This document shows, one piece after another, positions 1-64,000 of a stretch of DNA of 64,000 nucleotides (positions are counted from its first letter, which is position 1; every line of letters starts with the position of its first letter). Origin of the DNA: an uncultured Eubacteriales bacterium. Its GTDB lineage: Bacteria; Bacillota; Clostridia; Lachnospirales; Lachnospiraceae. A program made the translations under genes and the position numbers. Location of the stretch: positions 18,300-82,299 of the forward strand of contig CASDTX010000063.1 in NCBI GenBank assembly GCA_949283695.1. The letters are read 5' to 3'. The notes beneath the pieces were generated by a model. That model saw only the letters and a list, made by a program, of their open reading frames with translations. It made no database searches and had not been told where the DNA came from.

Positions 1-1
1 C

Positions 2-385
2 GCATCAGAAATGCTGGGAACAACGGTTGCAGTTGAGCCTTCAGACGGGAAGATTGTTGCGCCCTGTGACGGTGAAGTGATCAATATCTTTGACACCGGA
101 CATGCGGTATGCCTGACCACACAGGCCGGAGGAGAGCTTCTGATCCATGTGGGAGTAGATACTGTGAAAATGGATGGAAAAGGATTCACGAAGAAGGTTT
201 CCGACGGAGACCATGTGAAGGCAGGAGATCTGCTGATCGAAGCGGATCTGAATACCATCAAAGAGGCGGGCTATCCTGCCACGACCATGTTCATACTGAC
301 CAACGCAGACCAGTTCGGCAAAGTGGAGAAAGCAGAGCCCGGACAGGTCAAAGCGGGCGGAAAGCTCATGGAGATTGCAAAATAG
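2..385 (+). CDS. PTS glucose/sucrose-type EIIA domain, partial (5' end outside window)
   Basis: The reading frame is open to the left edge of the window (codon phase starts at base 2), so this is the C-terminal part of a longer protein. It matches the EIIA-Glc/Crr fold: an acidic start, a GHAVCL segment and then LLIHVGVDTVKM, which supply the two active-site histidines of the family; the second is the phosphorylated one. The domain would accept phosphate from HPr and pass it to an EIIB domain during sugar uptake at the membrane. The next gene is a GH32 sucrose-6-phosphate hydrolase, so the missing part is probably an EIIBC sucrose permease (ScrA type, IIBCA order). A free-standing EIIA is less likely because the frame continues upstream. 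The domain call is firm; the sucrose assignment is inference from the neighbour. Confidence 0.85.
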   Translation, partial: ASEMLGTTVAVEPSDGKIVAPCDGEVINIFDTGHAVCLTTQAGGELLIHVGVDTVKMDGKGFTKKVSDGDHVKAGDLLIEADLNTIKEAGYPATTMFILTNADQFGKVEKAEPGQVKAGGKLMEIAK

Positions 386-407
386 AAGTGTGAATATAGA
401 ATATCCG

Positions 408-440
408 CGGCCCGGACAGAAAAGAATCTCTGCCGGGCCG
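408..440 (+). other. Intercistronic hairpin between PTS gene and GH32 gene
   Basis: CGGCCCGG (408-415) pairs with CCGGGCCG (433-440). CAGA/TCTG extends the stem inward after one bulged A. No T-run follows, so it is more likely an mRNA-stabilising or partial-termination hairpin than a full terminator. The GH32 ribosome-binding site lies just downstream. Confidence 0.5.
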
Positions 441-461
441 TGACAGACAGGAGAGTATAGG

Positions 462-1874
462 ATGAGCACATTGGCAAAAGATCTGAGTAAGCTGATCACA
501 CAGGAAGAAGAGCGCGCAGGCCTGCAGACGAGATTCCGTCAGAAGTTCCATCTGATGCCTCCAGTGGGCTGGCTGAATGATCCCAACGGGCTCTGCCAGT
601 TTCAGGGAGTCTATCATGCATATTTCCAGTATTCCCCGCTGAATCCCGGGGGAGGAGTCAAGGTGTGGGGGCATTATACAGGAACGAACATGATTGACTG
701 GGAATATCAGGGTGTTGTTCTGTATCCGGACCAGCCCTTCGACTGCAGCGGGGTCTACTCCGGATCCGCACTGACAGAAGACGGGAAGATGTACATATAT
801 TATACGGGAAATGTCAAACTGGAAGACCGGGAAGACTATGACTATATCAACAGCGGACGGGAGGCCAATACCGTCCTTGTGACAAGCAGCGACGGACAGC
901 ATTTCAGCAGGAAGAAGCTGCTCATGACGAACGCGGATTATCCTTCTGATCTGACCCTTCATGTCCGGGATCCGAAAGTCTGGAAGGAACAGGGAACCTA
1001 TTACATGCTCCAGGGTGCGCGGACGAAGGAGGATATCGGGCAGGCGCTGATCTTTGAGTCTGCGGATCTGACGGAATGGAAGTTCAGGAGCCGCGTGGAA
1101 ACAGAGAAGCCATTCGGATATATGTGGGAATGCCCGGATTATTTCGAGACGGACGGTGTCCGGATCTTCTCGGCTTCTGTTCAGGGACTGGAAGGGGAAG
1201 AGTGGGAAGACCGCAATGTCTACCAGTCCGGATATTTCGAGGTGGACGGAGAGATCCTGGGGGAGTACGGATTGTCTGAGTACCGCCTGTGGGATTATGG
1301 ATTTGATTATTACGCGCCGCAGAGCTTCGAGACCGAGGACGGCAGACGGATCCAGATCGGCTGGATGGGTATGCCGGACTGTGAGGAGTATACGAACCGG
1401 ACGACCGCAGACGGATGGCAGCACTGCTTCACCATTCCAAGAGAAGTATATGCGAAGGACGGAGCGGTCTGCCAGCGCCCGGTCCGGGAGCTGGATGCCC
1501 GGAAACAATCTGTAAGATCCGCACATGACAGGATCGAAGCGGAGGGGTATGCGGCATATGACCTGATCATTTCTGATATCAAAGACAGCCGGTTCCGGGC
1601 TGTGCTGGGGGAGGAGCTGGTACTGGAATACAGAGACGGACGATTCGAGATGCGGTTCACGGATCAGGATCAAGCTTCGGTCTCCGGCGGGCGCGGGCTT
1701 CGATACGCAGCCATGGAGAATGTGGAACATGTGAGAATCCTGGCAGACGTATCTTCGGTTGAGGTTTTCGTCAATGACGGCAGGTATGTATTCACGACCC
1801 GGTATTATCCGGAGAGAGAGAGGATCTGCGTGCAGGCAGAAGGAGCAGCGATTCAGCTGTTTGAGATCGGATAG
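462..1874 (+). CDS. scrB: GH32 sucrose-6-phosphate hydrolase / beta-fructofuranosidase
   Basis: A 470-residue protein with the three GH32 signature blocks. WLNDPNG lies at about residues 37-43, its Asp40 being the nucleophile. RDP lies at about 169-171 and carries the transition-state stabiliser. The EC dipeptide at about 223-224 carries the acid/base Glu. The N-terminal five-bladed propeller is followed by a C-terminal beta-sandwich, and the length is normal for cytoplasmic invertases; there is no signal peptide. It would cleave sucrose-6-phosphate (or other beta-fructosides) to glucose-6-phosphate and fructose in the cytoplasm. It follows a PTS EIIA-containing gene by 76 bp, which supports phosphorylated sucrose as substrate. 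The ATG at 462 has a GGAGAG-type ribosome-binding site. A strong terminator closes the unit. Confidence 0.9.
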   Translation: MSTLAKDLSKLITQEEERAGLQTRFRQKFHLMPPVGWLNDPNGLCQFQGVYHAYFQYSPLNPGGGVKVWGHYTGTNMIDWEYQGVVLYPDQPFDCSGVYSGSALTEDGKMYIYYTGNVKLEDREDYDYINSGREANTVLVTSSDGQHFSRKKLLMTNADYPSDLTLHVRDPKVWKEQGTYYMLQGARTKEDIGQALIFESADLTEWKFRSRVETEKPFGYMWECPDYFETDGVRIFSASVQGLEGEEWEDRNVYQSGYFEVDGEILGEYGLSEYRLWDYGFDYYAPQSFETEDGRRIQIGWMGMPDCEEYTNRTTADGWQHCFTIPREVYAKDGAVCQRPVRELDARKQSVRSAHDRIEAEGYAAYDLIISDIKDSRFRAVLGEELVLEYRDGRFEMRFTDQDQASVSGGRGLRYAAMENVEHVRILADVSSVEVFVNDGRYVFTTRYYPERERICVQAEGAAIQLFEIG

Positions 1875-1876
1875 AG

Positions 1877-1932
1877 GACTGCCGCGAAAGGAGAGAGAGT
1901 TTCATCTTCTGCTTTCGCGGCAGTTCTGTTTT
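1877..1932 (+). terminator. Rho-independent terminator after scrB
   Basis: Left arm GACTGCCGCGAAAG (1877-1890) pairs with CTTTCGCGGCAGTTC (1912-1926) across a 21-nt loop, followed by TGTTTTCT. It separates the sucrose genes from the next transcription unit. Confidence 0.75.
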
Positions 1933-1958
1933 CTGCCGGGATCGGCGCGAAACAGTTC

Positions 1959-1987
1959 TTGCAACCGGACTCCTGTTTGACTATAAT
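1959..1987 (+). promoter_or_regulatory. SigmaA-like promoter of the D,D-carboxypeptidase gene
   Basis: TTGCAA (1959-1964), a 17-nt spacer and TATAAT (1982-1987) lie about 50 bp upstream of the ATG at 2038, in the gap after the scrB terminator. Confidence 0.6.
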
Positions 1988-2037
1988 TAAAGACGTCTGT
2001 AAGGGACAGGAGATCATCAGGATGATCGGAGGATAAT

Positions 2038-3549
2038 ATGAAAAGAACTGTAAAACGGCTGATGGCAGCAGCGCTTATGCTGACGTCTGTACTGACATCT
2101 GCTTACACGGCGTATGCGGATGATACTGAGGATGGAACGCTGACGTACGAGGAGGCGCTGCAGGCATCTTATGATATAATACCAGATACGAATCAGATCG
2201 AGGGCTGGCCCCAGGGCCCCCAGGTGTACGGCAATTCCGCGATTGTGATGGATATGGACAGCGGGGCTGTCCTGTATGAGAAGAAGGCTGACGACAGGCA
2301 TTATCCGGCCAGTATTACGAAGATTCTTACAGCGCTGGTGGCGCTGGAGAACTCCCAGCCGGAGGATGAGGTGTACTTTTCGGATGACAGTGTTTCTTTC
2401 CTGGAATACGGCGATGCCAGTATCGGCATGCGGCCGGGGGAGATCCTGACCAGAAAGGACGCCATGTACGGGATGCTTCTGGCTTCGGCCAATGAGGTAT
2501 CCTATGCCATTGCCGAGAACGTGGGAAAAGAAATGGACGGCGATTATCAGACGTTTATTCAGGCCATGAACGACCGGGCGCAGGAGCTGGGCTGTACAGG
2601 ATCGCACTGGGTGAATGCCAACGGACTGCATGACGAGCAGCATTATACGACGGCCCGGGACATGGCGCTGATCGCGTCAGCGGTGTATCAGTTTGAAGAA
2701 TTCCGCACGGTTACGCAGACCTTGGAATACACGATCGGGACCACCAATCTTGTGAACGAGACGAGAACATTCCAGCAGAATCATAAGATGCTCTGGCCGG
2801 GAAGCTATTACTATTATGAATCCTGTACCGGGGGGAAAACCGGATATACGGACCAGTCACGGACCACCCTTGTCACGATGGCCGAGAACAACGGCCTTCG
2901 GCTCGCGGCAGTGATTCTCCAGGATGACGGGGATGTGTATATAGATACCCGGGCGATGTTCGATTATGCATACAGCAGTTTTACGAAGACGCTGTTAAGT
3001 GATCAGGAGAAGCCGGACGAGGTTCTCACCTACGACGATGCAGATGCTTATGTGCTGCTTCCCGCCGGCGTGGAGTTCTCTTCTCTGGAGAGTGAGATCA
3101 CGGTGACGGACGAGAAGAAGGCAGAAGGCACGGTTACTTATTATTATGAAGGGCAGAATGTAGGCAGTGCGGATGTCACACTGACAGAGGAGGCTCTTGC
3201 AGGAAAAGCAGAGGACGCCCAGACCCCGCAGTCTGACGCCGCGGACGGCACCGCGCAGAAGGCGGAGAAGGACCCGCAGCAGGAAACAGCGGCAATCCTG
3301 ACCCGGATGCTGACCTGTGCGGGCGTGGCGATTTTCGTTTTGATTGTGTTCCTGCTCATGCTTCTCAGGTATCGGATTGTAAAGCAGAGACGAAGACGGA
3401 TGGCTATGGCGAGACGGAGACAGCGGATTCAGAATTCCGGGAGGAGTGCTGACTGGCGAAGCGAAAGACCTGCCGGAACGCAGAGGCGGCAGATGAGATC
3501 CGGCAGAGAAGAGCGCGGAGTCCGGGACCGGAACGGACGGTATCGGTAA
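2038..3549 (+). CDS. D-alanyl-D-alanine carboxypeptidase (PBP5/DacF family, peptidase S11)
   Basis: A 503-residue exported penicillin-binding protein. An N-terminal signal peptide (about residues 1-27, basic then hydrophobic, ending near AYA) is followed by the S11 domain with all three active-site motifs: SITK at 92-95 (acylated Ser), SAN at 150-152 and KTG at 267-269. A C-terminal hydrophobic segment (about 420-445) followed by a very Arg-rich tail suggests a membrane anchor with a cytoplasmic basic end. The enzyme trims the terminal D-Ala from peptidoglycan stem peptides outside the membrane. Strong RBS GGAGG and a good promoter sit upstream. The ~60-residue basic tail is longer than the usual amphipathic PBP5 anchor. 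Whether its role is vegetative or sporulation-linked (DacF/DacB-like) cannot be decided from sequence. Confidence 0.9.
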   Translation: MKRTVKRLMAAALMLTSVLTSAYTAYADDTEDGTLTYEEALQASYDIIPDTNQIEGWPQGPQVYGNSAIVMDMDSGAVLYEKKADDRHYPASITKILTALVALENSQPEDEVYFSDDSVSFLEYGDASIGMRPGEILTRKDAMYGMLLASANEVSYAIAENVGKEMDGDYQTFIQAMNDRAQELGCTGSHWVNANGLHDEQHYTTARDMALIASAVYQFEEFRTVTQTLEYTIGTTNLVNETRTFQQNHKMLWPGSYYYYESCTGGKTGYTDQSRTTLVTMAENNGLRLAAVILQDDGDVYIDTRAMFDYAYSSFTKTLLSDQEKPDEVLTYDDADAYVLLPAGVEFSSLESEITVTDEKKAEGTVTYYYEGQNVGSADVTLTEEALAGKAEDAQTPQSDAADGTAQKAEKDPQQETAAILTRMLTCAGVAIFVLIVFLLMLLRYRIVKQRRRRMAMARRRQRIQNSGRSADWRSERPAGTQRRQMRSGREERGVRDRNGRYR

Positions 3550-3552
3550 TCC

Positions 3553-4785
3553 ATGCCGGAATCCGGAGGCGAGGTGGCGGAAATAGAAGATCGGACTTAT
3601 TTTTTAAAACATATCGCAGAGCTTCTGCACACAGGGATTATCACGGAACAAGAGGGCAGGATCACGTCCTATGAGGAGAATCCTCAGTATAATCCGCTCT
3701 GCAGGAACGAAGCTCTGCGCAGGCGTCTGAGAGAGACGGCAGATTCTATGGAACTGCCTGTGATTATCAAAGACGATTATGAAGTTTATTTTGTGTGTAT
3801 CCGCATGGGAGCGGACGAATACTGTATGGCCGGCCCCATGGCGGCTGTGGGGATGAACCGGGTAGAGAGACACCGGTTCTACCACGCATACGGCATCGAA
3901 GAGCGATGGGAGAAAGGGCTGCATTACCGGCCGGTGATGGATGTCTTCCTCACCGCGGGAATGCTGGCAGAACGGCTCACCGGCAGGACCTATACGGAGC
4001 GCTGTCTTGTGGAGGCGAACCGGCTGTCCGCGATATCGGAAGATGAGGAGAAGAATGCCCGGGCAAGATTCGAGATCAAGGAAGAGGACGCAGACATATA
4101 CCGCCACAGTTATCAGGAGGAGCGGCGGCTGCTGGATATGGTGCGGGAAGGAAATGTGGAAGAGGCGGTCCGGATCTCGAAGCAGATGGACCCGGAGATC
4201 GGCAGGCTGGGGAAGCGCGAAATCGAGCACTGGCGCAATGTCCTTGTCATAGCGGCTACCCTGTGCGCGCGGGCGGCCATTGAGGGCGGAGTGATGCCGT
4301 ATGTAGCCTACCGGGTCAGCGGCTTCTACATTAACAAAGGATCGGAGTGCACGAATGCGACGGAGATCCTTACCTATCGGAATCATGCGGTTGAGGAACT
4401 GGCGCGCCGGGTCAGAGAAGCGCGGACGAAACGGCATACATCCAGCTACACGGAGCAGTGCAGGGATTATGTCCAGAAGCATTACCGGGAGAAGATCTAT
4501 CTGGAAGAGATTGCGGAAAGTCTCGGGATCAGTGTCAGTTATCTATCCCGGCTGTTTCGGAAGGAGACGGGGATGCGGTTCCAGGACTATGTGACAGAGG
4601 TCCGGATCGAGCGCGCGGCCAATCTTCTCATTTATTCAGAAGAGTCCCTTCCCAGGATCGCGGAGTATGTGAATTTTCCGTCCCAGAGTTATTTCGGAAA
4701 GGTGTTTAAAGAGAAGAAGCACATGACCCCGCGGCAGTACAGAGAGATGTATAAACCATTGGAATTTTATGAGAAAAAGGAATAG
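3553..4785 (+). CDS. AraC-family transcriptional regulator
   Basis: A 410-residue protein with a C-terminal double helix-turn-helix (about residues 305-405). The first recognition unit is IYLEEIAESLGISVSYLSRL, and the family's P-x-x-Y-R end appears as TPRQYREMYK. The N-terminal 300 residues are mixed alpha/beta and resemble sensory domains of AraC regulators in carbohydrate loci; the ligand is unknown. The start is uncertain. ATG 3553 lies 3 bp after the previous stop with no good ribosome-binding site, while GTG 3574 has GGAGG very close upstream. The gene ends in a perfect-stem terminator, and the glycosidase operon begins right after it, so regulation of that operon is the natural guess. 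Read-through from the carboxypeptidase gene is likely because no terminator separates them. Confidence 0.85.
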   Translation: MPESGGEVAEIEDRTYFLKHIAELLHTGIITEQEGRITSYEENPQYNPLCRNEALRRRLRETADSMELPVIIKDDYEVYFVCIRMGADEYCMAGPMAAVGMNRVERHRFYHAYGIEERWEKGLHYRPVMDVFLTAGMLAERLTGRTYTERCLVEANRLSAISEDEEKNARARFEIKEEDADIYRHSYQEERRLLDMVREGNVEEAVRISKQMDPEIGRLGKREIEHWRNVLVIAATLCARAAIEGGVMPYVAYRVSGFYINKGSECTNATEILTYRNHAVEELARRVREARTKRHTSSYTEQCRDYVQKHYREKIYLEEIAESLGISVSYLSRLFRKETGMRFQDYVTEVRIERAANLLIYSEESLPRIAEYVNFPSQSYFGKVFKEKKHMTPRQYREMYKPLEFYEKKE

Positions 4786-4841
4786 AGATCAATATCATGT
4801 CATAAATGTCAAAATAACGATATGATATTGATCTCTTTTTT
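4784..4841 (+). terminator. Strong rho-independent terminator after araC-type gene
   Basis: A perfect 15-bp stem (4784-4798 with 4822-4836) is followed by six T. The left arm overlaps the stop codon. It also shows that the in-frame ATG at 4822 cannot be the start of the downstream glycosidase gene, since that codon lies in the right arm of the stem. Confidence 0.9.
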
Positions 4842-4902
4842 GATAGCATTGGAAACAGATCAGCCAGACAGAAATCGTTCAATGAATGGAGGAGTGGAAG
4901 CC

Positions 4903-7212
4903 ATGCAGGATTATAGGAAGGACACAGAATGGATATGGGATCCCCAGTGGAGCGCGCAGGATAAGGAACGTGCATGCATCGTACTGTTCCGCAGGACCGC
5001 GGAGCTGATGTCAGATCCGGCGGCGGGAATGATCCGCATCTCGGCGGATACCCGATATAAACTGTACGTGAATGAACGACTGATCGAGGTGGGGCCGAGC
5101 AGAGGAGACCGTCAGATCTGGTTCTGCGATACCATCGATCTCTGCCCTTATTTAAAGAAGGGGAAAAACATCATCGCGGTCCGTGTGCTCCGGTATCCGG
5201 AGGATCCGTCCGCGGGCAATCACGGCATGTTCCGCACGCCGGTGCCCGGCCTCTATGTGAAAGGAGCAATCACGGATACAGATGGAACGGTCTGTGATCT
5301 TACGGCAAATGGGGAATGGCGGTGCAGAAAGGATGAAAATATCTCTTTCTGCCGGGAGGAAGAGCGGTTCGCGCCTCTGATCGTCCACGAGCGCGCTGCG
5401 GGCAGTCCGGAGCTGTTTGGCTGGCTCTCGGAGGAGTACGATGACAGCGGGTGGAGACCGGCCAGACCGTATCTGAGAATGCAGGTACCCGAGGCCGTGA
5501 GTCCGGGCAATCTGACTCCCCGCAGCATTCCGTTTCTCTACCGGAAGAAGGGACAGCTGGAACATGTGATGGAGATCCGCCGGTCCTGCCATGGCGAAGG
5601 GGACTGGCTGGCCTTTCTAACAAGGGAGAAGGCGCTTGTCATCCCGGCGCATACGGAAGAGACTGTGGTCTTCCATGCCGGTGTGGAGAAGACGGCATAC
5701 ATCCGGGCAGAAGTTTCCGGCGGAGCGGACGCGCAGATGAATCTGCTATATTCCGAGGCCTATGTTCAGGACAGGTTCGAGGGACCGGAGCGCATTCCGG
5801 TGAAGAAAGACCGCATGGATCAGGAGAACGGGCATCTGCAGGGATATGAGGACTTCTATACTGTCGGCGGGTTCGGCACGGAAGAAAGGCCGGAAGTATA
5901 CGAGCCATATTGGTTCCGTACCTTCCGCTTCCTGCGGCTTCAGATCCGGACGAAGGAGGAACCGCTGACGCTGCGGCGGCTGGATTATGAAGAGACGGGG
6001 TATCCGCTGCAGACAGAGACCTGTGTGGAAACTTCGGATCAGAGCCTGAAGAATATCTGGGAAATCAGCGAGCGTACCCTGCGGCTGTGTATGCACGAGA
6101 CTTACGAGGACTGCCCATTCTATGAACAGCTTCAGTATATTATGGATTCCAGGACGCAGATCCTCTATACCTACGCGGTCAGCGCGGATGACAGGCTGGC
6201 GAGGAAATGCATGGATGACCTGAGAAGATCTCAGAGATACGACGGACTTCTGAACTGCTCTTATCCGAACTGCAATCCCAATGTGATACCGGGATTTTCC
6301 ATCTACTATATTCTCATGATCTATGATCACATGATGTATTTCGGAGACCGGGAGCTTGTGGCGGATCATCTGCCGGCGGTGGAACAGATCCTTCATTTCT
6401 TCGGGCGTCATCTGACGAAAGAAGGATATGTGGAGAAGGTGGGCGGCATAAATATGAACGCCAGATTCTGGTCCTTTATCGACTGGGCAAAGGAGTGGAA
6501 TGACACCAGCGGAATGCCCGCAGCTGGTCTGAAAGGGCCGATTACCATGGAAAGTCTCCTCTATATCTACGGACTGCAGCACGCGGCGAAGCTGATGGAC
6601 TATCTGGGAAGAAGCGAGGATGCGAAAGGACTCACAAAACGTGCCCAGGATGTCCAGGCAGCAGTCCGGCAATACTGCGTGGGAAACAGCGGCATGATTC
6701 AGGACGGACCGGGCGTTGATGAGTACAGCCAGCACTGCCAGGTGTTCGCCTTGCTCACAGATACGGTGGATCTGGAGCAGGGGCGCAGAAATCTTCTGGC
6801 GACGATCGAAGAGGACGGCTATACACAGTGTACTGTGGCCATGCGTTTCTATCTGTTCCGGGCGCTGGAAAAAGCCGGTCTCTATGAATATACAGATCAA
6901 TACTGGGAGACCTGGCGGAATATGATTGCCAGACGCTGCACCACCTGCGTGGAGGCAGAGGCGTATGCCAGAAGCGAATGCCACGGGTGGGGAGCATTGA
7001 TTCTCTACGAGCTGCCAACCATTACCCTGGGCGTACGTCCGGCAGCACCGGGCTATCAGAAGGTCAGAATCGCGCCGGTTCCCGGCTATCTGACCTCTGC
7101 CGCCGGGAAGGTAATAACACCGGTGGGAGAAGTGAAGGTATCATGGAAGATCGAGAACGGTGCCTTCAGAATGGACTATGAAGTTCCTCAGAATATCGAA
7201 GTAGTCAGATAA
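4903..7212 (+). CDS. GH78-like (alpha-L-rhamnosidase-related) six-hairpin glycosidase
   Basis: About 769 residues from ATG 4903, chosen because GGAGGAG sits 8 nt upstream and the longer frame begins inside a terminator. An N-terminal beta-sandwich region (SADTRYKLYVNERLIEVGPS-type carbohydrate-binding fold) and a central beta domain precede an (alpha/alpha)6 barrel and a short C-terminal beta domain ending in 'GYQKVRIAPVPGYL'-type sequence. That architecture is the one seen in GH78. The canonical rhamnosidase catalytic block DCPxRExxGW is replaced here by EDCPFYEQLQYIMDSRTQ, as in a divergent subgroup, so the exact sugar is uncertain. There is no signal peptide, so it probably acts on imported glycosides. 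It heads the operon with another glycosidase, an esterase, a sugar symporter and an ene-reductase. Confidence 0.75.
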   Translation: MQDYRKDTEWIWDPQWSAQDKERACIVLFRRTAELMSDPAAGMIRISADTRYKLYVNERLIEVGPSRGDRQIWFCDTIDLCPYLKKGKNIIAVRVLRYPEDPSAGNHGMFRTPVPGLYVKGAITDTDGTVCDLTANGEWRCRKDENISFCREEERFAPLIVHERAAGSPELFGWLSEEYDDSGWRPARPYLRMQVPEAVSPGNLTPRSIPFLYRKKGQLEHVMEIRRSCHGEGDWLAFLTREKALVIPAHTEETVVFHAGVEKTAYIRAEVSGGADAQMNLLYSEAYVQDRFEGPERIPVKKDRMDQENGHLQGYEDFYTVGGFGTEERPEVYEPYWFRTFRFLRLQIRTKEEPLTLRRLDYEETGYPLQTETCVETSDQSLKNIWEISERTLRLCMHETYEDCPFYEQLQYIMDSRTQILYTYAVSADDRLARKCMDDLRRSQRYDGLLNCSYPNCNPNVIPGFSIYYILMIYDHMMYFGDRELVADHLPAVEQILHFFGRHLTKEGYVEKVGGINMNARFWSFIDWAKEWNDTSGMPAAGLKGPITMESLLYIYGLQHAAKLMDYLGRSEDAKGLTKRAQDVQAAVRQYCVGNSGMIQDGPGVDEYSQHCQVFALLTDTVDLEQGRRNLLATIEEDGYTQCTVAMRFYLFRALEKAGLYEYTDQYWETWRNMIARRCTTCVEAEAYARSECHGWGALILYELPTITLGVRPAAPGYQKVRIAPVPGYLTSAAGKVITPVGEVKVSWKIENGAFRMDYEVPQNIEVVR

Positions 7213-7266
7213 CACCATAACAAAAAAGATTTCGGAAGCAATCAGAAAGAAACGGAGGAAGAAGTG

Positions 7267-8505
7267 ATGAGATCAGAACGATTTTTCGGAATGGGGGAGC
7301 CTCTGATCCAGCGAGAGAGAGATACGCAGGTCAGAGCGGAGGAATATCTGGAACTGGTGCAGGCGCTGGGGTGTACTGCCTACCGGTCATGGATGCACCT
7401 TACAGAGGTGCTCAAAGACCCGGTGACGCCCAATGAAGAGGCAGTGGAAGCGCACCGCCGTCTGCTTGGCCGGGCGGCGGAACTGGATCTTGAGGTGACG
7501 GGGATGAGTCATGAGTGGTTCCTGCCGGAGGGCTGCCGCCAGCGCACCGGCCATGCCATGCCGGCCAGAGATTTAAATGAGGGGAGCCTCTACATGCAGG
7601 CGCTTCAGATGCTGGAACAGTCCTGGTACACAATGGTGTCGCTCTTTCCCCAGGTAGCGATCTGGGAGATCGGGAATGAGTGGAACTTAAATGCGTTTCT
7701 CCATCCGGACGGGTTCCTTGAAAGCGATATGTCTCATCCGTTCACAGCCGATGAGAAGATGGATATTGCTGTGGATATGATGTACTTTGCGGCCAGGGGC
7801 GTAAGGCGGGCGAATCCAAACGCAAAGGTGACCTGCTGTTCGTGGGCCTTAAGCACGCCGTGGCTGGGAGGCAGCCTGCCGGATTATCTGCCGCCCATGT
7901 ACGGCATCGCCTGGACACTGGATCAGATGTATGAACGGATTACCTCCGGCAGATTCTGGTCAGCAGATCCGGATGATTATTTCGACCTGCTGGCATGGCA
8001 TCCTTATCAGATGAGTACGAACCAGCATGAGAAGGACAAGGATCTGTTCCTTAACATCTTCGAGCCGGACCATCTGTGGAAAGACTATAATGACGCCGCT
8101 TACCGCGTAATGTGCAAGTACGGCGACCAGGATAAGCAGGTGATCTTAACGGAAGTGGGATTCACAGACTGCGGAGAGGAAGAACGGGAAGAGCGCACGG
8201 CGCAGTATACGGAAAAGCTGCTCCTGCTTGCACAGGAACTGCCGTATGTGCGCACAATCTATAACTTCCGTCTGCTGACAGAAGAAGGGATGCTGAAGAA
8301 AGCCGGCATCGAGGACAACCAGATCGGCGGGCTGGCAGAAGTCTATTTCGGGTATTTCCAGGAGCCCTGGAATGAATGCCGTCCGAGGAAGAAAGCTTAT
8401 GTCCTTCAGAAAATGACCGGCAGTACAGCGGATCTCGCGGCGGTGGGAAGGAAGGTCGCGGGAAAGCGTATGCAAAAAGTAGTGAATGAGACAATAAAAG
8501 TATAA
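7267..8505 (+). CDS. Clan GH-A (TIM-barrel) glycoside hydrolase, family uncertain
   Basis: About 412 residues. VAIWEIGNEWNLN places an Asn-Glu pair at about residues 138-139, the acid/base signature of clan GH-A at the end of strand 4. QVILTEVGFTD gives a second Glu near residue 297, as expected for the strand-7 nucleophile. 'LLAWHPYQMS' just before it fits strand 6 of the barrel. No signal peptide is visible. The start may be GTG 7264 or ATG 7267; GGAGG at 7254-7258 favours ATG 7267. It resembles GH5/GH39-like proteins of gut Clostridia, but I cannot name the family or substrate. It lies 54 bp after the GH78-like gene and 77 bp before the esterase gene, in the same direction. Confidence 0.7.
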   Translation: MRSERFFGMGEPLIQRERDTQVRAEEYLELVQALGCTAYRSWMHLTEVLKDPVTPNEEAVEAHRRLLGRAAELDLEVTGMSHEWFLPEGCRQRTGHAMPARDLNEGSLYMQALQMLEQSWYTMVSLFPQVAIWEIGNEWNLNAFLHPDGFLESDMSHPFTADEKMDIAVDMMYFAARGVRRANPNAKVTCCSWALSTPWLGGSLPDYLPPMYGIAWTLDQMYERITSGRFWSADPDDYFDLLAWHPYQMSTNQHEKDKDLFLNIFEPDHLWKDYNDAAYRVMCKYGDQDKQVILTEVGFTDCGEEEREERTAQYTEKLLLLAQELPYVRTIYNFRLLTEEGMLKKAGIEDNQIGGLAEVYFGYFQEPWNECRPRKKAYVLQKMTGSTADLAAVGRKVAGKRMQKVVNETIKV

Positions 8506-8582
8506 AATAAGCAAAATAAAGACATATAAAATAATATATTTGTATTATAGTAACATCACAAACAAGAGAAAGGAGTGGAAAT

Positions 8583-10052
8583 ATGAGCGATTATGTAGTG
8601 GAAACCACTGCCGGGAAAGTCAAAGGATACTTAAGAGACAACAAGATCGAATACCTTGGAATCCCATTTGCAAGACCGCCTGTCGGAGAACTGCGGTTTA
8701 AAAGAGCCCGCGCTGCCGCATCTTGGGAAGGAATCTTTGAGGCAAAAGAATACGGAGCGCCGTCCGTGCAGCTTGACGGGGAGACCTGTAAAGGAAGTGA
8801 AGACTGTCTGACCGTGAATGTGCAGCGCCCGGCAGAAGGTGAGAATCTTCCGGTCATGGTATGGATCCATGGCGGCGGCTACAATACGGGATGCGCATCT
8901 GACCCGCTGACAGCAGGGGATGCGTTTGTAAAGGCGGGGATTGTATATGTCTCTTTGCAGTACAGACTGAATGTACTGGGGTTCTATGATTTCACGACTT
9001 ATCCCGGCTGTGAGGATTTTGAGAGCAACTGCGGTCTCTCGGATCAGATCTTGGGATTGAAATGGGTGCATGAGAATATTGCTGCGTTCGGAGGTGATCC
9101 GGAGCGTGTGACCATTTTCGGCGAGTCAGCAGGAGGCGCCTCTGTAGTAAATATGCTCGCGGTTCCAAGTGTCAGGGGATGCTTTCAGCAAGTGATCGCG
9201 GAGAGTGCTCTTCCAAACTGCGTGATGACGCATGAGACGGCGCGGAAGAATATTGACCTGTTCATAGAAGGGATGGGGTGGACAGAAGAAGACCTGCCAA
9301 AACTGCGTACCATAGATCCGTTTGAGCTTCAGAAGGGGAATTCTTATGTAGCGTCAAAGCACCAGTATGAGAATCCGGGCATATTCCTGCCCGGGCCGAT
9401 ACAGGATGATCTGATGCCGGAACGACCCATTGACGCCATCAGGAATGGCAGCGCAGAAGGAGTAAAGCTTATGATTGGAACGAACATGCATGAAGGAACC
9501 ATGTTCGTCCATCCGGATAATACAGGATTCCCTAACTGCTGGTCAATGATCGCGGAGATGTTTGAGAAGAACAATCATGCGGACGCACTGCCGTCAGTGA
9601 TCGATTATTATCATTCATCCTCCAATGATCCGTTCATCGAATTTGCCACAGACTATGCGTTCCAGATGCCGTCGGTGAAAGTGGCAGACGCACAGCGTAA
9701 GTATGCAGATGTATGGATGTATCGGTTTGAGTTTGTCTCGAAGTCAGGAGAGAAGACGGGATGGAAGGCCTCACATGCATTCGAACTGCCATGCGTGTTC
9801 GGTGTGCGTGATCACGAGTTCAGTCGTTTCGTCTTCGACGGAGAGAGTCAGGAGACATTTGAGAAACTGACATCAGATATTCAGACTCCATGGATCAATT
9901 TCGTAAAAAATGGTGATCCTGGAGAGTTCTGGCCGAAGGTTACAGGATATCTTTCTCCGGTGATGATCTTTGACCGTGAATCGAAAGTAAGACAGCTTGA
10001 CCGGAGACTTTTGATGGACGTATGGGGAGATATGAGATTTTATGAAGAATAG
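8583..10052 (+). CDS. Type B carboxylesterase (alpha/beta hydrolase)
   Basis: A 489-residue protein of the carboxylesterase B / p-nitrobenzyl esterase family. The oxyanion-hole HGGG is at about 96-99. The nucleophile elbow in VTIFGESAGGASV places catalytic Ser at about 182. HAFELPCVFG near residue 400 supplies the typical catalytic His. There is no signal peptide, so it should act on cytoplasmic esters. Family members cleave acyl or aryl esters. In this operon, between glycosidases and an ene-reductase, a role in removing an acyl or hydroxycinnamoyl group from a plant glycoside is plausible but unproven. RBS AAAGGAG lies before the ATG. The 77-bp gap upstream is A/T-rich and might hold an internal promoter. 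Confidence 0.85.
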   Translation: MSDYVVETTAGKVKGYLRDNKIEYLGIPFARPPVGELRFKRARAAASWEGIFEAKEYGAPSVQLDGETCKGSEDCLTVNVQRPAEGENLPVMVWIHGGGYNTGCASDPLTAGDAFVKAGIVYVSLQYRLNVLGFYDFTTYPGCEDFESNCGLSDQILGLKWVHENIAAFGGDPERVTIFGESAGGASVVNMLAVPSVRGCFQQVIAESALPNCVMTHETARKNIDLFIEGMGWTEEDLPKLRTIDPFELQKGNSYVASKHQYENPGIFLPGPIQDDLMPERPIDAIRNGSAEGVKLMIGTNMHEGTMFVHPDNTGFPNCWSMIAEMFEKNNHADALPSVIDYYHSSSNDPFIEFATDYAFQMPSVKVADAQRKYADVWMYRFEFVSKSGEKTGWKASHAFELPCVFGVRDHEFSRFVFDGESQETFEKLTSDIQTPWINFVKNGDPGEFWPKVTGYLSPVMIFDRESKVRQLDRRLLMDVWGDMRFYEE

Positions 10053-10123
10053 GGAGGTATTCAGCCTGTATCTGACGGGAGCCGAATACATATCGGAAGG
10101 AATTTTAGAAGGAGGATATTAGC

Positions 10124-11644
10124 ATGCGGCAGTATGAGATGTTTGAACTGACCTTTCAGGGAAAGGAACCAGAAGGGTCCTATGTTAAAGTGGATCTCCA
10201 GGCCAGGTTCCGCTGCGAGGAAAACAGTTGGACGGTGAAGGGATTTTATGCAGGCAGCGGTACGTATAAAGTGCGTTTTCTGCCTCGGCAAACAGGTGTG
10301 TATGAGTGGGAAGTGACGGGGATGATCCAGGCCTCCGGGCAAGAAGCGTGTGTTCCTGCTGACAATAAACATCATGGAATGGTCCGGACAGAAGGGATGC
10401 ATTTTGTTTATGAGGATGGGACAACATATCTTCCTTTTGGCACAACTGTCTATGCGCTGGCGCATCAGCCGGAGAGATTGATCGCGCAGACCATGGATAC
10501 GCTGAAAGAGTCCCCGTTCAATAAGGTGCGCCACTGCATTTTCCCAAAGCATTATCTCTATAACAGGAATGAGCCGCAGTTCTTTCCTTTTAAAAAGGAC
10601 GGGCAGGGGAACTGGGATGTGAACCGGCCGTGCATGAAGTTCTGGGAGCACTTTGAAGCTGTCGTAGAACAGCTTGGCGGGATGGGGATTGAGACAGATT
10701 TGATTTTGTTCCACTCATATGACAGATGGGGATTTTCTCTCCTGACTATGGACGAATGGAAAATTTATCTGGATTATGCCATCCGCAGGCTGGCCGCGTA
10801 TCCGTGTATCTGGTGGAGTCTGGCCAATGAGTATGATCTGTTATTTAACAGGACAATAGAAGACTGGTATGAGATCGAAGAATATGTGGCAGAGGAAGAT
10901 CCGTATGGACATTTGCTCAGCAACCACAACTGTGTTCATTTCTATGACTTCGCACGCGGCAATATAACCCACTGCAGTGTGCAGTCATCAGGAATGTATA
11001 AAGCGGCTGTCTGGAGAGAGCGGTATAAAAAGCCGCTCATTTACGATGAGTGCTGTTATGAAGGCAATATTTTTATGCCGTGGGGCAATATTTCTGCCTT
11101 TGAAATGGTAAACCGCTTCTGGTGCGGCGTTTCCCTCGGAGCGTACGTAACTCACGGAGAAACCTATCTCTCTGGGGACGAGGTGCTCTGGTGGGCAAAA
11201 GGCGGTGTGTTAAAAGGAGAGAGCGTACCCAGGATCGGCTTCCTGAAAGAAATCCTGTATTCATTGCCCGGCCATCTGGAACCGTGGCAGGAGCCTGTAG
11301 ATGTAGATCTGACGGAGATCAATCTGACCGCCGGGACGCTTGCTGATCCCAATGAAGGGTTTAAGCGTCTGTATCTGTCAGCTACAGACGAAGACAGAGA
11401 GATATCGGCGGCAAAGGAAACCACGTATTACGGGCACTGCAAAGATGAGGTCTTCCTGAAATACTTCGCAAGGCAGTGCGTCGCGCAGACGACGATCGAG
11501 CTGCCGAAAGACCGGAACTACAGAATAGAAATGATCGATGTATGGGAAATGACAACGACGGTAATCGCAGAAAATGCCTCCGGGACAACAGCGCTGAATC
11601 TCCCGGGGAAAGAAGGAATCGCAGTGCTTGCCACGGCAAAGTGA
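10124..11644 (+). CDS. DUF5060 / apiosidase-like (DUF4038-type) glycoside hydrolase with C-terminal domain
   Basis: A 506-residue protein. Residues about 1-85 form an immunoglobulin-like DUF5060 module (TYKVRFLPRQTGVYEWEVTG). A TIM-barrel related to the DUF4038/apiosidase-like group follows, with IWWSLANEYDLL (Asn235-Glu236, predicted acid/base) and LIYDECCYEGN (Glu309, predicted nucleophile). The C-terminal ~120 residues form a beta domain like DUF5605. No signal peptide is visible, so the enzyme is probably cytoplasmic. The family is poorly characterised; some relatives release apiose or other branched sugars. It sits between the esterase and the GPH symporter genes. A clear GGAGG precedes the ATG. 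The activity remains a guess; the fold and catalytic pair are seen in the sequence. Confidence 0.75.
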   Translation: MRQYEMFELTFQGKEPEGSYVKVDLQARFRCEENSWTVKGFYAGSGTYKVRFLPRQTGVYEWEVTGMIQASGQEACVPADNKHHGMVRTEGMHFVYEDGTTYLPFGTTVYALAHQPERLIAQTMDTLKESPFNKVRHCIFPKHYLYNRNEPQFFPFKKDGQGNWDVNRPCMKFWEHFEAVVEQLGGMGIETDLILFHSYDRWGFSLLTMDEWKIYLDYAIRRLAAYPCIWWSLANEYDLLFNRTIEDWYEIEEYVAEEDPYGHLLSNHNCVHFYDFARGNITHCSVQSSGMYKAAVWRERYKKPLIYDECCYEGNIFMPWGNISAFEMVNRFWCGVSLGAYVTHGETYLSGDEVLWWAKGGVLKGESVPRIGFLKEILYSLPGHLEPWQEPVDVDLTEINLTAGTLADPNEGFKRLYLSATDEDREISAAKETTYYGHCKDEVFLKYFARQCVAQTTIELPKDRNYRIEMIDVWEMTTTVIAENASGTTALNLPGKEGIAVLATAK

Positions 11645-11741
11645 GATCATCTGTCTGCGGCATATGAATTATGTGCTGCAGGGGATATATGACGGATTCC
11701 CTCTCAACATTACAATGAATTAAGAAAGAAGGAAGAGAAGA

Positions 11742-13127
11742 ATGAAAAAAGAACTGGGAAAAGATATAAACGGTGTTCAGAAAGTGATGCACGCTGGGAA
11801 TTATTTTACAGATGCTCTTGGACAGTTCCCGTTGAATACGATCACGATTCTGGCGGGGCAGATGACATATTTTTATACCAATAAAGTCGGCATGTCTGCA
11901 GCAGCAGTCGGTACGGTACTCCTGATTGCAAAGATTGTGGATGCTCTGACGGATCTGGTTATGGGGAAGATTGTTGATAATACAAACACAAAATACGGTA
12001 AGGCAAGACCATGGCTGCTCCGTATGCTTGTTCCTACAGTGCTTGCCATTGTGCTGCTCTTTACGGTACCGGCAGGATCGCCTGCAATGCAGAACGGATA
12101 TGCGCTCCTGACGAATATTTTTGCATCTGCGATTTGCTACACTGCAGTTGCAGTACCCTTCTATACAATGATGGCGTATACGACGAAGAGCAGTGAAGAG
12201 AAAGGGAAAATGGGTACATACAGGTCAGCGGTCGGATATGCGATCGGTGTGGGACTTGGGATTAGTCTGATCCCGATCACAGATGCTCTTGGCGGCGACC
12301 AGGCAGCATGGGTAAAATTTGCAGTGATCATGGCAGCGCTTTCCGGTATCGGACTTTTTGTAGCATTTAAAGGGGCTAACGAACGTTTTCACGAAGACGA
12401 GCAGGAGCAGGCAAAAGAGAAAGAGATCTCTATTTTCAAAGGGATCGGCATGCTTCTGAAAAATACATACTGGGTGAAGATCACCGTGTTCGGAGTTTGT
12501 ATGAATATTATGTACGCGATGATTATGGCTGCCCCCATTTATTATGCGCAGTGTATCGTAGAAAACCCGGGATTCTACAGTATCATTAATACAGTTAATA
12601 TCATTCCGTCTGTGATCGGCTTCCTGACAGTCGGCATTGTAATTAAGAAATTCGGACTTGCAAAAACAGCGAAAATTGCCAGCGTTATCGGTATCATAGG
12701 ATGTGTCGTCAGATGTATTTTCCCGGCAAGCGTACCGGTTACCCTGATCTTCGGTTCTGTCGTGATGTATGCGACGATCCCGCTGATCTCTGTTCTGCCG
12801 GCTATGGTACTCAATACGTCTGAGATCAATATGAAAAACTATGGTGTGAGGATCACAGGTATGACAAACGCATCCAACAGTTTCGTCGGAAAGATCGGTT
12901 CAGGTCTTGGAGGCGCAGCGATCGGCTGGGTGCTGGCAGCAGGCGGATTTGACGCAGTGGCAGCAGGCGGCGCTGTGACGGAGGGAGTGAAGACAGCGGT
13001 TTATGCGCTTAATATCTATATCCCGCTGGCGATGTTCATCATCATGCTCATCATTCTGGCGAAATATGATCTGGAAGAGAAGCTTCCTCAAATGATCGCA
13101 GAGAATGAAAGCAAAGGTGTGAAATAA
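11742..13127 (+). CDS. GPH-family (MelB-type) sugar:cation symporter
   Basis: A 461-residue integral membrane protein with about 12 hydrophobic segments. The N-terminal block includes an 'AKIVDALTDLVMGKIVDNT' segment containing the DxxxG(x)3D-type signature of glycoside-pentoside-hexuronide symporters, followed by KYGKARPWLLRM. These transporters bring glycosides or uronides into the cell with Na+ or H+. It is the only transporter in the operon, so it presumably imports the intact glycoside that the cytoplasmic hydrolases then process. This agrees with the lack of signal peptides on those enzymes. RBS AAGAAGGAAGAG precedes the ATG. Confidence 0.88.
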   Translation: MKKELGKDINGVQKVMHAGNYFTDALGQFPLNTITILAGQMTYFYTNKVGMSAAAVGTVLLIAKIVDALTDLVMGKIVDNTNTKYGKARPWLLRMLVPTVLAIVLLFTVPAGSPAMQNGYALLTNIFASAICYTAVAVPFYTMMAYTTKSSEEKGKMGTYRSAVGYAIGVGLGISLIPITDALGGDQAAWVKFAVIMAALSGIGLFVAFKGANERFHEDEQEQAKEKEISIFKGIGMLLKNTYWVKITVFGVCMNIMYAMIMAAPIYYAQCIVENPGFYSIINTVNIIPSVIGFLTVGIVIKKFGLAKTAKIASVIGIIGCVVRCIFPASVPVTLIFGSVVMYATIPLISVLPAMVLNTSEINMKNYGVRITGMTNASNSFVGKIGSGLGGAAIGWVLAAGGFDAVAAGGAVTEGVKTAVYALNIYIPLAMFIIMLIILAKYDLEEKLPQMIAENESKGVK

Positions 13128-13199
13128 TTACGGAGGCTTCTGTTGGAAGAAGAAACTTCAGACTGGCAGGTGACAGACCTGAGAAAGAGAGGAGACGGC

Positions 13200-15146
13200 A
13201 TGATCCGCAACTATCCGAATCTATGCAAACCGATTACCCTGGGCCGGGTGACATTCAGAAACCGGATGTTCTCCGCGCCCATGGGCGGAACAGATATTAC
13301 AAATGACGGCTGCATCGGCCCGAAGTCCGCGGCTTTCTATGAGCTCAGGGGAAAGGGCGGGGCCGGCGCTGTCACGGTAAGCGAACTGATGGTGCACCCG
13401 AAGACAGACGGGTCTCACGCGTACCATCTCGACACATCCATTCTGAATTCGCTGGCTTCAGCCACATATGCGGCGGATGCGATCCGCCGCCACGGCGCCA
13501 TCCCAAGTATCGAGCTGTCTCATTCGGGCATGTATGCAGGAACCTATATGACGGACAAGAGCCGGCAGCAATCCATGCATCAGTGGGGACCGTCGGATAC
13601 GGTGAGACCGGACGGCGTGGAAGTAAAGGCACTCTCCGCGGAAATGCTGGCAGAGATCGTGGAAGCATACGGAAGAGCTGCTGGACTTGCGAAACGGGCC
13701 GGGTTTGAGATGGTGATGATCCACGGCGGCCACGGCTGGCTGATCAATCAGTTCCTGTCGCCGTATTTCAACAAGAGAACGGACAATTACGGAGGGTCTC
13801 TGGAAAACCGCTGCCGTCTGGCTGTGGAAGTGCTGAAATCAGTCCGCGCGGCAGTCGGCCCGGGATTCCCCATCGAATTCCGAATGAGCGGCTCCGAACT
13901 CTTCGAGGGCGGTTATGACCTGGAAGAGGGGGGCAGGATTGCGCAGCAGATCGAGCCCTATATAGATCTGCTCCATGTCTCTGCCGGCACATACCAGCGG
14001 GGCTTCGGAGATACCCATCCGTCCATGTTCAAAGAGCACGGCTGTAATGTGTATCTTGCCGCAGAGATCAAAAAGCATGTCTCCGTACCGGTGGCCGCCA
14101 TCGGCGCGCTCAATGATCCCCGGCAGATGGAAGAGATCATTGCCGGCGGCAAAGCGGATGTGGTCTATATGGCCAGGGCCCTTCTGGCGGATCCTTATCT
14201 CCCGAGAAAGGTAATGGAAAACCGGGAGGACGAGATCGTGAAATGTCTCCGCTGTTTTACCTGTATGGCAGAGCGGGCGCAGACGTCTACGCGCAGATGT
14301 ACGGTGAATCCGCTGATCGGGCGTGAACTGGAGGGCGATGAGATCATTCCCGCCAGGGAGAAGAAGAACGTCCTTGTGGCGGGCGGCGGTCCGGGCGGCC
14401 TGTACGCAGCTTACACTGCGGCAAGAAGAGGACACAATGTGACGCTCTGTGAGAAAGAGTCGGAGGTGGGCGGCATCCTGAAGAGCGAGCAGGCGCTGCC
14501 GTTTAAGCACGAGATGTACGAGCTCTCCGGGACCTATCGGCTGCTGGCAGAGAGGGCCGGGGTCAGGATCCTTACGAATACGGAAGTAACGCCGGAATAC
14601 GTGGAGAAAGAAGCGCCGGATGCCCTGATTATCGCTGTCGGCTCGGAACCGCTTGTCCCGCCGATCAAAGGGCTGGACGGCGGCAATGTGGTAATCGTCA
14701 ATGATTATTATCTGAAGAAAGAGCAGGTGACAGATGAAGTCGTGGTCTTCGGCGGCGGTCTGGCCGGGTGCGAGTGCGCCATTCATCTGGGAATGGAAGG
14801 GAAGAAGGTCCGCCTGGTTGAGATGCGCGATGAACTTGCACCGGACGCAAATGTGAGGCACCGTCCCCTTCTCCTGAAAGAGATCGGGAAGTACGCGGAG
14901 GTCTATACCGGATATAAAGGGCTGGAAGTGACGAAAGAGGGCGTGCTCTGTGAGACAAAGGACAAAGAACGGGTTATGGTTCCGGGAGCGACCGTGATCT
15001 GCGCTCTCGGACAGCGCTCACGGAGCAGCGCCGTGGATGCGCTCAGAGACAGTGCGCCTTATGTGGCGGTGATCGGAGACGCAGCCAAAGTATCCACCAT
15101 TACCAATGCGGTGTACTGGGGATACCATGCGGCTCTGGATATATAA
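13200..15146 (+). CDS. Old-yellow-enzyme-type NADH:flavin oxidoreductase with Fe-S and FAD/NAD domains (2,4-dienoyl-CoA reductase/BaiCD-like)
   Basis: About 648 residues from ATG 13200 (AGAGGAGA upstream); a longer TTG start at 13143 is less likely. The first ~330 residues form an FMN TIM-barrel of the OYE family (KPITLGRVTFRNRMFSAPMG; HGGHGWLINQFLSPYFNKRT). A four-Cys 4Fe-4S segment CLRCFTC...C follows. Two Rossmann folds come next: LVAGGGPGGLYAAY for FAD and VVFGGGLAGCECA for NAD(P)H. This is the layout of 2,4-dienoyl-CoA reductase, BaiCD/BaiH and gut ene-reductases that saturate C=C bonds next to a carbonyl. As the last gene of the glycoside operon it may reduce an unsaturated aglycone or acid released by the upstream enzymes. 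It may also act as an electron sink. Confidence 0.85.
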   Translation: MIRNYPNLCKPITLGRVTFRNRMFSAPMGGTDITNDGCIGPKSAAFYELRGKGGAGAVTVSELMVHPKTDGSHAYHLDTSILNSLASATYAADAIRRHGAIPSIELSHSGMYAGTYMTDKSRQQSMHQWGPSDTVRPDGVEVKALSAEMLAEIVEAYGRAAGLAKRAGFEMVMIHGGHGWLINQFLSPYFNKRTDNYGGSLENRCRLAVEVLKSVRAAVGPGFPIEFRMSGSELFEGGYDLEEGGRIAQQIEPYIDLLHVSAGTYQRGFGDTHPSMFKEHGCNVYLAAEIKKHVSVPVAAIGALNDPRQMEEIIAGGKADVVYMARALLADPYLPRKVMENREDEIVKCLRCFTCMAERAQTSTRRCTVNPLIGRELEGDEIIPAREKKNVLVAGGGPGGLYAAYTAARRGHNVTLCEKESEVGGILKSEQALPFKHEMYELSGTYRLLAERAGVRILTNTEVTPEYVEKEAPDALIIAVGSEPLVPPIKGLDGGNVVIVNDYYLKKEQVTDEVVVFGGGLAGCECAIHLGMEGKKVRLVEMRDELAPDANVRHRPLLLKEIGKYAEVYTGYKGLEVTKEGVLCETKDKERVMVPGATVICALGQRSRSSAVDALRDSAPYVAVIGDAAKVSTITNAVYWGYHAALDI

Positions 15147-15148
15147 CA

Positions 15149-15184
15149 GTTCAGTCCGCGCCATTCGCAAAGCCGCACTGATAC
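15149..15184 (-). repeat. Dispersed intergenic repeat, copy 1
   Basis: Read on the minus strand, this stretch contains AGTGCGGCTTTGCGAATGG followed by CGCGGACTGAAC. It is nearly identical to sequences at 41785-41816 and 61597-61629. It starts 3 bp after the ene-reductase stop codon. Confidence 0.7.
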
Positions 15185-15221
15185 GGCCAGTGTGCCGGAT
15201 GATGAATCGAAAAGGAATGGA

Positions 15222-15261
15222 GCTGCCGCATCTATGATTTTTTAATCATTGATGCAGCAGC
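15222..15261. terminator. Hairpin between convergent genes
   Basis: GCTGC-GCATC-ATGATT pairs with AATCAT-GATGC-GCAGC around a short T-rich loop, lying between the plus-strand reductase gene and the minus-strand zinc-ribbon gene. Neither side has a full T-run, so termination strength is uncertain, but the position fits a shared bidirectional terminator. Confidence 0.55.
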
Positions 15262-15267
15262 CCCGTT

Positions 15268-16158
15268 CTATTTAACTTTAGTAGCATTGTCAGTTTCGAT
15301 CTTATTCGGAACATTTTTCGATTTTTGATGCGCCGTATCATACCATTTCAGGAAATCCCCGAAAAGCTTTTCTTCCGCTTCGGCTCTGGCTTCCGCCGCA
15401 TCGTCAATCTGGTCATAGCCGCCCAGGTAATAGCATTTTTGCTGAAACATAATCTGGGCGATCCATTTATGGCGTTTCTTGCTGTAGTAAACGCCCCGCA
15501 CTCCGCTGGTATTTGTTTTATACATAATGCCAGGCTGAATCATCTCCACGCAGGTGCCGTTTTCATAGTGAAGATTATTTTGGGGCTGACGCAGGCATCC
15601 GCAGCTTCTTGTCCATCCGTTCTGCAGGTGAGACTGGCGTACATCCAGTTCCTTTCCACAGTCGCATTTGCAGTGCCAGAAATGGAATCCGTTCTCTTTG
15701 CGGGCATAAGACAGTACCGTCAATGCGCCGAAACGTTTCCCTATCCAGTCTTTTAAAGGCGGCTTTTTCCCACAGCCGCAGCTTCTCACTCCGCCGGTAA
15801 TCAGTCTTCGTTTTGTCGTCTCGATTTCCTTCCCGCACTCACATTGGCAGAGCCAGAGAGGATTGCCGTCCCTGGCTTTATTCCCGGAGCGGCCTTTGAC
15901 CAACAGTTTCCCAAATTGATGTCCCGTTAAATCTTTGATTCCATCATAGGGAGAGGGTTCGCAGCCGCAGCTGAAAATGGCGCCCGGCTTTAACCGGCGG
16001 CTTTCCACGAACAGTTCCTCTCCGCATTCACAGCGGCAGCGCCATACCACGGCATCCCGCACACGCTGGTCTGTAGGCTCCAATACAGTCAGTTTTCCAA
16101 AACGTTGTCCGGTAAGATCTTTTCCTTTCAAAACCTCACCCCCATCAACATCTGGCAT
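15268..16158 (-). CDS. Three zinc-ribbon repeats plus AP2-type DNA-binding domain
   Basis: A 296-residue protein with three tandem units of about 60 residues. Each opens with [D/W]-[L/I]-[T/G]-G-x-[R/Q]-F-G-[K/A]-L, continues with a W-x-C-x-C-x-CG knuckle and closes with S-CGC, so each carries enough Cys to bind a zinc ion. The C-terminal part (about 210-265: TSGVRGVYYSKKRHKWIAQI, then YYLGGYD) resembles the AP2/ERF beta-sheet DNA-binding domain found in bacteria in phage proteins and HNH homing endonucleases. No HNH catalytic motif is visible. It lies last in the minus-strand modification island, 24 bp after the helix-turn-helix gene. A DNA-binding or regulatory role is inferred. It could instead be a phage-derived passenger. 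Confidence 0.7.
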   Translation of the reverse strand: MPDVDGGEVLKGKDLTGQRFGKLTVLEPTDQRVRDAVVWRCRCECGEELFVESRRLKPGAIFSCGCEPSPYDGIKDLTGHQFGKLLVKGRSGNKARDGNPLWLCQCECGKEIETTKRRLITGGVRSCGCGKKPPLKDWIGKRFGALTVLSYARKENGFHFWHCKCDCGKELDVRQSHLQNGWTRSCGCLRQPQNNLHYENGTCVEMIQPGIMYKTNTSGVRGVYYSKKRHKWIAQIMFQQKCYYLGGYDQIDDAAEARAEAEEKLFGDFLKWYDTAHQKSKNVPNKIETDNATKVK

Positions 16159-16181
16159 TCATCATCGAAAAAGAAAACATC

Positions 16182-16550
16182 TTAAATATTTTTACTGTTA
16201 GTATTTCTATATTCTCGCAGCCGGCGGTAGAAGGTGGCTTCCGCCATGCCGCTTCGCCGCAGCGCTTCTTTTGTAGTGATGGCCTTATTCTCCAGTGCGT
16301 TTACAATGTCCGGAAAATCGTCCGGCGGCTCCACTCTCGGCCGTCCGAATTTCACGCCTTTGGCCTTTGCCGCTGCGATCCCATCCATCTGGCGCTGGTA
16401 ATCTCTGCCTTTATAATCACTCGGATCAATTCCGGCCTCATGCAGCCACACTGTTACAATGTGAACATCCGTTTCCAGGATATCGGCGATTTTTTTTGCC
16501 GTCATTCCTGTCTTTCCCAGGTTATGGGCAATGGTTTCGATCTCTGTCAT
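16182..16550 (-). CDS. Small HTH protein with serine-resolvase-like C-terminal tail
   Basis: A 122-residue protein. The first ~45 residues look like a helix-turn-helix (MTAKKIADILETDVHIVTVW). From about residue 55 it reads like the end of a serine recombinase: a helix with GIAAAKAKGVKFGRPR, then the terminal HTH ending SGMAEATFYRRLREY. The catalytic resolvase domain (Ser nucleophile and Arg cluster) is absent. It is therefore probably a DNA-binding regulator built from resolvase parts, or a stable remnant. It follows the PqqD-like gene by 49 bp in the same direction. A second protein with the same kind of tail flanks the other end of the island at 20157-20405. Confidence 0.65.
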   Translation of the reverse strand: MTEIETIAHNLGKTGMTAKKIADILETDVHIVTVWLHEAGIDPSDYKGRDYQRQMDGIAAAKAKGVKFGRPRVEPPDDFPDIVNALENKAITTKEALRRSGMAEATFYRRLREYRNTNSKNI

Positions 16551-16599
16551 AAATGATGAAATACCGTCCTTTTCCTTTTTCTTGATCTGTTTCCGGCTG

Positions 16600-16866
16600 T
16601 TACTCTTCTACGAATCCCAATAATTTCATCTCTTTGATCAGTCCTTCGACATCCGTTCTGGCAGTTTCTTCCTCCACATCAAAATGCTCTAATACAAGCC
16701 TGACCATTTCTTCTGTATCAGTTACTTCGTCGATATGCTCCCAAATAAAGACTGCCGTCCGATTAGGCGAAAATAACCCGTTAAAATTTTTCGTAGCCTC
16801 TCCGGCCGGAACGAGAATTGATTCCCCGGCGACTTTTCGGAGGATAAAATTTTTATTTCTTTTCAT
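16600..16866 (-). CDS. PqqD-like peptide-modification chaperone (RRE domain)
   Basis: An 88-residue protein matching the PqqD fold: an N-terminal strand pair (FILRKVAGESILVPAGEA), a central AVFIWEHID segment, then helices ending EMKLLGFVEE. PqqD-like domains bind leader segments of precursor peptides and present them to radical SAM or other tailoring enzymes. The gene lies 33 bp downstream of the HPr-kinase-like gene and shares its direction. A second PqqD-like protein (19515-19937) belongs to the same island, so the pair may handle different substrates or steps. The family call rests on motif and length; the partner assignment is inferred from position. Confidence 0.8.
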   Translation of the reverse strand: MKRNKNFILRKVAGESILVPAGEATKNFNGLFSPNRTAVFIWEHIDEVTDTEEMVRLVLEHFDVEEETARTDVEGLIKEMKLLGFVEE

Positions 16867-16899
16867 AATCTCTGATTTCTCCCATCTTTTTTGTGCGGA

Positions 16900-17805
16900 T
16901 CATATTCCGCTTTCTCTCATCTGCACAGACTCCAATGCAGGGCTTTCATATAAAACTTTCTCTAATGTATCTACAGCTCCCGGAGTTTTCGTGCACAGAA
17001 AGCGGTAGATCTTTATTTCATCTGATAATTCCGTGACCCAATTCAAGGTTTTTCGCACAAATGCGTCATTCCAGCTGTTCACTGTTAATTCACTGTATAT
17101 TGCGGTAAACGCTGGATGCCCGTAAATTCGTTCGGCGTGATCTTCCGGCGCCTGCCGCAGGACCACAATGGCTTTGATCGGCGCCTGCCGGTTCAGATGG
17201 ATATTGGAGGTACCGCAAAACGGCGCCCCATAAGCATGCCAGATGCCGTTTCTTTTGCGGATGATGGTACGGTCTCCGTTAATAATCTCCGCGCCTCTGT
17301 ACATCCGCCACAGATCCCCCTGTGTTGATTTTCCCGTGCCGGAGGGAGCTGTGAACAGAATCGCCTGCCCGTCTTTCTGTATATGGCAGCTGTGCAGGAC
17401 CATGGCGTCAAATCTCATCAGAAGCTTTTCAATGCAAAAAAAGTTCTCCAGATGATTTCCCCGCTCAATTTCTTCTTTCAGCCATTCCACACTCAGATAA
17501 TGGCAGACACCGCTGTCTGCTCCTAGAATGGTAACGGCATGATAATATCCATCATGGATATGAAAGCAGGCCTCCATCCCTTCTGGATCCTGATAGTAGT
17601 GGAATTTGGCGATTTCCCCGACGAAAACAGGATATTGTTCCAGAAAGGAAGGGATATTATCCGTCTGGCAGAATGTCAATGTATAATCCGGTTCACACGG
17701 CTCCACAAGGAACTCTCGCATATAACTGTTTTGTGCCGGGAAAACAAAATCAAACACCACACGCAGTACAAGATCTGCGATCCGGTAATAGGCTTCGCTG
17801 CTCAT
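16900..17805 (-). CDS. HPr-kinase-like P-loop protein
   Basis: A 301-residue protein. The P-loop is TAPSGTGKST at about residues 152-161, and an IINGDRT segment follows at about 174-180, the usual arrangement in HPr-kinase-related ATPases. The HPrK/P capture loop and the phosphorylase region are not recognised. Such proteins occur in peptide-modification clusters, including lasso-peptide loci where a homologue phosphorylates the precursor. That makes kinase activity on the island's substrate a reasonable guess. The start overlaps the stop of the radical SAM gene by 4 bp (ATGA-type), implying coupled translation. The N-terminal 130 residues are unassigned. It could instead act only as an ATP-dependent scaffold. 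Confidence 0.75.
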   Translation of the reverse strand: MSSEAYYRIADLVLRVVFDFVFPAQNSYMREFLVEPCEPDYTLTFCQTDNIPSFLEQYPVFVGEIAKFHYYQDPEGMEACFHIHDGYYHAVTILGADSGVCHYLSVEWLKEEIERGNHLENFFCIEKLLMRFDAMVLHSCHIQKDGQAILFTAPSGTGKSTQGDLWRMYRGAEIINGDRTIIRKRNGIWHAYGAPFCGTSNIHLNRQAPIKAIVVLRQAPEDHAERIYGHPAFTAIYSELTVNSWNDAFVRKTLNWVTELSDEIKIYRFLCTKTPGAVDTLEKVLYESPALESVQMRESGI

Positions 17806-18944
17806 AGGGATCCCTCCGCTTTCCTAAGCTGTGCAAGTTCCTCCTGAAGAAGGGCTGAATAATGGCGGCAGAATTCACACAGGTATTCCGGCTCCCCGTC
17901 AACCGCTCCGGTCTCACACAATGCTCCGGCGGCACAGACAGGACAGATGCCAAGATACCGGCAGGTGCTGCACTTTATAGAAAGCTGGACTTCCCGCGTA
18001 TAGCGTGATATTGCTTTCCACGCATCCGCAAAGCTTTCCGTCTCCAGGCTGTGGATATCATCGTCCGCCACACCGCAGCCAGACACTTCCCCTTTCCAGT
18101 TGATCCAGAACGCGCTGACGCCGCTGCGGCAATGCATGTGCGGATCTCCATAATGGCGGTGGTTTTCCGGATGTTCGATATCCCTGCAGGCAGCTTCCAA
18201 AAAGTCCCGCCAGATCTTCCTGTCCCCGCCGCTTTGATCTCTGCGGTAACGCAGCGCTGTCTTTGCCATCTCTTCAGGAGTAAACCGTTCCTGCTCCACA
18301 GGTTTCTCTGCTTCTTTCCGCAGAGGCGGAAACATATAATAAGAAAGCTGCATCGGAACCTGAAACTGATTGCAGATCTCCTTCATCTTTTCATAATCGT
18401 CCATCATAGAGGGCACCAGTACTCCGTGGACACGGAACGGGATATTGTATTCCTTTAAGAGAGAAAATGCCCGTATTACCCGCTCATATCCGTCACGCCG
18501 TCCGGTTAAGCGTTCGTAAGTTTCCGGCGAAGCTCCATAAAGAGAAATATTCAAACGGCGCGGAGGCTCCTTTGCCAGCCACTCCACCGTATCGCGGTCC
18601 AGCATCGTACCATTGGTATTGAGTACGATATGGATTCCTTTTTGCTTCAGTTTCGTATACAGTGTACGAAAGCCGGGATAGGTGAAAATCTCGCCGCCTG
18701 TCAGCAGGCAAAACAGCATCCCCGCTTCTATGGCCTGATCAACCGCATTCTCCCAGAAATCGATCGACTTTAATCCGCCATGCGCAAGAACCGCCTCTTG
18801 ATTCTGACGGACGTAACACATCTTACAATCCAGGTTGCAGACGGGCGTCAGCTCAATCGTCCCCATCAAAGGCAGATTCATGGAATCTGCTTTTCGAAAT
18901 AAAAACTCATTATAGGTCTCCCGGAATTCATCGGCCATATCCAT
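17802..18944 (-). CDS. Radical SAM/SPASM peptide-modifying enzyme
   Basis: A 380-residue protein with the radical SAM cluster motif in LTPVCNLDCKMCYV (Cys at about 36, 40 and 43) and the downstream GGEIFTYPGF motif that binds SAM. The C-terminal third has a SPASM-type Cys set: HCRSG, GCGVA, then CSTCRYLGICPVC and CEFC. These can hold one or two auxiliary 4Fe-4S clusters. SPASM enzymes of this size usually install crosslinks or other changes on ribosomal peptides. Its neighbours are two PqqD-like proteins, a kinase-like protein and a Cys-rich small protein, which fits that role. The exact reaction is unknown. It is separated from the candidate substrate gene by 94 bp that contain a hairpin. 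Confidence 0.85.
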   Translation of the reverse strand: MDMADEFRETYNEFLFRKADSMNLPLMGTIELTPVCNLDCKMCYVRQNQEAVLAHGGLKSIDFWENAVDQAIEAGMLFCLLTGGEIFTYPGFRTLYTKLKQKGIHIVLNTNGTMLDRDTVEWLAKEPPRRLNISLYGASPETYERLTGRRDGYERVIRAFSLLKEYNIPFRVHGVLVPSMMDDYEKMKEICNQFQVPMQLSYYMFPPLRKEAEKPVEQERFTPEEMAKTALRYRRDQSGGDRKIWRDFLEAACRDIEHPENHRHYGDPHMHCRSGVSAFWINWKGEVSGCGVADDDIHSLETESFADAWKAISRYTREVQLSIKCSTCRYLGICPVCAAGALCETGAVDGEPEYLCEFCRHYSALLQEELAQLRKAEGSL

Positions 18945-18982
18945 ATCACTTCACACCCTTTCCGCATCATGCATAAGACAAC

Positions 18983-19013
18983 AAAAGGAAGGCAGTCGGA
19001 CCACCCTCCTTTT
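18983..19013 (-). other. Hairpin between candidate substrate gene and radical SAM gene
   Basis: On the minus strand, AAAAGGA pairs with TCCTTTT and the stem continues through G-C and wobble pairs. Only a weak T-tract follows (TTTTGTTGTC), so partial termination is likely. That would give more substrate mRNA than enzyme mRNA. Confidence 0.5.
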
Positions 19014-19038
19014 CATTGCTTAATTTCCATATAATCTA

Positions 19039-19518
19039 TTAGCTTCCTACATTTACTTCTTCAATACTTGTACCGTATAAAGGTGCAATCTGAACATGAT
19101 AGTTTGTGCCGCCGCCATGACCACCATGACCGCCGCCAAAACCGTTGCTATGATTTGTCGTATGTGTAAGCACGCCATTCTCCACACTAAAGCAACTTGT
19201 GCCACCAGCTGAACAGTAGTAGAGCAGTCCAATCGCACCAGATGGGGCGGTATATGTACGATTTCCTCCCGAGCTTCCCCATGTCCCTCCGGAATGATTA
19301 GAATGGCTAAAAGAATTCGATGCCAAGGCTTGTGTCGCGCTTGTCGTTCCTGCCACTCTGGAACAACTTGTTGTAAGTACATTTGTAGTATCAGTTTGCG
19401 GACCAATCATACAATCGAACACAATAGGTTTATCCACCTCATCACCACATGCAGCAATCGCTCTGTTAACGGTAAATTCTTCTACCATTATCATTGGGCG
19501 TTCATATACCTCTTTCAT
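19039..19518 (-). CDS. Candidate modified substrate: Cys/His/Gly-rich small protein
   Basis: A 159-residue protein that I do not recognise as an enzyme. It opens with a charged leader-like segment (MKEVYERPMIMVEEFTVNRA) followed by an AACGDE stretch. A low-complexity Ser/Thr/Asn/Gly body comes next, ending in a Gly-His stretch (FGGGHGGHGGG). Cysteines fall at about 24, 36, 52, 102 and 109, with seven histidines. The start overlaps the stop of the upstream PqqD-like gene by 4 bp, so the two are translationally coupled. The next gene downstream is the radical SAM/SPASM enzyme. A short conserved N-terminus plus a Cys/Gly-rich remainder is what a radical SAM precursor protein would look like. It has no secretion signal, and no exporter gene is nearby. 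Metal binding by the His/Cys-rich region is an alternative. Confidence 0.6.
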   Translation of the reverse strand: MKEVYERPMIMVEEFTVNRAIAACGDEVDKPIVFDCMIGPQTDTTNVLTTSCSRVAGTTSATQALASNSFSHSNHSGGTWGSSGGNRTYTAPSGAIGLLYYCSAGGTSCFSVENGVLTHTTNHSNGFGGGHGGHGGGTNYHVQIAPLYGTSIEEVNVGS

Positions 19519-19937
19519 AATTTGTTTACCTCCTCTAATATCTTACATTCCAATGCATCTGCTGCGAAGCTTTCTACTGAGCTTCGCATTTTATCTTCTG
19601 CCACACCATATTCCAGCATTCCCCGGATGACTACATCTTCCAGAGTACTGGGCTGTTCAAAACTCTTCCAGATAAAAACTGCCGAACTGTCTGGGGCCGT
19701 CACCGTGTTCTCCGGCAGGGCTTCACATTCCGTTCCGGCCGGGACAATCGCATATTCTCCGGCGATTTCCCTGATTATGTACCCCGATTTGATCCGGTAG
19801 TTCTTCTTTTCCCTTTGATAACTGTCACCGCTGAGATGTCTGGATAACTCGTCATCGGACAGCTTTGCAAGTTCGCTGCCGCTCAGTCCGCCTGGATTAC
19901 GGACAAAGTGGTATTCCGGTCTTTTATATTCTTTCAC
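19515..19937 (-). CDS. PqqD-like protein with N-terminal extension
   Basis: A 140-residue protein starting at GTG 19937 (AGAAGG upstream). Residues about 50-140 carry the PqqD/RRE fold (YIIREIAGEYAIVPAG, SSAVFIWKSFE, then helices). The first ~45 residues (KRPEYHFVRNPGGLSGSELAKL...) are an extra segment not seen in the 88-residue homologue of this island. KRPEYHFV loosely echoes the YERPMIMVEEF leader of the next gene. It is the first gene of the operon and overlaps the candidate substrate gene by 4 bp. A role as leader-binding chaperone for that substrate is inferred. Confidence 0.75.
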   Translation of the reverse strand: MKEYKRPEYHFVRNPGGLSGSELAKLSDDELSRHLSGDSYQREKKNYRIKSGYIIREIAGEYAIVPAGTECEALPENTVTAPDSSAVFIWKSFEQPSTLEDVVIRGMLEYGVAEDKMRSSVESFAADALECKILEEVNKL

Positions 19938-19984
19938 GTAACACCTTCTTTGATTTACAAGATATCTCTTATGAAGGGATACCA

Positions 19985-20153
19985 GTCAAATAGTACACTT
20001 TATGACTGTTGACGAAATCTGTTTCCATTCCTCTTCCAAATGTTGGAAAAGCAAGATTATTCTCCCAGATAAACTAAAAAAAGCTTGCGTTTCCAGGAAT
20101 CATGAAGTATAATGTTATCTGTAATTTTACTGTTATAAAGTGTACTATTTGAC
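19985..20153. repeat. Pair of 22-bp inverted repeats framing the island's promoter region
   Basis: GTCAAATAGTACACTTTATG+AC at 19985-20006 is matched in inverted orientation at 20132-20153 with one mismatch. The 125 bp between the arms are A/T-rich and noncoding, with a TTCCAA-ATG-TTGGAA palindrome at 20034-20048. They lie directly upstream of the first island gene. They could be paired operator sites for a dimeric regulator, or recombination sites. Confidence 0.75.
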
Positions 20154-20156
20154 AAT

Positions 20157-20405
20157 TTATTTTTTCGCTGTTTTGTACATCCTTGCCCTCCGGTAAAACG
20201 TGGATTCCCTCATTCCGCACCGTTTAAGGGCTTCCGGGATGTTTTTTTTCTGCTCACGGCTGGTGACACGGATAGAACCATGCGCTGCTGTCAATAGTTC
20301 CTCCTTTCCTGACGGACCAAAGGAAAAAGTTCCTGTCCGCCCCGTTCTGTGTGCCTGCTTCTCGCCGGAAAGCAAAAAAAGACAGTGCATCGTCTTCTGA
20401 CACAC
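20157..20405 (-). CDS. Short protein with resolvase-type terminal HTH; possible remnant
   Basis: An 82-residue frame from GTG 20405 with AGAAAGG upstream. The last ~25 residues (EALKRCGMRESTFYRRARMY) match the terminal HTH of serine recombinases, like the protein at 16182-16550. The N-terminal half has no recognisable domain; a FSFGPSGKEEL stretch looks like a decayed FGRPRKEL linker. It ends 4 bp before the right arm of the 22-bp inverted repeat. It may be a functional small regulator of the island or the decayed end of a recombinase gene. Confidence 0.45.
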   Translation of the reverse strand: MCQKTMHCLFLLSGEKQAHRTGRTGTFSFGPSGKEELLTAAHGSIRVTSREQKKNIPEALKRCGMRESTFYRRARMYKTAKK

Positions 20406-20470
20406 TGCCTTTCTGGATGTTACCAGATTCGTTCCAACTTTTCTATTTTCTGCTGTCTCCCAGGGAAATT

Positions 20471-21475
20471 TTAGATTTTATATGCGGTGTACTGCCTGCG
20501 GTAATCCGTGGGCAGTATATTCATGATCTCTTTAAAGGCCGCGGAGAACTTGCTCTGGCTCTCATATCCCACCGCCCGGGCTACAGAGGCGATGCTCTGG
20601 TCGCTGTTTCGCAGCAGCTCCGCTGCCTTTGTGATGCGGTAATGCTTCATATACGCGGCTACCGGCATGCCGTAGACGGATTTGAAGACACTCTTCAGTG
20701 CAGCCGTATTCATGAGATATTCTTTCGCAAGGGCGTCGATGGTATATCGTTTCTCCGGATGCGCGGTGAGCCGGCCGTGGATCTGCCGGATCAGTGCTAC
20801 CTGCTCGGAGTAGTGGGCGTCCAGGGCGTTCTCTGCTGCTGGTTCCGTCATATCGAGGAACATCAGGAGTTCCTGGCACTTCAGTTTCAGATAGGGCAGC
20901 TTCATCTGATCCGGCAGCTCATATACCTCGGAGAAGATATGCTCGATCCGGCTGCTGGCGGGAAGCGCGGCGGTTTCCCTGTCCCCGCAGAATTTCCGGC
21001 AGAGGGCCGAGGCGTCCACACCCGCCTCTCTTAAGAGATCCGGGGCGCTGTCTCCGAGAACTTCAAGGTCCAGGGCGACAGTGAGCCCTTCATAGTATCC
21101 CAGGGGAAGTGTGATCACGGAATCCGAACATTTATCCGTATAATGAAAGGACAGATCCCCGTTTCCGAAGTACAGGCTTAAGCCTCCCTGCATCTCCCAG
21201 CCGATCCTTCCCGCACGGCAGTGATCGATCGAGAGCACGGAGACGCCGTGGCTGTGGCAGACATGGAACTGATCCGCCAGATAGCAGTGGAAAGAGAGTT
21301 CAATGCCGGGGTAGAGTTCAAAGGTCTCAGATCTCAGTCTGGCGCCGGCGGGGACATCCTTGGCGGATACTGTCCGGACAGCGTTTGCCCGGCCGGGCCG
21401 GTGGAGTATCTCGACGCAGCTTCCGGCCGCTACGTCTTCCAGTTTCTTTGTAATCGTACACAGCGGTTTTTCCAT
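20471..21475 (-). CDS. AraC-family regulator linked to metal-resistance genes
   Basis: About 334 residues from ATG 21475, which overlaps the ArsR gene's TAA by one base (TAATG). A much longer in-frame start at 21685 would lie inside the ArsR gene and is rejected. The C-terminal ~100 residues are an AraC double HTH (RYTIDALAKEYLMNTAALKS; second unit SIASVARAVGYESQSKFSAA). The N-terminal 220 residues form a sensory region of the kind found in AraC regulators of iron/siderophore and metal loci, with several Cys and His. It is co-transcribed with arsR and divergent from the metallochaperone and P-type ATPase genes. Effector and targets are unknown. Confidence 0.85.
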   Translation of the reverse strand: MEKPLCTITKKLEDVAAGSCVEILHRPGRANAVRTVSAKDVPAGARLRSETFELYPGIELSFHCYLADQFHVCHSHGVSVLSIDHCRAGRIGWEMQGGLSLYFGNGDLSFHYTDKCSDSVITLPLGYYEGLTVALDLEVLGDSAPDLLREAGVDASALCRKFCGDRETAALPASSRIEHIFSEVYELPDQMKLPYLKLKCQELLMFLDMTEPAAENALDAHYSEQVALIRQIHGRLTAHPEKRYTIDALAKEYLMNTAALKSVFKSVYGMPVAAYMKHYRITKAAELLRNSDQSIASVARAVGYESQSKFSAAFKEIMNILPTDYRRQYTAYKI

Positions 21476-21849
21476 TAGAATGACTCCTCTTTGGGACAGG
21501 TGATCCTGCCAAGTTTTTCGATCATATGATGCAGCATCTGCGCCAGTTCCGTATCTGCGGTCTTGTAATACATTTCTTTGCCCTCTCTGCGGCTGACGAT
21601 CAGTCCGCTGCTCTTTAAGATCCGCAGGTGGTGGGAGACCGCGGGACTGCTCATATTCACAATGGCAGCGATGTTGAGGACGCATTCTTCACAGTGGCAC
21701 AGAAGCCAGAAGATCCGCAGTCTGCTGGGATCGCCGAGCTGCTTCATGGCTTCGGATACGCCTGCGATCTCTGCCTCCTCCGGCAGATGATTTCGGATGC
21801 TTTCTACATTATTATGCCCGTGATCATGGGGCAGTTTCTGTTCATTCAT
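21475..21849 (-). CDS. ArsR/SmtB-family metal-sensing repressor
   Basis: A 124-residue winged-helix repressor. GDPSRLRIFWLL and the recognition helix MSSPAVSHHLRILKSSGLI are typical of ArsR/SmtB. CHCEECVLNIAAI carries the Cys-rich alpha-3 metal site seen in CadC/ArsR-type sensors. An N-terminal LPHDHGHNN stretch can add ligands. Metal binding should release it from DNA and switch on efflux. It is divergently arranged to the HMA protein and P1B ATPase genes, with a perfect inverted repeat in the shared region. The Cys-type site suggests a soft metal such as Cd, Pb or Zn. Confidence 0.88.
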   Translation of the reverse strand: MNEQKLPHDHGHNNVESIRNHLPEEAEIAGVSEAMKQLGDPSRLRIFWLLCHCEECVLNIAAIVNMSSPAVSHHLRILKSSGLIVSRREGKEMYYKTADTELAQMLHHMIEKLGRITCPKEESF

Positions 21850-21909
21850 AGGTCATTGCTCCAATCAGAAATATTTTTCGCCCAAACGGAAATAGTATCC
21901 GCACTGCTC

Positions 21910-21966
21910 TTGACTAATTATAAAATCAGAAGTACATTATAGTCAACAATTAAATAATCATTTAAT
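21910..21966 (+). promoter_or_regulatory. Promoter and ArsR-type operator of the metal-efflux genes
   Basis: TTGACT (21910-21915), a 17-nt spacer and TACATT (21933-21938) are followed by a perfect inverted repeat ATTAAAT-AATC-ATTTAAT (21949-21966), close to the expected transcription start. A/T-rich 7-4-7 palindromes of this kind are usual ArsR/SmtB operators. Confidence 0.65.
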
Positions 21967-21998
21967 CGTAAACAACAACCCCGGAGGAGGTAAATGGG

Positions 21999-22217
21999 AT
22001 GAAAAAGACTTATAAGATTGATGTTGACTGCGCAAACTGTGCGAATAAAATGGAGCAGGCTGCGAAAGCTACAGCCGGAGTGAAGGACGCTGTTGTCAAC
22101 TTTATGACCCTGAAGATGAATGTGGAGTTTGAAGAAGGCCAGGACGCAAAGGCAGTGATGCAGGAAGTGCGCAGAAACTGTAAGAAAGTGGAAGACGACT
22201 GCGAGATCTTTCTGTAG
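21999..22217 (+). CDS. Heavy-metal-associated (HMA) domain metallochaperone
   Basis: A 72-residue ferredoxin-like HMA protein with the metal-binding CxxC in VDCANCANKME near the N-terminus. Two further cysteines (RRNCKKVEDDC) lie near the C-terminus. It would shuttle a soft metal ion in the cytoplasm to the P1B ATPase encoded downstream. That ATPase lacks its own N-terminal HMA domain, so this gene probably supplies it as a separate chain. Strong RBS GGAGGAGG precedes the ATG. Confidence 0.9.
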   Translation: MKKTYKIDVDCANCANKMEQAAKATAGVKDAVVNFMTLKMNVEFEEGQDAKAVMQEVRRNCKKVEDDCEIFL

Positions 22218-22300
22218 GCAGGAAACGATCTGTTAAGCAGGAAACGTTCTGTGATTGTCAGAAAAGGGGCAGGGTGCCTCGAACCGCTGACAGGATCTGG

Positions 22301-22331
22301 TTCCCCGGGATCTATAGAAGATTCCGGGGAA
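22301..22331 (+). other. Intercistronic hairpin between HMA gene and P1B ATPase gene
   Basis: TTCCCCGG pairs with CCGGGGAA, extended by five more pairs (one G-T), around a 5-nt loop, with no T-run. The rest of the 215-bp gap holds a tandem repeat of GCAGGAAACG (at 22218 and about 22235) and no gene. The hairpin could favour higher expression of the small metallochaperone. Confidence 0.5.
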
Positions 22332-22432
22332 GCCCATGAGATACAAATAAATGATTAAGCATATATTTAATAGAATGAATTTATAAAAGGAACTCGAAAA
22401 AGAAGTGATTTTACAGAAGGGAGGAATACGCG

Positions 22433-24316
22433 ATGACAAAAAAGCAGAAAAAAATGCTGATCAGAATCGCAGCCGCATCGGCGCTTCTGATCGGTTTTCA
22501 CTTTCTCCCCTTTGGCGGGGCGGCCCGTTTTGTGCTTTACTTGATTCCCTATCTGGTGATCGGGTATGATATCCTGATCAAGGCATTCAAAGGAATCAGA
22601 AACCGCCAGCCATTTGACGAGAGTCTGCTCATGGCCATCGCCACAATCGGCGCCATGGCCATTGCGGTCTATGAAGACGGGGATTATATAGAGGCCATTG
22701 CCGTAATGCTGTTCTACCAGATCGGTGAGTGGTTCCAGAGCTACGCGGTGGGCAAGAGCCGCAGAAATATCAGCGATCTGATGGATATCCGGCCGGATTA
22801 CGCGAATATTGAAACAGGCGGGAAGCTGGAGCAGATCGATCCCGATGAAGTGGAGATCGGCTCGGTGATCGTCGTGCAGCCGGGGGAAAAAGTGCCTATC
22901 GACGGTGTGATTATTGAGGGAAGTTCGTCTCTGAATACAAGCGCCCTTACGGGGGAGAGCCTTCCGCGGGATGCCCGGGAAGGGGATGAGATCATCAGCG
23001 GCTGCATCAATATGACAGGCGTGCTTAAGATTCGGACCACGAAAGAGTTCGGAGAATCCACGGTATCCAGAATCCTGGACCTGGTAGAAAACGCAAGTTC
23101 CAGAAAATCAAAATCCGAGGATTTCATCACCAAATTTGCCAGGATCTACACCCCGGCAGTTGTGTACAGCGCCATTGCGCTGGCCGTGATCCCGCCGCTG
23201 GTACGGATGTTCGGCATGGGTGTGCCGGCAGCATGGGGAACCTGGATTTACCGTGCGCTGACGTTTCTTGTCATCAGCTGTCCGTGTGCCCTTGTGATCA
23301 GTATTCCGCTGAGCTTCTTTGCGGGCATCGGCGGCGCCAGCAACGCAGGCGTGCTGGTAAAGGGATCCAATTATCTGGAGACACTCTCTCAGACAAAATA
23401 TGTGGTATTCGACAAAACCGGCACTCTGACGCAGGGTGTATTTGAGGTAAACGCGGTCCATCATAATAAACTGGAACAGGAGCAGCTGCTCGAATACGCG
23501 GCTCTGGCTGAGAGTGCTTCCTCCCACCCGATCAGTAAGAGCCTGCAGAGGGCATTCGGCCGGGAACTTGACCGCAGCCGTGTGACCGAGATCCAGGAGA
23601 TCAGCGGAAACGGAGTGACGGCCAGGGTGGACGGCATTCCGGTGGCAGCAGGCAATACAAAGCTGATGAAGAAACTGGGTGTGGAATGGATCGACTGTCA
23701 CCACGCGGGAACCATTATCCACATGGCAGTCAACGGCGAATATGCGGGACATATCGTTATCTCGGATATCGAAAAGCCGCACGCCAAAGAAGCAGTGCAG
23801 GCACTGAAAGCGGCCGGTGTGGAGCGGACGGTCATGCTGACCGGAGACTCGGAGAAAGTGGCCCGGCGGGTGGCAGAAGATCTGGGAATCGATGAAGTAT
23901 ACGCGGAGCTCCTTCCCGGGGATAAAGTCTCAAAAGTCGAAGAACTGCTGAAACAAAAACCGGAGAAAGGCAGACTGGCCTTTGTGGGAGACGGGATCAA
24001 TGACGCGCCCGTTCTCTCCCGGGCAGATATCGGTATCGCTATGGGCGCCATGGGATCGGATGCGGCGATCGAAGCGGCGGACATCGTTCTGATGGACGAT
24101 GATCCGATGAAGATCTCCAAGGCCATCCGCATTTCAAGAAAATGCCTTCGCATTGTATACGAAAATATCTGGTTCGCCATCGGCATTAAGCTGATCTGCC
24201 TGGTGCTCGGCGCGGTGGGCATCGCCAATATGTGGCTTGCCATTTTCGCGGATGTGGGGGTTATGATCATCGCGGTGCTCAACGCGATCCGGGCCCTGTT
24301 CGTAAAGAGGCTGTAG
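22433..24316 (+). CDS. P1B-type heavy-metal-translocating ATPase (Cd/Zn/Pb type)
   Basis: A 627-residue membrane ATPase with the full motif set: TGES at 173-176, CPC at 283-285 in the transmembrane metal channel, DKTGTLT from Asp327 (phosphorylated), a later SSHP motif, and GDGINDAPVL. The CPC motif and IB-2-like sequence point to Zn/Cd/Pb export. There is no N-terminal HMA domain; the chain begins directly with membrane helices, and a separate HMA protein is encoded upstream. The ArsR repressor gene is divergent. An extended terminator follows. Confidence 0.9.
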   Translation: MTKKQKKMLIRIAAASALLIGFHFLPFGGAARFVLYLIPYLVIGYDILIKAFKGIRNRQPFDESLLMAIATIGAMAIAVYEDGDYIEAIAVMLFYQIGEWFQSYAVGKSRRNISDLMDIRPDYANIETGGKLEQIDPDEVEIGSVIVVQPGEKVPIDGVIIEGSSSLNTSALTGESLPRDAREGDEIISGCINMTGVLKIRTTKEFGESTVSRILDLVENASSRKSKSEDFITKFARIYTPAVVYSAIALAVIPPLVRMFGMGVPAAWGTWIYRALTFLVISCPCALVISIPLSFFAGIGGASNAGVLVKGSNYLETLSQTKYVVFDKTGTLTQGVFEVNAVHHNKLEQEQLLEYAALAESASSHPISKSLQRAFGRELDRSRVTEIQEISGNGVTARVDGIPVAAGNTKLMKKLGVEWIDCHHAGTIIHMAVNGEYAGHIVISDIEKPHAKEAVQALKAAGVERTVMLTGDSEKVARRVAEDLGIDEVYAELLPGDKVSKVEELLKQKPEKGRLAFVGDGINDAPVLSRADIGIAMGAMGSDAAIEAADIVLMDDDPMKISKAIRISRKCLRIVYENIWFAIGIKLICLVLGAVGIANMWLAIFADVGVMIIAVLNAIRALFVKRL

Positions 24317-24398
24317 TGTCTTCCCGGGGGACAGAAGGTATGCCGGGTGGAAGGGAGAAGCCGTCCAATCAAGAAAATAGGATATAGACAATAAGTGG

Positions 24399-24439
24399 CT
24401 GCGGCCGGAACAGATACGTTCCGGCCGCAGTTTTCTTTT
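24399..24439 (+). terminator. Rho-independent terminator after the P1B ATPase gene
   Basis: A perfect 13-bp stem, CTGCGGCCGGAAC (24399-24411) with GTTCCGGCCGCAG (24418-24430), a 6-nt loop, then TTTTCTTTT. Confidence 0.9.
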
Positions 24440-24512
24440 ATCGAGTTCATTGCTGTTTTGCACAAAAAGAAAGAATGATAATTGTAAAAATATCCGAAGA
24501 TCCATGAAAGAA

Positions 24513-24562
24513 TTGACTGGTATACCAGTTGGTGATAAGATAAAACAAAACTGGTATACCAG
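24513..24562 (+). promoter_or_regulatory. Orphan promoter with two identical GntR/FadR-type palindromes
   Basis: CTGGTATACCAG occurs at 24517-24528 and again at 24551-24562. The first overlaps a TTGACT -35 (24513-24518) and lies in a 17-nt spacer before TAAGAT (24536-24541); the second lies just past the -10. The GT..AC core matches operators of the FCD/FadR branch of GntR regulators, and such a regulator is encoded next. Downstream on this strand only a 12-codon frame (24563-24601) exists before the convergent terminator. Confidence 0.55.
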
Positions 24563-24599
24563 ATGAGCGACGGAAAGATTATAACGCAGATTGATTCGT

Positions 24600-24629
24600 A
24601 AAAAAAGACCGCACCGTTTGCCGGTGCGG
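24600..24629 (-). terminator. Terminator of the gntR-type gene
   Basis: On the minus strand, CCGCACCG-GCAAA-CGGTGCGG (24609-24629) is followed by TCTTTTTTT. It ends transcription of the GntR gene about 20 bp after its stop codon. Confidence 0.85.
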
Positions 24630-24650
24630 CCGCATAAGATTCGATTATTT

Positions 24651-25307
24651 TTAACGGATCAGGCCCAGAGAAATTCTGGTGGGTGAGGAGATATGCTGCT
24701 GCAGCCAGTCATTGATCCGGGCAGTGTCGCCTGCTTCAATGATGTGACAGATATCAACGTGCTCGCTTACGGAACGGCGGATCCGTTCGGATTCCGTGAG
24801 GGTCATTTTGGTCATTGTATGCAGCTGGCGGACATATTTCTGGAAGGCTTCTGTAAACCATGCGTTTTCGATGCCGGCGACAACCAGCTCATGAAACCGG
24901 CAGTCCAGATCAACATAAGAGGATATGTCATCTGAGGATTTCAGATACTGTTCCTGAGCGCTGACGTTTTCTTTAAGCTTTTCCAGGGTTTGAAGGGTCT
25001 GCTGTGAATCTGGGTAACAGGCGTACTGATGAAGGCAGAAACTTTCGATGGCGGTGCGCATCTGATGCATGGAAATAATATCCTTCTTTGTCAGGGAGTG
25101 AATCCGGAATCCGCGCTTCGGCAGCACATCAACGTATTCTTCCTGACTTAATCTCTGAAGTGCGTCTCTTATGGGAGCTCTGGATATATTCAGCTCCTGA
25201 GACAGCTGACGTTCAGAGTAGAGCTTATTTTCATCCAGCTGACCGCTGATAATTATATTTTTAAGATAGTCATAAGCATATTGCTGAAGAGAAGTGGCGT
25301 TTGACAT
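24651..25307 (-). CDS. GntR-family regulator, FCD (FadR) subfamily
   Basis: About 218 residues from ATG 25307 (AAGGAG 6 nt upstream); a longer start at 25361 lacks a ribosome-binding site. The N-terminal winged helix (LYSERQLSQELNISRAPIRD) precedes an all-helical FCD effector domain with the metal-ligand-like pattern D...H...H: DLDCRFHELVVAG, then SEHVDICHIIEAG. FCD regulators usually sense small acids and control sugar-acid or fatty-acid genes. It is divergent from an enolase-superfamily dehydratase gene, its probable target. Two matching palindromes also lie beyond its own terminator at 24517 and 24551. Confidence 0.88.
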   Translation of the reverse strand: MSNATSLQQYAYDYLKNIIISGQLDENKLYSERQLSQELNISRAPIRDALQRLSQEEYVDVLPKRGFRIHSLTKKDIISMHQMRTAIESFCLHQYACYPDSQQTLQTLEKLKENVSAQEQYLKSSDDISSYVDLDCRFHELVVAGIENAWFTEAFQKYVRQLHTMTKMTLTESERIRRSVSEHVDICHIIEAGDTARINDWLQQHISSPTRISLGLIR

Positions 25308-25433
25308 AAGGCATCTCCTTTCTGGGACGATAGGCCCCTTGTACACCGACGCTACCATCATTTTATCAATTTACCCATAATTTGACAAGAAAGAAAGGAT
25401 AAAACGTTCCTGGCCAGGACTTTTTATATCACG

Positions 25434-25512
25434 GTTCACGCGTCTGAAGAAGGCAGGCTGGCTCATGCCTGCATGAGAGGCAGACCGTCCTTTGGCAGAC
25501 GCTTTTGTGAAC
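25434..25512 (+). promoter_or_regulatory. Structured leader upstream of the enolase-superfamily gene
   Basis: GTTCAC-GCGTCTG (25434-25446) pairs with CAGACGC-TTTT-GTGAAC (25496-25512), enclosing a GCAGGC/GCCTGC hairpin. The closing stem ends 31 bp before the start codon. No known riboswitch class is recognised. Confidence 0.4.
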
Positions 25513-25543
25513 TGCAAAATACGAAAGCAAAGGAGCTGATGAC

Positions 25544-26716
25544 ATGAAGATTGTATCTGTAGATGTATTTCTGCTGAACTGCGGCACCGCTGACTGGAGA
25601 CCGGTGGTCTGCCGTGTCAATACCGATGAAGGGATCAGCGGATATGGTGAAGCTTCGGTAGGGTTTGACTCAGGAGCACCGGCCGCCTATGCCATGATCA
25701 AAGACATAGCGCCCATCATCATCGGAATGGACGCCATGGCTCATGAAGCGGTGTGGGATCGGCTGTTCCGGCAGACATTCTGGGCGCAGGCAGGCGGTGT
25801 GATCGTCTTTTCCGCGATCAGCGCCATCGACATGGCCTTGTGGGATATCAAGGGCAAGGCGCTGGGCGTGCCTCTGTACCAGCTGCTGGGCGGGAAACTA
25901 TCAGAGAACCTGCGCTGCTATGCGAGCCAGCTTCAGTTTGGCTGGGGAAGCAATATGGGCAGAGCTGTGACAGATGAGGCGCTTGCGGACGCCTGCCGCA
26001 AAGCCGTGGAGGAAGGGTTCGACGCCCTGAAGATTAACTTTATTACCTTCGATGACGCGGGCGGCCGTGTGGGATTCCTGAGGGGGCCCATTCCGGTTCA
26101 GCACCGGAAAATGATTGAGCGCAGGGCTCAGGCCGTACGCCGGGCTGTGGGGGACCAGGTAGATCTCATTGTGGAAAACCACGCCCGCACGGACGCGGTA
26201 TCTGCGGTGGAGATGAGCAGAGTGCTGGAACCATATGGGATTCTGTTTCTCGAGGAAGCTGCCACGCCGCTCAACCCCGATGTTATGAAGGTGATCCGCA
26301 GCGGCAGCAGGATTCCGCTGGCTGGCGGTGAGCGTATTTTCGGGCGCTGGGGCTTTCTGAAGTTCTTCCAGGATGACACTATTCAGGTCGCCCAGCCGGA
26401 TATCGGCACCTGCGGCGGGATCAGCGAAGCGAAGAAAATCTGCGATATGGCGCACGCATTTGATGTGGGTGTGCAGATCCATGTATGCGGAAGTCCGATT
26501 TCGATTGCCGCATCGCTGCATATGGAAGCATCGATCCCGAATTTTGTAATACACGAGCATCACGTGATCAATCGGTCCCGGATGAATATCGATCTGGGAC
26601 TCTATGACTATGCGCCGGTGAACGGAAGAATCGCCATACCGGATCGGCCCGGACTCGGACAGGAGCTTTCGGAAAAGGCGATGAAAGAAGCACTGGCGTC
26701 CTGTACGGTGAAGTAA
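25544..26716 (+). CDS. Enolase-superfamily (mandelate racemase-like) acid-sugar dehydratase
   Basis: A 390-residue enzyme with the capping domain plus TIM-barrel of the mandelate racemase/muconate lactonising group. The three metal-ligand stretches are VDLIVENHARTDAV, LFLEEAATPL and LAGGERIFGRWG. A late catalytic His lies in VQIHVCGSPIS, and IPNFVIHEHH resembles galactonate/mannonate dehydratases. The expected reaction is Mg-dependent dehydration of a hexonate or hexarate to a 2-keto-3-deoxy acid. The divergent FCD-GntR regulator gene fits acid-sugar control. The downstream neighbours (APC permease and M20 amidohydrolase) are amino-acid-type genes, so an acylated or amino-linked acid substrate cannot be excluded. 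Confidence 0.8.
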   Translation: MKIVSVDVFLLNCGTADWRPVVCRVNTDEGISGYGEASVGFDSGAPAAYAMIKDIAPIIIGMDAMAHEAVWDRLFRQTFWAQAGGVIVFSAISAIDMALWDIKGKALGVPLYQLLGGKLSENLRCYASQLQFGWGSNMGRAVTDEALADACRKAVEEGFDALKINFITFDDAGGRVGFLRGPIPVQHRKMIERRAQAVRRAVGDQVDLIVENHARTDAVSAVEMSRVLEPYGILFLEEAATPLNPDVMKVIRSGSRIPLAGGERIFGRWGFLKFFQDDTIQVAQPDIGTCGGISEAKKICDMAHAFDVGVQIHVCGSPISIAASLHMEASIPNFVIHEHHVINRSRMNIDLGLYDYAPVNGRIAIPDRPGLGQELSEKAMKEALASCTVK

Positions 26717-26788
26717 GGATGGAAAGCAGCGTCGCGTACAATGGACAGCACGCTGTGATGTTATCAGAATAAAAAGGAGGAGAAATCT

Positions 26789-28120
26789 ATGAGCGGTAAT
26801 AACAGTGGTTCCGGCTTAAAGCGTGAGATGGGACTCTTTTCAGCGGTATCAGTTCTGGTTGGATGTGTGATCGGATCGGGAATCTTCACAACTCCCGGCA
26901 AAATCGCGGCGGCAGCAGGATCTTTCGGCCCGAATATGCTTGCCTGGATCCTTGCGGGCGTCTGCGGCATCCTGTGCGCGCTGGTCTATGCTGAGCTGGC
27001 ACCGGATCTGCCGAAGGCAGGCGGTTCCTATGTATATATTGATGAGGCGTTCGGCCACGGTCCGTCGTTTATGTACGGCTGGTCCATGTTCTTCGGGAAC
27101 TTCCCGGCCACGATTGCTATGATGGCGACTGCGTTTGCGAGCAATTTCGGAGTGCTCTTTCCGGGGCTGAATCTGGGCGTGACGGAGCAGAGAATTGTGG
27201 GAACGATCGTGATTATCGTATTATCGCTGGTAAATGTTTTCGGAGTAAAGAGCGGCTCTGCGGTTCAGAATATTTTCGCCGTGGCGAAGATCGGGGTCCT
27301 CTGTATCGTGATTATCGGCGGTATCTTTATGATCCGTCCGGAGAACTTTACGACCATGACGACCGAGTCTGTGGAGTGGGGGAGTGCGTTTACAGCGGCA
27401 GTACCGGCACTGACGGCATTTGGAGGATATTATACCCTCTCCTACATGAGCGGAGAGATCAAGAATCCCCAGAAGACCCTGCCGCTGGCGACGATCATTG
27501 GCATGAGCATCGTAATTGTCATCAATATGCTGCTTACCATCGCGTGTGTGGGCTCTGTCGGCTTCGCGGACCTGGCCGGTTCTGACACTCCGGTGAGTGC
27601 GGCGGCGCAGGTGATTTTCGGCGGCGTAGGCGCAAGTCTGGTTACCTTTGGGGCAATGATATCGATCTTCGGGGCTGTCAACGGAGCTTTGCTGGGGATG
27701 CCTCGTGTAGCTTACAGTATGTCGGAGAATAAGATGATGTTTCCGTTCTTCGGAAAGTCGCATCCCAAATATCGGACCCCTTATGTTGCCATTCTGATCT
27801 ATGCGGTTGTGGCGATCGTGTTTGTGTGGACCGGGAACTTCATGACATTGCTGATGATGGGAACCTTCGTCAGCCGTATGTGGGAAGTCGTGATCTGCCT
27901 TTCTCTGATTGTCCTGCGGAAGAAGCAGCCGGGACTGGAACGCCCGTTCAAGATGTGGGGATACCCAGTTACGACCATACTGGCGGCAGTGATTACATTT
28001 ATCCTTGTCTGCAATGTGGATCCGCAGCAGATCATCAACGGACTGCTTCTGATGCTGACATCTGTACCGGCATATTTCATTTACTGTAAGGTGATGGGAA
28101 AGAAGAAAGAGGAGCAGTGA
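26789..28120 (+). CDS. APC-family amino acid permease
   Basis: A 443-residue protein with about 12 membrane segments. The first helix region contains GCVIGSGIFTTPG, the APC substrate-binding glycine-rich loop, followed by AELAPDLPKAGGSYVYI, as in LAT-type transporters. It would import or exchange amino acids or a related amide-bearing compound. RBS AAGGAGGAG precedes the ATG. It sits 72 bp after the dehydratase gene and 9 bp before the M20 amidohydrolase gene, implying uptake of the hydrolase's substrate. Confidence 0.88.
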   Translation: MSGNNSGSGLKREMGLFSAVSVLVGCVIGSGIFTTPGKIAAAAGSFGPNMLAWILAGVCGILCALVYAELAPDLPKAGGSYVYIDEAFGHGPSFMYGWSMFFGNFPATIAMMATAFASNFGVLFPGLNLGVTEQRIVGTIVIIVLSLVNVFGVKSGSAVQNIFAVAKIGVLCIVIIGGIFMIRPENFTTMTTESVEWGSAFTAAVPALTAFGGYYTLSYMSGEIKNPQKTLPLATIIGMSIVIVINMLLTIACVGSVGFADLAGSDTPVSAAAQVIFGGVGASLVTFGAMISIFGAVNGALLGMPRVAYSMSENKMMFPFFGKSHPKYRTPYVAILIYAVVAIVFVWTGNFMTLLMMGTFVSRMWEVVICLSLIVLRKKQPGLERPFKMWGYPVTTILAAVITFILVCNVDPQQIINGLLLMLTSVPAYFIYCKVMGKKKEEQ

Positions 28121-28129
28121 GGACATATT

Positions 28130-29320
28130 ATGGAAAGAAGGGAATGCTGTATAACACAGGAACTGCTGGATTATGTTGCAGACATCAGGCACAGGATCCA
28201 CCAGGAACCGGAACTCTCTATGCAGGAATATGAGACCACAGAGCTGATCTGCAGGGAGCTGGAGGAGTTCGGCCTGGAAGTGATCCGCTGGCCGGATCTG
28301 ACCGGGGCAGTTGGGGTTCTGAGAGGGGCTGGTCCGGGCCCGGCCATCGCGTTCCGGGCGGATATAGACGCCCTGCCGATCCGCGAAAACAGCGGATCCA
28401 AATGGACTTCCAGAAAGGAAGGCGTGATGCACGCCTGTGCGCATGACGGGCATACAGCGCTTCTGCTGGGATTGGCGAAGTATTATGCGGAGAGAAGAGA
28501 AGAACTGGCCGGAGTGATAAAATTCATCTTCCAGCCGGGAGAGGAGCTTCCGCCGGGCGGCGCTCTGAAAATGATCGAAAAGGGCATATTGGACAACCCT
28601 CCGGTAAAAGCGGTTTTCGGACTGCATCACGCGACAGAAAATAAGACCGGGGATATCGGAGTCCTTGCCGGGCCGTTCCTGGCTGGTTCGGATTCATTCA
28701 CCCTGACCATTCACGTCAAAGGGGGCGGCGGCTCCGCCCCGCATAAAGGCGTGGACGGGATTATGGTGGGCGCAGAAATTGTAACTGCCATTGAAGTTGA
28801 GATGACCAGACAGATCGATCCGCTGAAGCCGGGCCTGGTTTCTTTCGGGACGTTTCATGCGGGAACCGCATTTAATATCCTGGCGGGACAGGTCGTTATC
28901 ACCGGTACAGTACGTTTCTTCGACGACGATACCGGGGAGCGAATTCACAGACTGATCAGAGACGTTTCCCGGTCCATTGCCGAACGTTACGGAGGAACTG
29001 CAGAACTGGACTATCAGCGCGGCTACCCGGGCGTCATCAATGATGAGCGGATGACAGAGCTTGTCCGGCAGGCGGCTGAGAATGTGCTGGGCCCTGAACA
29101 TGTGAAGCGGGCAGAGCCGCTGATGGCCGGAGACGATATGGCATATTTCCTCCGGGAGGTGCCGGGAAGCTACTACTGGTGGGGCATCACCCCGGAGGAG
29201 GGAATGATCGCGCCGGCGCATACGGAGAAGTTTGACTTCGATGAAAATGCCTTTAGCACGGCGCTGAAGGTCAATATTGAGATTGTCAGAATGGCTTTGG
29301 AGCGCCTTGCTGAGGAATGA
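28130..29320 (+). CDS. M20-family amidohydrolase (N-acyl amino acid / peptidase type)
   Basis: A 396-residue cytoplasmic metallohydrolase. Typical blocks: RADIDALPI, MHACAHDGHTALLLG with the metal ligands, FQPGEELPPGG with the catalytic Glu region, and MAGDDMAYFL near the end. Family members cleave N-acyl amino acids, hippurate-like amides or aminobenzoyl-glutamate. Directly coupled to the APC permease gene. Its 3' end overlaps the 3' end of the convergent helicase gene by 35 bp. Confidence 0.88.
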   Translation: MERRECCITQELLDYVADIRHRIHQEPELSMQEYETTELICRELEEFGLEVIRWPDLTGAVGVLRGAGPGPAIAFRADIDALPIRENSGSKWTSRKEGVMHACAHDGHTALLLGLAKYYAERREELAGVIKFIFQPGEELPPGGALKMIEKGILDNPPVKAVFGLHHATENKTGDIGVLAGPFLAGSDSFTLTIHVKGGGGSAPHKGVDGIMVGAEIVTAIEVEMTRQIDPLKPGLVSFGTFHAGTAFNILAGQVVITGTVRFFDDDTGERIHRLIRDVSRSIAERYGGTAELDYQRGYPGVINDERMTELVRQAAENVLGPEHVKRAEPLMAGDDMAYFLREVPGSYYWWGITPEEGMIAPAHTEKFDFDENAFSTALKVNIEIVRMALERLAEE

Positions 29321-32300
29321 GGCGGTGCTTCTGCAGCTCTTTATAAAGGCTGAGAATGCCGTCATCATTTCCGCCATACAGGAAATAATAATCAATCTGC
29401 CCGGGGCCTTCTGTGTACACATAGGTTCCATATAAAGGAACACCGCAGCACAGGACAGTTTCTTCTGCCGCGATCCCCAGGCCATATCCGTATTTGGACA
29501 CGATCAGAGGCATCCGGAGAATCTTTCCGCCGAAACTGATGTAGCGGGCTTTGTTGCTGAGGGGTTCCCGGTCTTGATCCAGGATTCCCTTGGCGGAGAT
29601 CTTTTCCTCTTTGAACCAGTCAAAATAGTTCCATGTCCGGATCTTCTGTCCGTGTTCGATCCGCCGGGGGAGAGCTCTTGACTCAGTCAGGAGCTTTCTT
29701 CCTGTTTGATCCAGGAACCGCATAGCCCCGCTTCTTCTGTCAATCTGTACGATGATCTGCCCGGCAGTAAGTTCTGCCAGAGCTTTTCCTGCCCGCGCGG
29801 TCCATGTGCAGCGATTCTCCGGGCCATAATCCCAGTGCCCGGGAGCGGGAGGCGTGTTTCCGGCGGCAAACTGGACCCGGATGACAGACTCATGCACAGG
29901 GGTCAGACGGAGGACACCGGCATTGCTGAACAGATCAAGGGAGTGCCTGGTACGTTTGATCTCCCGGATGGAGAGATCCGCCGGAGGAGCACTGCCGGCG
30001 GCGTTCCCCTGGCGCAGCAGGCTGCCGTCAGGGATGGAGCCGAAGGGATGGGGCGACGGATTGACCGGAAGAGCTGCCGTTCGCTTTGGCTCAGCTGTTC
30101 TGCGTCCCGCCATCTGAACCCTGGGTTCCGCCGTTCCTGCTATTTGAGACTCAGGCTCCGATGTTCCCGGCAGCTGTTTCTGTTCCCTTTTTGGCGCCGG
30201 TTTGGCGATCAAGTCTGTCAGATCCCCCGTGTGAACCACAGCCAGCTCGTGGAGGGCCCGGGTCGCTGCCACGTAAAGGAGCTTCACATACTCGTCTTGC
30301 GCGGGATAGCTGTCAGACGAAGGACAGTAGAGGAGCACGGCGTCGAATTCAAGCCCTTTCGTATATTCGACCGGAAGTACCATGATCCCTTCTGTGAACC
30401 TGGCGGTCTCGGGATCGGTGTCTGCAAGCGTCAGCTCTCTGCTGAGCGCTTCCTTTACGGCAGAGGCCTCTTCTTCATCCCGGCAGATCACGGCGATGGT
30501 TTCTCGACCCTCTGACTGCCACTGCCGGATCGCTGCAGTTACATGCCGGTTCAGGGATTCCGTATCTTCGCATGCTGTCACACAGACGGGACTGCCGTGG
30601 CGCCTGATCGGGTCTGCCGGATAGACAGGAAAGCTTCCGTGCCGCAGGATCTCAGCAGCGAAGTCTGCGATCTCCACGGTGTTGCGGTAACTTTTCTTCA
30701 GCACGCAGAAGCTCCGTGGGTTTCCGCCCAGGATCAGGGCTTTCAGATCTTCCCAGTCGTTCAGCCCATAGCCGAAATGAATATTCTGTGAGACGTCTCC
30801 CATGACGGTATACGTACAGCCGCGGAGACAGTACGCAAGGGCACCGTACGCCATCATGCCGAAATCCTGGGCTTCGTCTATGATCACATGGCTTGCCTCG
30901 CGGATGCCGTCTGTTTCTTTGATGCGCTTATAAAGGTAGGCAAGCGCGGCCAGGTCGTAGAGATCAAACTCGTGATCCGGAACAGGGAAGTTCAGTCCTT
31001 TCGCTGCCTGTGTCTTCAGGAACTCATCATAGATCTGGTAAATAGATCCTTTCCAGACGTCACTGCCGAAATGCCGCCGGTACTTTTTGCAGAGCTCCTT
31101 TCTCACATCCGGGGGATAGGCGATATCTTTCCCGGTTATTTCGTTTTCCAGCCGGGCCATAAGAGCTGCATTGAGCATGTTGATCTTGCCCTGCATGGAG
31201 ACGAGGGGATGGTCTTCAAGACAGCTGCGGATCGTGGATGCCCGAAGGATCAGGACGCCGTTTTCCAGAACCACTTCTTTCTCAGAGATAGAAGCCCGTT
31301 CCAGATCGCGGCAGAACTGCTCCAAATCATGGAACCACTGATAGCTGCCTTTGATTCGGGCGGCTTCTTCCTTCTTGCTGATATGCCGGATGGAGTGAAG
31401 GTTTGGGTCCCAGTCTTCATACAGCAGGCGTACAAACAGCTGCTCCATCGTCATCTGCGAGATCCCGTATACGTCCAGATCCGGGAGCACACTGGTGATA
31501 TAGTTCAGAAGGATGCGGTTGCTTCCGATAATATAGAAGTCTTCCGGACGGAATTCCTCTTCATAGTTATACAGGATATAAGAGATCCGGTGCATGGCCA
31601 CAGTTGTTTTCCCCGATCCGGCGGCTCCCTGGACGATGAGGTTCATTTTCGGAGATCTTCGGATGACTGCGTTCTGTTCTTTCTGGATTGTGGCGATGAT
31701 CTCTCCGAGTACAGCGCTTTTGTTTCTGGCGAGATATTTGGTCAGAAGTTCGTCATTTGCCACCACATCAGAATCAAAGAAATCGATCAGACGGTCGCCG
31801 GAGATTTCGTAAGTACGTTTCCGCTTCAGATCAATCTCGCAGGAACCTTCATTTTTCACAGTGTAGCTGCAGCGCCCCATTCCATTTTCATAATACACAG
31901 AGGCAATGGGAGCTCTCCAGTCGATGACCACAGGGTCGGATCCGTTTTCGGCAATGCCGACCCGTCCTACATAGTATGATTCTGCATAGGGAATCTTCGG
32001 GTCACGGAAATCAATCCGTCCGAAATAGGGTTTGCTCCGTGCCTTGCGGCAGCGCAGAAGATCCCGCTCATTTTCCCGCAGCTGGGACTGGGTATTGTGG
32101 AAAAGAGAGAGAGCCTCCTTATCCTTGGTTCCGTAAGTTTCCATCAGTTCATGGAGCTCTTCTGCTAACTTTGCACCGTCCTTTTCCGTCTTCTCGAGAT
32201 TGCACTGCGCGATTTTTGTGATCCTGCGAAGCTGCTCTTCCTCGGCTTCGCGGCTAAGCCCCGGGATGGGACGGAAAGATTTCTTCTTCTGTTGGGTCAC

Positions 32301-32324
32301 TGTTGGTTCACCTGCCTTAATCAT
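29286..32324 (-). CDS. helD: HelD-type RNA polymerase-associated helicase fused to a GH31 N-terminal-like domain
   Basis: A 1012-residue protein. Residues 1 to about 705 are a UvrD/HelD-like superfamily 1 helicase: a coiled N-terminal arm, Walker A GAAGSGKTT at about 233-241, Walker B in HVIIDEAQDFG, and the late motifs EYTKGLEFDAVLL and YVAATRALHELAV. HelD frees stalled RNA polymerase. Residues about 706-785 are a Pro/Ala/Glu-rich linker with short imperfect repeats. Residues about 790-1000 look like the galactose-mutarotase-like N-terminal domain of GH31 alpha-glucosidases (VIRVQF, ARYISFGGK-type and IDYYFLYGGNDDGILSLYKEL stretches) with no catalytic barrel after it. One uninterrupted frame spans both parts. 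The helicase call is firm; the GH31-like call is from pattern recognition. Confidence 0.8.
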   Translation of the reverse strand: MIKAGEPTVTQQKKKSFRPIPGLSREAEEEQLRRITKIAQCNLEKTEKDGAKLAEELHELMETYGTKDKEALSLFHNTQSQLRENERDLLRCRKARSKPYFGRIDFRDPKIPYAESYYVGRVGIAENGSDPVVIDWRAPIASVYYENGMGRCSYTVKNEGSCEIDLKRKRTYEISGDRLIDFFDSDVVANDELLTKYLARNKSAVLGEIIATIQKEQNAVIRRSPKMNLIVQGAAGSGKTTVAMHRISYILYNYEEEFRPEDFYIIGSNRILLNYITSVLPDLDVYGISQMTMEQLFVRLLYEDWDPNLHSIRHISKKEEAARIKGSYQWFHDLEQFCRDLERASISEKEVVLENGVLILRASTIRSCLEDHPLVSMQGKINMLNAALMARLENEITGKDIAYPPDVRKELCKKYRRHFGSDVWKGSIYQIYDEFLKTQAAKGLNFPVPDHEFDLYDLAALAYLYKRIKETDGIREASHVIIDEAQDFGMMAYGALAYCLRGCTYTVMGDVSQNIHFGYGLNDWEDLKALILGGNPRSFCVLKKSYRNTVEIADFAAEILRHGSFPVYPADPIRRHGSPVCVTACEDTESLNRHVTAAIRQWQSEGRETIAVICRDEEEASAVKEALSRELTLADTDPETARFTEGIMVLPVEYTKGLEFDAVLLYCPSSDSYPAQDEYVKLLYVAATRALHELAVVHTGDLTDLIAKPAPKREQKQLPGTSEPESQIAGTAEPRVQMAGRRTAEPKRTAALPVNPSPHPFGSIPDGSLLRQGNAAGSAPPADLSIREIKRTRHSLDLFSNAGVLRLTPVHESVIRVQFAAGNTPPAPGHWDYGPENRCTWTARAGKALAELTAGQIIVQIDRRSGAMRFLDQTGRKLLTESRALPRRIEHGQKIRTWNYFDWFKEEKISAKGILDQDREPLSNKARYISFGGKILRMPLIVSKYGYGLGIAAEETVLCCGVPLYGTYVYTEGPGQIDYYFLYGGNDDGILSLYKELQKHRLIPQQGAPKPF

Positions 32325-32477
32325 CTATCTGTCTTTTCCTCTTCGGTCATTTGCTTTTCTCATTATCTTATCATGTTCCTCTAAAAGTAAAAAGTAGAAT
32401 CCGTTTCGTTTTTGGTTCTCAAATTTATTTCAAATATAGAATTGTATATGAAAACTACAATTTTGTTGGCCGCAGTC

Positions 32478-32507
32478 TTGACAATATATTGCAAAAACAA
32501 TTAAAAT
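32478..32507 (+). promoter_or_regulatory. SigmaA-like promoter of small gene
   Basis: TTGACA (32478-32483), an 18-nt spacer and TAAAAT (32502-32507). GGAGG and ATG 32529 follow closely. The rest of the ~200 bp between this site and the helicase gene is A/T-rich and shows nothing else. Confidence 0.6.
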
Positions 32508-32528
32508 ATAAAGCGGAGGAAAATTGAC

Positions 32529-32711
32529 ATGCATGGATATTATAGAAATAATTATACAACAGATATAAAGCTGCAGACAAAAGCAGAGGGCAGAAAGTAC
32601 GACTGGAATTCTTTTTCTGGTGCGTTAAAAAATCGGAAAATCAATTGTTCCTCTGGCAGGGTGATTGGAGATATTAATCCCGAAATGGACAGGATTATGG
32701 GAAGAAACTGA
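32529..32711 (+). CDS. Small hypothetical protein
   Basis: A 60-residue frame, basic and Asn/Lys/Arg-rich (begins MHGYYRNNYTTDIKLQTKAE), with no recognised domain, signal peptide or membrane segment. Its support is contextual: a near-consensus promoter at 32478, a strong GCGGAGG ribosome-binding site about 10 nt before the ATG, and a terminator-like hairpin just after the stop. Base composition is more A/T-rich than the flanking genes. Confidence 0.5.
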   Translation: MHGYYRNNYTTDIKLQTKAEGRKYDWNSFSGALKNRKINCSSGRVIGDINPEMDRIMGRN

Positions 32712-32736
32712 AATTGAAAATTAAAGTAACATATTT

Positions 32737-32766
32737 GAAACCCCTTGACTTATCAGGGGGTTCTTT
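32737..32766 (+). terminator. Hairpin after small gene
   Basis: GAA-CCCC pairs with GGGG-TTC around an 11-12 nt loop, followed by a T-rich stretch. It overlaps the -35 element of the next promoter. Confidence 0.5.
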
Positions 32767-32774
32767 ATTATAAT
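32745..32774 (+). promoter_or_regulatory. Promoter of the ileS T-box leader
   Basis: TTGACT (32745-32750), an 18-nt spacer and a perfect TATAAT (32769-32774) lie immediately upstream of the T-box RNA. Confidence 0.75.
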
Positions 32775-32796
32775 AGCCTTTGTATAATTTCAAAAG

Positions 32797-33054
32797 CAAA
32801 GGCAATAACGGAGACAGTAGATATCCGTCGAACGTTTCAGCGAGCCGGGGACGGTGCAAGCCCGGTATCAGTAGCGGATGATCGAAGATCACTCCCGAGC
32901 TGCAGTCTCTGAAATGGATGCAGAGTAAGGGCTGACGTCGGTTCCCGCGTTAGGGGAACGCATATGAAGGGCAAAGATGCCCGAGTATGTTGTAACAGGT
33001 GGTTGAAACGAGAGTGATGGCTTTCGTCCTTTTACAGGACGGGAGCCTTTTTTT
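32797..33054 (+). promoter_or_regulatory. T-box riboswitch controlling ileS
   Basis: A ~260-nt structured leader. A long stem I closes with GGAGAC/GTCTC-type ends, and AUC at 32888-32890 is a plausible isoleucine specifier. Further hairpins include GTTCCC...GGGAAC and GGGC...GCCC. A T-box-like stretch AGGTGGTTGAAACG lies near 32997-33010. The intrinsic terminator at 33019-33047 (GGCTTTCGTCCT with AGGACGGGAGCC) is followed by seven T. Uncharged tRNA-Ile would stabilise the antiterminator and allow ileS transcription. The T-box motif is diverged from the usual AGGGTGGTACCGCG. Confidence 0.88.
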
Positions 33055-33120
33055 CGGATAGGCAGAAAGCCCCATCTCTCCCGGTTTTGATTCAATGATA
33101 TTATAGAAAGGAAAATCAAG

Positions 33121-36100
33121 ATGTACAAGAAAGTTCCCACAGATATGAATTTTGTCGGCAGGGAAAAAGAAGTGGAAAAGTTCTGGGACGAGAACCACAT
33201 CTTCGAGAAGAGTATCGAAGAGCGCGAAGGATGTCCGGACTATATCTTCTACGATGGTCCGCCGACAGCGAACGGCAAACCGCATATCGGTCATGTGCTC
33301 ACACGTGTCATCAAGGATATGATCCCCAGATACCGTACTATGAAGGGCTATATGGTCCCGAGAAAAGCGGGATGGGATACCCATGGCCTCCCGGTCGAGC
33401 TGGAAGTAGAGAAAGCGCTGGGCCTGGATGGAAAGGATCAGATCGAAGAGTATGGTCTGGAGCCGTTTATTGACAAATGTAAAGAAAGCGTATGGAAATA
33501 TAAAGGGATGTGGGAGGATTTCTCCGGAACAGTCGGCTTCTGGGCTGATATGGAGAATCCTTATGTAACCTACCACAACAGCTTTATTGAGTCTGAGTGG
33601 TGGGCGCTGAAACAGATCTGGGATAAGGATCTGCTCTACAAAGGATTTAAGATCGTGCCCTACTGCCCGCGCTGCGGTACGCCTCTGTCTGCCCAGGAAG
33701 TTGCGCAGGGCTACAAGGATGTCAAAGAGCGCTCTGCGATTGTAAGGTTTAAGGTAAAGGATGAGGACGCATACATCCTTGCATGGACGACCACACCGTG
33801 GACCCTGCCGTCCAACCTGGCGCTCTGTATGCACCCGAAGGAGGACTATGCGAAGGTGAAAGCCGCGGACGGCAATGTTTACTACATGGCCTGCGCGCTG
33901 CTTGACACAGTGCTCGGGAAGCTGGCAGAAGAAGGGAAACCTGCATACGAAGTGCTTGAAGTTTATAAAGGAACAGAACTGGAAGGCAAGGAGTACGAGC
34001 CGCTGTTCCAGTGCGCGGCGGACGCTGCGGCGAAACAGAATAAGAAAGCGTTCTACGTGGTATGCGATGAGTATGTAACACTGACAGATGGTACCGGAGT
34101 GGTTCATATCGCGCCGGCATTCGGTGAGGACGACGCGAATGTGGGAAGAAAGTATGGTCTTCCGTTCGTGCAGCTCGTCGATGAGAAGGGAAATATGGCA
34201 GAGTCTACGCCGTTTGCGGGGCTGTTTGTCAAGAAGGCGGATCCGGAAGTGCTGAAGGATCTGGACGCGAGAGGACTGCTCTTCGACGCGCCGAAGTTCG
34301 AGCACAGCTATCCGCACTGCTGGAGATGCGATACACCGCTGATCTACTATGCGCGTGAGTCCTGGTTTATCAAGATGACGGCTGTCAGAGAGGACCTGAT
34401 TGCCAATAACAATACAATTAACTGGATCCCGGAGAGCATCGGCAAAGGCCGCTTCGGCGACTGGATCGAGAATGTGCAGGACTGGGGCATCAGCCGGAAC
34501 CGTTACTGGGGAACTCCGCTCAATATCTGGGAGTGTGAGTGCGGACACATGCACTCGATCGGCAGTATTGCAGAGCTTAAGGAAATGTCCGACAACTGCC
34601 CGGATGACATTGAACTGCACCGTCCGTATATTGACGCGGTTACCATCAAGTGTCCGAAATGCGGCAAAGAGATGCACAGAGTGCCGGAGGTAATTGACTG
34701 CTGGTTTGACAGTGGTTCGATGCCGTTCGCTCAGCATCACTATCCGTTCGAGAACAAAGAGCTCTTCGAGAAGCAGTTTCCGGCGGACTTTATCTCCGAG
34801 GCGGTGGACCAGACGAGAGGATGGTTCTACTCCCTGCTGGCGATCTCTACGCTGATCTTCAACAAGGCTCCGTATAAGAATGTTATCGTGCTGGGACACG
34901 TGCAGGACGAGAACGGCCAGAAGATGAGCAAATCCAAAGGAAATGCAGTCGATCCGTTCGATGCACTGGAGAAATACGGTGCGGACGCGATCCGCTGGTA
35001 CTTCTATATCAACAGTGCTCCGTGGCTGCCGAACCGGTTCCACGGCAAGGCGGTGACAGAGGGACAGAGAAAGTTCATGGGAACCCTGTGGAATACGTAT
35101 GCGTTCTTTGTTCTCTATGCGAATATTGACGAATTTGACGCCACAAAATATACCTTAGAGTACGACAAGCTTTCGGTAATGGATCGATGGCTGCTGTCCA
35201 AGATGAACACAATGGTAAAAGCTGTGGACGACAATCTCGACAATTACCGGATCCCGGAGGCAGCGCGCGCCCTTCAGGAGTTCGTGGATGATATGAGCAA
35301 CTGGTATGTAAGAAGAAGCCGCGAGCGTTTCTGGGCAAAGGGTATGGAGCAGGATAAGATCAATGCATACATGACCCTGTATACCGCACTTGTGACAGTA
35401 TCTAAGGCAGCGGCTCCGATGATTCCGTTCATGACAGAGGAGATCTATCAGAACCTTGTGCGCGGCATAGACAAAGACGCGCCGGAGAGCATCCATCTGT
35501 GTATGTTCCCGGAGGTGAACGAGGATCAGATCGATGCAGAGCTGGAGAAGAACATGGACAGCGTGCTGAAACTGGTCGTTATGGGACGTGCCTGCAGAAA
35601 TGCATCCAATATCAAGAACCGTCAGCCGATCGGCCAGATGTTCGTGAAAGCCGGCTTTACTCTGCCGGATTTCTATCAGGATATCGTCGCGGATGAGCTG
35701 AATGTGAAGAATGTGAAGTTTACGGACGACGTAAGAGACTTTACTTCATATACTTTTAAACCACAATTAAAGACAGTCGGCCCCAAATATGGTAAAATGT
35801 TAGGCGGGATCAAGGCAGCTCTTGACGGCCTGGACGGAAACGCGGCCATGGACGAGGTCAATCAAACCGGAGCACTCAAACTGGATGTGAACGGTCAGGA
35901 GATCACGCTCTTTAAAGAAGATCTGCTCATTGATACCGCTCAGATGGAGGGCTATGTCTCTGAGAATGATAACGGCATCACGGTTGTTCTGGATACGAAC
36001 CTGACGCCGGAGCTTCTCGAGGAAGGCTTTGTCCGCGAGATCATCAGCAAGGTTCAGACCATGAGAAAAGAAGCAGACTTCGAGGTGATGGACCGGATCT

Positions 36101-36276
36101 GCGTGACATACAGCGGAACAGAGAAGGCAGAGGCTGTCTTCGCAAAATACGCGGCACAGATCAGCGGCGAGGTGCTGGCTGATGAAGTTATAAAGGCAGA
36201 ACCGTGCGGTTATACAAAGGAATGGAAGATCAACGGCGAAGCAGTTATAATGGGTGTGGAGAAGAAAGGAAATTAA
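33121..36276 (+). CDS. ileS: Isoleucyl-tRNA synthetase
   Basis: A 1051-residue class I synthetase. GKPHIGHVLTR carries the HIGH motif at about residues 55-58. KMSKSKGNAVDP lies at about 600. Between them are an editing (CP1) domain (TTTPWTLPSNLAL) and Cys-rich knuckles (CPRCGTPLS; CPKCGKEMH). It attaches isoleucine to tRNA-Ile and clears misactivated valine. The length and the late anticodon-binding region match the longer, 'eukaryote-like' IleRS clade also found in many bacteria. That clade has been linked to mupirocin tolerance; this is known of the clade and is not shown here. Expression is governed by the T-box leader, and the glgP gene begins only 3 bp after the stop. Confidence 0.96.
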   Translation: MYKKVPTDMNFVGREKEVEKFWDENHIFEKSIEEREGCPDYIFYDGPPTANGKPHIGHVLTRVIKDMIPRYRTMKGYMVPRKAGWDTHGLPVELEVEKALGLDGKDQIEEYGLEPFIDKCKESVWKYKGMWEDFSGTVGFWADMENPYVTYHNSFIESEWWALKQIWDKDLLYKGFKIVPYCPRCGTPLSAQEVAQGYKDVKERSAIVRFKVKDEDAYILAWTTTPWTLPSNLALCMHPKEDYAKVKAADGNVYYMACALLDTVLGKLAEEGKPAYEVLEVYKGTELEGKEYEPLFQCAADAAAKQNKKAFYVVCDEYVTLTDGTGVVHIAPAFGEDDANVGRKYGLPFVQLVDEKGNMAESTPFAGLFVKKADPEVLKDLDARGLLFDAPKFEHSYPHCWRCDTPLIYYARESWFIKMTAVREDLIANNNTINWIPESIGKGRFGDWIENVQDWGISRNRYWGTPLNIWECECGHMHSIGSIAELKEMSDNCPDDIELHRPYIDAVTIKCPKCGKEMHRVPEVIDCWFDSGSMPFAQHHYPFENKELFEKQFPADFISEAVDQTRGWFYSLLAISTLIFNKAPYKNVIVLGHVQDENGQKMSKSKGNAVDPFDALEKYGADAIRWYFYINSAPWLPNRFHGKAVTEGQRKFMGTLWNTYAFFVLYANIDEFDATKYTLEYDKLSVMDRWLLSKMNTMVKAVDDNLDNYRIPEAARALQEFVDDMSNWYVRRSRERFWAKGMEQDKINAYMTLYTALVTVSKAAAPMIPFMTEEIYQNLVRGIDKDAPESIHLCMFPEVNEDQIDAELEKNMDSVLKLVVMGRACRNASNIKNRQPIGQMFVKAGFTLPDFYQDIVADELNVKNVKFTDDVRDFTSYTFKPQLKTVGPKYGKMLGGIKAALDGLDGNAAMDEVNQTGALKLDVNGQEITLFKEDLLIDTAQMEGYVSENDNGITVVLDTNLTPELLEEGFVREIISKVQTMRKEADFEVMDRICVTYSGTEKAEAVFAKYAAQISGEVLADEVIKAEPCGYTKEWKINGEAVIMGVEKKGN

Positions 36277-36279
36277 TAT

Positions 36280-38754
36280 ATGTTCAGCAAAAGATTTGAG
36301 AAAGAAACATTTAAGCAGACAGTAAAGGACAATATCAGGACTTTATACAGAAAAACAATCGACGAAGCCAGCCCGCAGCAGGTGTTTCAGGCGGTGTCCT
36401 ACGCGGTGAAGGACGTGATCTTTGACGACTGGTTCGCGACACAGAAGGCTTATGACGAGGCAGACGCCAAGACAGTATACTACATGTCCATGGAGTTCCT
36501 GATGGGACGTGCGCTGGGAAATAACCTGATCAATATGACCGCTTATAAGGACGTGAAGGAAGCCCTGGAGGAGATGGGAATTGACCTGAACGTTGTGGAG
36601 GATGAAGAGCCGGATGCAGCGCTCGGCAACGGAGGACTGGGCCGTCTGGCGGCGTGTTTCCTGGATTCCCTCGCGACACTGAATTATCCGGCGTACGGCT
36701 GCGGTATCCGCTACCGTTACGGAATGTTCAAGCAGAAGATTGTGGACGGCTACCAGAAGGAAGTTCCGGATGACTGGCTGAAGGAAGGCAACCCCTTCGA
36801 GCTGCGCAGAGAAGAGTATGCGAAAGAGGTCCGTTTCGGAGGAAATATCCGTTTCGAGCGGGATCCTGCAACCGGAAAGGACATCTTTATCCAGGAGAAT
36901 TATGAATCGGTTCTTGCGATCCCGTATGATATGCCGATCGTAGGATACGGAAATCATGTGGTCAACACCCTCCGCGTGTGGGACGCAAAGGCGATCACGG
37001 ACTTCAAGCTGGATGAGTTTGACAGAGGAAACTACCACAAGGCGGTAGAGCAGGAGAACCTTGCGAAACTGATCGTAGATGTTCTCTATCCCAATGACAA
37101 CCACTATTCAGGCAAAGAGCTCCGTCTGAAACAGCAGTATTTCTTCATCTCTGCAAGTCTTCAGGCGCTGATCGCGAAATATAAAAAGAAACACAGCGAT
37201 GTCCGCAGACTTCACGAAAAAGTGGTCATCCAGATGAATGACACCCATCCCACAGTAGCGGTTCCGGAACTGATGCGTCTTCTGATTGACCAGGAAGGCC
37301 TGACCTGGGAGGAAGCATGGGATGTAACGACGAAGACCTGTGCGTACACGAATCACACAATTATGGCAGAAGCTCTCGAGAAATGGCCGATCGACCTGTT
37401 CTCACGCCTGCTTCCGCGTATTTACCAGATCGTGCAGGAGATTGACCGCCGGTTCCTGATCAAAGTCCGCGAGATGTATCCGGGCAATGAGCACAAAGTG
37501 AAGAAGATGGCGATTCTTATGGACGGCCAGGTGCGCATGGCGAACATGGCGATTGTTGCCGGCTTCTCTGTAAACGGTGTTGCAAGACTCCATACAGATA
37601 TCCTTAAGACTCAGCAGCTGAGAGACTTCTACGAGATGATGCCGGAGAAGTTCAATAATAAGACGAACGGAATCACGCAGAGAAGGTTCCTTGCACACGG
37701 CAATCCGCTGCTCTCCGACTGGATCACAGACAAGATCGGCGACGGCTGGATCACAGATCTGTCCCAGATCGCGAAACTGAAACCTTATGTGGAGGACGAG
37801 AACGCAAGACGCGAGTTCATGCAGATCAAGTATCAGAATAAGATCCGACTTGCCAAATATATCAAGGAGCACAACGGCATTGACGTGGATCCGAGATCCA
37901 TCTTCGATGTACAGGTAAAACGTCTCCATGAGTACAAGCGTCAGTTCCTGAACATCCTGCATATTATGTATCTGTACAACCAGATTAAGGAACACCCGGA
38001 GATCTCTTTCTACCCGAGAACCTTCATCTTCGGAGCGAAAGCAGCGGCAGGTTATTTAAGAGCAAAGGAGACGATCAAGCTGATCAACTCCGTTGCAGAT
38101 GTTGTGAACAATGACCGCAGCATTAACGGCAAGCTGAAAGTCGTATTTATCGAAGACTACCGCGTATCCAACGCAGAGATTATCTTTGCGGCGGCGGATG
38201 TCAGCGAGCAGATCTCCACGGCATCCAAGGAAGCATCCGGTACAGGAAATATGAAGTTCATGCTGAACGGCGCTCCCACACTGGGAACCATGGACGGTGC
38301 GAACGTCGAGATCGTTCAGGAAGTCGGCGCTGAGAATGCGTTTATCTTCGGTCTCAGCTCAGAAGAGGTCATTAACTACGAGAACCACGGCGGCTACCAT
38401 CCACAGGACATCTACTTCAATGACTGGGAGCTGAAGCGGGTGGTTGATCAGCTGATGGACGGCACGTATTCACACGGCGATCATAATATGTACAGAAACC
38501 TTTATAACTCTCTGCTGAATACCCAGAGCACAGACCGGCCGGATATGTATTTCATCCTGAAAGATTTCCGCTCCTATGCAGATGCGCAGAGAAGAGTAGA
38601 GGAAGCGTACAGAGACCAGCAGAGATGGTCACGCATGGCAATGCTGCAGACTGCATGCAGCGGCAAATTCTCATCAGACAGAACAATTGAGGAGTATGTA
38701 GAGGACATCTGGCATCTGGATAAAGTAGAAGTTCCGTCCGGACAGGAAGAATAG
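36280..38754 (+). CDS. glgP: Glycogen/starch/alpha-glucan phosphorylase
   Basis: An 824-residue GT35 phosphorylase. Conserved blocks include NGGLGRLAACFLDS near the N-terminus and the PLP-binding EASGTGNMKFMLNGA at about 650-665. It releases glucose-1-phosphate from storage or dietary alpha-glucans in the cytoplasm. The gene starts 3 bp after ileS, so it may be co-transcribed under T-box control, an unusual pairing. The ATG is preceded by AAAGGAAATTAAT, a modest ribosome-binding site. Confidence 0.95.
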   Translation: MFSKRFEKETFKQTVKDNIRTLYRKTIDEASPQQVFQAVSYAVKDVIFDDWFATQKAYDEADAKTVYYMSMEFLMGRALGNNLINMTAYKDVKEALEEMGIDLNVVEDEEPDAALGNGGLGRLAACFLDSLATLNYPAYGCGIRYRYGMFKQKIVDGYQKEVPDDWLKEGNPFELRREEYAKEVRFGGNIRFERDPATGKDIFIQENYESVLAIPYDMPIVGYGNHVVNTLRVWDAKAITDFKLDEFDRGNYHKAVEQENLAKLIVDVLYPNDNHYSGKELRLKQQYFFISASLQALIAKYKKKHSDVRRLHEKVVIQMNDTHPTVAVPELMRLLIDQEGLTWEEAWDVTTKTCAYTNHTIMAEALEKWPIDLFSRLLPRIYQIVQEIDRRFLIKVREMYPGNEHKVKKMAILMDGQVRMANMAIVAGFSVNGVARLHTDILKTQQLRDFYEMMPEKFNNKTNGITQRRFLAHGNPLLSDWITDKIGDGWITDLSQIAKLKPYVEDENARREFMQIKYQNKIRLAKYIKEHNGIDVDPRSIFDVQVKRLHEYKRQFLNILHIMYLYNQIKEHPEISFYPRTFIFGAKAAAGYLRAKETIKLINSVADVVNNDRSINGKLKVVFIEDYRVSNAEIIFAAADVSEQISTASKEASGTGNMKFMLNGAPTLGTMDGANVEIVQEVGAENAFIFGLSSEEVINYENHGGYHPQDIYFNDWELKRVVDQLMDGTYSHGDHNMYRNLYNSLLNTQSTDRPDMYFILKDFRSYADAQRRVEEAYRDQQRWSRMAMLQTACSGKFSSDRTIEEYVEDIWHLDKVEVPSGQEE

Positions 38755-38766
38755 GAGGCATGATAG

Positions 38767-39639
38767 ATGGACTTTGGTTACGATTATGGATATCAGTACG
38801 AAGTTCCTATGACATATCACAGCGGCATAAGTGATTCGGTCGCGGCGGCGATTCTGTCGATTTATCTGATCGTACTGACGGTAGTTTTGATCTTTACACT
38901 GACAAGTTATATTTTTCATTCCATCGGTCTGTACACCATCGGGAAACGGCTTGGGAAAGAGCATCCGTGGCTGGCATTCATCCCCTTTGCCCGAGATTAT
39001 TTCCACGGGGAACTGGCCGGAGAGATCGTTTTGAAAAACCGGTCCATTAAGAATCCGGGGATCTGGAAGCTGGTGCTGCCGATCGCATTTAACGTGGTAA
39101 CAGGGATCTTTGTCGGAATCGTGGTCCTTGCGGCTGTGCTCGGAATCCTCGGCGGAGGATTCGGAGTCGGCATACTGACGATCGTGATGCTGTATGCCCT
39201 GCTCCTGATTCTGATCATTGTATATAATGCAGCATTTATGACATTCCGGATCTTCATTAATCTGCAGATCTATGAGAGATTTACGACCCATAACATGGGG
39301 CTCGTACATGCGGTCCTGTCAGTGCTGCTTCCGCTGTACGAAGCGATCTGCCTGTTTATCATGAGAAATCGTGACTTTATCCCGGGCAGGGAGCCGAAGC
39401 TCGGACCGCCGCCGGTGATGCCGGTGTATCCGGGCGGCCCGGTTCTGCCGCAGGTTCCCCCTGCGGAGCCGCCGATCCCGTCAGCGGAGCCGGAGCATGG
39501 ACCAGCAGCGGAGCCGCCGGCACCCGGCACCGGACAGGAGACACCTGTGCCGGCTGCAGAGGAAAGACCGGTTCCTCCTGCGGAGCCGCATCCGGCGGAA
39601 GTTCCGGAAGAGGAGAAGCATCCTGAGACAATAGAATGA
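38767..39639 (+). CDS. Membrane protein with proline-rich C-terminal tail
   Basis: A 290-residue protein of unknown function. A short Tyr-rich start precedes about five hydrophobic segments (near 25-60, 95-130, 135-165 and 175-200). The KRLGKEHPWLAFIPFARDYF segment is of a kind common in uncharacterised Clostridia membrane proteins. From about residue 215 the chain is almost wholly Pro/Ala/Glu with repeated PPAEP units, likely a flexible tail on one side of the membrane. It begins 12 bp after glgP and ends before a hairpin that precedes spoIID. No function can be assigned. Confidence 0.7.
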   Translation: MDFGYDYGYQYEVPMTYHSGISDSVAAAILSIYLIVLTVVLIFTLTSYIFHSIGLYTIGKRLGKEHPWLAFIPFARDYFHGELAGEIVLKNRSIKNPGIWKLVLPIAFNVVTGIFVGIVVLAAVLGILGGGFGVGILTIVMLYALLLILIIVYNAAFMTFRIFINLQIYERFTTHNMGLVHAVLSVLLPLYEAICLFIMRNRDFIPGREPKLGPPPVMPVYPGGPVLPQVPPAEPPIPSAEPEHGPAAEPPAPGTGQETPVPAAEERPVPPAEPHPAEVPEEEKHPETIE

Positions 39640-39673
39640 CGGACAGAACCTGCCATACAGGTCTGAAAAGAGG

Positions 39674-39707
39674 CAGCCCTTCATATACTGAGTGATATGG
39701 AGGGCTG
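39674..39707 (+). promoter_or_regulatory. Hairpin enclosing the spoIID ribosome-binding site
   Basis: CAGCCCT-CATAT pairs with ATATG-AGGGCTG, followed by TTTGTT. The right arm contains GGAGG (39699-39703), the only Shine-Dalgarno for ATG 39714. CATATACT at 39682-39689, in the left arm and loop, matches the sigmaE -10 consensus CATAnAnT, though a -35 at proper spacing is weak. Confidence 0.6.
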
Positions 39708-39713
39708 TTTGTT

Positions 39714-40733
39714 ATGAAGCGATACAGGATCGAGCAGAAGTTTAAGACGCTGGCGGCTTTTCTTGTGATTCTCATCCTCCTTCCGTATATTATCTCCGTA
39801 TTTGTAAATGGTGTAAATATAGCAGCAGAAGATGGCGGAGGAGCCTTTTATGTCAGGGTACGTGTCCCTGATACAGAAGAGGCAGACGGGATCGCGGAGG
39901 TGGACTGGACAGAATATCTGGCAGGGATTCTGGCGCGGGACGTGCCTGAGGATACTGCGCCGGAAGCGATGAAGGCCCAGGCAGTTGTGATCCGTACCCA
40001 GATCTACCGGGAGCTGGAGCAGTCCCAGGACAAGATACTGACGGAGACCTGGCTGTCCCGGGCGCAGCTGCAGAAACAGTGGGGACAGGGGGAGTTTCAG
40101 GCCAATTATCAGAAATACACAGACGCAGTGGAGCAGACGGATGATACTGTGCTGGTCTATGGCGAGAGCTATGCCTGGACTCCGTTTCATCAGTCCAGTA
40201 TCGGGAAGACCCGAAGCGCGGCCGAGGTGCTGGGGACCGAAGAATACCCCTACATCGCGGTGAGAGAATGTCCGCTGGACAAGGAAGCAGACGAGGAGAT
40301 CCAGACAGCGGCATTCACCTGCAGACAGATCCAGGAGCTGTGCCGGGAGTTTCTCGTGGCGGCAGCGGACGGGGAGCAGGCTGAGCAAGGGTATTCGTTT
40401 GAGGATTTTGAGATCCTGTCTGCTGACTCTGCGGGGTATGTGAAAGAACTTCGGATCGGAGAGACCGTGTGCACGGGGGATTTATTCCGGGACGCGCTGT
40501 CTCTGCCCTCCAGTGCGTTTTCGTTTGCTGAGGAGGACAGCAGTGAAGAAGAGGGAGCCGGGCAGGAGACCGTGATCAAGATTACTACCACAGGGAAAGG
40601 GCACGGACTGGGGATGAGCCTGTGGACGGCAGAGCAGATGGCAGAGGAGGGAAAGACCTGCGACGAGATCCTGGCCTTTTTTTACGAGGGGACCCAGCTC
40701 CGCACGGATATGCCGGAGACAGATCTGTTCTGA
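39714..40733 (+). CDS. spoIID: Stage II sporulation protein D (SpoIID/LytB domain)
   Basis: A 339-residue protein with an N-terminal membrane anchor (about residues 13-35) and a SpoIID domain: TEYLAGILARDVPEDTAPEAMKAQAVVIRT carries the catalytic Glu region, and HGLGMSLWTAEQMAEEGKTC is the C-terminal block. SpoIID is a lytic transglycosylase that works with SpoIIM/SpoIIP to drive engulfment of the forespore. The spoIIQ gene follows 71 bp downstream. Its presence marks the host as an endospore former. Confidence 0.9.
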   Translation: MKRYRIEQKFKTLAAFLVILILLPYIISVFVNGVNIAAEDGGGAFYVRVRVPDTEEADGIAEVDWTEYLAGILARDVPEDTAPEAMKAQAVVIRTQIYRELEQSQDKILTETWLSRAQLQKQWGQGEFQANYQKYTDAVEQTDDTVLVYGESYAWTPFHQSSIGKTRSAAEVLGTEEYPYIAVRECPLDKEADEEIQTAAFTCRQIQELCREFLVAAADGEQAEQGYSFEDFEILSADSAGYVKELRIGETVCTGDLFRDALSLPSSAFSFAEEDSSEEEGAGQETVIKITTTGKGHGLGMSLWTAEQMAEEGKTCDEILAFFYEGTQLRTDMPETDLF

Positions 40734-40756
40734 ACAACAAATCTTTCCTGCTTACA

Positions 40757-40786
40757 GAATAATACATTCACTTTCTGGCAAAAATA
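40757..40786 (+). promoter_or_regulatory. Probable sigmaF promoter of spoIIQ
   Basis: GAATA (40757-40761), a 15-nt spacer and GGCAAAAATA (40777-40786) fit the sigmaF pattern GyATA-N15/16-GGnnAnAnTw with one -35 mismatch. spoIIQ is a classic sigmaF gene. Confidence 0.55.
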
Positions 40787-40804
40787 CAGTCAGAGGTGAT
40801 GATA

Positions 40805-41611
40805 ATGAATAACAAAGAAAAACCGTCCTTTTTAAAAGGAAAAGGTGCTGCGGTCAGCGTGGTGATCTGCTTCGTGGCGGTAATAGGACTGGTAGGCGCT
40901 TATACCTTCAACAATTACCGGAAGAATATCGAAGAGCAGACAGCGAGAGCTGAGGAGCAGACAGAACAGCTTACAGAAGAGAATACAGAAGAGACGACAG
41001 CGGATGACATCCTGCTTCCGGAGGCGGATGATCCGTCAGACACCGATGACGATGCATCCGGTTCTCTTTCTGATGACAGTGACGAAACCGCGCAGGGACA
41101 GGCTTCAGATGACGGCAGTTCGGCCGACGGACAGGACAGCGGGGCGGAGAATCCCGGAGACGCGGCAATGTCAGGGGCAGATACATTAGACGTATGGTTT
41201 AGTGAGGACAGCGTACTCGCATGGCCGGCCAGCGGCGCGGTGATCATGGGATACAGCATGGATCAGACCGTATTCTTCCAGACATTGGAGCAGTATCAGT
41301 ATAATCCGGCGATGATCATCGCAGGAGAAGTGGGAGAGACGATCGGCGCTTCCGCAGCCGGAATCGTCACAAAGATCGATGAGACGGCGCAGACAGGGAC
41401 TACCGTGACCCTGGATATGGGAAATGGTTATTCTGCCGTCTACGGACAGCTCACAGATGTGCCGGTTTCTGTCGGTGATTATGTAAATACGGGTGATATG
41501 TTAGGAAACTTGAACGAACCTACGAAATATTACAGCGTCGAAGGACCGAATCTCTATTTCGAGGTCCTCAAAGACGGAGATCCTGTAGACCCTATGAATT
41601 TCATGGAGTAA
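40805..41611 (+). CDS. spoIIQ: SpoIIQ-like M23 (LytM) domain protein with lost metal ligands
   Basis: About 268 residues from ATG 40805 (AGGTGAT upstream; GTG 40796 and ATG 40799 are alternatives). A single N-terminal membrane helix (GAAVSVVICFVAVIGLVGAY) precedes a long acidic Ser/Asp/Glu linker and a LytM fold in the last ~110 residues (WPASGAVIMGYSMDQTVFF, YGQLTDVPVSVGDYV, GPNLYFEVL). SpoIIQ joins mother-cell SpoIIIAH to build the engulfment channel. The HxxxD and HxH zinc ligands of active M23 peptidases are replaced; NLY stands at the HxH site. It is probably structural only. Confidence 0.82.
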   Translation: MNNKEKPSFLKGKGAAVSVVICFVAVIGLVGAYTFNNYRKNIEEQTARAEEQTEQLTEENTEETTADDILLPEADDPSDTDDDASGSLSDDSDETAQGQASDDGSSADGQDSGAENPGDAAMSGADTLDVWFSEDSVLAWPASGAVIMGYSMDQTVFFQTLEQYQYNPAMIIAGEVGETIGASAAGIVTKIDETAQTGTTVTLDMGNGYSAVYGQLTDVPVSVGDYVNTGDMLGNLNEPTKYYSVEGPNLYFEVLKDGDPVDPMNFME

Positions 41612-41784
41612 TCTTTCATGGAGTAACCGGGAAGGAGACGAAACAGATGGAACAGACGGAAGGGGGAGCCCGGTGCATTCTCCGGCTGCCTGTTCCTTTT
41701 CTGTTGAGAAATCTGCGGGGATCGGTTAAGATATACCTGTGCCGTTCTGCCCCCGGGCATGGCGGCGCAGCCGCGGTTCGCACG

Positions 41785-41816
41785 CCAGTGCGGCTTTGCG
41801 AATGGCGCGGGCTGAA
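41785..41816 (+). repeat. Dispersed intergenic repeat, copy 2
   Basis: CAGTGCGGCTTTGCGAATGG followed by CGCGGGCTGAAC, matching copies at 15149-15184 (opposite strand) and 61597-61629. It lies in the 239-bp noncoding stretch between spoIIQ and the GIY-YIG gene, where I see nothing else. Confidence 0.7.
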
Positions 41817-41850
41817 CGGGTACCATTTTGACGGCAGGATGGAGAGCGAG

Positions 41851-42096
41851 ATGAACTATACATACATTGTACGCTGCAGTGACGGAACATTGTATACCGG
41901 ATGGACCAACAATCTGGAAAAGCGGATCAAAGACCATAATTCTGGAAAAGGAGCGAAATATACCAAATCCCGGAGGCCGGTTGTGCTGGCTTATTATGAG
42001 GAGTTTGAGACCCGGGAGGAGGCCATGCGCCGGGAGTGGGAAGTGAAGCGGCTGACCAGAGCACAGAAATTAAGGATGATCAAGGCAGACAGCTGA
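41851..42096 (+). CDS. GIY-YIG domain protein (UPF0213/YhbQ-like)
   Basis: An 81-residue protein from ATG 41851 (GGAGAG upstream). The in-frame start at 41647 would translate the dispersed repeat and lacks family similarity, so it is rejected. The GIY-YIG signature appears as YTYIVRCSDGTLYTGWTNNL, followed by the Arg in EKRIKDHN and the Glu in the RREWEVKRLTRAQK block. These small stand-alone GIY-YIG proteins are predicted nucleases, with roles suggested in DNA repair or processing. The last codons lie in a 22-bp stem that forms the terminator. Confidence 0.9.
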   Translation: MNYTYIVRCSDGTLYTGWTNNLEKRIKDHNSGKGAKYTKSRRPVVLAYYEEFETREEAMRREWEVKRLTRAQKLRMIKADS

Positions 42097-42125
42097 AGAG
42101 CGGCTGCTTTGATCATCCTTAATTT
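42067..42125. terminator. Long-stem bidirectional terminator overlapping the GIY-YIG gene end
   Basis: 42067-42088 pairs with 42104-42125 over 22 bp with one G-T pair and a 15-nt loop. The stem begins inside the coding sequence and lies between convergent genes; the arm ends give A/T runs on both strands. Confidence 0.8.
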
Positions 42126-42167
42126 ATAGAAGATTCTTTCGTTCTGTCCCTTTCCTTCCGCGGATCA

Positions 42168-43262
42168 TTACATCAGTCCCAGACCTTTTACCACAATCAT
42201 AATAAAGTCCTGCACATTGGTGACAATGGTGGTGGCTGCAAGACTGCCCCGGTCAAGGAGCTTGTTGACCACGAACTCATCGGCATCTACTGTGTAAAGG
42301 AACACAGGACGTACGGTGCCGTCTTCGAGCACACGGTAAGAAGGCGTCATGTTGCCGGTGGCAATGGTGTGCAGCATGGTGGCCAGGCAGATGACCGTGG
42401 TGGCTTTCTTCACCATGCCCCGCATGGCGGTCTGTCCGTCATAAGCATTCCCGATCACCTCGGGGAGAGGACCGTCGTCTCGAATCGATCCTGTGAGTAC
42501 GAAAGGAACCTGATTCTTGACACAGCTGTACATAATGCCGTCGCTGATCTGATAGTCATCAATGAACTTCGCGATGGAGCCGCTCTTTCGTACCCGGTTG
42601 ATGACGTCGAGATGATGATAGTGTCCGTTGGGCTGTGATTTCTGGGTATAAATATCCTGCCCCAGCGCGGTGTGGAACATGGCTCCTTCCAGATCGTGAG
42701 TTGCCAGTGCGTTGCCGGCCATCAGGCCGTCCACATAGCCGTTCTCTACCATGGCCTGCATGGCGCGCCGCGCGTCCGCATCGAATGAAAAGGCCGGCCC
42801 CATGACCCACAGGATGCTGCCGTGTTCTTTCTCGTATTTCAGCAGTTCAAAGAGACGGTCATAGTCCCGGGCATAAGAAGTCTCCCGGCTTCTGCCCTGA
42901 CGGAACACGAACTGATCGCCGCCCGCTTCTTCCGGATCCTCGAACCCGGTACTGTGCAGATAGATGCCTTCTTCCGCGTTTTCGGTACGCCCGAGGATCA
43001 CTTTATCTCCGATCTCCAGGTTGCGGTTTTCGACGACTTTGAGCTCTCCGCCATCGCAGATTACGACACTGGAATCCATGCGGCTTTCTTTGGCCAGCGT
43101 CCATTTGCCGTCGATCTTAAAGTACTCTGGGAACATGGACGTACTGTGAAAGTTCTCCGGGGCTGTGCCCTTTACGGTCACCTTTTCCCACATGGCGTCC
43201 GGCGCCTTTGTGAACTTCTCTTCTGTAAAATCTGGTTCTCTGTATTCTGGTAAATGAAACAT
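42168..43262 (-). CDS. TIGR00300-family protein (LOR/SDH-type domain; possible ornithine cyclodeaminase)
   Basis: A 364-residue protein that resembles the TIGR00300/LOR-SDH conserved family. The N-terminal half has beta-rich barrel-like sequence (KVILGRTENAEEGIYL, QFVFRQGRSRETSYARDYD). The C-terminal half has a Rossmann-like part with GPAFSFDADARRAM, LMAGNALATHDLEGA and VPFVLTGSIRDDGPLP. Some members are ornithine cyclodeaminases unrelated to the classical enzyme, or the C-terminal part of arginine dihydrolase fusions. Here only this single domain is present. It is followed on the same strand by nothing; the YtcJ-like amidohydrolase gene lies 23 bp upstream in the same direction, so the two are probably co-transcribed. 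Confidence 0.7.
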   Translation of the reverse strand: MFHLPEYREPDFTEEKFTKAPDAMWEKVTVKGTAPENFHSTSMFPEYFKIDGKWTLAKESRMDSSVVICDGGELKVVENRNLEIGDKVILGRTENAEEGIYLHSTGFEDPEEAGGDQFVFRQGRSRETSYARDYDRLFELLKYEKEHGSILWVMGPAFSFDADARRAMQAMVENGYVDGLMAGNALATHDLEGAMFHTALGQDIYTQKSQPNGHYHHLDVINRVRKSGSIAKFIDDYQISDGIMYSCVKNQVPFVLTGSIRDDGPLPEVIGNAYDGQTAMRGMVKKATTVICLATMLHTIATGNMTPSYRVLEDGTVRPVFLYTVDADEFVVNKLLDRGSLAATTIVTNVQDFIMIVVKGLGLM

Positions 43263-43285
43263 CCTTCAATCCTTCTTTCTGTCTG

Positions 43286-44971
43286 TTATTGTGCTTGTGC
43301 GGATTCGCGCTGATAGACGCGTTTCCCGCTGATGTAAGTTTCGGTGACGTTCACCTGATCGATCCTGTCGGACGGAATACACAGGAGATCCTCGCTGAGT
43401 ACAGCGAAGTCCGCCCGGTATCCGGGGGCCAGCATGCCCATATCCGGGAAGCCTGCGGCCAGTGCCGCGCCCCGTGTGTACAGCTCCACCGCGGTCTGGA
43501 TATCCACGGCCTGATCCTTCCCGCAGTCAGTCCCGTCAGCGGCAGTGCGCGTGACCGCGAGCTTCAGTCCCGGGAAGGGATCTGACGGATCTGACCAGAA
43601 GGTAGCCGGAGCATCTGTGGAGAATCCCAGCAGTACGCCCTGGTCGAGCATATACCGGTAAGGATAGCACTGCTTCAGCCATTCTTTGCCCAGATTGGTC
43701 AGATAGCTCTTGCTCTCCGCATAGGGAAAGATCGGCTGAGAGAGGAACGAGATCCCGTGCCGGGCGGCTTTTTCCACTGCGTCTTTCGGCGGATCTGTGA
43801 CATGCTCCACCCGTACATAGGGGATGGGAGCAGGTGTCCAGGCGGTTTCCTCACAGGCCCGGTTCACCATCCGCGAGATTGTCCGGCTGCCCATGGCGTG
43901 CATGGATAGCTGGCAGTGGTGTTCCTTGCAGAATGCAATCGCAGTCTCCATCAGATGGCTGCTGCACACGGAGATACCATATTCATCGTCAGAACCGCGG
44001 TAAGGGCGGTCCATCCAGGCGGTCCGCCCGGAGATACTTCCGTCTCCGATCAGTTTCAGGCCGGCGGCGAAGATCTGGCGGTTTCGGTCCATCCTGTCCG
44101 CGGGGATCTGGAACCGGGGATTGTCCGCGAAGAAATCCCACATATAATACACCCCGACTTTCTGCCGGAACCCTTTCTTGGCAGCGGCTTCATAGATCGG
44201 GAAATTGTCGCTTTCGTCCAGATTCCCCATATCACAGATAGCGGTGATGCCCTGGGCGGTGAGAACTTCTCCCAGTTCCAGCAGGTTTTCCACCTTCTTC
44301 TCCGGTGTCTCCATCGGCAGCAGGTGAGCCAGCAGATTGCGGGCATTCTCTTTGAGCACGCCCGTAGGTTCCCCATCTGCGTCCCGCTCGATCTCACCGC
44401 CCGGGGGATCCGGGGTGTTTCTGTCGATGCCGGCCAGCTTCAGTGCCATGCTGTTGACACAGCGGATATGGGCACAGGTGCGCATGATGGAGACTGGGGC
44501 ATCGCTGCAGCCGCGGTCCAGGTCATAACGGGTGGGGGAACGCTTTTCCAGCAGTCCCTGCTCATCGTATCCCCATCCCAGGATCCACTGCCCGGGGCCC
44601 TGTTCTTCCCGGCGGGACCGGACTGCCTGTACCAGATCTTCGATGGAATTGATCTGCGGGGGCATGGCGGTGATCTGCCTGCGGAAGTCCGCCAGCATCA
44701 CCGGATGCATATGTGCATCCACAAAGCCGGGGATGACCCTGCGGCCCTGCAGATCTGTCACAGAGGAGGCACCCGTTTCGGCGGAAGGACCTTCCTGCAT
44801 CTGCGAAGGTCGATATCCCGGTATCCTCCGGTAATCTTCCGGCATGTCCGATTCCTGGCCGATCCAGAGGATCCGGCCGTTCTCGGTGACCATACTGTCT
44901 GCATAGGGAAGCTGTTTATTTGAGGTAAAGATTTTCCCATTGATAAAAATATGTTGTTCAGATTGCTTCAT
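43286..44971 (-). CDS. YtcJ-like amidohydrolase (metal-dependent, amidohydrolase superfamily)
   Basis: A 561-residue protein. VIPGFVDAHMHPVML carries the His-x-His metal motif. Later blocks include LKLIGDGSISGRTAWM, SMHAMGSRTISRMV, VRVEHVTDPPKDAV and GFSTDAPATFWSDP, whose Asp is the usual catalytic metal ligand. This is the YtcJ/AepA subgroup of hydrolases, whose substrates are mostly unknown (cyclic amides and N-acyl compounds in tested cases). It is cytoplasmic and first of a two-gene minus-strand unit with the TIGR00300 protein, divergent from the ulaE-like gene. Confidence 0.85.
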   Translation of the reverse strand: MKQSEQHIFINGKIFTSNKQLPYADSMVTENGRILWIGQESDMPEDYRRIPGYRPSQMQEGPSAETGASSVTDLQGRRVIPGFVDAHMHPVMLADFRRQITAMPPQINSIEDLVQAVRSRREEQGPGQWILGWGYDEQGLLEKRSPTRYDLDRGCSDAPVSIMRTCAHIRCVNSMALKLAGIDRNTPDPPGGEIERDADGEPTGVLKENARNLLAHLLPMETPEKKVENLLELGEVLTAQGITAICDMGNLDESDNFPIYEAAAKKGFRQKVGVYYMWDFFADNPRFQIPADRMDRNRQIFAAGLKLIGDGSISGRTAWMDRPYRGSDDEYGISVCSSHLMETAIAFCKEHHCQLSMHAMGSRTISRMVNRACEETAWTPAPIPYVRVEHVTDPPKDAVEKAARHGISFLSQPIFPYAESKSYLTNLGKEWLKQCYPYRYMLDQGVLLGFSTDAPATFWSDPSDPFPGLKLAVTRTAADGTDCGKDQAVDIQTAVELYTRGAALAAGFPDMGMLAPGYRADFAVLSEDLLCIPSDRIDQVNVTETYISGKRVYQRESAQAQ

Positions 44972-45098
44972 TTAGTTTTCCACTCCTTTATCAACTATCA
45001 TATCAGAACACAGCCGATTTGTCAGGCATAACCGCTAAAATAAAGTTCTGGCTGCAGCAGCCGCTCCGATAAGGGCACGTGAACGGTAACCCTAAAAA

Positions 45099-45112
45099 TG
45101 CACAAATGTGCA
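45099..45112. promoter_or_regulatory. Palindromic operator candidate upstream of the UlaE-like gene
   Basis: TGCACA-AA-TGTGCA is a perfect 6-2-6 palindrome about 90 bp before the UlaE-like start codon, within the 229-bp divergent region. The SorC-type regulator of the same locus is a possible binder. A weaker hairpin (CACCG...CGGTG) lies at about 45118-45148. Confidence 0.45.
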
Positions 45113-45200
45113 AAATTCACCGAAAAGCTGAAAATGATTTTCCGGTGTGATAGATTAATTTCACAAGAAAACAGCAATATTTTGAGGAAAGGAAGGGAAA

Positions 45201-46061
45201 ATGTACAATATTCACAAAAATCCCATCGGCATTTATGAGAAAGCGCTGCCGAACTCATTTACCTGGGAACAGAAGTTTACGGCAGCCCGCAAGGCCGGAT
45301 TTGATTATATGGAGATATCCATCGACGAGTCTGACGAGCGGCTTGCAAGGCTGGACTGGACAGATGAAGAGATTCATGAGATCCGCAGAACCATGGAGCA
45401 GACGGGGATGACGCTTCAGACCATGTGTCTGAGCGGACACCGCAGGTATCCTTTCGGCAGCAAAGATCCGGAGATCCGGAAACGGGCGATGGAGATCATG
45501 GAGAAGGCGATTATCCTGGCAGTAAAACTTGGGATCCGGTGTATCCAGCTGGCGACGTATGACGTCTATTACGAGCCTTCAGACCAGGAGACGAAGACAC
45601 TCTTTCTCGAAGGGATGAAAGAGGCCGTCGCCATGGCGGCCAGGGCCGGTGTTGTTCTGGCGATGGAGATCATGGACACTCCGTTTGTGGGGACGATCGT
45701 AAGAGCCATGCACTATCTGAAGGAAATACCTTCCCCTTATTTCAAGATTTATCCGGATATGGGGAATCTGAGCAATTTCAGCAATGATGTAACCGGAGAA
45801 TTCGAGCTTGGGATCGCAGAGACTGTGGCAATCCATGTGAAAGAGACGAAGCCGGGCATCTTTAAAGAGGTTCCGTTCGGAGAGGGGCAGGTCCGGTTTG
45901 AAGAGATCTTCCAGAAACTCAAAGAGCTGAATTACCAGGGAATGTTCCTGATTGAGATGTGGGCTGACAACAGCCGGGAGCAGACTTTGGAGGAAGCAGA
46001 GGAAAAGATTGAGGATGCATACCGCTTCGTGACAGAGAAGATGAGACGTGCGGGAATGTAG
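45201..46061 (+). CDS. ulaE: L-ribulose/L-xylulose-5-phosphate 3-epimerase (UlaE/SgbU family)
   Basis: A 286-residue TIM-barrel sugar-phosphate epimerase/isomerase. IGIYEKALPNSFTWEQKF at the start and FDYMEISIDESDERLARLDW are hallmark UlaE/SgaU sequences. Metal-site stretches follow at VVLAMEIMDTPFVG, YFKIYPDMGNLSNF and VAIHVKETKPGIF, with Glu/Asp/His ligands. It interconverts L-xylulose-5-phosphate and L-ribulose-5-phosphate, the step before UlaF in ascorbate and L-xylulose catabolism. It is the first gene of a plus-strand locus with UlaF- and UlaG-like genes. Confidence 0.9.
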   Translation: MYNIHKNPIGIYEKALPNSFTWEQKFTAARKAGFDYMEISIDESDERLARLDWTDEEIHEIRRTMEQTGMTLQTMCLSGHRRYPFGSKDPEIRKRAMEIMEKAIILAVKLGIRCIQLATYDVYYEPSDQETKTLFLEGMKEAVAMAARAGVVLAMEIMDTPFVGTIVRAMHYLKEIPSPYFKIYPDMGNLSNFSNDVTGEFELGIAETVAIHVKETKPGIFKEVPFGEGQVRFEEIFQKLKELNYQGMFLIEMWADNSREQTLEEAEEKIEDAYRFVTEKMRRAGM

Positions 46062-46076
46062 AGAAAGGAGGGTGTT

Positions 46077-47114
46077 ATGGAGAAGAAAGTGCTGGCGGAA
46101 CTGGAGAAGTGCTACTCGATCGCACCCCTGCATTATCAGGGGAAGGATCATATTCTGGTAGCAGCAGAGAAGACAGACAGGTGCATCTTGTTTGATGCAC
46201 AGGGGAAAGAAGAATGCACGGTATGGGACGGCCCGGGAGGCGTTATGACCATGGTGCAGGTTCCGGGAACTGACGGAGAGTTCCTGGCGACTCATAAGTT
46301 CTATTCTCCGAATGATTCAAAAGAAGCGAAGATCATCAGAGCCGTGCCTGACGGAACCGGGAAATGGACGGTGACCACACTTGTGGATCTGCCGTTTGTA
46401 CATCGGTTCGATATCCTGAAGAGCGGCGGGGAAACCTATCTGATCGCATGTACGCTCAAATCAGGCCACGAATTCAAAGATGACTGGTCCAATCCCGGGA
46501 AGATCTATGTGGCCCGGCTTCCGGAAGATCTCTCGGCGTTTGACGAGGATCACCAGCTTCCGCTGGCAGTATTAAAGGATGGAATGCTGAAGAATCACGG
46601 GTATTGTAAAGTCGCTGAGGATGGAGAGGAGTCTTCCGTTGTGTGCAGTGAGAACGGCGTATTCCGGTGTTTTCCGCCGAAATCCCCGGATGGGTCATGG
46701 GAAGTTATACAGCTTCTCGATACGCCGGCCAGCGACGCAGTGATGATTGATCTGGACGGCGACGGAAGCAGAGAATTGATCGTGATTTCTCCCTTCCACG
46801 GAGATACCCTTTCTATTTACAGAGAGAACGAGGGACATTACGACCTGGATTACACCTATCCCGAGCGCGCGGAGTTCCTTCATGCGATCTGGAGCGGAAC
46901 CATCGGCGGCCGCCCGGCGGCGGTCATCGGACATAGAAAAGGGGCCAGACGGCTGCTGATGTTTTCCTGGTGTGAGGAGAAGAAAGCCTATCGGTTCCGG
47001 ACCCTGGACGACGATTGCGGACCCGCCAATGTATACGGGTATCAGGCGGACGGGAAAGATGTGCTGATTGCTGCCAACCGTGAGATGAACGAGATCGCGA
47101 TGTATACATTCTGA
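46077..47114 (+). CDS. Beta-propeller-like protein of unknown function
   Basis: A 345-residue protein with no recognised catalytic motif and no signal peptide. Repeating blade-like strands appear ([48 protein letters not shown]), and [16 protein letters not shown] is a typical FG-GAP/VCBS calcium-binding blade motif. It lies 15 bp after the UlaE-like gene and 14 bp before the UlaF-like gene, so it is part of the pathway operon. It might be a lactonase, a sugar-phosphate-processing enzyme or a sensor. Cytoplasmic propellers of this kind are unusual in ula loci. Confidence 0.6.
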
Positions 47115-47128
47115 ATGGAGGACAACAT

Positions 47129-47827
47129 ATGCTGGAGCATTTAAAACAGTGCGTCTATGAGGCCAATATGGATCTTCCCCGATACGGCCTTGTGACATTT
47201 ACCTGGGGGAATGTCAGCGGAATTGACCGGGAAACCGGGTATTTTGCCATCAAGCCCAGCGGGGTCGAGTATGACAGGCTGACGCCGGACGATATGGTTC
47301 TTATGGATCTGAACGGCAATAAGATCGAGGGAAAATATAATCCATCCTCGGATACGGCCACACACATCGAACTGTACCGGGCGTTCCCGGAAATCGGCGG
47401 AATCGTTCATACCCACTCTCCGTGGGCCACAAGCTGGGCCCAGGCGGGAAGAGGGATTCCGTGCTATGGAACCACTCATGCGGATTACATGTATGGGGAG
47501 ATCCCCTGCGTCAGGAACCTGACCAGAGAAGAGATTGAGGAAGCCTATGAGAAGAATACCGGGGTTCTGATCGCCGAGTATTTCAAAGACAAGGATTATC
47601 AGGCAATGCCGGCCGTACTCTGCAAGAACCACGGGCCGTTCACATGGGGGAAAGACGGGAAGGACGCGGTCCATCATGCGGTCGTGCTGGAAGAGGTGGC
47701 GAAGATGGCGGCCCGTACAGAGATGATCAATCCCCGGGTGCGGCAGGCGCCCCAGGAGCTGATGGATAAGCATTACTACAGGAAACACGGGAGCAATGCC
47801 TACTACGGACAGAATGACAACGAATAG
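47129..47827 (+). CDS. ulaF: L-ribulose-5-phosphate 4-epimerase (UlaF/AraD family)
   Basis: A 232-residue class II aldolase-fold epimerase. [20 protein letters not shown] and [18 protein letters not shown] are the phosphate-binding and active-site blocks. [20 protein letters not shown] and [12 protein letters not shown] hold the zinc-binding histidines. It converts L-ribulose-5-phosphate to D-xylulose-5-phosphate, delivering carbon to the pentose phosphate pathway. It lies between the propeller-like and UlaG-like genes. Confidence 0.93.
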
Positions 47828-47838
47828 GAGAATGGAAG

Positions 47839-48942
47839 ATGAGTAAAATTGACGACATTACAAGAGAGAGCTGGATTATGAGCACGTTTCCGGAATGGGG
47901 AACCTGGCTGAATGAGGAGATTGAGGACACAGAGGTGAAGCCGGGAACGGTTGCGATGTGGTGGCTTGGATGTACGGGCATCTGGTTTAAGACACCGGGC
48001 AACTGCAACATCACGATTGATCTCTGGTGCGGCAACGGCAAGAGAACACACGGCAACGGCAAGATGGCGCCGGGGCATCAGATGGCGAATATGTGCGGCG
48101 CAAGAGCAATGCAGCCCAATCTGCGGGCCATTCCCTTTGTGATCGATCCGTTTGCAGTGAAGCAGGTTGACGCGGTTTTGGCAACTCATTATCATCAGGA
48201 TCATATGAGTGCGGAGTATGCGTCCCACGTGATCAAGACCGGGATGACGACCGTCGATGAGAACGGAAAGGAGATTCCGGTACCTTTTATCGGACCGAAG
48301 AAATCCGTAGAACTCTGGCAGAAATGGGGCGTTCCTGCAGACCGGTGCGTTACCGTGAAGCCGGGAGACGTGATCAAGATCAAAGATATTGAGATCGTTG
48401 TACTGGATTCATTTGACCGTACCTGCATTGTGACAACGGACGATACGACAGAAAACAGAGAAGAACTCACAGGAATCTGCCCGACAGATATGGATGACAA
48501 GGCAGTGAACTATCTCGTGAAGACACCGGGAGGAAATATTTATCACAGCGGAGATTCCCACTATTCCATCTATTACGCAAAACACGGCAAGGATCATGAC
48601 ATTGACGTGGCATTCGGATCCTACGGAGAGAATCCGGTGGGAATGGCGGACAAGATGACTTCCTGCGATATTTTGAGAATGGCGGAAGCGCTTCGGTGCA
48701 AAGTGGTGATTCCCATTCACTATGACGTTTGGACGAACTTCATGGCGGACGTCAATGAGATCCGCGTTCTCTATGAGATGAAGAAAGACCGTCTGGATTA
48801 TCAGTTCCATCCGTTCTTCTGGGAAGTCGGCGGAAAGTATGTCTATCCGACAGATCAGAATAAGAATGCGTACCATCACAGACGGGGATTTGAGGACTGC
48901 TTCGAGGCACCTCAGAATATTCCATTCCGTTCGTGTCTGTAA
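47839..48942 (+). CDS. ulaG: UlaG-like L-ascorbate-6-phosphate lactonase (metallo-beta-lactamase fold)
   Basis: A 367-residue cytoplasmic metallohydrolase very like UlaG in length and motifs: [16 protein letters not shown] at the first strands, [14 protein letters not shown] with the HxHxDH metal motif at about 117-122, [13 protein letters not shown] and [14 protein letters not shown]. UlaG opens the lactone ring of ascorbate-6-phosphate. The usual partners, the PTS UlaABC and decarboxylase UlaD, are not in this window. The lactone may therefore arise by another route, for example a kinase acting on an imported sugar lactone. Confidence 0.9.
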
Positions 48943-49055
48943 GCGTGAAGTATAGTATAGAGATGCCCGGGATTCCGGCTGTGCTGTTAATCCCTTTCGC
49001 TCCTGTAAGGCAGAGAGAGACCGACTGAATGTATGGAAAAGGAGTGGATTTACCA

Positions 49056-50039
49056 ATGAAAAATATTGAAAATTATGAGGCGATGAGTGTTCAGGAACAG
49101 TGGGATATCCTGGCGACAGTGGCCAATCTGTACTACAACTCAGAACTGACTCAGAAACAGATCGCAGAGCGGCTTTATACATCCAGATCGAAAGTGTCAA
49201 GAATGCTGAAGCGGGCACGGGAGCTTGGGATCGTGGAGATTAATATCAGGGAACTGCGCGAAAGGAATCTGGACTATGAACAGCAGCTTAAGGAGCGGTT
49301 CGGACTGCAGAATATCCGTATTGTTTCTCTGAAGACTTCAGGCGTTGAGAATGGGTTCCGGTGCGTGACAGAAGCGGCATCTTATTATTTCGATTCGATT
49401 GTTAAACCCGGAATGACAGTGGGGATTTCCTGGGGAAACACACTGTATCAGCTGGTACAGAACATCAGCGGAAATACCAGGAAGAACATTCCGATCACCG
49501 TCGTTCCGATCATGGGCGTGGCCAGCGTCAGAAGTCCGGAACGGGACGGAATGGCACTTGCCAGAGATCTGGCCTTTGCATACGGCGGGGAATACCGATA
49601 TATCTACGCGCCGCTGTTTGTAAGGGAGCGGGAACTGAAAGAGAAACTGGTAGAAGAAGAAAACATCAGAGAAGTATTGATGCTTTCTGAGCGCGCGGAC
49701 GTGATTCTGACAAGCGTAGGTTCGATTATTTACAAGTCATGGAGCAATTATCTGACCGTTAAGACGTTGGAATCTCTGGAGCACCAGGGCGCGGTAGGAC
49801 ATATTGCGGGACATTTCTACGATATCAGCGGAAATGAACTGCCCACATCCCTGCCTGACCGGATGATCGGAGTCAGCCTCGGGGATGTGAAGAAATGCAG
49901 AGAGGTTGTCTGTGTCGCATCCGGAGAGAGCAAGGCAGAAGCCATACTGGGTGCTCTGAACGGCAGATTTTTGGATACGCTGATCACTGACGAGAGGTGC
50001 GCGTATAGAATCCTGGAACTATCGGAAACGCACAAGTGA
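49056..50039 (+). CDS. SorC/DeoR-type sugar-responsive transcriptional regulator
   Basis: About 327 residues from ATG 49056 (AAAAGGAG upstream); ATG 49029 is an alternative. The N-terminal HTH LTQKQIAERLYTSRSKVSRM is followed by a sugar-phosphate-binding SorC domain (VGISWGNTLYQLVQNIS, VVPIMGVASV, VGHIAGHFYDISG, VCVASGESKAEAIL). Such regulators bind phosphorylated sugar intermediates. It sits in the middle of the locus, between the epimerase/lactonase block and the ABC transporter block, and is likely the local regulator. Confidence 0.9.
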   Translation: MKNIENYEAMSVQEQWDILATVANLYYNSELTQKQIAERLYTSRSKVSRMLKRARELGIVEINIRELRERNLDYEQQLKERFGLQNIRIVSLKTSGVENGFRCVTEAASYYFDSIVKPGMTVGISWGNTLYQLVQNISGNTRKNIPITVVPIMGVASVRSPERDGMALARDLAFAYGGEYRYIYAPLFVRERELKEKLVEEENIREVLMLSERADVILTSVGSIIYKSWSNYLTVKTLESLEHQGAVGHIAGHFYDISGNELPTSLPDRMIGVSLGDVKKCREVVCVASGESKAEAILGALNGRFLDTLITDERCAYRILELSETHK

Positions 50040-50167
50040 TTCCAGGCAGCGCAGGCAGAAACAGTGAGAAAGGCATGTAAAACGATTCAGAAGGGAGGGC
50101 CGGGACAGAAAACTGAATATCTGAACAGGAAAACAAAGAAACAAAGGAGAAGTAAAAGGAGGATAAC

Positions 50168-51451
50168 ATGAAAAAGAGAGTTTTAAGCTTATTATTGGCA
50201 GGCGCGATGATTCTTGGGCTTACAGCCTGTGGAAAGTCTTCAGACGACTCGGAAGGAGGCGCCGGGGATGACGGAAAAGTAACATTAAGACTGGCCCTGT
50301 GGGACTACGATGTGGACGGCCCGACAACCTATGATCCGATTATCGAGGCGTTCGAGGAGGCAAATCCGGACATCCAGATCGAGGTTGTGAACAGCCCCAA
50401 CGCGGACTATGAGACCAAGCTGACGACCATGCTGGCAGGCGGGGACGACATCGACCTGTTCTTTGCAAAATCCAACACAGCTCTTCCCGGACTGTATTCC
50501 AAGGGATACTGCATGGATCTGACGCCGCTCTTCGAGGAAGACGGATATGATTTGGCACCGTATGGAACCGTTCTTGAGCAGCAGATGACCTTTGACGGCG
50601 ATGTGTACGCGCTTCCGTTCCGGACGAACGACTGGGTGCTTTTCTATAATAAGGACCTCTTCGACGAGGCAGGCGTTGATTATCCGACGAATGACATGAC
50701 ATGGGAGCAGGTGGCTGAGACAGCGAAAGAGATCAGCGCAAACACCGCCGACGGAATCTACGGATTCTCCTTCCAGCCGAAGATGGGATTCATTTTCCCG
50801 CTGGTGGCAGGGACAATGGAAGGATTTGATATTACGACATCGGATCTGTCCTGTGCGACCAAAGCCTGTGACTGGATCCTTGATATGTATGAGAGCGGCG
50901 CAATGGAAGAATACTCAGAAGCAACGTCTATGAATAAAGATCAGACCTACTTCTGCACCGGAGAATGGGCGATGATGTGGGACGGATCCTGGTTCGTACA
51001 GAACTTAAACAACCAGGAAGATCTCGGATTCGAGTGGGGCGTTGCGAAGGGCCCATACTGGGAAGGCACAGAGCAGACTTGCTTCGTAACATCAACTCCG
51101 CTGTGTATCAGCGCGGCGACAGAGAACCAGGATGCGGCATACAAGTTCCTGAAATTCGTATGCGGCGAGGAAGGAGCATCTATCCTGGCTACAACCAACC
51201 TGATTCCGGGCTATATGAATGACACGGTTCTTGACTCTTATCTGCAGAACGTTGAGCTGGATGAGACATCCGTAGAGGCTCTTACAAACAATACAACACA
51301 TGGATTCGGCGAGCCGAACACCATATTCAGCCAGATTATCTCAGCAGGGCAGCAGGAGATGGAGCTTGTGATCACGCACAACGAATCTCCGGACGAGTTT
51401 GTGGAGAATCTGACCTCACAGAGAGCAGAATTGATTGAAAACGCTGAATAA
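50168..51451 (+). CDS. ABC sugar transporter, extracellular solute-binding lipoprotein
   Basis: A 427-residue lipoprotein. The signal peptide ends in the lipobox LTAC near residue 22, so the mature protein is tethered outside the membrane. The family-1 solute-binding fold is supported by LRLALWDYDVDGPTTYDPII and DIDLFFAKSNTALPGLYSKG. It delivers a sugar or glycoside to the two permeases encoded downstream. No ATP-binding subunit gene is nearby, so a shared MsmK/UgpC-type ATPase is probably used, as is common in Firmicutes. Confidence 0.92.
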   Translation: MKKRVLSLLLAGAMILGLTACGKSSDDSEGGAGDDGKVTLRLALWDYDVDGPTTYDPIIEAFEEANPDIQIEVVNSPNADYETKLTTMLAGGDDIDLFFAKSNTALPGLYSKGYCMDLTPLFEEDGYDLAPYGTVLEQQMTFDGDVYALPFRTNDWVLFYNKDLFDEAGVDYPTNDMTWEQVAETAKEISANTADGIYGFSFQPKMGFIFPLVAGTMEGFDITTSDLSCATKACDWILDMYESGAMEEYSEATSMNKDQTYFCTGEWAMMWDGSWFVQNLNNQEDLGFEWGVAKGPYWEGTEQTCFVTSTPLCISAATENQDAAYKFLKFVCGEEGASILATTNLIPGYMNDTVLDSYLQNVELDETSVEALTNNTTHGFGEPNTIFSQIISAGQQEMELVITHNESPDEFVENLTSQRAELIENAE

Positions 51452-51472
51452 ATAAAAGAATCAGATCCAGAC

Positions 51473-51527
51473 GGCAGAGGGCGTGCCGAAAGTCGTTCTT
51501 ACCGCGGCTTCCGGCGCGCCCTCTGCC
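51473..51527 (+). other. Strong intercistronic hairpin between binding-protein and permease genes
   Basis: 51473-51492 pairs with 51508-51527 over 20 positions (18 Watson-Crick, one G-T and one mismatch) with a 15-nt loop and no T-run. The position fits an mRNA-stabilising hairpin that keeps the binding-protein message more abundant. The rest of the 137-bp gap shows nothing. Confidence 0.75.
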
Positions 51528-51588
51528 AGTCAGTACAGAGGAGAAGCCCGGAGTTTAAGTTTCCTAAACAGAGTATGGAGAGTATCTT

Positions 51589-52491
51589 ATGGGAGAAAAA
51601 AAGAAAAAACAAAAAACAAGTGCAGCGATTGTCCGAAGAAACAGGGCGCACGCCTATCTGTTTCTTGCACCGAACTTTATCGGATTCTTCATTTTTACAT
51701 TAATACCGGTTATCATGGCGCTGGCGTACAGCTTTACCAACTATGACGGCAACCTGAAGATGGATTTTATCGGGATTGACAACTATATCAGGATGTTCAA
51801 CGATTCGAGCTTCCGGATCTCACTGATCAATACCCTGGTGTACACGATCGGAACCGTTCCGTTCATCATCATTCTGTCGCTTCTGGTATCCGTGCTGATG
51901 AACAATGGCATTAAGGGTGCGCCGGTTTACCGGGCGATTATGCTGTTCCCCCACATTGCGTCAATCATCGCAGTTACCGTTGTATGGCAGTTCATGTACG
52001 CAAAACAGGGCCCCATCAACGCACTGCTTCAGACCTTCGGTGTGGAGAATCCGCCGATCTGGCTGGCAGATCAGGACAAAGCGCTCCTCGCGGTTATGAT
52101 CATGATTATCTGGAAAGGAATCGGATACTATATGATCGTATATCTGGCCGGCCTGAAAGGGATCTCGAAGGACCAGTACGAGGCTGCGACCATGGACGGA
52201 GCCAATGCATGGCACAAACTGATTTATGTGACCATACCGAACCTCCGGCCGGTAACATTCTACGCTATGATCATGTGTATCATTAATTCATTCCAGGTAT
52301 TTACTCCGATCTACGTAATGACAGGAGGAGGCCCGGGAAGGGCGACAAGCGTGCTGGTGCTGAAGATTTACGAAGATTCGTTCCAGAATTATAACTTCGG
52401 CTATGCGTCAGCAGAAGCAATGATCCTGTTCCTGATGATCCTGATCGTTACATTGATTCAGTTCTACCATAATAAGCGGGCAGAAGCTTAA
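51589..52491 (+). CDS. ABC sugar transporter permease (MalF type)
   Basis: A 300-residue inner-membrane permease with six predicted helices. The ABC-contacting EAA loop reads KDQYEAATMDGANAWHKLIY, followed by ITIPNLRP-type sequence. It pairs with the MalG-type permease encoded next and the upstream binding lipoprotein to import an oligosaccharide or glycoside. The N-terminus is Lys-rich and cytoplasmic. RBS is weak (TATGGAGAGTATCTT). Confidence 0.92.
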   Translation: MGEKKKKQKTSAAIVRRNRAHAYLFLAPNFIGFFIFTLIPVIMALAYSFTNYDGNLKMDFIGIDNYIRMFNDSSFRISLINTLVYTIGTVPFIIILSLLVSVLMNNGIKGAPVYRAIMLFPHIASIIAVTVVWQFMYAKQGPINALLQTFGVENPPIWLADQDKALLAVMIMIIWKGIGYYMIVYLAGLKGISKDQYEAATMDGANAWHKLIYVTIPNLRPVTFYAMIMCIINSFQVFTPIYVMTGGGPGRATSVLVLKIYEDSFQNYNFGYASAEAMILFLMILIVTLIQFYHNKRAEA

Positions 52492-52525
52492 GCAGATGGC
52501 AAGAACCAGATGGAGGCGTGAAATT

Positions 52526-53365
52526 ATGAAGAAAAAGACTACCCCTGCTACTGTGGCATACACAGTGCTGAAATATTTCGTTGTTGTGGCGCTCACGGTG
52601 ACCATGCTGATCCCGTTTATATGGATGTTGTCAGCGTCGTTTAAGACAAACCTGGAGATCTTTACATTCCCGATTAAATGGATCCCGGAAGTGTTCCATT
52701 TCGAGAACTATACGAACGTTTGGGAGAGATCGAATTATCCGGTGCTGTTTTTCAATACTGTGAAGCTGACGGTCATCATTACCGTGCTTCAGGTGATTAC
52801 AAGTACTCTGGCAGCCTATGCGTTCAGTAAAATCAAATTCCCGGAGAGGGATAAACTGTTTATTCTCTACCTGGCGACCATGATGGTGCCGTACCAGGTT
52901 GTTATGATTCCTCAGTTTTCCATTATCAAAGAGATGGGGCTGGTGAATACGCATCTGGCGCTGATCCTGATTCAGGCATTTACCCCGATGGGTGTATTCC
53001 TGATTAAACAGTTCTTCGACGGAATCCCGGATGAACTGATCGAGGCGGCAAGAATCGACGGACTGGGACATTTCGGCATCTATTCCAGGATTATGCTTCC
53101 GCTGTCCAAGTCGGCGATGATCACACTGGCGATCCTGACGATTACAGCCACATGGAATGATTTCCTGGCACCGCTGATCTATTTAAGTGACAAGGATCTG
53201 TATACGATTCAGCTTGGAATGAGAAATCTCTGTTCAGAGTATACAACAGAGTACGGGCAGATCATGGCAGCGTCCGTGATTTCCGTGGTTCCGATCTTTA
53301 TCATCTACTGTGCATTCCAGAACTTCTTCCAGGAAGGCCTGGTATCCGGCGCGGTCAAAGGATAA
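52526..53365 (+). CDS. ABC sugar transporter permease (MalG type)
   Basis: About 279 residues from ATG 52526 (TGGAGG upstream); the in-frame ATG at 52496 lacks a ribosome-binding site. Six hydrophobic helices, and the EAA motif in PDELIEAARIDGLGHFGIYS. Belongs to the CUT1 (MalG/AraQ) group, matching the preceding MalF-type gene. The GH3 glycosidase gene starts 22 bp later, so uptake and cleavage of the imported glycoside are directly coupled. Confidence 0.92.
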   Translation: MKKKTTPATVAYTVLKYFVVVALTVTMLIPFIWMLSASFKTNLEIFTFPIKWIPEVFHFENYTNVWERSNYPVLFFNTVKLTVIITVLQVITSTLAAYAFSKIKFPERDKLFILYLATMMVPYQVVMIPQFSIIKEMGLVNTHLALILIQAFTPMGVFLIKQFFDGIPDELIEAARIDGLGHFGIYSRIMLPLSKSAMITLAILTITATWNDFLAPLIYLSDKDLYTIQLGMRNLCSEYTTEYGQIMAASVISVVPIFIIYCAFQNFFQEGLVSGAVKG

Positions 53366-53386
53366 TTACAAAGAAAGAGGGAGAAT

Positions 53387-55132
53387 ATGGTAGATTTAAA
53401 AGCAAAACCGTTTTATCTCACGGATGGAGATATCCAATGGGTGGAAGAGACTCTGGCGTCGATGACGCCGGAGGAGAAGATCGGGCAGCTTTTCATCATG
53501 CTGGACCGCAAGAAGGATCCGGAAGATGAGAAGAATCTGATCCAGAATTATCACCTGGGCGGATGCCGGTATGAGAATGAAAGTGCAGAACGGATCTATG
53601 AACAGAACCGGTACTATCAGGAATGCGCGAAGATTCCTCTGCTGATCGCGTGCAACTGCGAAAGCGGAGGAAACGGTGCCTGTTCTGACGGAACCTATGT
53701 CGCTACCGCGGCAGCCTGCGGCGCTTCCGGCGATGATAAGATCGCCGAGGACGTGGGCTATGTCAGCGGCGTTGAGGCGGCGGCAGTCGGCGTGAACTGG
53801 AACTTCGCGCCGATCTGCGATATCAAATTCAACTGGAGAAATACCGTCGTCAATACTCGCGCGTATAGTTCTCAGACAGAGAAAGTCATCGAAAACTCCC
53901 TGGCATATATCCGGGGAATGCGCAGATCCGGACTGGCTGTGAGTGCCAAGCATTTCCCGGGAGACGGTGTGGAAGAACTGGATCAGCACCTTGTGATGGG
54001 AACCAATAATCTAAGCTGCGAAGAGTGGGCCGAGACCTTTGGAAAGGTGTATCAGACACTGATTGATGAGGGCGAGATCGACGCAGTGATGGCGGGACAT
54101 ATCGCGCTGCCGTCCTATGAGAGGAAATACAATCCGGAGGTCCGGGATGATGAGATCCTTCCGGCGACGCTGTCTCCGGTACTCATCCAGAATCTGCTCA
54201 GAGGCGAACTCGGATTTAACGGCGTGATCGTGACAGACGCGTCGCATATGGCCGGGATGACAGGCGCCATGCCGCGGAGCCGGCAGGTGCCGGGAGCGAT
54301 TGCAGCCGGCTGTGATATGTTCCTGTTCTTTAACGACATTGACGAAGACTTCGGATATATGATGGAGGGCTACCGAAGCGGCATCATCACGGAGGAACGG
54401 CTGAACGAGGCGGTCACAAGAATTCTCGGGCTCAAAGCGAAACTGAAGCTTCACGAGAAGAAGCAGAACGGTACCCTCATTCCGCCCAAAGACGGGCTGA
54501 AGGCTGTTCACTGTGCGGAACATGCCGCTCTGGCGGATGCGGCCGCGAAGCGGACCATCACTCTGGTAAAGGATACGAAGCACCAGCTTCCGATCGCTCC
54601 GGAGACGCATAAGAGGGCCTATGTGATCGTGGTCAGCAATCCGCCGATCTTCCGGGGAAATAAGGAAGATCCGGTGAAAGACATGATCCGCAGCAAGATG
54701 GAGGCGTACGGATATGAGGTTACCATGCACAGGAGTTACTATGACCTTGTGCTGGAAGAGGGAATCAGCAAAGAGACCCTGCTGAAATCCGTTCTCATCG
54801 GCAGTGTGGAAGAGTTCAAGGCGAAGTATGACGCAGTATTTCTGTTTATCAATATGAGCGGATACGCGCAGGCCAACAATGTGCGCCTGGAATGGTCCGT
54901 GAAGCATTCGACGGAGATTCCCTGGTACGTGCAGGAAGTGCCCACAGTTGTGATCTCGCTGAACTATACGAATCACCTGATTGACGTGCCGATGGCGAAG
55001 ACATTTATCAATGCCTACGCGCCGACAGAACCGGTGATCGATCATCTTCTGAAGAAGATCGCGGGAGAAGAGGCATTTGAGGGACAGTATGAGGAGTCGG
55101 TATTCTGCGGCAGATGGGACGCAAGGACATGA
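53387..55132 (+). CDS. GH3 glycosidase (beta-N-acetylhexosaminidase/beta-glucosidase type)
   Basis: A 581-residue protein without a signal peptide. KHFPGDGVEELDQHLVMG and VMAGHIALPSYE are the conserved barrel blocks, and GVIVTDASHMAGM carries the nucleophile Asp at about residue 283. The KH(F/I)PGDG stretch with a later His-containing loop is shared with NagZ-like members, while the ~200-residue second domain is typical of two-domain GH3 enzymes. It would hydrolyse a beta-glycoside in the cytoplasm after ABC import. The glycon cannot be told from sequence. Confidence 0.85.
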   Translation: MVDLKAKPFYLTDGDIQWVEETLASMTPEEKIGQLFIMLDRKKDPEDEKNLIQNYHLGGCRYENESAERIYEQNRYYQECAKIPLLIACNCESGGNGACSDGTYVATAAACGASGDDKIAEDVGYVSGVEAAAVGVNWNFAPICDIKFNWRNTVVNTRAYSSQTEKVIENSLAYIRGMRRSGLAVSAKHFPGDGVEELDQHLVMGTNNLSCEEWAETFGKVYQTLIDEGEIDAVMAGHIALPSYERKYNPEVRDDEILPATLSPVLIQNLLRGELGFNGVIVTDASHMAGMTGAMPRSRQVPGAIAAGCDMFLFFNDIDEDFGYMMEGYRSGIITEERLNEAVTRILGLKAKLKLHEKKQNGTLIPPKDGLKAVHCAEHAALADAAAKRTITLVKDTKHQLPIAPETHKRAYVIVVSNPPIFRGNKEDPVKDMIRSKMEAYGYEVTMHRSYYDLVLEEGISKETLLKSVLIGSVEEFKAKYDAVFLFINMSGYAQANNVRLEWSVKHSTEIPWYVQEVPTVVISLNYTNHLIDVPMAKTFINAYAPTEPVIDHLLKKIAGEEAFEGQYEESVFCGRWDART

Positions 55133-55169
55133 CGGAAACAGCAGACGAATTTTCTAAGGGAGGCAGCGG

Positions 55170-56654
55170 ATGAATTTTCTTGTATTAGACACGGGGACGT
55201 CGAGTATGCGCGGCATCCTTTTCACAGAGGACGGAGAGGTCCTGCAGTCAGAAAAAGCCGTCTACCAGGTCGTCTCAGGAGAAAACGGCCGGGTCGAACA
55301 GGATCCGGAAGAACTCCTTGACAGCATGACCGGGATCATAAAGAAGATCATGCGCCGCGCTCTTCCCAAAGAGCAGACCGTGGACGCGGTGGTCCTGACA
55401 GCGCAGCGGTCTTCCCTGATCCCGGTGGACCGGGAGGGAACCCCGCTTGGTCCGGCGCAGATGTGGCAGGATCAGAGAGCCATACCGATCTGTCAGGAGC
55501 TGGAAGCATACAATGAAGAAATCTTCAGGCACAGCGGATCCCGTGTAAACCCGGTCTTCTCCGGGACGAAGATGAGGTGGCTGAAGCGCAATGAGCCGGA
55601 GATCTACAAGAAGGCGTGGAAACTGGCGGTAATCCCGGAATATCTTCTGTTCCATATGACGGGGAAATTCTGCACAGATTATACATACGGAAGCCGGTCG
55701 CATCTGATGAACCTGCGCGAGTGCAGGTGGGATCCGTACCTGCTGGATCTGTTCCAGATAGAAGAAGAAAAGCTGTGCGAGCTGAAGCCGCCCGGAAGTA
55801 TGATGGGCTGTATCACGGAGAAGTTCGCGGCGGAGAGCATGCTGCCGCCGGGAATACCGGTGATCAGCGCCGGGGGCGACCAGCAGTGCGGGATGATCGG
55901 CCAGGGTGTGATCAAAGAAGGCAAGATGTCGCTCACACTGGGGACCGGCGGGTTCCTCCTCACGGCCTGCAGGCAGGTTCCTGATCATCTGGAGAATGAT
56001 GTTGTGTGCAATGCATCTTCGGATGCGGGGGCATACATATTGGAAGCCAATGTTCTGACCTGCACCTCCGCTATGGAGTGGTTCCGAAGGAATTTCTATC
56101 CCGGTGAGTCCGGTTTCTACGGCAAGATGAACCGGATTCTTTCGGAGATCCCGCCGGGGGCCGGAGGCTGTATGGCGCTGCCGTACTTTCAGGGGCGGTC
56201 CACACCGGACTGGAACAGCAGTGCTTCGGCCCTGTTCTGCAGCCTGACGCTGAACACGACCAGGGAAGATATGCTGAAAGCTCTGCTGGAGGGGATCTGT
56301 ATGGAGATCAGCAATAATATCCGTTCGTTTGAGAAGTATGTGCCGGTCCATGAGATCTCTGCCGGGGGAGGGCTGTCGCGGAGCGAGGCGTTCAACCAGA
56401 TGCAGGCAGAGATCTACGGGAGAAGAATTCTGTGTCCGGAAGAGAAAGAGAGCACTGCCGCAGGGGCGCTGATGGTGGCGGCCTGCACGCTGGGCTGTTA
56501 TCCGGATCTGGAAGAAGCTTACGCGCAGATCTGCGGGAGAGCGCCGGAAAAGGTCTATGTGCCGCACCCTGAGATTCATGAGAAATACGAGGAGATCAGA
56601 GCGAAAATGAATGAGACCTACCGCCGGATGTGGCAGCCTGCGGATAAAATTTAA
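55170..56654 (+). CDS. FGGY-family carbohydrate kinase (xylulokinase/L-xylulose kinase-like)
   Basis: A 494-residue sugar kinase. The phosphate-binding loop VLDTGTSSMRGILF opens the protein. Central blocks include WQDQRAIPI and the catalytic-base region VISAGGDQQCGMIGQG. The C-terminal ATPase block is SAGGGLSRSEAFNQMQAEI. FGGY kinases phosphorylate ketopentoses, glycerol or related sugars. In this locus, with 3- and 4-epimerases for L-pentulose phosphates, L-xylulose (LyxK-like) is an attractive substrate, but a lactone or aldonate is possible. RBS GGGAGG precedes the ATG. A terminator follows. Confidence 0.88.
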   Translation: MNFLVLDTGTSSMRGILFTEDGEVLQSEKAVYQVVSGENGRVEQDPEELLDSMTGIIKKIMRRALPKEQTVDAVVLTAQRSSLIPVDREGTPLGPAQMWQDQRAIPICQELEAYNEEIFRHSGSRVNPVFSGTKMRWLKRNEPEIYKKAWKLAVIPEYLLFHMTGKFCTDYTYGSRSHLMNLRECRWDPYLLDLFQIEEEKLCELKPPGSMMGCITEKFAAESMLPPGIPVISAGGDQQCGMIGQGVIKEGKMSLTLGTGGFLLTACRQVPDHLENDVVCNASSDAGAYILEANVLTCTSAMEWFRRNFYPGESGFYGKMNRILSEIPPGAGGCMALPYFQGRSTPDWNSSASALFCSLTLNTTREDMLKALLEGICMEISNNIRSFEKYVPVHEISAGGGLSRSEAFNQMQAEIYGRRILCPEEKESTAAGALMVAACTLGCYPDLEEAYAQICGRAPEKVYVPHPEIHEKYEEIRAKMNETYRRMWQPADKI

Positions 56655-56673
56655 AACCCACAGCAGATATTAG

Positions 56674-56708
56674 AGGAGTATGTCAAATCGATATGCTCCT
56701 TTTTCTTT
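56674..56708 (+). terminator. Terminator of the sugar locus
   Basis: AGGAG-TAT pairs with ATA-TG-CTCCT around a 9-nt loop, followed by TTTTTCTTT. It closes the run of genes that ends with the kinase. Confidence 0.7.
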
Positions 56709-56715
56709 AAAATTC

Positions 56716-56744
56716 TTGTAAAATTGCGGAAAAAATGTTAGTAT
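56716..56744 (+). promoter_or_regulatory. SigmaA-like promoter of the second M20 gene
   Basis: TTGTAA (56716-56721), a 17-nt spacer and TAGTAT (56739-56744) lie 67 bp before ATG 56811, directly after the upstream terminator. Confidence 0.55.
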
Positions 56745-56810
56745 GAAGAATATTTATGCAACACGATTTTATAATTATTAGACGATGGATTCAGAGAAAA
56801 GAGAATAGTT

Positions 56811-58094
56811 ATGAGCAGTTACAAAGGAGCGGGAGCAGTGGTTCCCTGGGCGGAAGAAATCAGGCAAAGAGCCCATGCAGTCAAAGAGCAGATCATACAG
56901 GATCGGAGAAATCTTCACCAGATTCCGGAGATCGGGACCGATCTGCCTGAGACATGTGCATATATTAAGAAGCGTTTGGATGAGATGGGGATCCCGTGGA
57001 AAGAGTGCGGAGGCCCCATGCCCCGGAAGCTGACAGAAGATTTTGTTGAGGCGGGATTCCCGAGGATGGAGAAAGCGACGGGTGTCACCGCGCAGATCGG
57101 GCACGGCAGTCCGTGTATCCTGCTTCGTGCGGATATGGATGCCCTTCCGATTCAGGAGGACAATGATCTGGAATTCCGCTCATGCAGCGGCAGAAGCCAT
57201 ATGTGCGGTCACGACAGCCATGCGGCGATGCTGCTTGGAGCAGCACAGATATTAAAGGATATGGAAGACCGCCTGGAAGGCACGGTGAAGCTGATGTTTC
57301 AGCCTGGTGAGGAGACCGGAGCCGGCGCCAGACTTATGGTGGAGAACGGGGCACTGGAAGATCCCAGGCCTGACGCGGCGTTTGGACTTCACGTGCAGAC
57401 AACAGACGATACTGGCAGGATCGGGTATGCGGCCGGAGTGAATTCTGCCTCCCTGGATACTTTTATATTGAAAATACACGGAAAGGGTGGCCACAGTTCC
57501 CAGCCGCAGCTGTGTGTGGATCCGCTGATGATCATGAATCAGGTCTATCAGGCGGTCAATCTGCTGGCCACCCGAGAGGCGGATCCGGCAGCGATGGTTG
57601 CCCTGACCTGCGGCGTGGCGAAGGGCGGCACGGCAGTCAATATCATCCCCGGTGAGGCGGAGCTCCATATCGGTCTTCGGACCCTGGATATGGCGACGGC
57701 AGAGCATCTGAAGAAACGGATCCCGGAAGTGATCGACCACTATGTGAAAGCCTGGGGCGGGGAATATGACCTTATCGTATTCCACACGCCGTGTACATAC
57801 TCGGACGAACAGCTCTGCCGGGAGCTGGTCCCCCATATGCAGGAGATCGCCGGCTCGGACAATGTTCATCAGATCCCGCCCATGACAGGCACAGAAGACT
57901 TCGGCTATGTGACAAAGGAAGTGCCGGGAATGTTTGCGTTTATCGGCGCCGGCAAGGAAGGAAACGCGCCCCTTCACAGCCCGCAGATGGTTCTGGATGA
58001 AGAGGTGCTTCCTATCGGGGCAGCCGTCCATGCCAATGTAGCAGTATCATGGTTAAAGGAACACGGAAAGGAGAACCATTCAAATGAGCAGTAA
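56811..58094 (+). CDS. M20-family amidohydrolase
   Basis: A 427-residue metallohydrolase with RADMDALPIQ, SHMCGHDSHAAMLLG (metal ligands), FQPGEETGAGA (catalytic Glu) and MTGTEDFGYVTKEVPG near the C-terminus. It probably deacylates an N-acyl amino acid or cleaves an aminobenzoyl-glutamate-like amide. It overlaps the YfcC-type carrier gene by 11 bp, so import and hydrolysis are coupled. It is distinct in sequence from the M20 protein at 28130. Confidence 0.9.
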   Translation: MSSYKGAGAVVPWAEEIRQRAHAVKEQIIQDRRNLHQIPEIGTDLPETCAYIKKRLDEMGIPWKECGGPMPRKLTEDFVEAGFPRMEKATGVTAQIGHGSPCILLRADMDALPIQEDNDLEFRSCSGRSHMCGHDSHAAMLLGAAQILKDMEDRLEGTVKLMFQPGEETGAGARLMVENGALEDPRPDAAFGLHVQTTDDTGRIGYAAGVNSASLDTFILKIHGKGGHSSQPQLCVDPLMIMNQVYQAVNLLATREADPAAMVALTCGVAKGGTAVNIIPGEAELHIGLRTLDMATAEHLKKRIPEVIDHYVKAWGGEYDLIVFHTPCTYSDEQLCRELVPHMQEIAGSDNVHQIPPMTGTEDFGYVTKEVPGMFAFIGAGKEGNAPLHSPQMVLDEEVLPIGAAVHANVAVSWLKEHGKENHSNEQ

Positions 58095-59496
58095 ACCAAA
58101 GAATAGGACAGGAAAGGGCAGAGAATTCCACATGCCCCATGTGTTTATCATCTTGCTTCTGATTATGCTGTTTGTCGTTCTGCTTTCTTATCTCATCCCC
58201 AGCGGGACGTACGACAGGATTGAGGATGCCGCCGGGATCACTGTTATAGACCCGGACACCTTCCATTATGTGGAGAACGAAACGCCGATTACATTCATGA
58301 ACTATTTCGAAGCCGTTTATAAAGGCTTCGTAAACGGCGCTACCATCATGGGAACCCTTTTTATCTGTTCAGGAGTCATCTATCTTCTGGAGGCCAGCGG
58401 TGCTTTCGGCGCCGGCATTAACGCCATTCTGAAGAAAACCAAAGGGAAAGAGTTCTCGGTTGTCTGTATCTTCTATACAATTTTCGTTGTATTCGGCGTA
58501 CTCGGCTATGGAGAGGCTGCTTATCCGTTCTATCCGCTGGCGGTGACCATCGGATTCGCTCTCGGCTATGACCGTATGGTGGGAACGGCCCTTGCAATTG
58601 TGGGAAGCACGGTTGGATTTACTTCTGGGCTGATGAATACATTTACGACAGGTGTGGCTCAGCAGATCGTGGGGCTTCCGCTGTTTTCCGGAATTGGCTT
58701 CCGGGCGGTTGGACTGGCAGTGTTCTATGTGATCGGCCTGATCGGACTTTATACATACTGCCGCAAGATAAAGAAGAATCCGGAAGCCAGTCTGATGAGT
58801 GAAGAGTATATGAATCTGAAGCAAGAAGACCATACGGCGGGGATGGAAGAGATGAATCTGCAGAAAGTCCTGGGGCTTCTGGTATTTCTGGCTACGATTA
58901 TCATACAGGGCTTCGGATGTATCCGCCTTGGCTGGTCCTTCCCACAGATCGCGGCGATCTACATTATCATGGGGATGCTGCTGGCTGTGATCTTCCGGAT
59001 CGGTCCCAGCGAAGCGTGCCAGCTCTTCTGCAAAGGTGCGGTGCGAGTGTTTGCAGCTGCTTTTGCGGTAGGACTTGCCCAGTCCGTGGTTGTCCTCATG
59101 AACCAGGCCTGCATTATGGATACGATCGTGCATGCGATGTCGCAGCTTCTGGAGAACAGAAGCGCTGTGCTTGCACTGCTGATCATATTCTTGTTTGTGA
59201 CCCTGTTTAACTTCCTTGTCGTCTCAGGCAGCGGCAAAGCGGTTATCGTCATGCCCATCCTGCAGCCGCTTGGAAAGATCCTGAATATCAACCAGCAGGT
59301 GCTCGTCCTTACGTATCAGTACGGGGACGGAATCACCAATAGTTTCTGGCCGGGAAGTTCGCTTGTGCAGCTCTCCATGTGCGGGGTTGACTATGGCTCG
59401 TGGCTGAAGTTCTGCTGGAAGATTTATCTCGCATTTATCATCAGCGCATTCGCACTGGTTATGGTCGCTTATGGAATCGGCTACGGCCCGTTTTAG
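58084..59496 (+). CDS. YfcC/DcuC-like carrier protein
   Basis: A 470-residue membrane protein with about 12 helices. MPHVFIILLLIMLFVVLLSY and LIPSGTYDRI are typical of the YfcC/C4-dicarboxylate anaerobic carrier-like family, as are LGYGEAAYPFYPLAV and GDGITNSFWPGSSL. Relatives exchange carboxylates or basic amino acids. Translational overlap with the upstream M20 gene implies that it carries that enzyme's substrate or product. Confidence 0.88.
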   Translation: MSSKPKNRTGKGREFHMPHVFIILLLIMLFVVLLSYLIPSGTYDRIEDAAGITVIDPDTFHYVENETPITFMNYFEAVYKGFVNGATIMGTLFICSGVIYLLEASGAFGAGINAILKKTKGKEFSVVCIFYTIFVVFGVLGYGEAAYPFYPLAVTIGFALGYDRMVGTALAIVGSTVGFTSGLMNTFTTGVAQQIVGLPLFSGIGFRAVGLAVFYVIGLIGLYTYCRKIKKNPEASLMSEEYMNLKQEDHTAGMEEMNLQKVLGLLVFLATIIIQGFGCIRLGWSFPQIAAIYIIMGMLLAVIFRIGPSEACQLFCKGAVRVFAAAFAVGLAQSVVVLMNQACIMDTIVHAMSQLLENRSAVLALLIIFLFVTLFNFLVVSGSGKAVIVMPILQPLGKILNINQQVLVLTYQYGDGITNSFWPGSSLVQLSMCGVDYGSWLKFCWKIYLAFIISAFALVMVAYGIGYGPF

Positions 59497-59587
59497 AAAG
59501 CTGTCTGGCTGATGACGGGACAGCGTCAGAGGACAAGAGGCAGCACACCTCAAACCGCATAATTTCGGCGCTAATATTAAGAGAATG

Positions 59588-59650
59588 AAAAAAGCAATCA
59601 ATCAAACATACTGCTTCGGATCATTTCAGCAGACTGGTTTGATTGATTGC
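59588..59650 (-). terminator. Terminator of the rubrerythrin gene
   Basis: A 14-bp perfect stem, GCAATCAATCAAAC (59594-59607) with GTTTGATTGATTGC (59637-59650), has six A on its left, giving TTTTTT at the end of the minus-strand transcript. It may also serve the convergent carrier gene. Confidence 0.85.
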
Positions 59651-59700
59651 TTCTGTAATTTCAGGGAAGGGGAGAACGAACAGGTTCTCCCGGTTCCGCT

Positions 59701-60237
59701 TTAGTAATTCTCAGCCTTTCTCTCGAAGTAAGCTCTTGGGTGAGCGCATACCGGGCATACTTCAGGCGCTTCGTCGCCCTCATAGATATATCCGCAGTTT
59801 CCGCACTTCCAGCCGAGCGGAGCCTCATCTTTGAAGGTCTTTCCTTCACGGTAGTGTGCAAGCAGTCTCTGGTAGCGCTTCTCGTGAGCAGCCTCTACCT
59901 GTGCTACGCCGCGGAATTTTGCAGCCAGTTCTGCGAATCCTTCTTCCTCAGCCTCTTCGGCCATTCTCTTGTACATATCGGTCCACTCATAGTTCTCGCC
60001 TGCAGCAGCATCTGCCAGGTTTTCCTCTACGTTTCCGATGCCGTGGAATTCTTTGAACCACATCTTTGCATGTTCCTTCTCCTGGTTGGCAGTCTCTTCG
60101 AAGATATTCGCCATCTGTACAAATCCGGCTTTTCTTGCAGCGGAAGCGTAGTACGTATATTTATTGCGCGCCTGAGATTCACCGGAGAAAGCTTCCATCA
60201 GGTTCTTTTCTGTTTTTGTTCCAGCATATTTGGACAT
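59701..60237 (-). CDS. rbr: Rubrerythrin
   Basis: About 178 residues from ATG 60237 (AAAGGAGG upstream); the frame at 60273 is longer but lacks a site. Ferritin-like diiron motifs come first ([35 protein letters not shown]). A C-terminal rubredoxin domain follows with [12 protein letters not shown] and [11 protein letters not shown]. It reduces hydrogen peroxide using rubredoxin-delivered electrons, a standard oxidative defence of anaerobes. It lies downstream of a second rubrerythrin-type gene, with a terminator between them. Confidence 0.95.
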
Positions 60238-60343
60238 AGTGTGTGCCTCCTTTAATATGAAATTATTAATCATGAGTATGGCTCTGCGCAGCAGCCGGCC
60301 GGTGTGATGAGGCCGGGACTGTCCTGCACAAATTGTATCGGTT

Positions 60344-60395
60344 AAAAAAGAGACTGCCTTAGGAATATCCTATTAAATTCTCAAAGACAGTCTCT
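60344..60395 (-). terminator. Terminator of the reverse rubrerythrin gene
   Basis: On the minus strand, AGAGACTG...CAGTCTCT (arms at 60388-60395 and 60349-60356) is followed by TTTTT. The loop is long (about 31 nt). Confidence 0.65.
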
Positions 60396-60475
60396 CAATG
60401 TTCTCAAATATTGATCTTACGGCAATCAGATGGTTCTGCTTTCGGATTGGCCGAAGTGCCTCTTCAGATTTCGGA

Positions 60476-61018
60476 TTAGCCGAAGTATCTCTTCAGAAGT
60501 CCTGCGAATGCTTTTCCGTGACGAGCCTCGTCTCTTGCCATCTCGTGAACAGTGTCATGGATTGCGTCCAGGTTTGCAGCTTTCGCGCGTTTTGCAAGAT
60601 CGAACTTGCCTGCTGTAGCGCCGTTCTCAGCTTCTACACGCATCTCCAGGTTCTTCTTTGTGCTGTCTGTAACAACCTCGCCCAGCAGTTCAGCGAATTT
60701 AGCAGCATGCTCAGCCTCTTCGTAAGCTGCTTTCTCCCAGTACAGACCGATCTCAGGATAACCTTCTCTGTGAGCAACTCTTGCCATTGCAAGATACATA
60801 CCAACCTCGGAGCACTCTCCCTCGAAGTTTGCTCTTAAGTCTGCAAGGATGTCCTCACTTACGCCCTGAGCTACACCTACAACATGCTCAGCAGCCCATG
60901 TCATCTCGCCTGACTGCTCCTGGAACTTGGAAGCCGGTGCGTGGCATACCGGACATTCAGCCGGTGCTGCTTCTCCTTCATAAACATAACCACATACTGT
61001 ACATACCCATTTTTTCAT
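60476..61018 (-). CDS. Reverse rubrerythrin (N-terminal rubredoxin, C-terminal ferritin-like)
   Basis: A 180-residue protein. [14 protein letters not shown] and [11 protein letters not shown] make an N-terminal rubredoxin domain; the ferritin-like diiron domain follows ([45 protein letters not shown]). This is the order opposite to classical rubrerythrin, as in clostridial revRbr proteins that act as NADH-linked peroxidases with a reductase partner. The PerR-like regulator is encoded directly upstream, 32 bp away. Confidence 0.93.
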
Positions 61019-61050
61019 GATACTTGTCTCCTTTTCTTTGTAATATATTT

Positions 61051-61446
61051 TTATGACTTTTTAATGCAGTCACTGCATTCACCGTAAAACAGAGTGGTGC
61101 TGGATGTGATAATGCCGTCGAAATTCTCCGCCGCTTTGCGGGTGGCATCTTGGACGCTTTTCATATCAATATCCAGATCCAGTAATCGTCCGCACCTTGT
61201 GCAGAGAAAATGATTGTGCGGCTCCACTCTTCCATCAAATCTGTCTCCGCCGTCAGGCGTAGAGATCTTAACCGCTTCCCCGAGATCAGTCAGAAGATTC
61301 AGATTTCTGTAGACAGTGCCAAGACTGATATTCGGAAATTCCCTTTTCACATGCATGTATACCTCATCTGCGGTAGGGTGGCTGGTTGTTTCTGAAAGGT
61401 AATGCTTGATGGATTCTCGCTGCCGACTATATTTTAAAGCTGCCAA
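61051..61446 (-). CDS. perR: PerR-type Fur-family peroxide regulator
   Basis: A 131-residue winged-helix repressor. The HTH ([28 protein letters not shown]) precedes the His-rich regulatory-metal segment [22 protein letters not shown] second CxxC near the end ([11 protein letters not shown]) completes a structural zinc site. The regulatory His/Asp set and the Fe-S/peroxide-defence neighbours point to PerR rather than Fur. It precedes the two rubrerythrin-type genes, its likely targets. Confidence 0.88.
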
Positions 61447-61496
61447 TGGGAATCCCCCTTTCTAATTGAGAATGCTTCTTAAAACAATAATAGTAA

Positions 61497-61541
61497 CGAT
61501 TACTGTAATTAAAATATAATACTTGCAGGTCAATTTGTCAA
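61497..61541 (-). promoter_or_regulatory. perR promoter with Per-box-like palindrome
   Basis: On the minus strand, TTGACA (61536-61541) and TATATT (61513-61518) are separated by 17 nt. CGATTAC-T-GTAATTA (61497-61511), a 7-1-7 near-palindrome, lies just past the -10, consistent with autoregulation by PerR. Confidence 0.6.
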
Positions 61542-61596
61542 TAGCTTTTTGAGAAAAATTTTGAGAAATAGTATCAGCTCAGCCGGAATTAACACG

Positions 61597-61629
61597 TCAG
61601 TACGGCTCTGCGAATGGTGCGGGCTGAAC
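61597..61629 (+). repeat. Dispersed intergenic repeat, copy 3
   Basis: CAGTACGGCTCTGCGAATGG followed by TGCGGGCTGAAC, a slightly diverged copy of the sequences at 41785 and 15149. Flanking TATCAGC-TCAGCC and GGCTGA-GCTGATA could close it into a stem. The rest of the 460-bp gap between perR and the NlpC/P60 gene holds only the two promoters listed. Confidence 0.7.
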
Positions 61630-61796
61630 TGCTGCTGATAAACAGTTGTTAATAATAGGAAAGTATAGTTATCGTCAAAATGTTACAAAATAATTAAGAA
61701 ATTTACGTGATCAGTATGTCCCGCAGTCCTTGCAGCGGCGTTTCATGAATCATAATTGGGTGTCGTGGATTGTCAATAGAAGAGGAATGGATTTTA

Positions 61797-61825
61797 TTGA
61801 CAGATCGGGCATACATTGATATAAT
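61797..61825 (+). promoter_or_regulatory. Consensus sigmaA promoter of the NlpC/P60 gene
   Basis: TTGACA (61797-61802), a 17-nt spacer and TATAAT (61820-61825), both hexamers perfect, about 80 bp before ATG 61907. Confidence 0.85.
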
Positions 61826-61906
61826 AATAGCGTAACAAAATTAACAAATGTGTAACATTTAAGGCTTCCTACAAAAGATAAAGGCATAAGATGAAGGAGG
61901 TTTTAT

Positions 61907-63076
61907 ATGGTAAAAACACACATCAGGCAAAAGCTGATCTATTCCGCAATCGCGGGAATGATCATAATCCCGGGGAGTGCGTCTGAGGTTTCGGCTGCCG
62001 TTCCGTCGGAGGAACAGCCGTTTATACAGGCAGCAGGGATTGAATCGGTACTGGAGAAATGTTATGAGACAGAAGTAAAGGAGAACATCAATCTCTATCT
62101 GGTACCAACAGAAGAGGGAGAGTATTTGAATATGGCATTTTCTGATACGGAGGACTTTACCTATATCAGAAGTGCCCCGGATGAGAACAGTGACTGGGTG
62201 GGCAAACTATATCAGGAGTCTGCCGCCCAGGTGCTGGAATATCTGGATGGCTGGACAAAGATCCGATCAGGATCTGCGGAAGGATATGTGCCTGCGGATG
62301 CTTTGATTACAGGCTCGGAGGCAGAAAAGTACGCAGAAGAATACGAGAATCACACCGTCACGGTCACAGCGGATGTCCTCAATGTCAGACAGGGGCAGGG
62401 CACAGAGAGAGAGATCTTAACCCAGGTGCGGCTGAACGAACAGTATGAAGTGACGGGAGAACCATCCCAAGGCTGGTATCCGGTCAAAGTGGGAGAGACA
62501 GACGGCTGGGTATGGGGCGAATATGTTGAGGAACAGACTTCTTATTCTTATGGGGAGACAAAGGAGGAAGAAGAAGCCAGAATCGCGGAGGAAAGCGCAG
62601 CGCAGGAGACTGCTGCCGCGGAGACGTCAGTGACCGCTGATCCGTCCAGGGCTTCTGCGGTCTCCGGAGCAGATTACTCTGCGGACGGCAGCGGCAGTAC
62701 GGGGGCAGCAGAATATGCTTTCGGCACTGCGGTATCAGCAGGACAGGCTGTGATTGACTATGCGTGTCAGTTCATCGGGAATCCTTATGTGTGGGGCGGG
62801 ACAAGCCTCACGGACGGAGCAGACTGTTCAGGCTTTGTCCAGTCAGTATATGCACATTTTGGCATCAGCCTGCCGCGGACCACATATGATATGGTGAATT
62901 CGGGGTACGCGGTCAGCTATGAGGATGCGCTGCCGGGAGATCTGATCCTTTATGACGGCCATGTCGGGCTCTACATGGGGGATGGGACGATCGTTAATGC
63001 CATGAACGAGGCAGATGGGATTGGAATCTGCAGTGCGACCTATACAGATATCATTGCAGTCAGGCGTGTCATCTAA
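61907..63076 (+). CDS. Secreted SH3b-NlpC/P60 peptidoglycan endopeptidase
   Basis: A 389-residue exported protein. The signal peptide covers about residues 1-30. Two SH3-like domains follow (FTYIRSAPDENSDWVGKLY at about 80-130; VLNVRQGQGTEREILTQV at about 155-205). A Glu/Ala/Ser-rich linker (about 210-280) leads to an NlpC/P60 domain with catalytic Cys in GADCSGFVQSVYAHFGI (near 306), His in GHVGLYMGDG and a polar third residue (VNAMN). It cleaves D-Glu/diaminopimelate or similar bonds in peptidoglycan. Strong RBS AAGGAGG. Its own perfect promoter suggests high expression. Confidence 0.92.
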   Translation: MVKTHIRQKLIYSAIAGMIIIPGSASEVSAAVPSEEQPFIQAAGIESVLEKCYETEVKENINLYLVPTEEGEYLNMAFSDTEDFTYIRSAPDENSDWVGKLYQESAAQVLEYLDGWTKIRSGSAEGYVPADALITGSEAEKYAEEYENHTVTVTADVLNVRQGQGTEREILTQVRLNEQYEVTGEPSQGWYPVKVGETDGWVWGEYVEEQTSYSYGETKEEEEARIAEESAAQETAAAETSVTADPSRASAVSGADYSADGSGSTGAAEYAFGTAVSAGQAVIDYACQFIGNPYVWGGTSLTDGADCSGFVQSVYAHFGISLPRTTYDMVNSGYAVSYEDALPGDLILYDGHVGLYMGDGTIVNAMNEADGIGICSATYTDIIAVRRVI

Positions 63077-63095
63077 ATATTAGATATTGAATCAA

Positions 63096-63143
63096 AAAAC
63101 GGGAAAACTGCATTTCGGAGATGGATTGCGGGGTTCCCGTTTT
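63096..63143 (+). terminator. Terminator after the NlpC/P60 gene
   Basis: AAAACGGGAA (63096-63105) pairs perfectly with TTCCCGTTTT (63134-63143), with a 28-nt loop; the right arm ends in TTTT. Confidence 0.65.
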
Positions 63144-63233
63144 CGACATAATGGGCGCGGAAATAAGCAAAATGCACAAAAATGTTTTTATTTGTAAAAA
63201 CACGTCGAAAATGGCTGTGGGAAAGTTTTCAAC

Positions 63234-63305
63234 TTATCCACATTGAAAACCCTGAAAAAAGTGGAAAAAGTGAGGATTTCCACAAAGTTATCCACATTAT
63301 CCACA
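63234..63305 (+). other. Cluster of perfect DnaA boxes in an AT-rich intergenic tract
   Basis: TTATCCACA occurs at 63234-63242, 63288-63296 and 63297-63305, the last two in direct tandem. Each is a perfect match to the DnaA box. Related sequences (TTTCCACAA at about 63278, and TGTGGGAAAG on the other strand) lie nearby. The whole gap 63144-63511 is A/T-rich and lacks a credible gene. Confidence 0.7.
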
Positions 63306-63511
63306 CAAAAACATATGTTTTTGGTGGATTACTCAGAGGCAAAAAAAGAACGAACGTTTTGGTGAGTTGTCATGAAAATGTAGAATTGTCGAAAAAGATC
63401 GGATTAATTATTGACTTTTGAGTATTCAAAAAAACGAAAAAAACAGAAGTGACAAGTCAGAAAATTCAGAAAAGACAGGAAAATAAGATCTGTATAAAAT
63501 AGAAAACACAG

Positions 63512-63540
63512 TTGATAATTTAATTGACAGGGATTATAAT
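63512..63540 (+). promoter_or_regulatory. Promoter of the DUF1858 gene
   Basis: TTGATA (63512-63517), a 17-nt spacer and a perfect TATAAT (63535-63540), about 44 bp before ATG 63584. Confidence 0.7.
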
Positions 63541-63583
63541 AAAATCCACTGAAGAATATCAATCATTTAAGGAGGAAATAGAA

Positions 63584-63793
63584 ATGGCACAGATTTCTAA
63601 AGATACAAGAATCGGTGAACTGCTGAACATCTTTCCGGAGTCTGCTCCGATTCTGATGGAGATTGGCATGCACTGCCTGGGATGCCCGGCATCACAGATG
63701 GAGTCTCTGGAAGAAGCAGCAATGGTACATGGCATTGACTGCGGTCTTCTTGTTGAGAAGATTAATGCAGCTATGGCAGCAGCAGGCAAATAA
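63584..63793 (+). CDS. DUF1858-domain small protein
   Basis: About 69 residues from ATG 63584 (AAGGAGGAAAT upstream; the longer frame from 63524 crosses the promoter). [20 protein letters not shown] and [19 protein letters not shown] are typical of DUF1858, with the CxxC of the redox- or metal-binding type seen in hybrid-cluster/ScdA-like proteins. The function is not established. It is a single-gene unit with its own promoter and terminator. Confidence 0.88.
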
Positions 63794-63834
63794 GCCTGTC
63801 TGAATGAGCAGAGATAAAATACTGAAGATAAAAA

Positions 63835-63867
63835 GAACCCGGATCGCTGAAGATCCGGGTTCTTTTT
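63835..63867 (+). terminator. Terminator of the DUF1858 gene
   Basis: A perfect 11-bp stem, GAACCCGGATC (63835-63845) with GATCCGGGTTC (63852-63862), followed by five T. Confidence 0.92.
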
Positions 63868-63877
63868 GTACAAGGAA

Positions 63878-64000
63878 AACCACGCGATAGTCGCGTGGTT
63901 CAATAGAAGCTTTAGCGATGTATTCAGATATAAAAACTCCTAATGTGTATAATAAAAACGTGACCTGCCAGTTACGTAAATAAAAACACATTAGGAGGCC
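63878..64000 (+). mobile_element. Left end of a probable IS200/IS605-type insertion sequence, cut by window edge
   Basis: A perfect 10-bp hairpin AACCACGCGA-TAG-TCGCGTGGTT (63878-63900) resembles the subterminal hairpins of IS200/IS605 ends. Downstream, CTCCTAATGTGT (63937-63948) pairs perfectly with ACACATTAGGAG (63986-63997), and CGTGAC/GTTACG extends the structure. The right arm holds AGGAGG, the ribosome-binding site of a gene that must start just past the window. Shine-Dalgarno occlusion by such a hairpin is known for IS200 tnpA. The transposase itself is not visible here. Confidence 0.55.

Follow-up and report, generated by a model that had tools for sequence, protein, structure and literature searches.

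The window, the whole stretch of 64,000 nucleotides analysed here, contains on its minus strand a core operon (16600-19937) that encodes, in order of transcription, PqqD1, a small protein, a radical SAM/SPASM enzyme, an HprK-like ATPase and PqqD2. On balance, the favoured interpretation is a pathway of the RiPP type in which radical SAM chemistry and HprK-type phosphorylation both act on one leader/core precursor, and the terminal serine of the small protein is predicted to be what probably receives the phosphate. The gene set is more than a chance arrangement, since it recurs in other genomes and the core is under purifying selection against its closest relative, locus L037 (dN 0.07 and dS 2.1 for the radical SAM enzyme, 0.13 and 2.0 for PqqD2). 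The first-pass annotation had proposed a modification system without a lasso cyclase, which holds good as a recurring system of the RiPP type; the substrate is here read as a precursor that has a YxxP leader and ends in serine, not as the intracellular or membrane-adjacent protein that it suggested. The protein kinds that it named are all present: the two PqqD folds and the radical SAM/SPASM enzyme have Pfam matches (Table 1), the best NCBIfam matches of the P-loop protein are HprK-related, and the Cys/His/Gly-rich small protein has no family match.

Table 1. Features of the core operon and its flanks (window coordinates).
Feature	Position	Strand	Evidence and remarks
Phage HNH-endonuclease families with AP2 domain	15268-16158		Phage family matches; outside confirmed unit
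DNA-invertase tail	16182-16550		Outside confirmed unit
PqqD2, discrete RRE, 88 aa	16600..16866	-	PF05402, E 7e-15
HprK-like ATPase, proposed precursor Ser kinase, 301 aa	16900..17805	-	AlphaFold, Foldseek, profile
Radical SAM/SPASM enzyme, 380 aa	17802..18944	-	PF04055, E 5.5e-25
Terminator-like hairpin, 14 pairs, between precursor and enzyme genes	18983..19013	-	Scan and folding
Precursor, 159 aa	19039..19518	-	Leader about residues 1-23, conserved Cys24, Cys/His/Gly-rich core, C-terminal Ser159
Leader segment, residues 1-23, [Y/W]xxP RRE-binding-type motif	19450..19518	-	Alignment A1
PqqD1, discrete RRE, N-terminal extension opening with YxxP-like string, GTG start	19515..19937	-	PF05402, E 2e-7
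Inverted repeat	19985-20009 and 20129-20153 (19985-20153)		25-nt arms, 92% complementary, 119 nt apart, upstream of PqqD1
Resolvase-tail-like frame	20157-20405		By eye, no PHROG match; outside confirmed unit

The co-occurrence on which the first-pass annotation had staked its reading was found: radical SAM and HprK-like genes adjoin each other in 31 distinct loci examined, and the distance matrices of the two proteins are correlated (r = 0.77, 0 of 2000 permutations, n = 30). Besides Lachnospiraceae, some other bacteria of the gut carry such clusters, one Bacteroidales bin among them; Faecalicatena contorta and Clostridium celatum are cultured relatives. A precursor with the leader was not found in seven of these 31 loci.

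Related small proteins share the N-terminal leader KxYxxPxxxxExF....[IV]AxC. Pro8 and Cys24 are invariant in an alignment of 23 sequences (A1), the profile of which matches the window precursor at E 7.7e-15 in a search of its own genome. The tails had already been seen when A1 was built, and no sequence was chosen or omitted by its tail; the 41-aa candidate of L066 (not Ser-ended), L064 (Ser) and L054 (Ser) are outside A1, and each of them was recovered or counted at a later stage. In lasso and LPP RiPPs, PqqD-type RREs recognise the motif [Y/W]xxP (PMC13381572). The leader of the window precursor, YERPMIMVEEFTVNRAIAAC, precedes a core of about 135 residues that ends in VGS; the cores of related precursors have 80-160 residues, and cysteine is present both at the leader junction and in the core. 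AlphaFold, given eight sequences, returned no confident fold for the precursor (pLDDT 33). The precursor gene overlaps PqqD1 by exactly 4 bp, as the radical SAM gene does the HprK-like gene; the "several" such overlaps claimed earlier come down to these two pairs.

Serine is the last residue of 27 of the 31 leader-bearing precursors and of 18 of 365 background proteins (binomial 1.3e-31). When cores were sorted into 13 BLAST groups, it was found in 11 of the 13 (3.0e-13), which is the fairer figure because the sequences are related. The exceptions are L041 (Asn), L048 (Thr), L066 (Phe) and L045 (Trp), the last being the closest relative after L037. Duplicates were counted once (L043 is L042 and L047 is L040; L116 and L114 share precursors with L072 and L111), and omission of L092 and L109, with no adjoining radical SAM or HprK-like gene, and of L111, with the former only, leaves 24 of 28. 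Two later additions, both weak leader matches, stand outside the 31: L121, with a Lys tail, an HprK-like gene nearby and no radical SAM gene seen within 1.5 kb, and L120, from another family (precursor-HprK-rSAM), with a Ser tail. In control searches by the same steps, paeninodin-like lasso precursors were recovered with serine at the end of six out of six, and two LPP-like precursors ended in Asp. None of seven leader-like frames without either enzyme gene within about 1.5 kb ended in serine (L098, L100, L101, L102, L117, L118 and L119, all outside the 31); some of these weak frames may be chance frames. HprK-like kinases phosphorylate the C-terminal serine of paeninodin-type lasso precursors (PMC9266682), whereas the LPP kinase acts on S3 beside the leader (PMC13381572).

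The AlphaFold model of the HprK-like ATPase (pLDDT 93) matches both PEPCK and HPr kinase folds in Foldseek, PEPCK scoring as high as HprK. A profile of the family matches L. casei HprK (E 6e-4), and the NCBIfam models ScmC (7.4e-6), HprK_rel_A (1.6e-4) and HprK_rel_B (3e-3) all match below their cut-offs. His138, Lys159 and Asp178 are present in 37 of 37 rows of the alignment, but the HprK "DD" pair is NGD in 35, IGD in one and CND in one, the residue before the conserved Asp being Gly in 36 rows and Asn in one. The pair is kept in eight of eight lasso-locus kinases, from which the adjacency of the two aspartates in the published His-Lys-Asp-Asp motif was taken. The first Asp of "DD" is the general base in HprK; with its loss, kinase activity is therefore not assured. 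Because this residue is gone, the protein might be no Ser kinase, although this is unlikely: its role may be activation of the carboxylate at the C-terminus or transfer of some other group, with the serine as acceptor or recognition residue. The PEPCK scores and the intact pair of the lasso-locus kinases are consistent with such a function, but a terminal serine is what the known HprK-like kinases would lead one to expect (PMC9266682), and the NTP-transferase and signal peptidase neighbours described below are those of phospho-RiPPs.

The nearest published kinds are LPPs (PMC13381572, Nat Commun, May 2026) and paeninodin-type lasso peptides; among the papers listed in searches of the open-licence PMC literature, none had the enzyme combination of the window. 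LPPs have in common with the window a discrete RRE and an HprK-like kinase beside a precursor with a YxxP leader, as well as a precursor range of 35-200 aa and a capsule-locus setting; unlike them, the window system has a radical SAM/SPASM enzyme, two RREs as is usual among its kin, a conserved serine that is C-terminal, and NGD in the kinase. Of the LPP leader consensus YxxPxVLxHQxIxFETxxS (PMC13381572), the window leader shares only YxxP and lacks the HQxIxFETxxS part. The words radical SAM, rSAM, SPASM, Lachnospir- and Clostrid- are absent from the text of that paper. Its SpI-like peptidase, NTP-transferase and MsbA-like exporter are shared by relatives of the window but not by the window itself: of 27 related loci, 11 have an archaeal-type signal-peptidase-like protein (SpI/LPP type) within 5 kb, seven an NTP-transferase and six an MsbA-like exporter, the classes being defined by BLAST family plus length and many flanks ending at contig edges. 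A Pfam check of these classes comprised two peptidases (L037, L062), one NTP-transferase and one ABC protein, and the neighbouring peptidases carry GxSMxP in 16 of 18 and HR[ILV] in 16 of 18. The earlier statement that protease, ABC exporter and lasso cyclase are missing is correct for the window's eight frames, but not for the relatives with respect to protease and exporter. No SpI-like leader peptidase was found on the window's contig, no NTP_transf_5 in its genome and no F2-type exporter at 10-26 kb from the window.

Other neighbours bear on the destination of the product. All ten F4-type precursor loci encode a large secreted protein family (complete members have 1000-1960 aa; three of six scanned match vWA above cut-off), and Wzz/Wzc-like genes lie within 5 kb in five of the 27 related loci. 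Together with the long cores, these genes could indicate that the target is a long-lived cell-surface or envelope protein and no secreted peptide, which would move the substrate of the first-pass annotation outward. This is distinctly unlikely: no large secreted protein of the F4-locus kind is encoded in the window, nor in L037 or L045, which are close to it, and leader, RRE and attenuator follow RiPP logic.

Paeninodin-type lasso peptides (PadeK/ThcoK, pseudomycoidin; PMC9266682) share with the window the [Y/W]xxP leader, a discrete PqqD-like RRE, an HprK-like kinase and the C-terminal serine. Unlike them, the window has a radical SAM/SPASM enzyme, a core about five times longer, a kinase with NGD instead of the DD of the His-Lys-Asp-Asp motif, and neither a macrolactam cyclase nor a B2 peptidase among its eight frames. 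A lasso peptide is ruled out, there being no cyclase.

The radical SAM enzyme has three radical-SAM cysteines (CxxxCxxC) and seven SPASM cysteines, nine of the ten being invariant in 30 of 30 rows and Cys272 present in 29; no match to it was found at 1e-20 in plasmid and phage collections, and the HprK-like ATPase has three weak records in the plasmid collection. PqqD2 matches the lasso PqqD model at 5e-7, below cut-off, and a PDB sequence search with the PqqD proteins gave no relevant match. Relatives of PqqD1 adjoin precursors in L037, L051, L060 and L062; the search profile included HprK sequences, and PqqD1 labels on long proteins were disregarded. The SynChlorMet cassette (NCBIfam ScmC/D/E/F), judging by its model names, presumably brings together HprK-like, PqqD-like and radical SAM/SPASM proteins as the window core does, with only one radical SAM enzyme in the latter. 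Membership was rejected, with scores far below cut-off (ScmC 25.5/125, ScmD 17.5/100, ScmE 42.3/400 and ScmF 44.5/400 bits), and the name was not found in the open-licence PMC literature.

The solved structures nearest to the radical SAM profile are SkfB and 5v1q, the latter through its radical SAM enzyme. With sactipeptide and ranthipeptide maturases (SkfB, AlbA), the window enzyme, by its sequence a putative radical SAM/SPASM maturase, shares the SPASM domain and a Cys-bearing substrate; unlike them, it is accompanied by separate RREs, a kinase and a YxxP leader. That the cluster makes a bacteriocin of an ordinary kind, like a sactipeptide or ranthipeptide, and that the kinase is incidental, for which this likeness and the cysteines of leader junction and core would speak, is quite improbable, given that the HprK-like gene and the terminal serine recur together, every sactipeptide maturase model scores far below cut-off, and no immunity or bacteriocin-type gene was recognised among the scanned frames.

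The first-pass annotation had drawn an island over 15268-20405. This extent is rejected because the HNH/AP2, invertase-tail and 20157-20405 frames are missing from the block common to L037, DNA similarity to which covers 16600-19531 only. An invertase tail and a resolvase-tail-like frame do flank the core as had been noted, but neither is confirmed as a member of the unit, and the inverted repeat does not bound it, both arms being on the upstream side of PqqD1. A 511-base query containing the repeat found no second copy in the genome, and a promoter scan found no excess (6 versus 7.9 expected). The adjoining bacteriophage-type fragments suggest a mobile or worn locus, and the window is without protease or exporter in a MAG that is 79% complete, but a worn mobile fragment with no present function is highly improbable when all five core frames are intact, the hairpin is kept and the substitution rates against L037 are as given above.

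In the favoured RiPP-type pathway, we infer that one or both PqqD-fold RREs would bind the YxxP leader and present the long core to both enzymes. The radical SAM/SPASM protein would put an unspecified change on the core (at a guess, a Cys-linked thioether or a C-C cross-link), and the HprK-like ATPase would phosphorylate the last residue, serine, on its side chain. The hairpin after the precursor gene folds at -22.9 kcal/mol (z -4.7), its L037 counterpart at -20.1 (z -5.6), and is a probable attenuator that would hold the precursor in excess over the enzymes. In relatives, the signal-peptidase-like protease would cut off the leader, the MsbA-like exporter would carry the product and the NTP-transferase may decorate the phosphate; in the window's genome, which has two precursors of its own, a protease could act in trans from a second cluster on contig C46, where an S24/S26 protein is encoded.

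As a speculation to which only a small probability is given, the phosphoserine, or an activated C-terminus, might serve to attach the product either to a sugar on the cell surface or to the large secreted proteins encoded next to sister clusters, making a new RiPP class, radically cross-linked and Ser-modified by an HprK-like enzyme without the first Asp, whose products are surface tethers and not antibiotics. If the pathway itself is as proposed, radical SAM and HprK-type phosphorylation tailoring would be joined on one ribosomal precursor, and the range of phospho-RiPPs would widen beyond Bacilli to take in gut Clostridia, together with one Bacteroidales bin. A YxxP leader at one end and serine at the other would be a rule for genome mining of substrates unrecognised by the family models used here, and the loss of the first Asp in this kinase variant sets enzymologists a well-defined question.

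The cluster consists of five genes on the minus strand (table), with 4-bp overlaps between PqqD1 and precursor and between the radical SAM/SPASM enzyme (rSAM) and the HprK-like ATPase; its contig (C63) belongs to a 2.9-Mb assembly that is 79% complete. The first-pass annotation had drawn an island at 15268-20405 bounded by inverted repeats. Identity to the nearest relative, locus L037 in a bin labelled Thomasclavelia, is 75.7% at the DNA level and confined to 16600-19531; this core of the island stands, and the outer frames, phage-type or recombinase pieces outside the matching stretch, are not conserved with it. The repeats fail as bounds, for both 25-nt copies lie upstream of PqqD1 and do not enclose the cluster. 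At L037, an integrase gene is immediately upstream of the precursor.

Features of the cluster and its flanks
Feature	Coordinates	Strand	Remarks
PqqD1	19937-19515	minus	PF05402 family scan; first in transcription order
Small protein (precursor), 159 aa	19518-19039	minus	second in transcription order
Hairpin	18983-19013		14 pairs, then T-rich stretch; between precursor and rSAM
Radical SAM/SPASM enzyme	18944-17802	minus	PF04055 family scan; third in transcription order
HprK-like ATPase	17805-16900	minus	NCBIfam matches in family scans HprK-related only, each below cut-off; fourth in transcription order
PqqD2	16866-16600	minus	PF05402 family scan; fifth in transcription order
DNA-invertase piece	16182-16550		DNA-invertase PHROG match
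HNH-endonuclease-family protein, phage-type	15268-16158		HNH-endonuclease PHROGs and AP2 domain; zinc-ribbon-like repeats; directly after cluster
Frame	20157-20405		likeness to DNA-invertase piece by eye only

Between the window and L037, dN and dS are 0.07 and 2.1 for rSAM, 0.13 and 2.0 for PqqD2, 0.10 and saturated for HprK, and 0.27 and 0.74 for the precursor: the enzymes are conserved and the substrate evolves faster.

The first-pass annotation would have been refuted by genes that do not co-occur, but rSAM adjoins HprK in 32 of 51 examined loci (31 distinct). A precursor with the leader is present at 24 of the 31 distinct loci, L072 included, and was not found at seven (L052, L063, L065, L067, L073, L077, L079). 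Relatives of HprK, distant ones included, occur in 45 of 200 family-sample genomes (E 1e-5 or better), and a protein search of genome contigs with rSAM gave eight loci, including Clostridium celatum, Clostridium sp., an uncultured Dorea and one Bacteroidales bin. The leader profile has 22 strong matches (E <1e-7), of which 19 are in HprK-bearing loci, spread over 13 of the 200 genomes in the family sample; at 1e-4 it matches in 5/295 order-sample and 3/398 phylum-sample genomes, the source genome counted. HprK and rSAM distances are correlated over 30 loci (r 0.77; 0/2000 permutations as high), a result that co-inheritance alone could yield. The source genome holds three systems, on C63, C46 (L062) and C23 (L072), with precursors ending in VGS, NAS and DKS, respectively. 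The C46 cluster has a partial rSAM gene (3465-3986) adjoining the precursor and a second, full-length one (4743-5834) downstream of PqqD2. Two proteins with a strong leader and a Ser end, L113 (G103:C20) and L115 (G032:C6), are distant from any rSAM or HprK gene; their genomes have clusters elsewhere, and they are possible in-trans substrates.

The precursors share the leader consensus K-x-[YW]-x-x-P-x-x-x-x-E-x-[FY], then [IV]-A-x-C, with Pro8 and Cys24 invariant across 23 sequences. The recognition motif of discrete lasso RREs is given in PMC13381572 as [Y/W]xxPx[L/V/I/F/A]; the PqqD proteins would be the putative binders of the precursor leader motif. Two PqqD1 proteins, those of the window and L072 (8648-9076), start with a leader-like string ahead of the RRE fold (MKEYKRPEY... 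and MLKKKWIEPMMTV...), as if the RRE bore a copy of its bound peptide.

Ser is the last residue in 27 of 31 precursors collected by leader, the others ending in Asn (L041), Trp (L045), Thr (L048) and Phe (L066). The leaderless cores form 13 BLAST groups (E 1e-3), 11 of them entirely or mostly Ser-ended, against a background of 18/365 complete neighbouring proteins (at least 120 aa). Binomial tails are 1.3e-31 by sequence, which is too small because the sequences are related, and 3.0e-13 by group. Of nine further weak leader matches, the seven that lack both rSAM and HprK in the surrounding 1.5 kb or so include none that is Ser-ended (0/7); L120, which comes from a different family of the class and has HprK and rSAM following the precursor, is Ser-ended, and L121, with HprK present and no rSAM seen, is Lys-ended. 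The lasso control used nine lasso PqqD loci above the cut-off; a W/YxxP precursor was readable in the 1.5-kb flanks of six, and 6/6 were Ser-ended; at L137, where a kinase was not detected, the precursor ends in Val. PMC9266682 describes PadeK, which phosphorylates the paeninodin precursor at its C-terminal Ser, as well as ThcoK and SyanK, which polyphosphorylate theirs; in pseudomycoidin, according to the same paper, the phosphoserine receives a hexose from PsmN. Two loci resembling those of linear polyphosphorylated peptides (LPPs), L139 and L140, adjoin lasso-type PqqD genes; their precursors (MKQYVKPMI...FETLVS... with a GGD end) have FETLVS after YxxP and Asp last, the outcome to expect from a kinase whose target lies next to the leader. 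Their kinases have SDE in place of DD.

The AlphaFold model of the HprK-like ATPase (37 rows; pLDDT 93) matches PEP carboxykinases and HPr kinases in Foldseek (E ~1e-6 to 1e-5; moderate TM-scores), and its profile aligns with the His, P-loop and 'DD' region of Lactobacillus casei HprK (E 6e-4). His138, Lys159 and Asp178 are conserved in 37/37 rows. The first rival explanation, that this protein is not a Ser kinase, arises from the residue preceding Asp178, which is Gly in 36 of 37 rows (NGD 35, IGD 1) and Asn in one, whereas HprK and 8/8 lasso-locus kinases have Asp. This Asp, the first of 'DD', is the general base in HprK, and its loss is the chief weakness of the kinase reading.

Across 30 rows, the three radical-SAM and seven SPASM Cys of rSAM show a single departure: Cys272 (numbering of the window enzyme), the first SPASM Cys, is replaced by Tyr in L037 (4506-5648). 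The nearest solved structures to the profile, SkfB followed by the radical SAM enzyme of 5v1q and anaerobic sulfatase-maturating enzyme, do not fix the reaction. The hairpin folds at -22.9 kcal/mol (z -4.7; L037 counterpart -20.1, z -5.6) and is read as an attenuator.

In a census of 27 leader-precursor loci (5-kb range, flanks often cut), an S24/S26 (archaeal signal peptidase-like) protein was present at 11, a large secreted protein at nine, an NTP_transf_5-type protein at seven, an MsbA-like exporter at six and Wzz/Wzc-like genes at five; none of these is in the window. An S24-type protein is immediately behind HprK on C46, and NTP_transf_5 was not found in the source genome. All ten loci with F4-type precursors (L038, L039, L044, L048, L049, L053, L054, L056, L057, L061) have a large-secreted-protein gene; the products form one BLAST-linked family (1000-1960 aa where complete), with vWA above cut-off in three of six scanned, PA14 or GH20 in the others, and an amphipathic, aromatic C-terminal tail (e.g. 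IFGRWF) in several. A RiPP with both rSAM and HprK was not found among the matches listed in open-licence PMC text. The S24/S26-, NTP-transferase- and exporter-type accessory genes of the relatives are the LPP core set as described in PMC13381572. Therefore, the system in the window is best placed, in reduced form, in a branch that has rSAM and stands next to both LPPs and phosphorylated lasso peptides.
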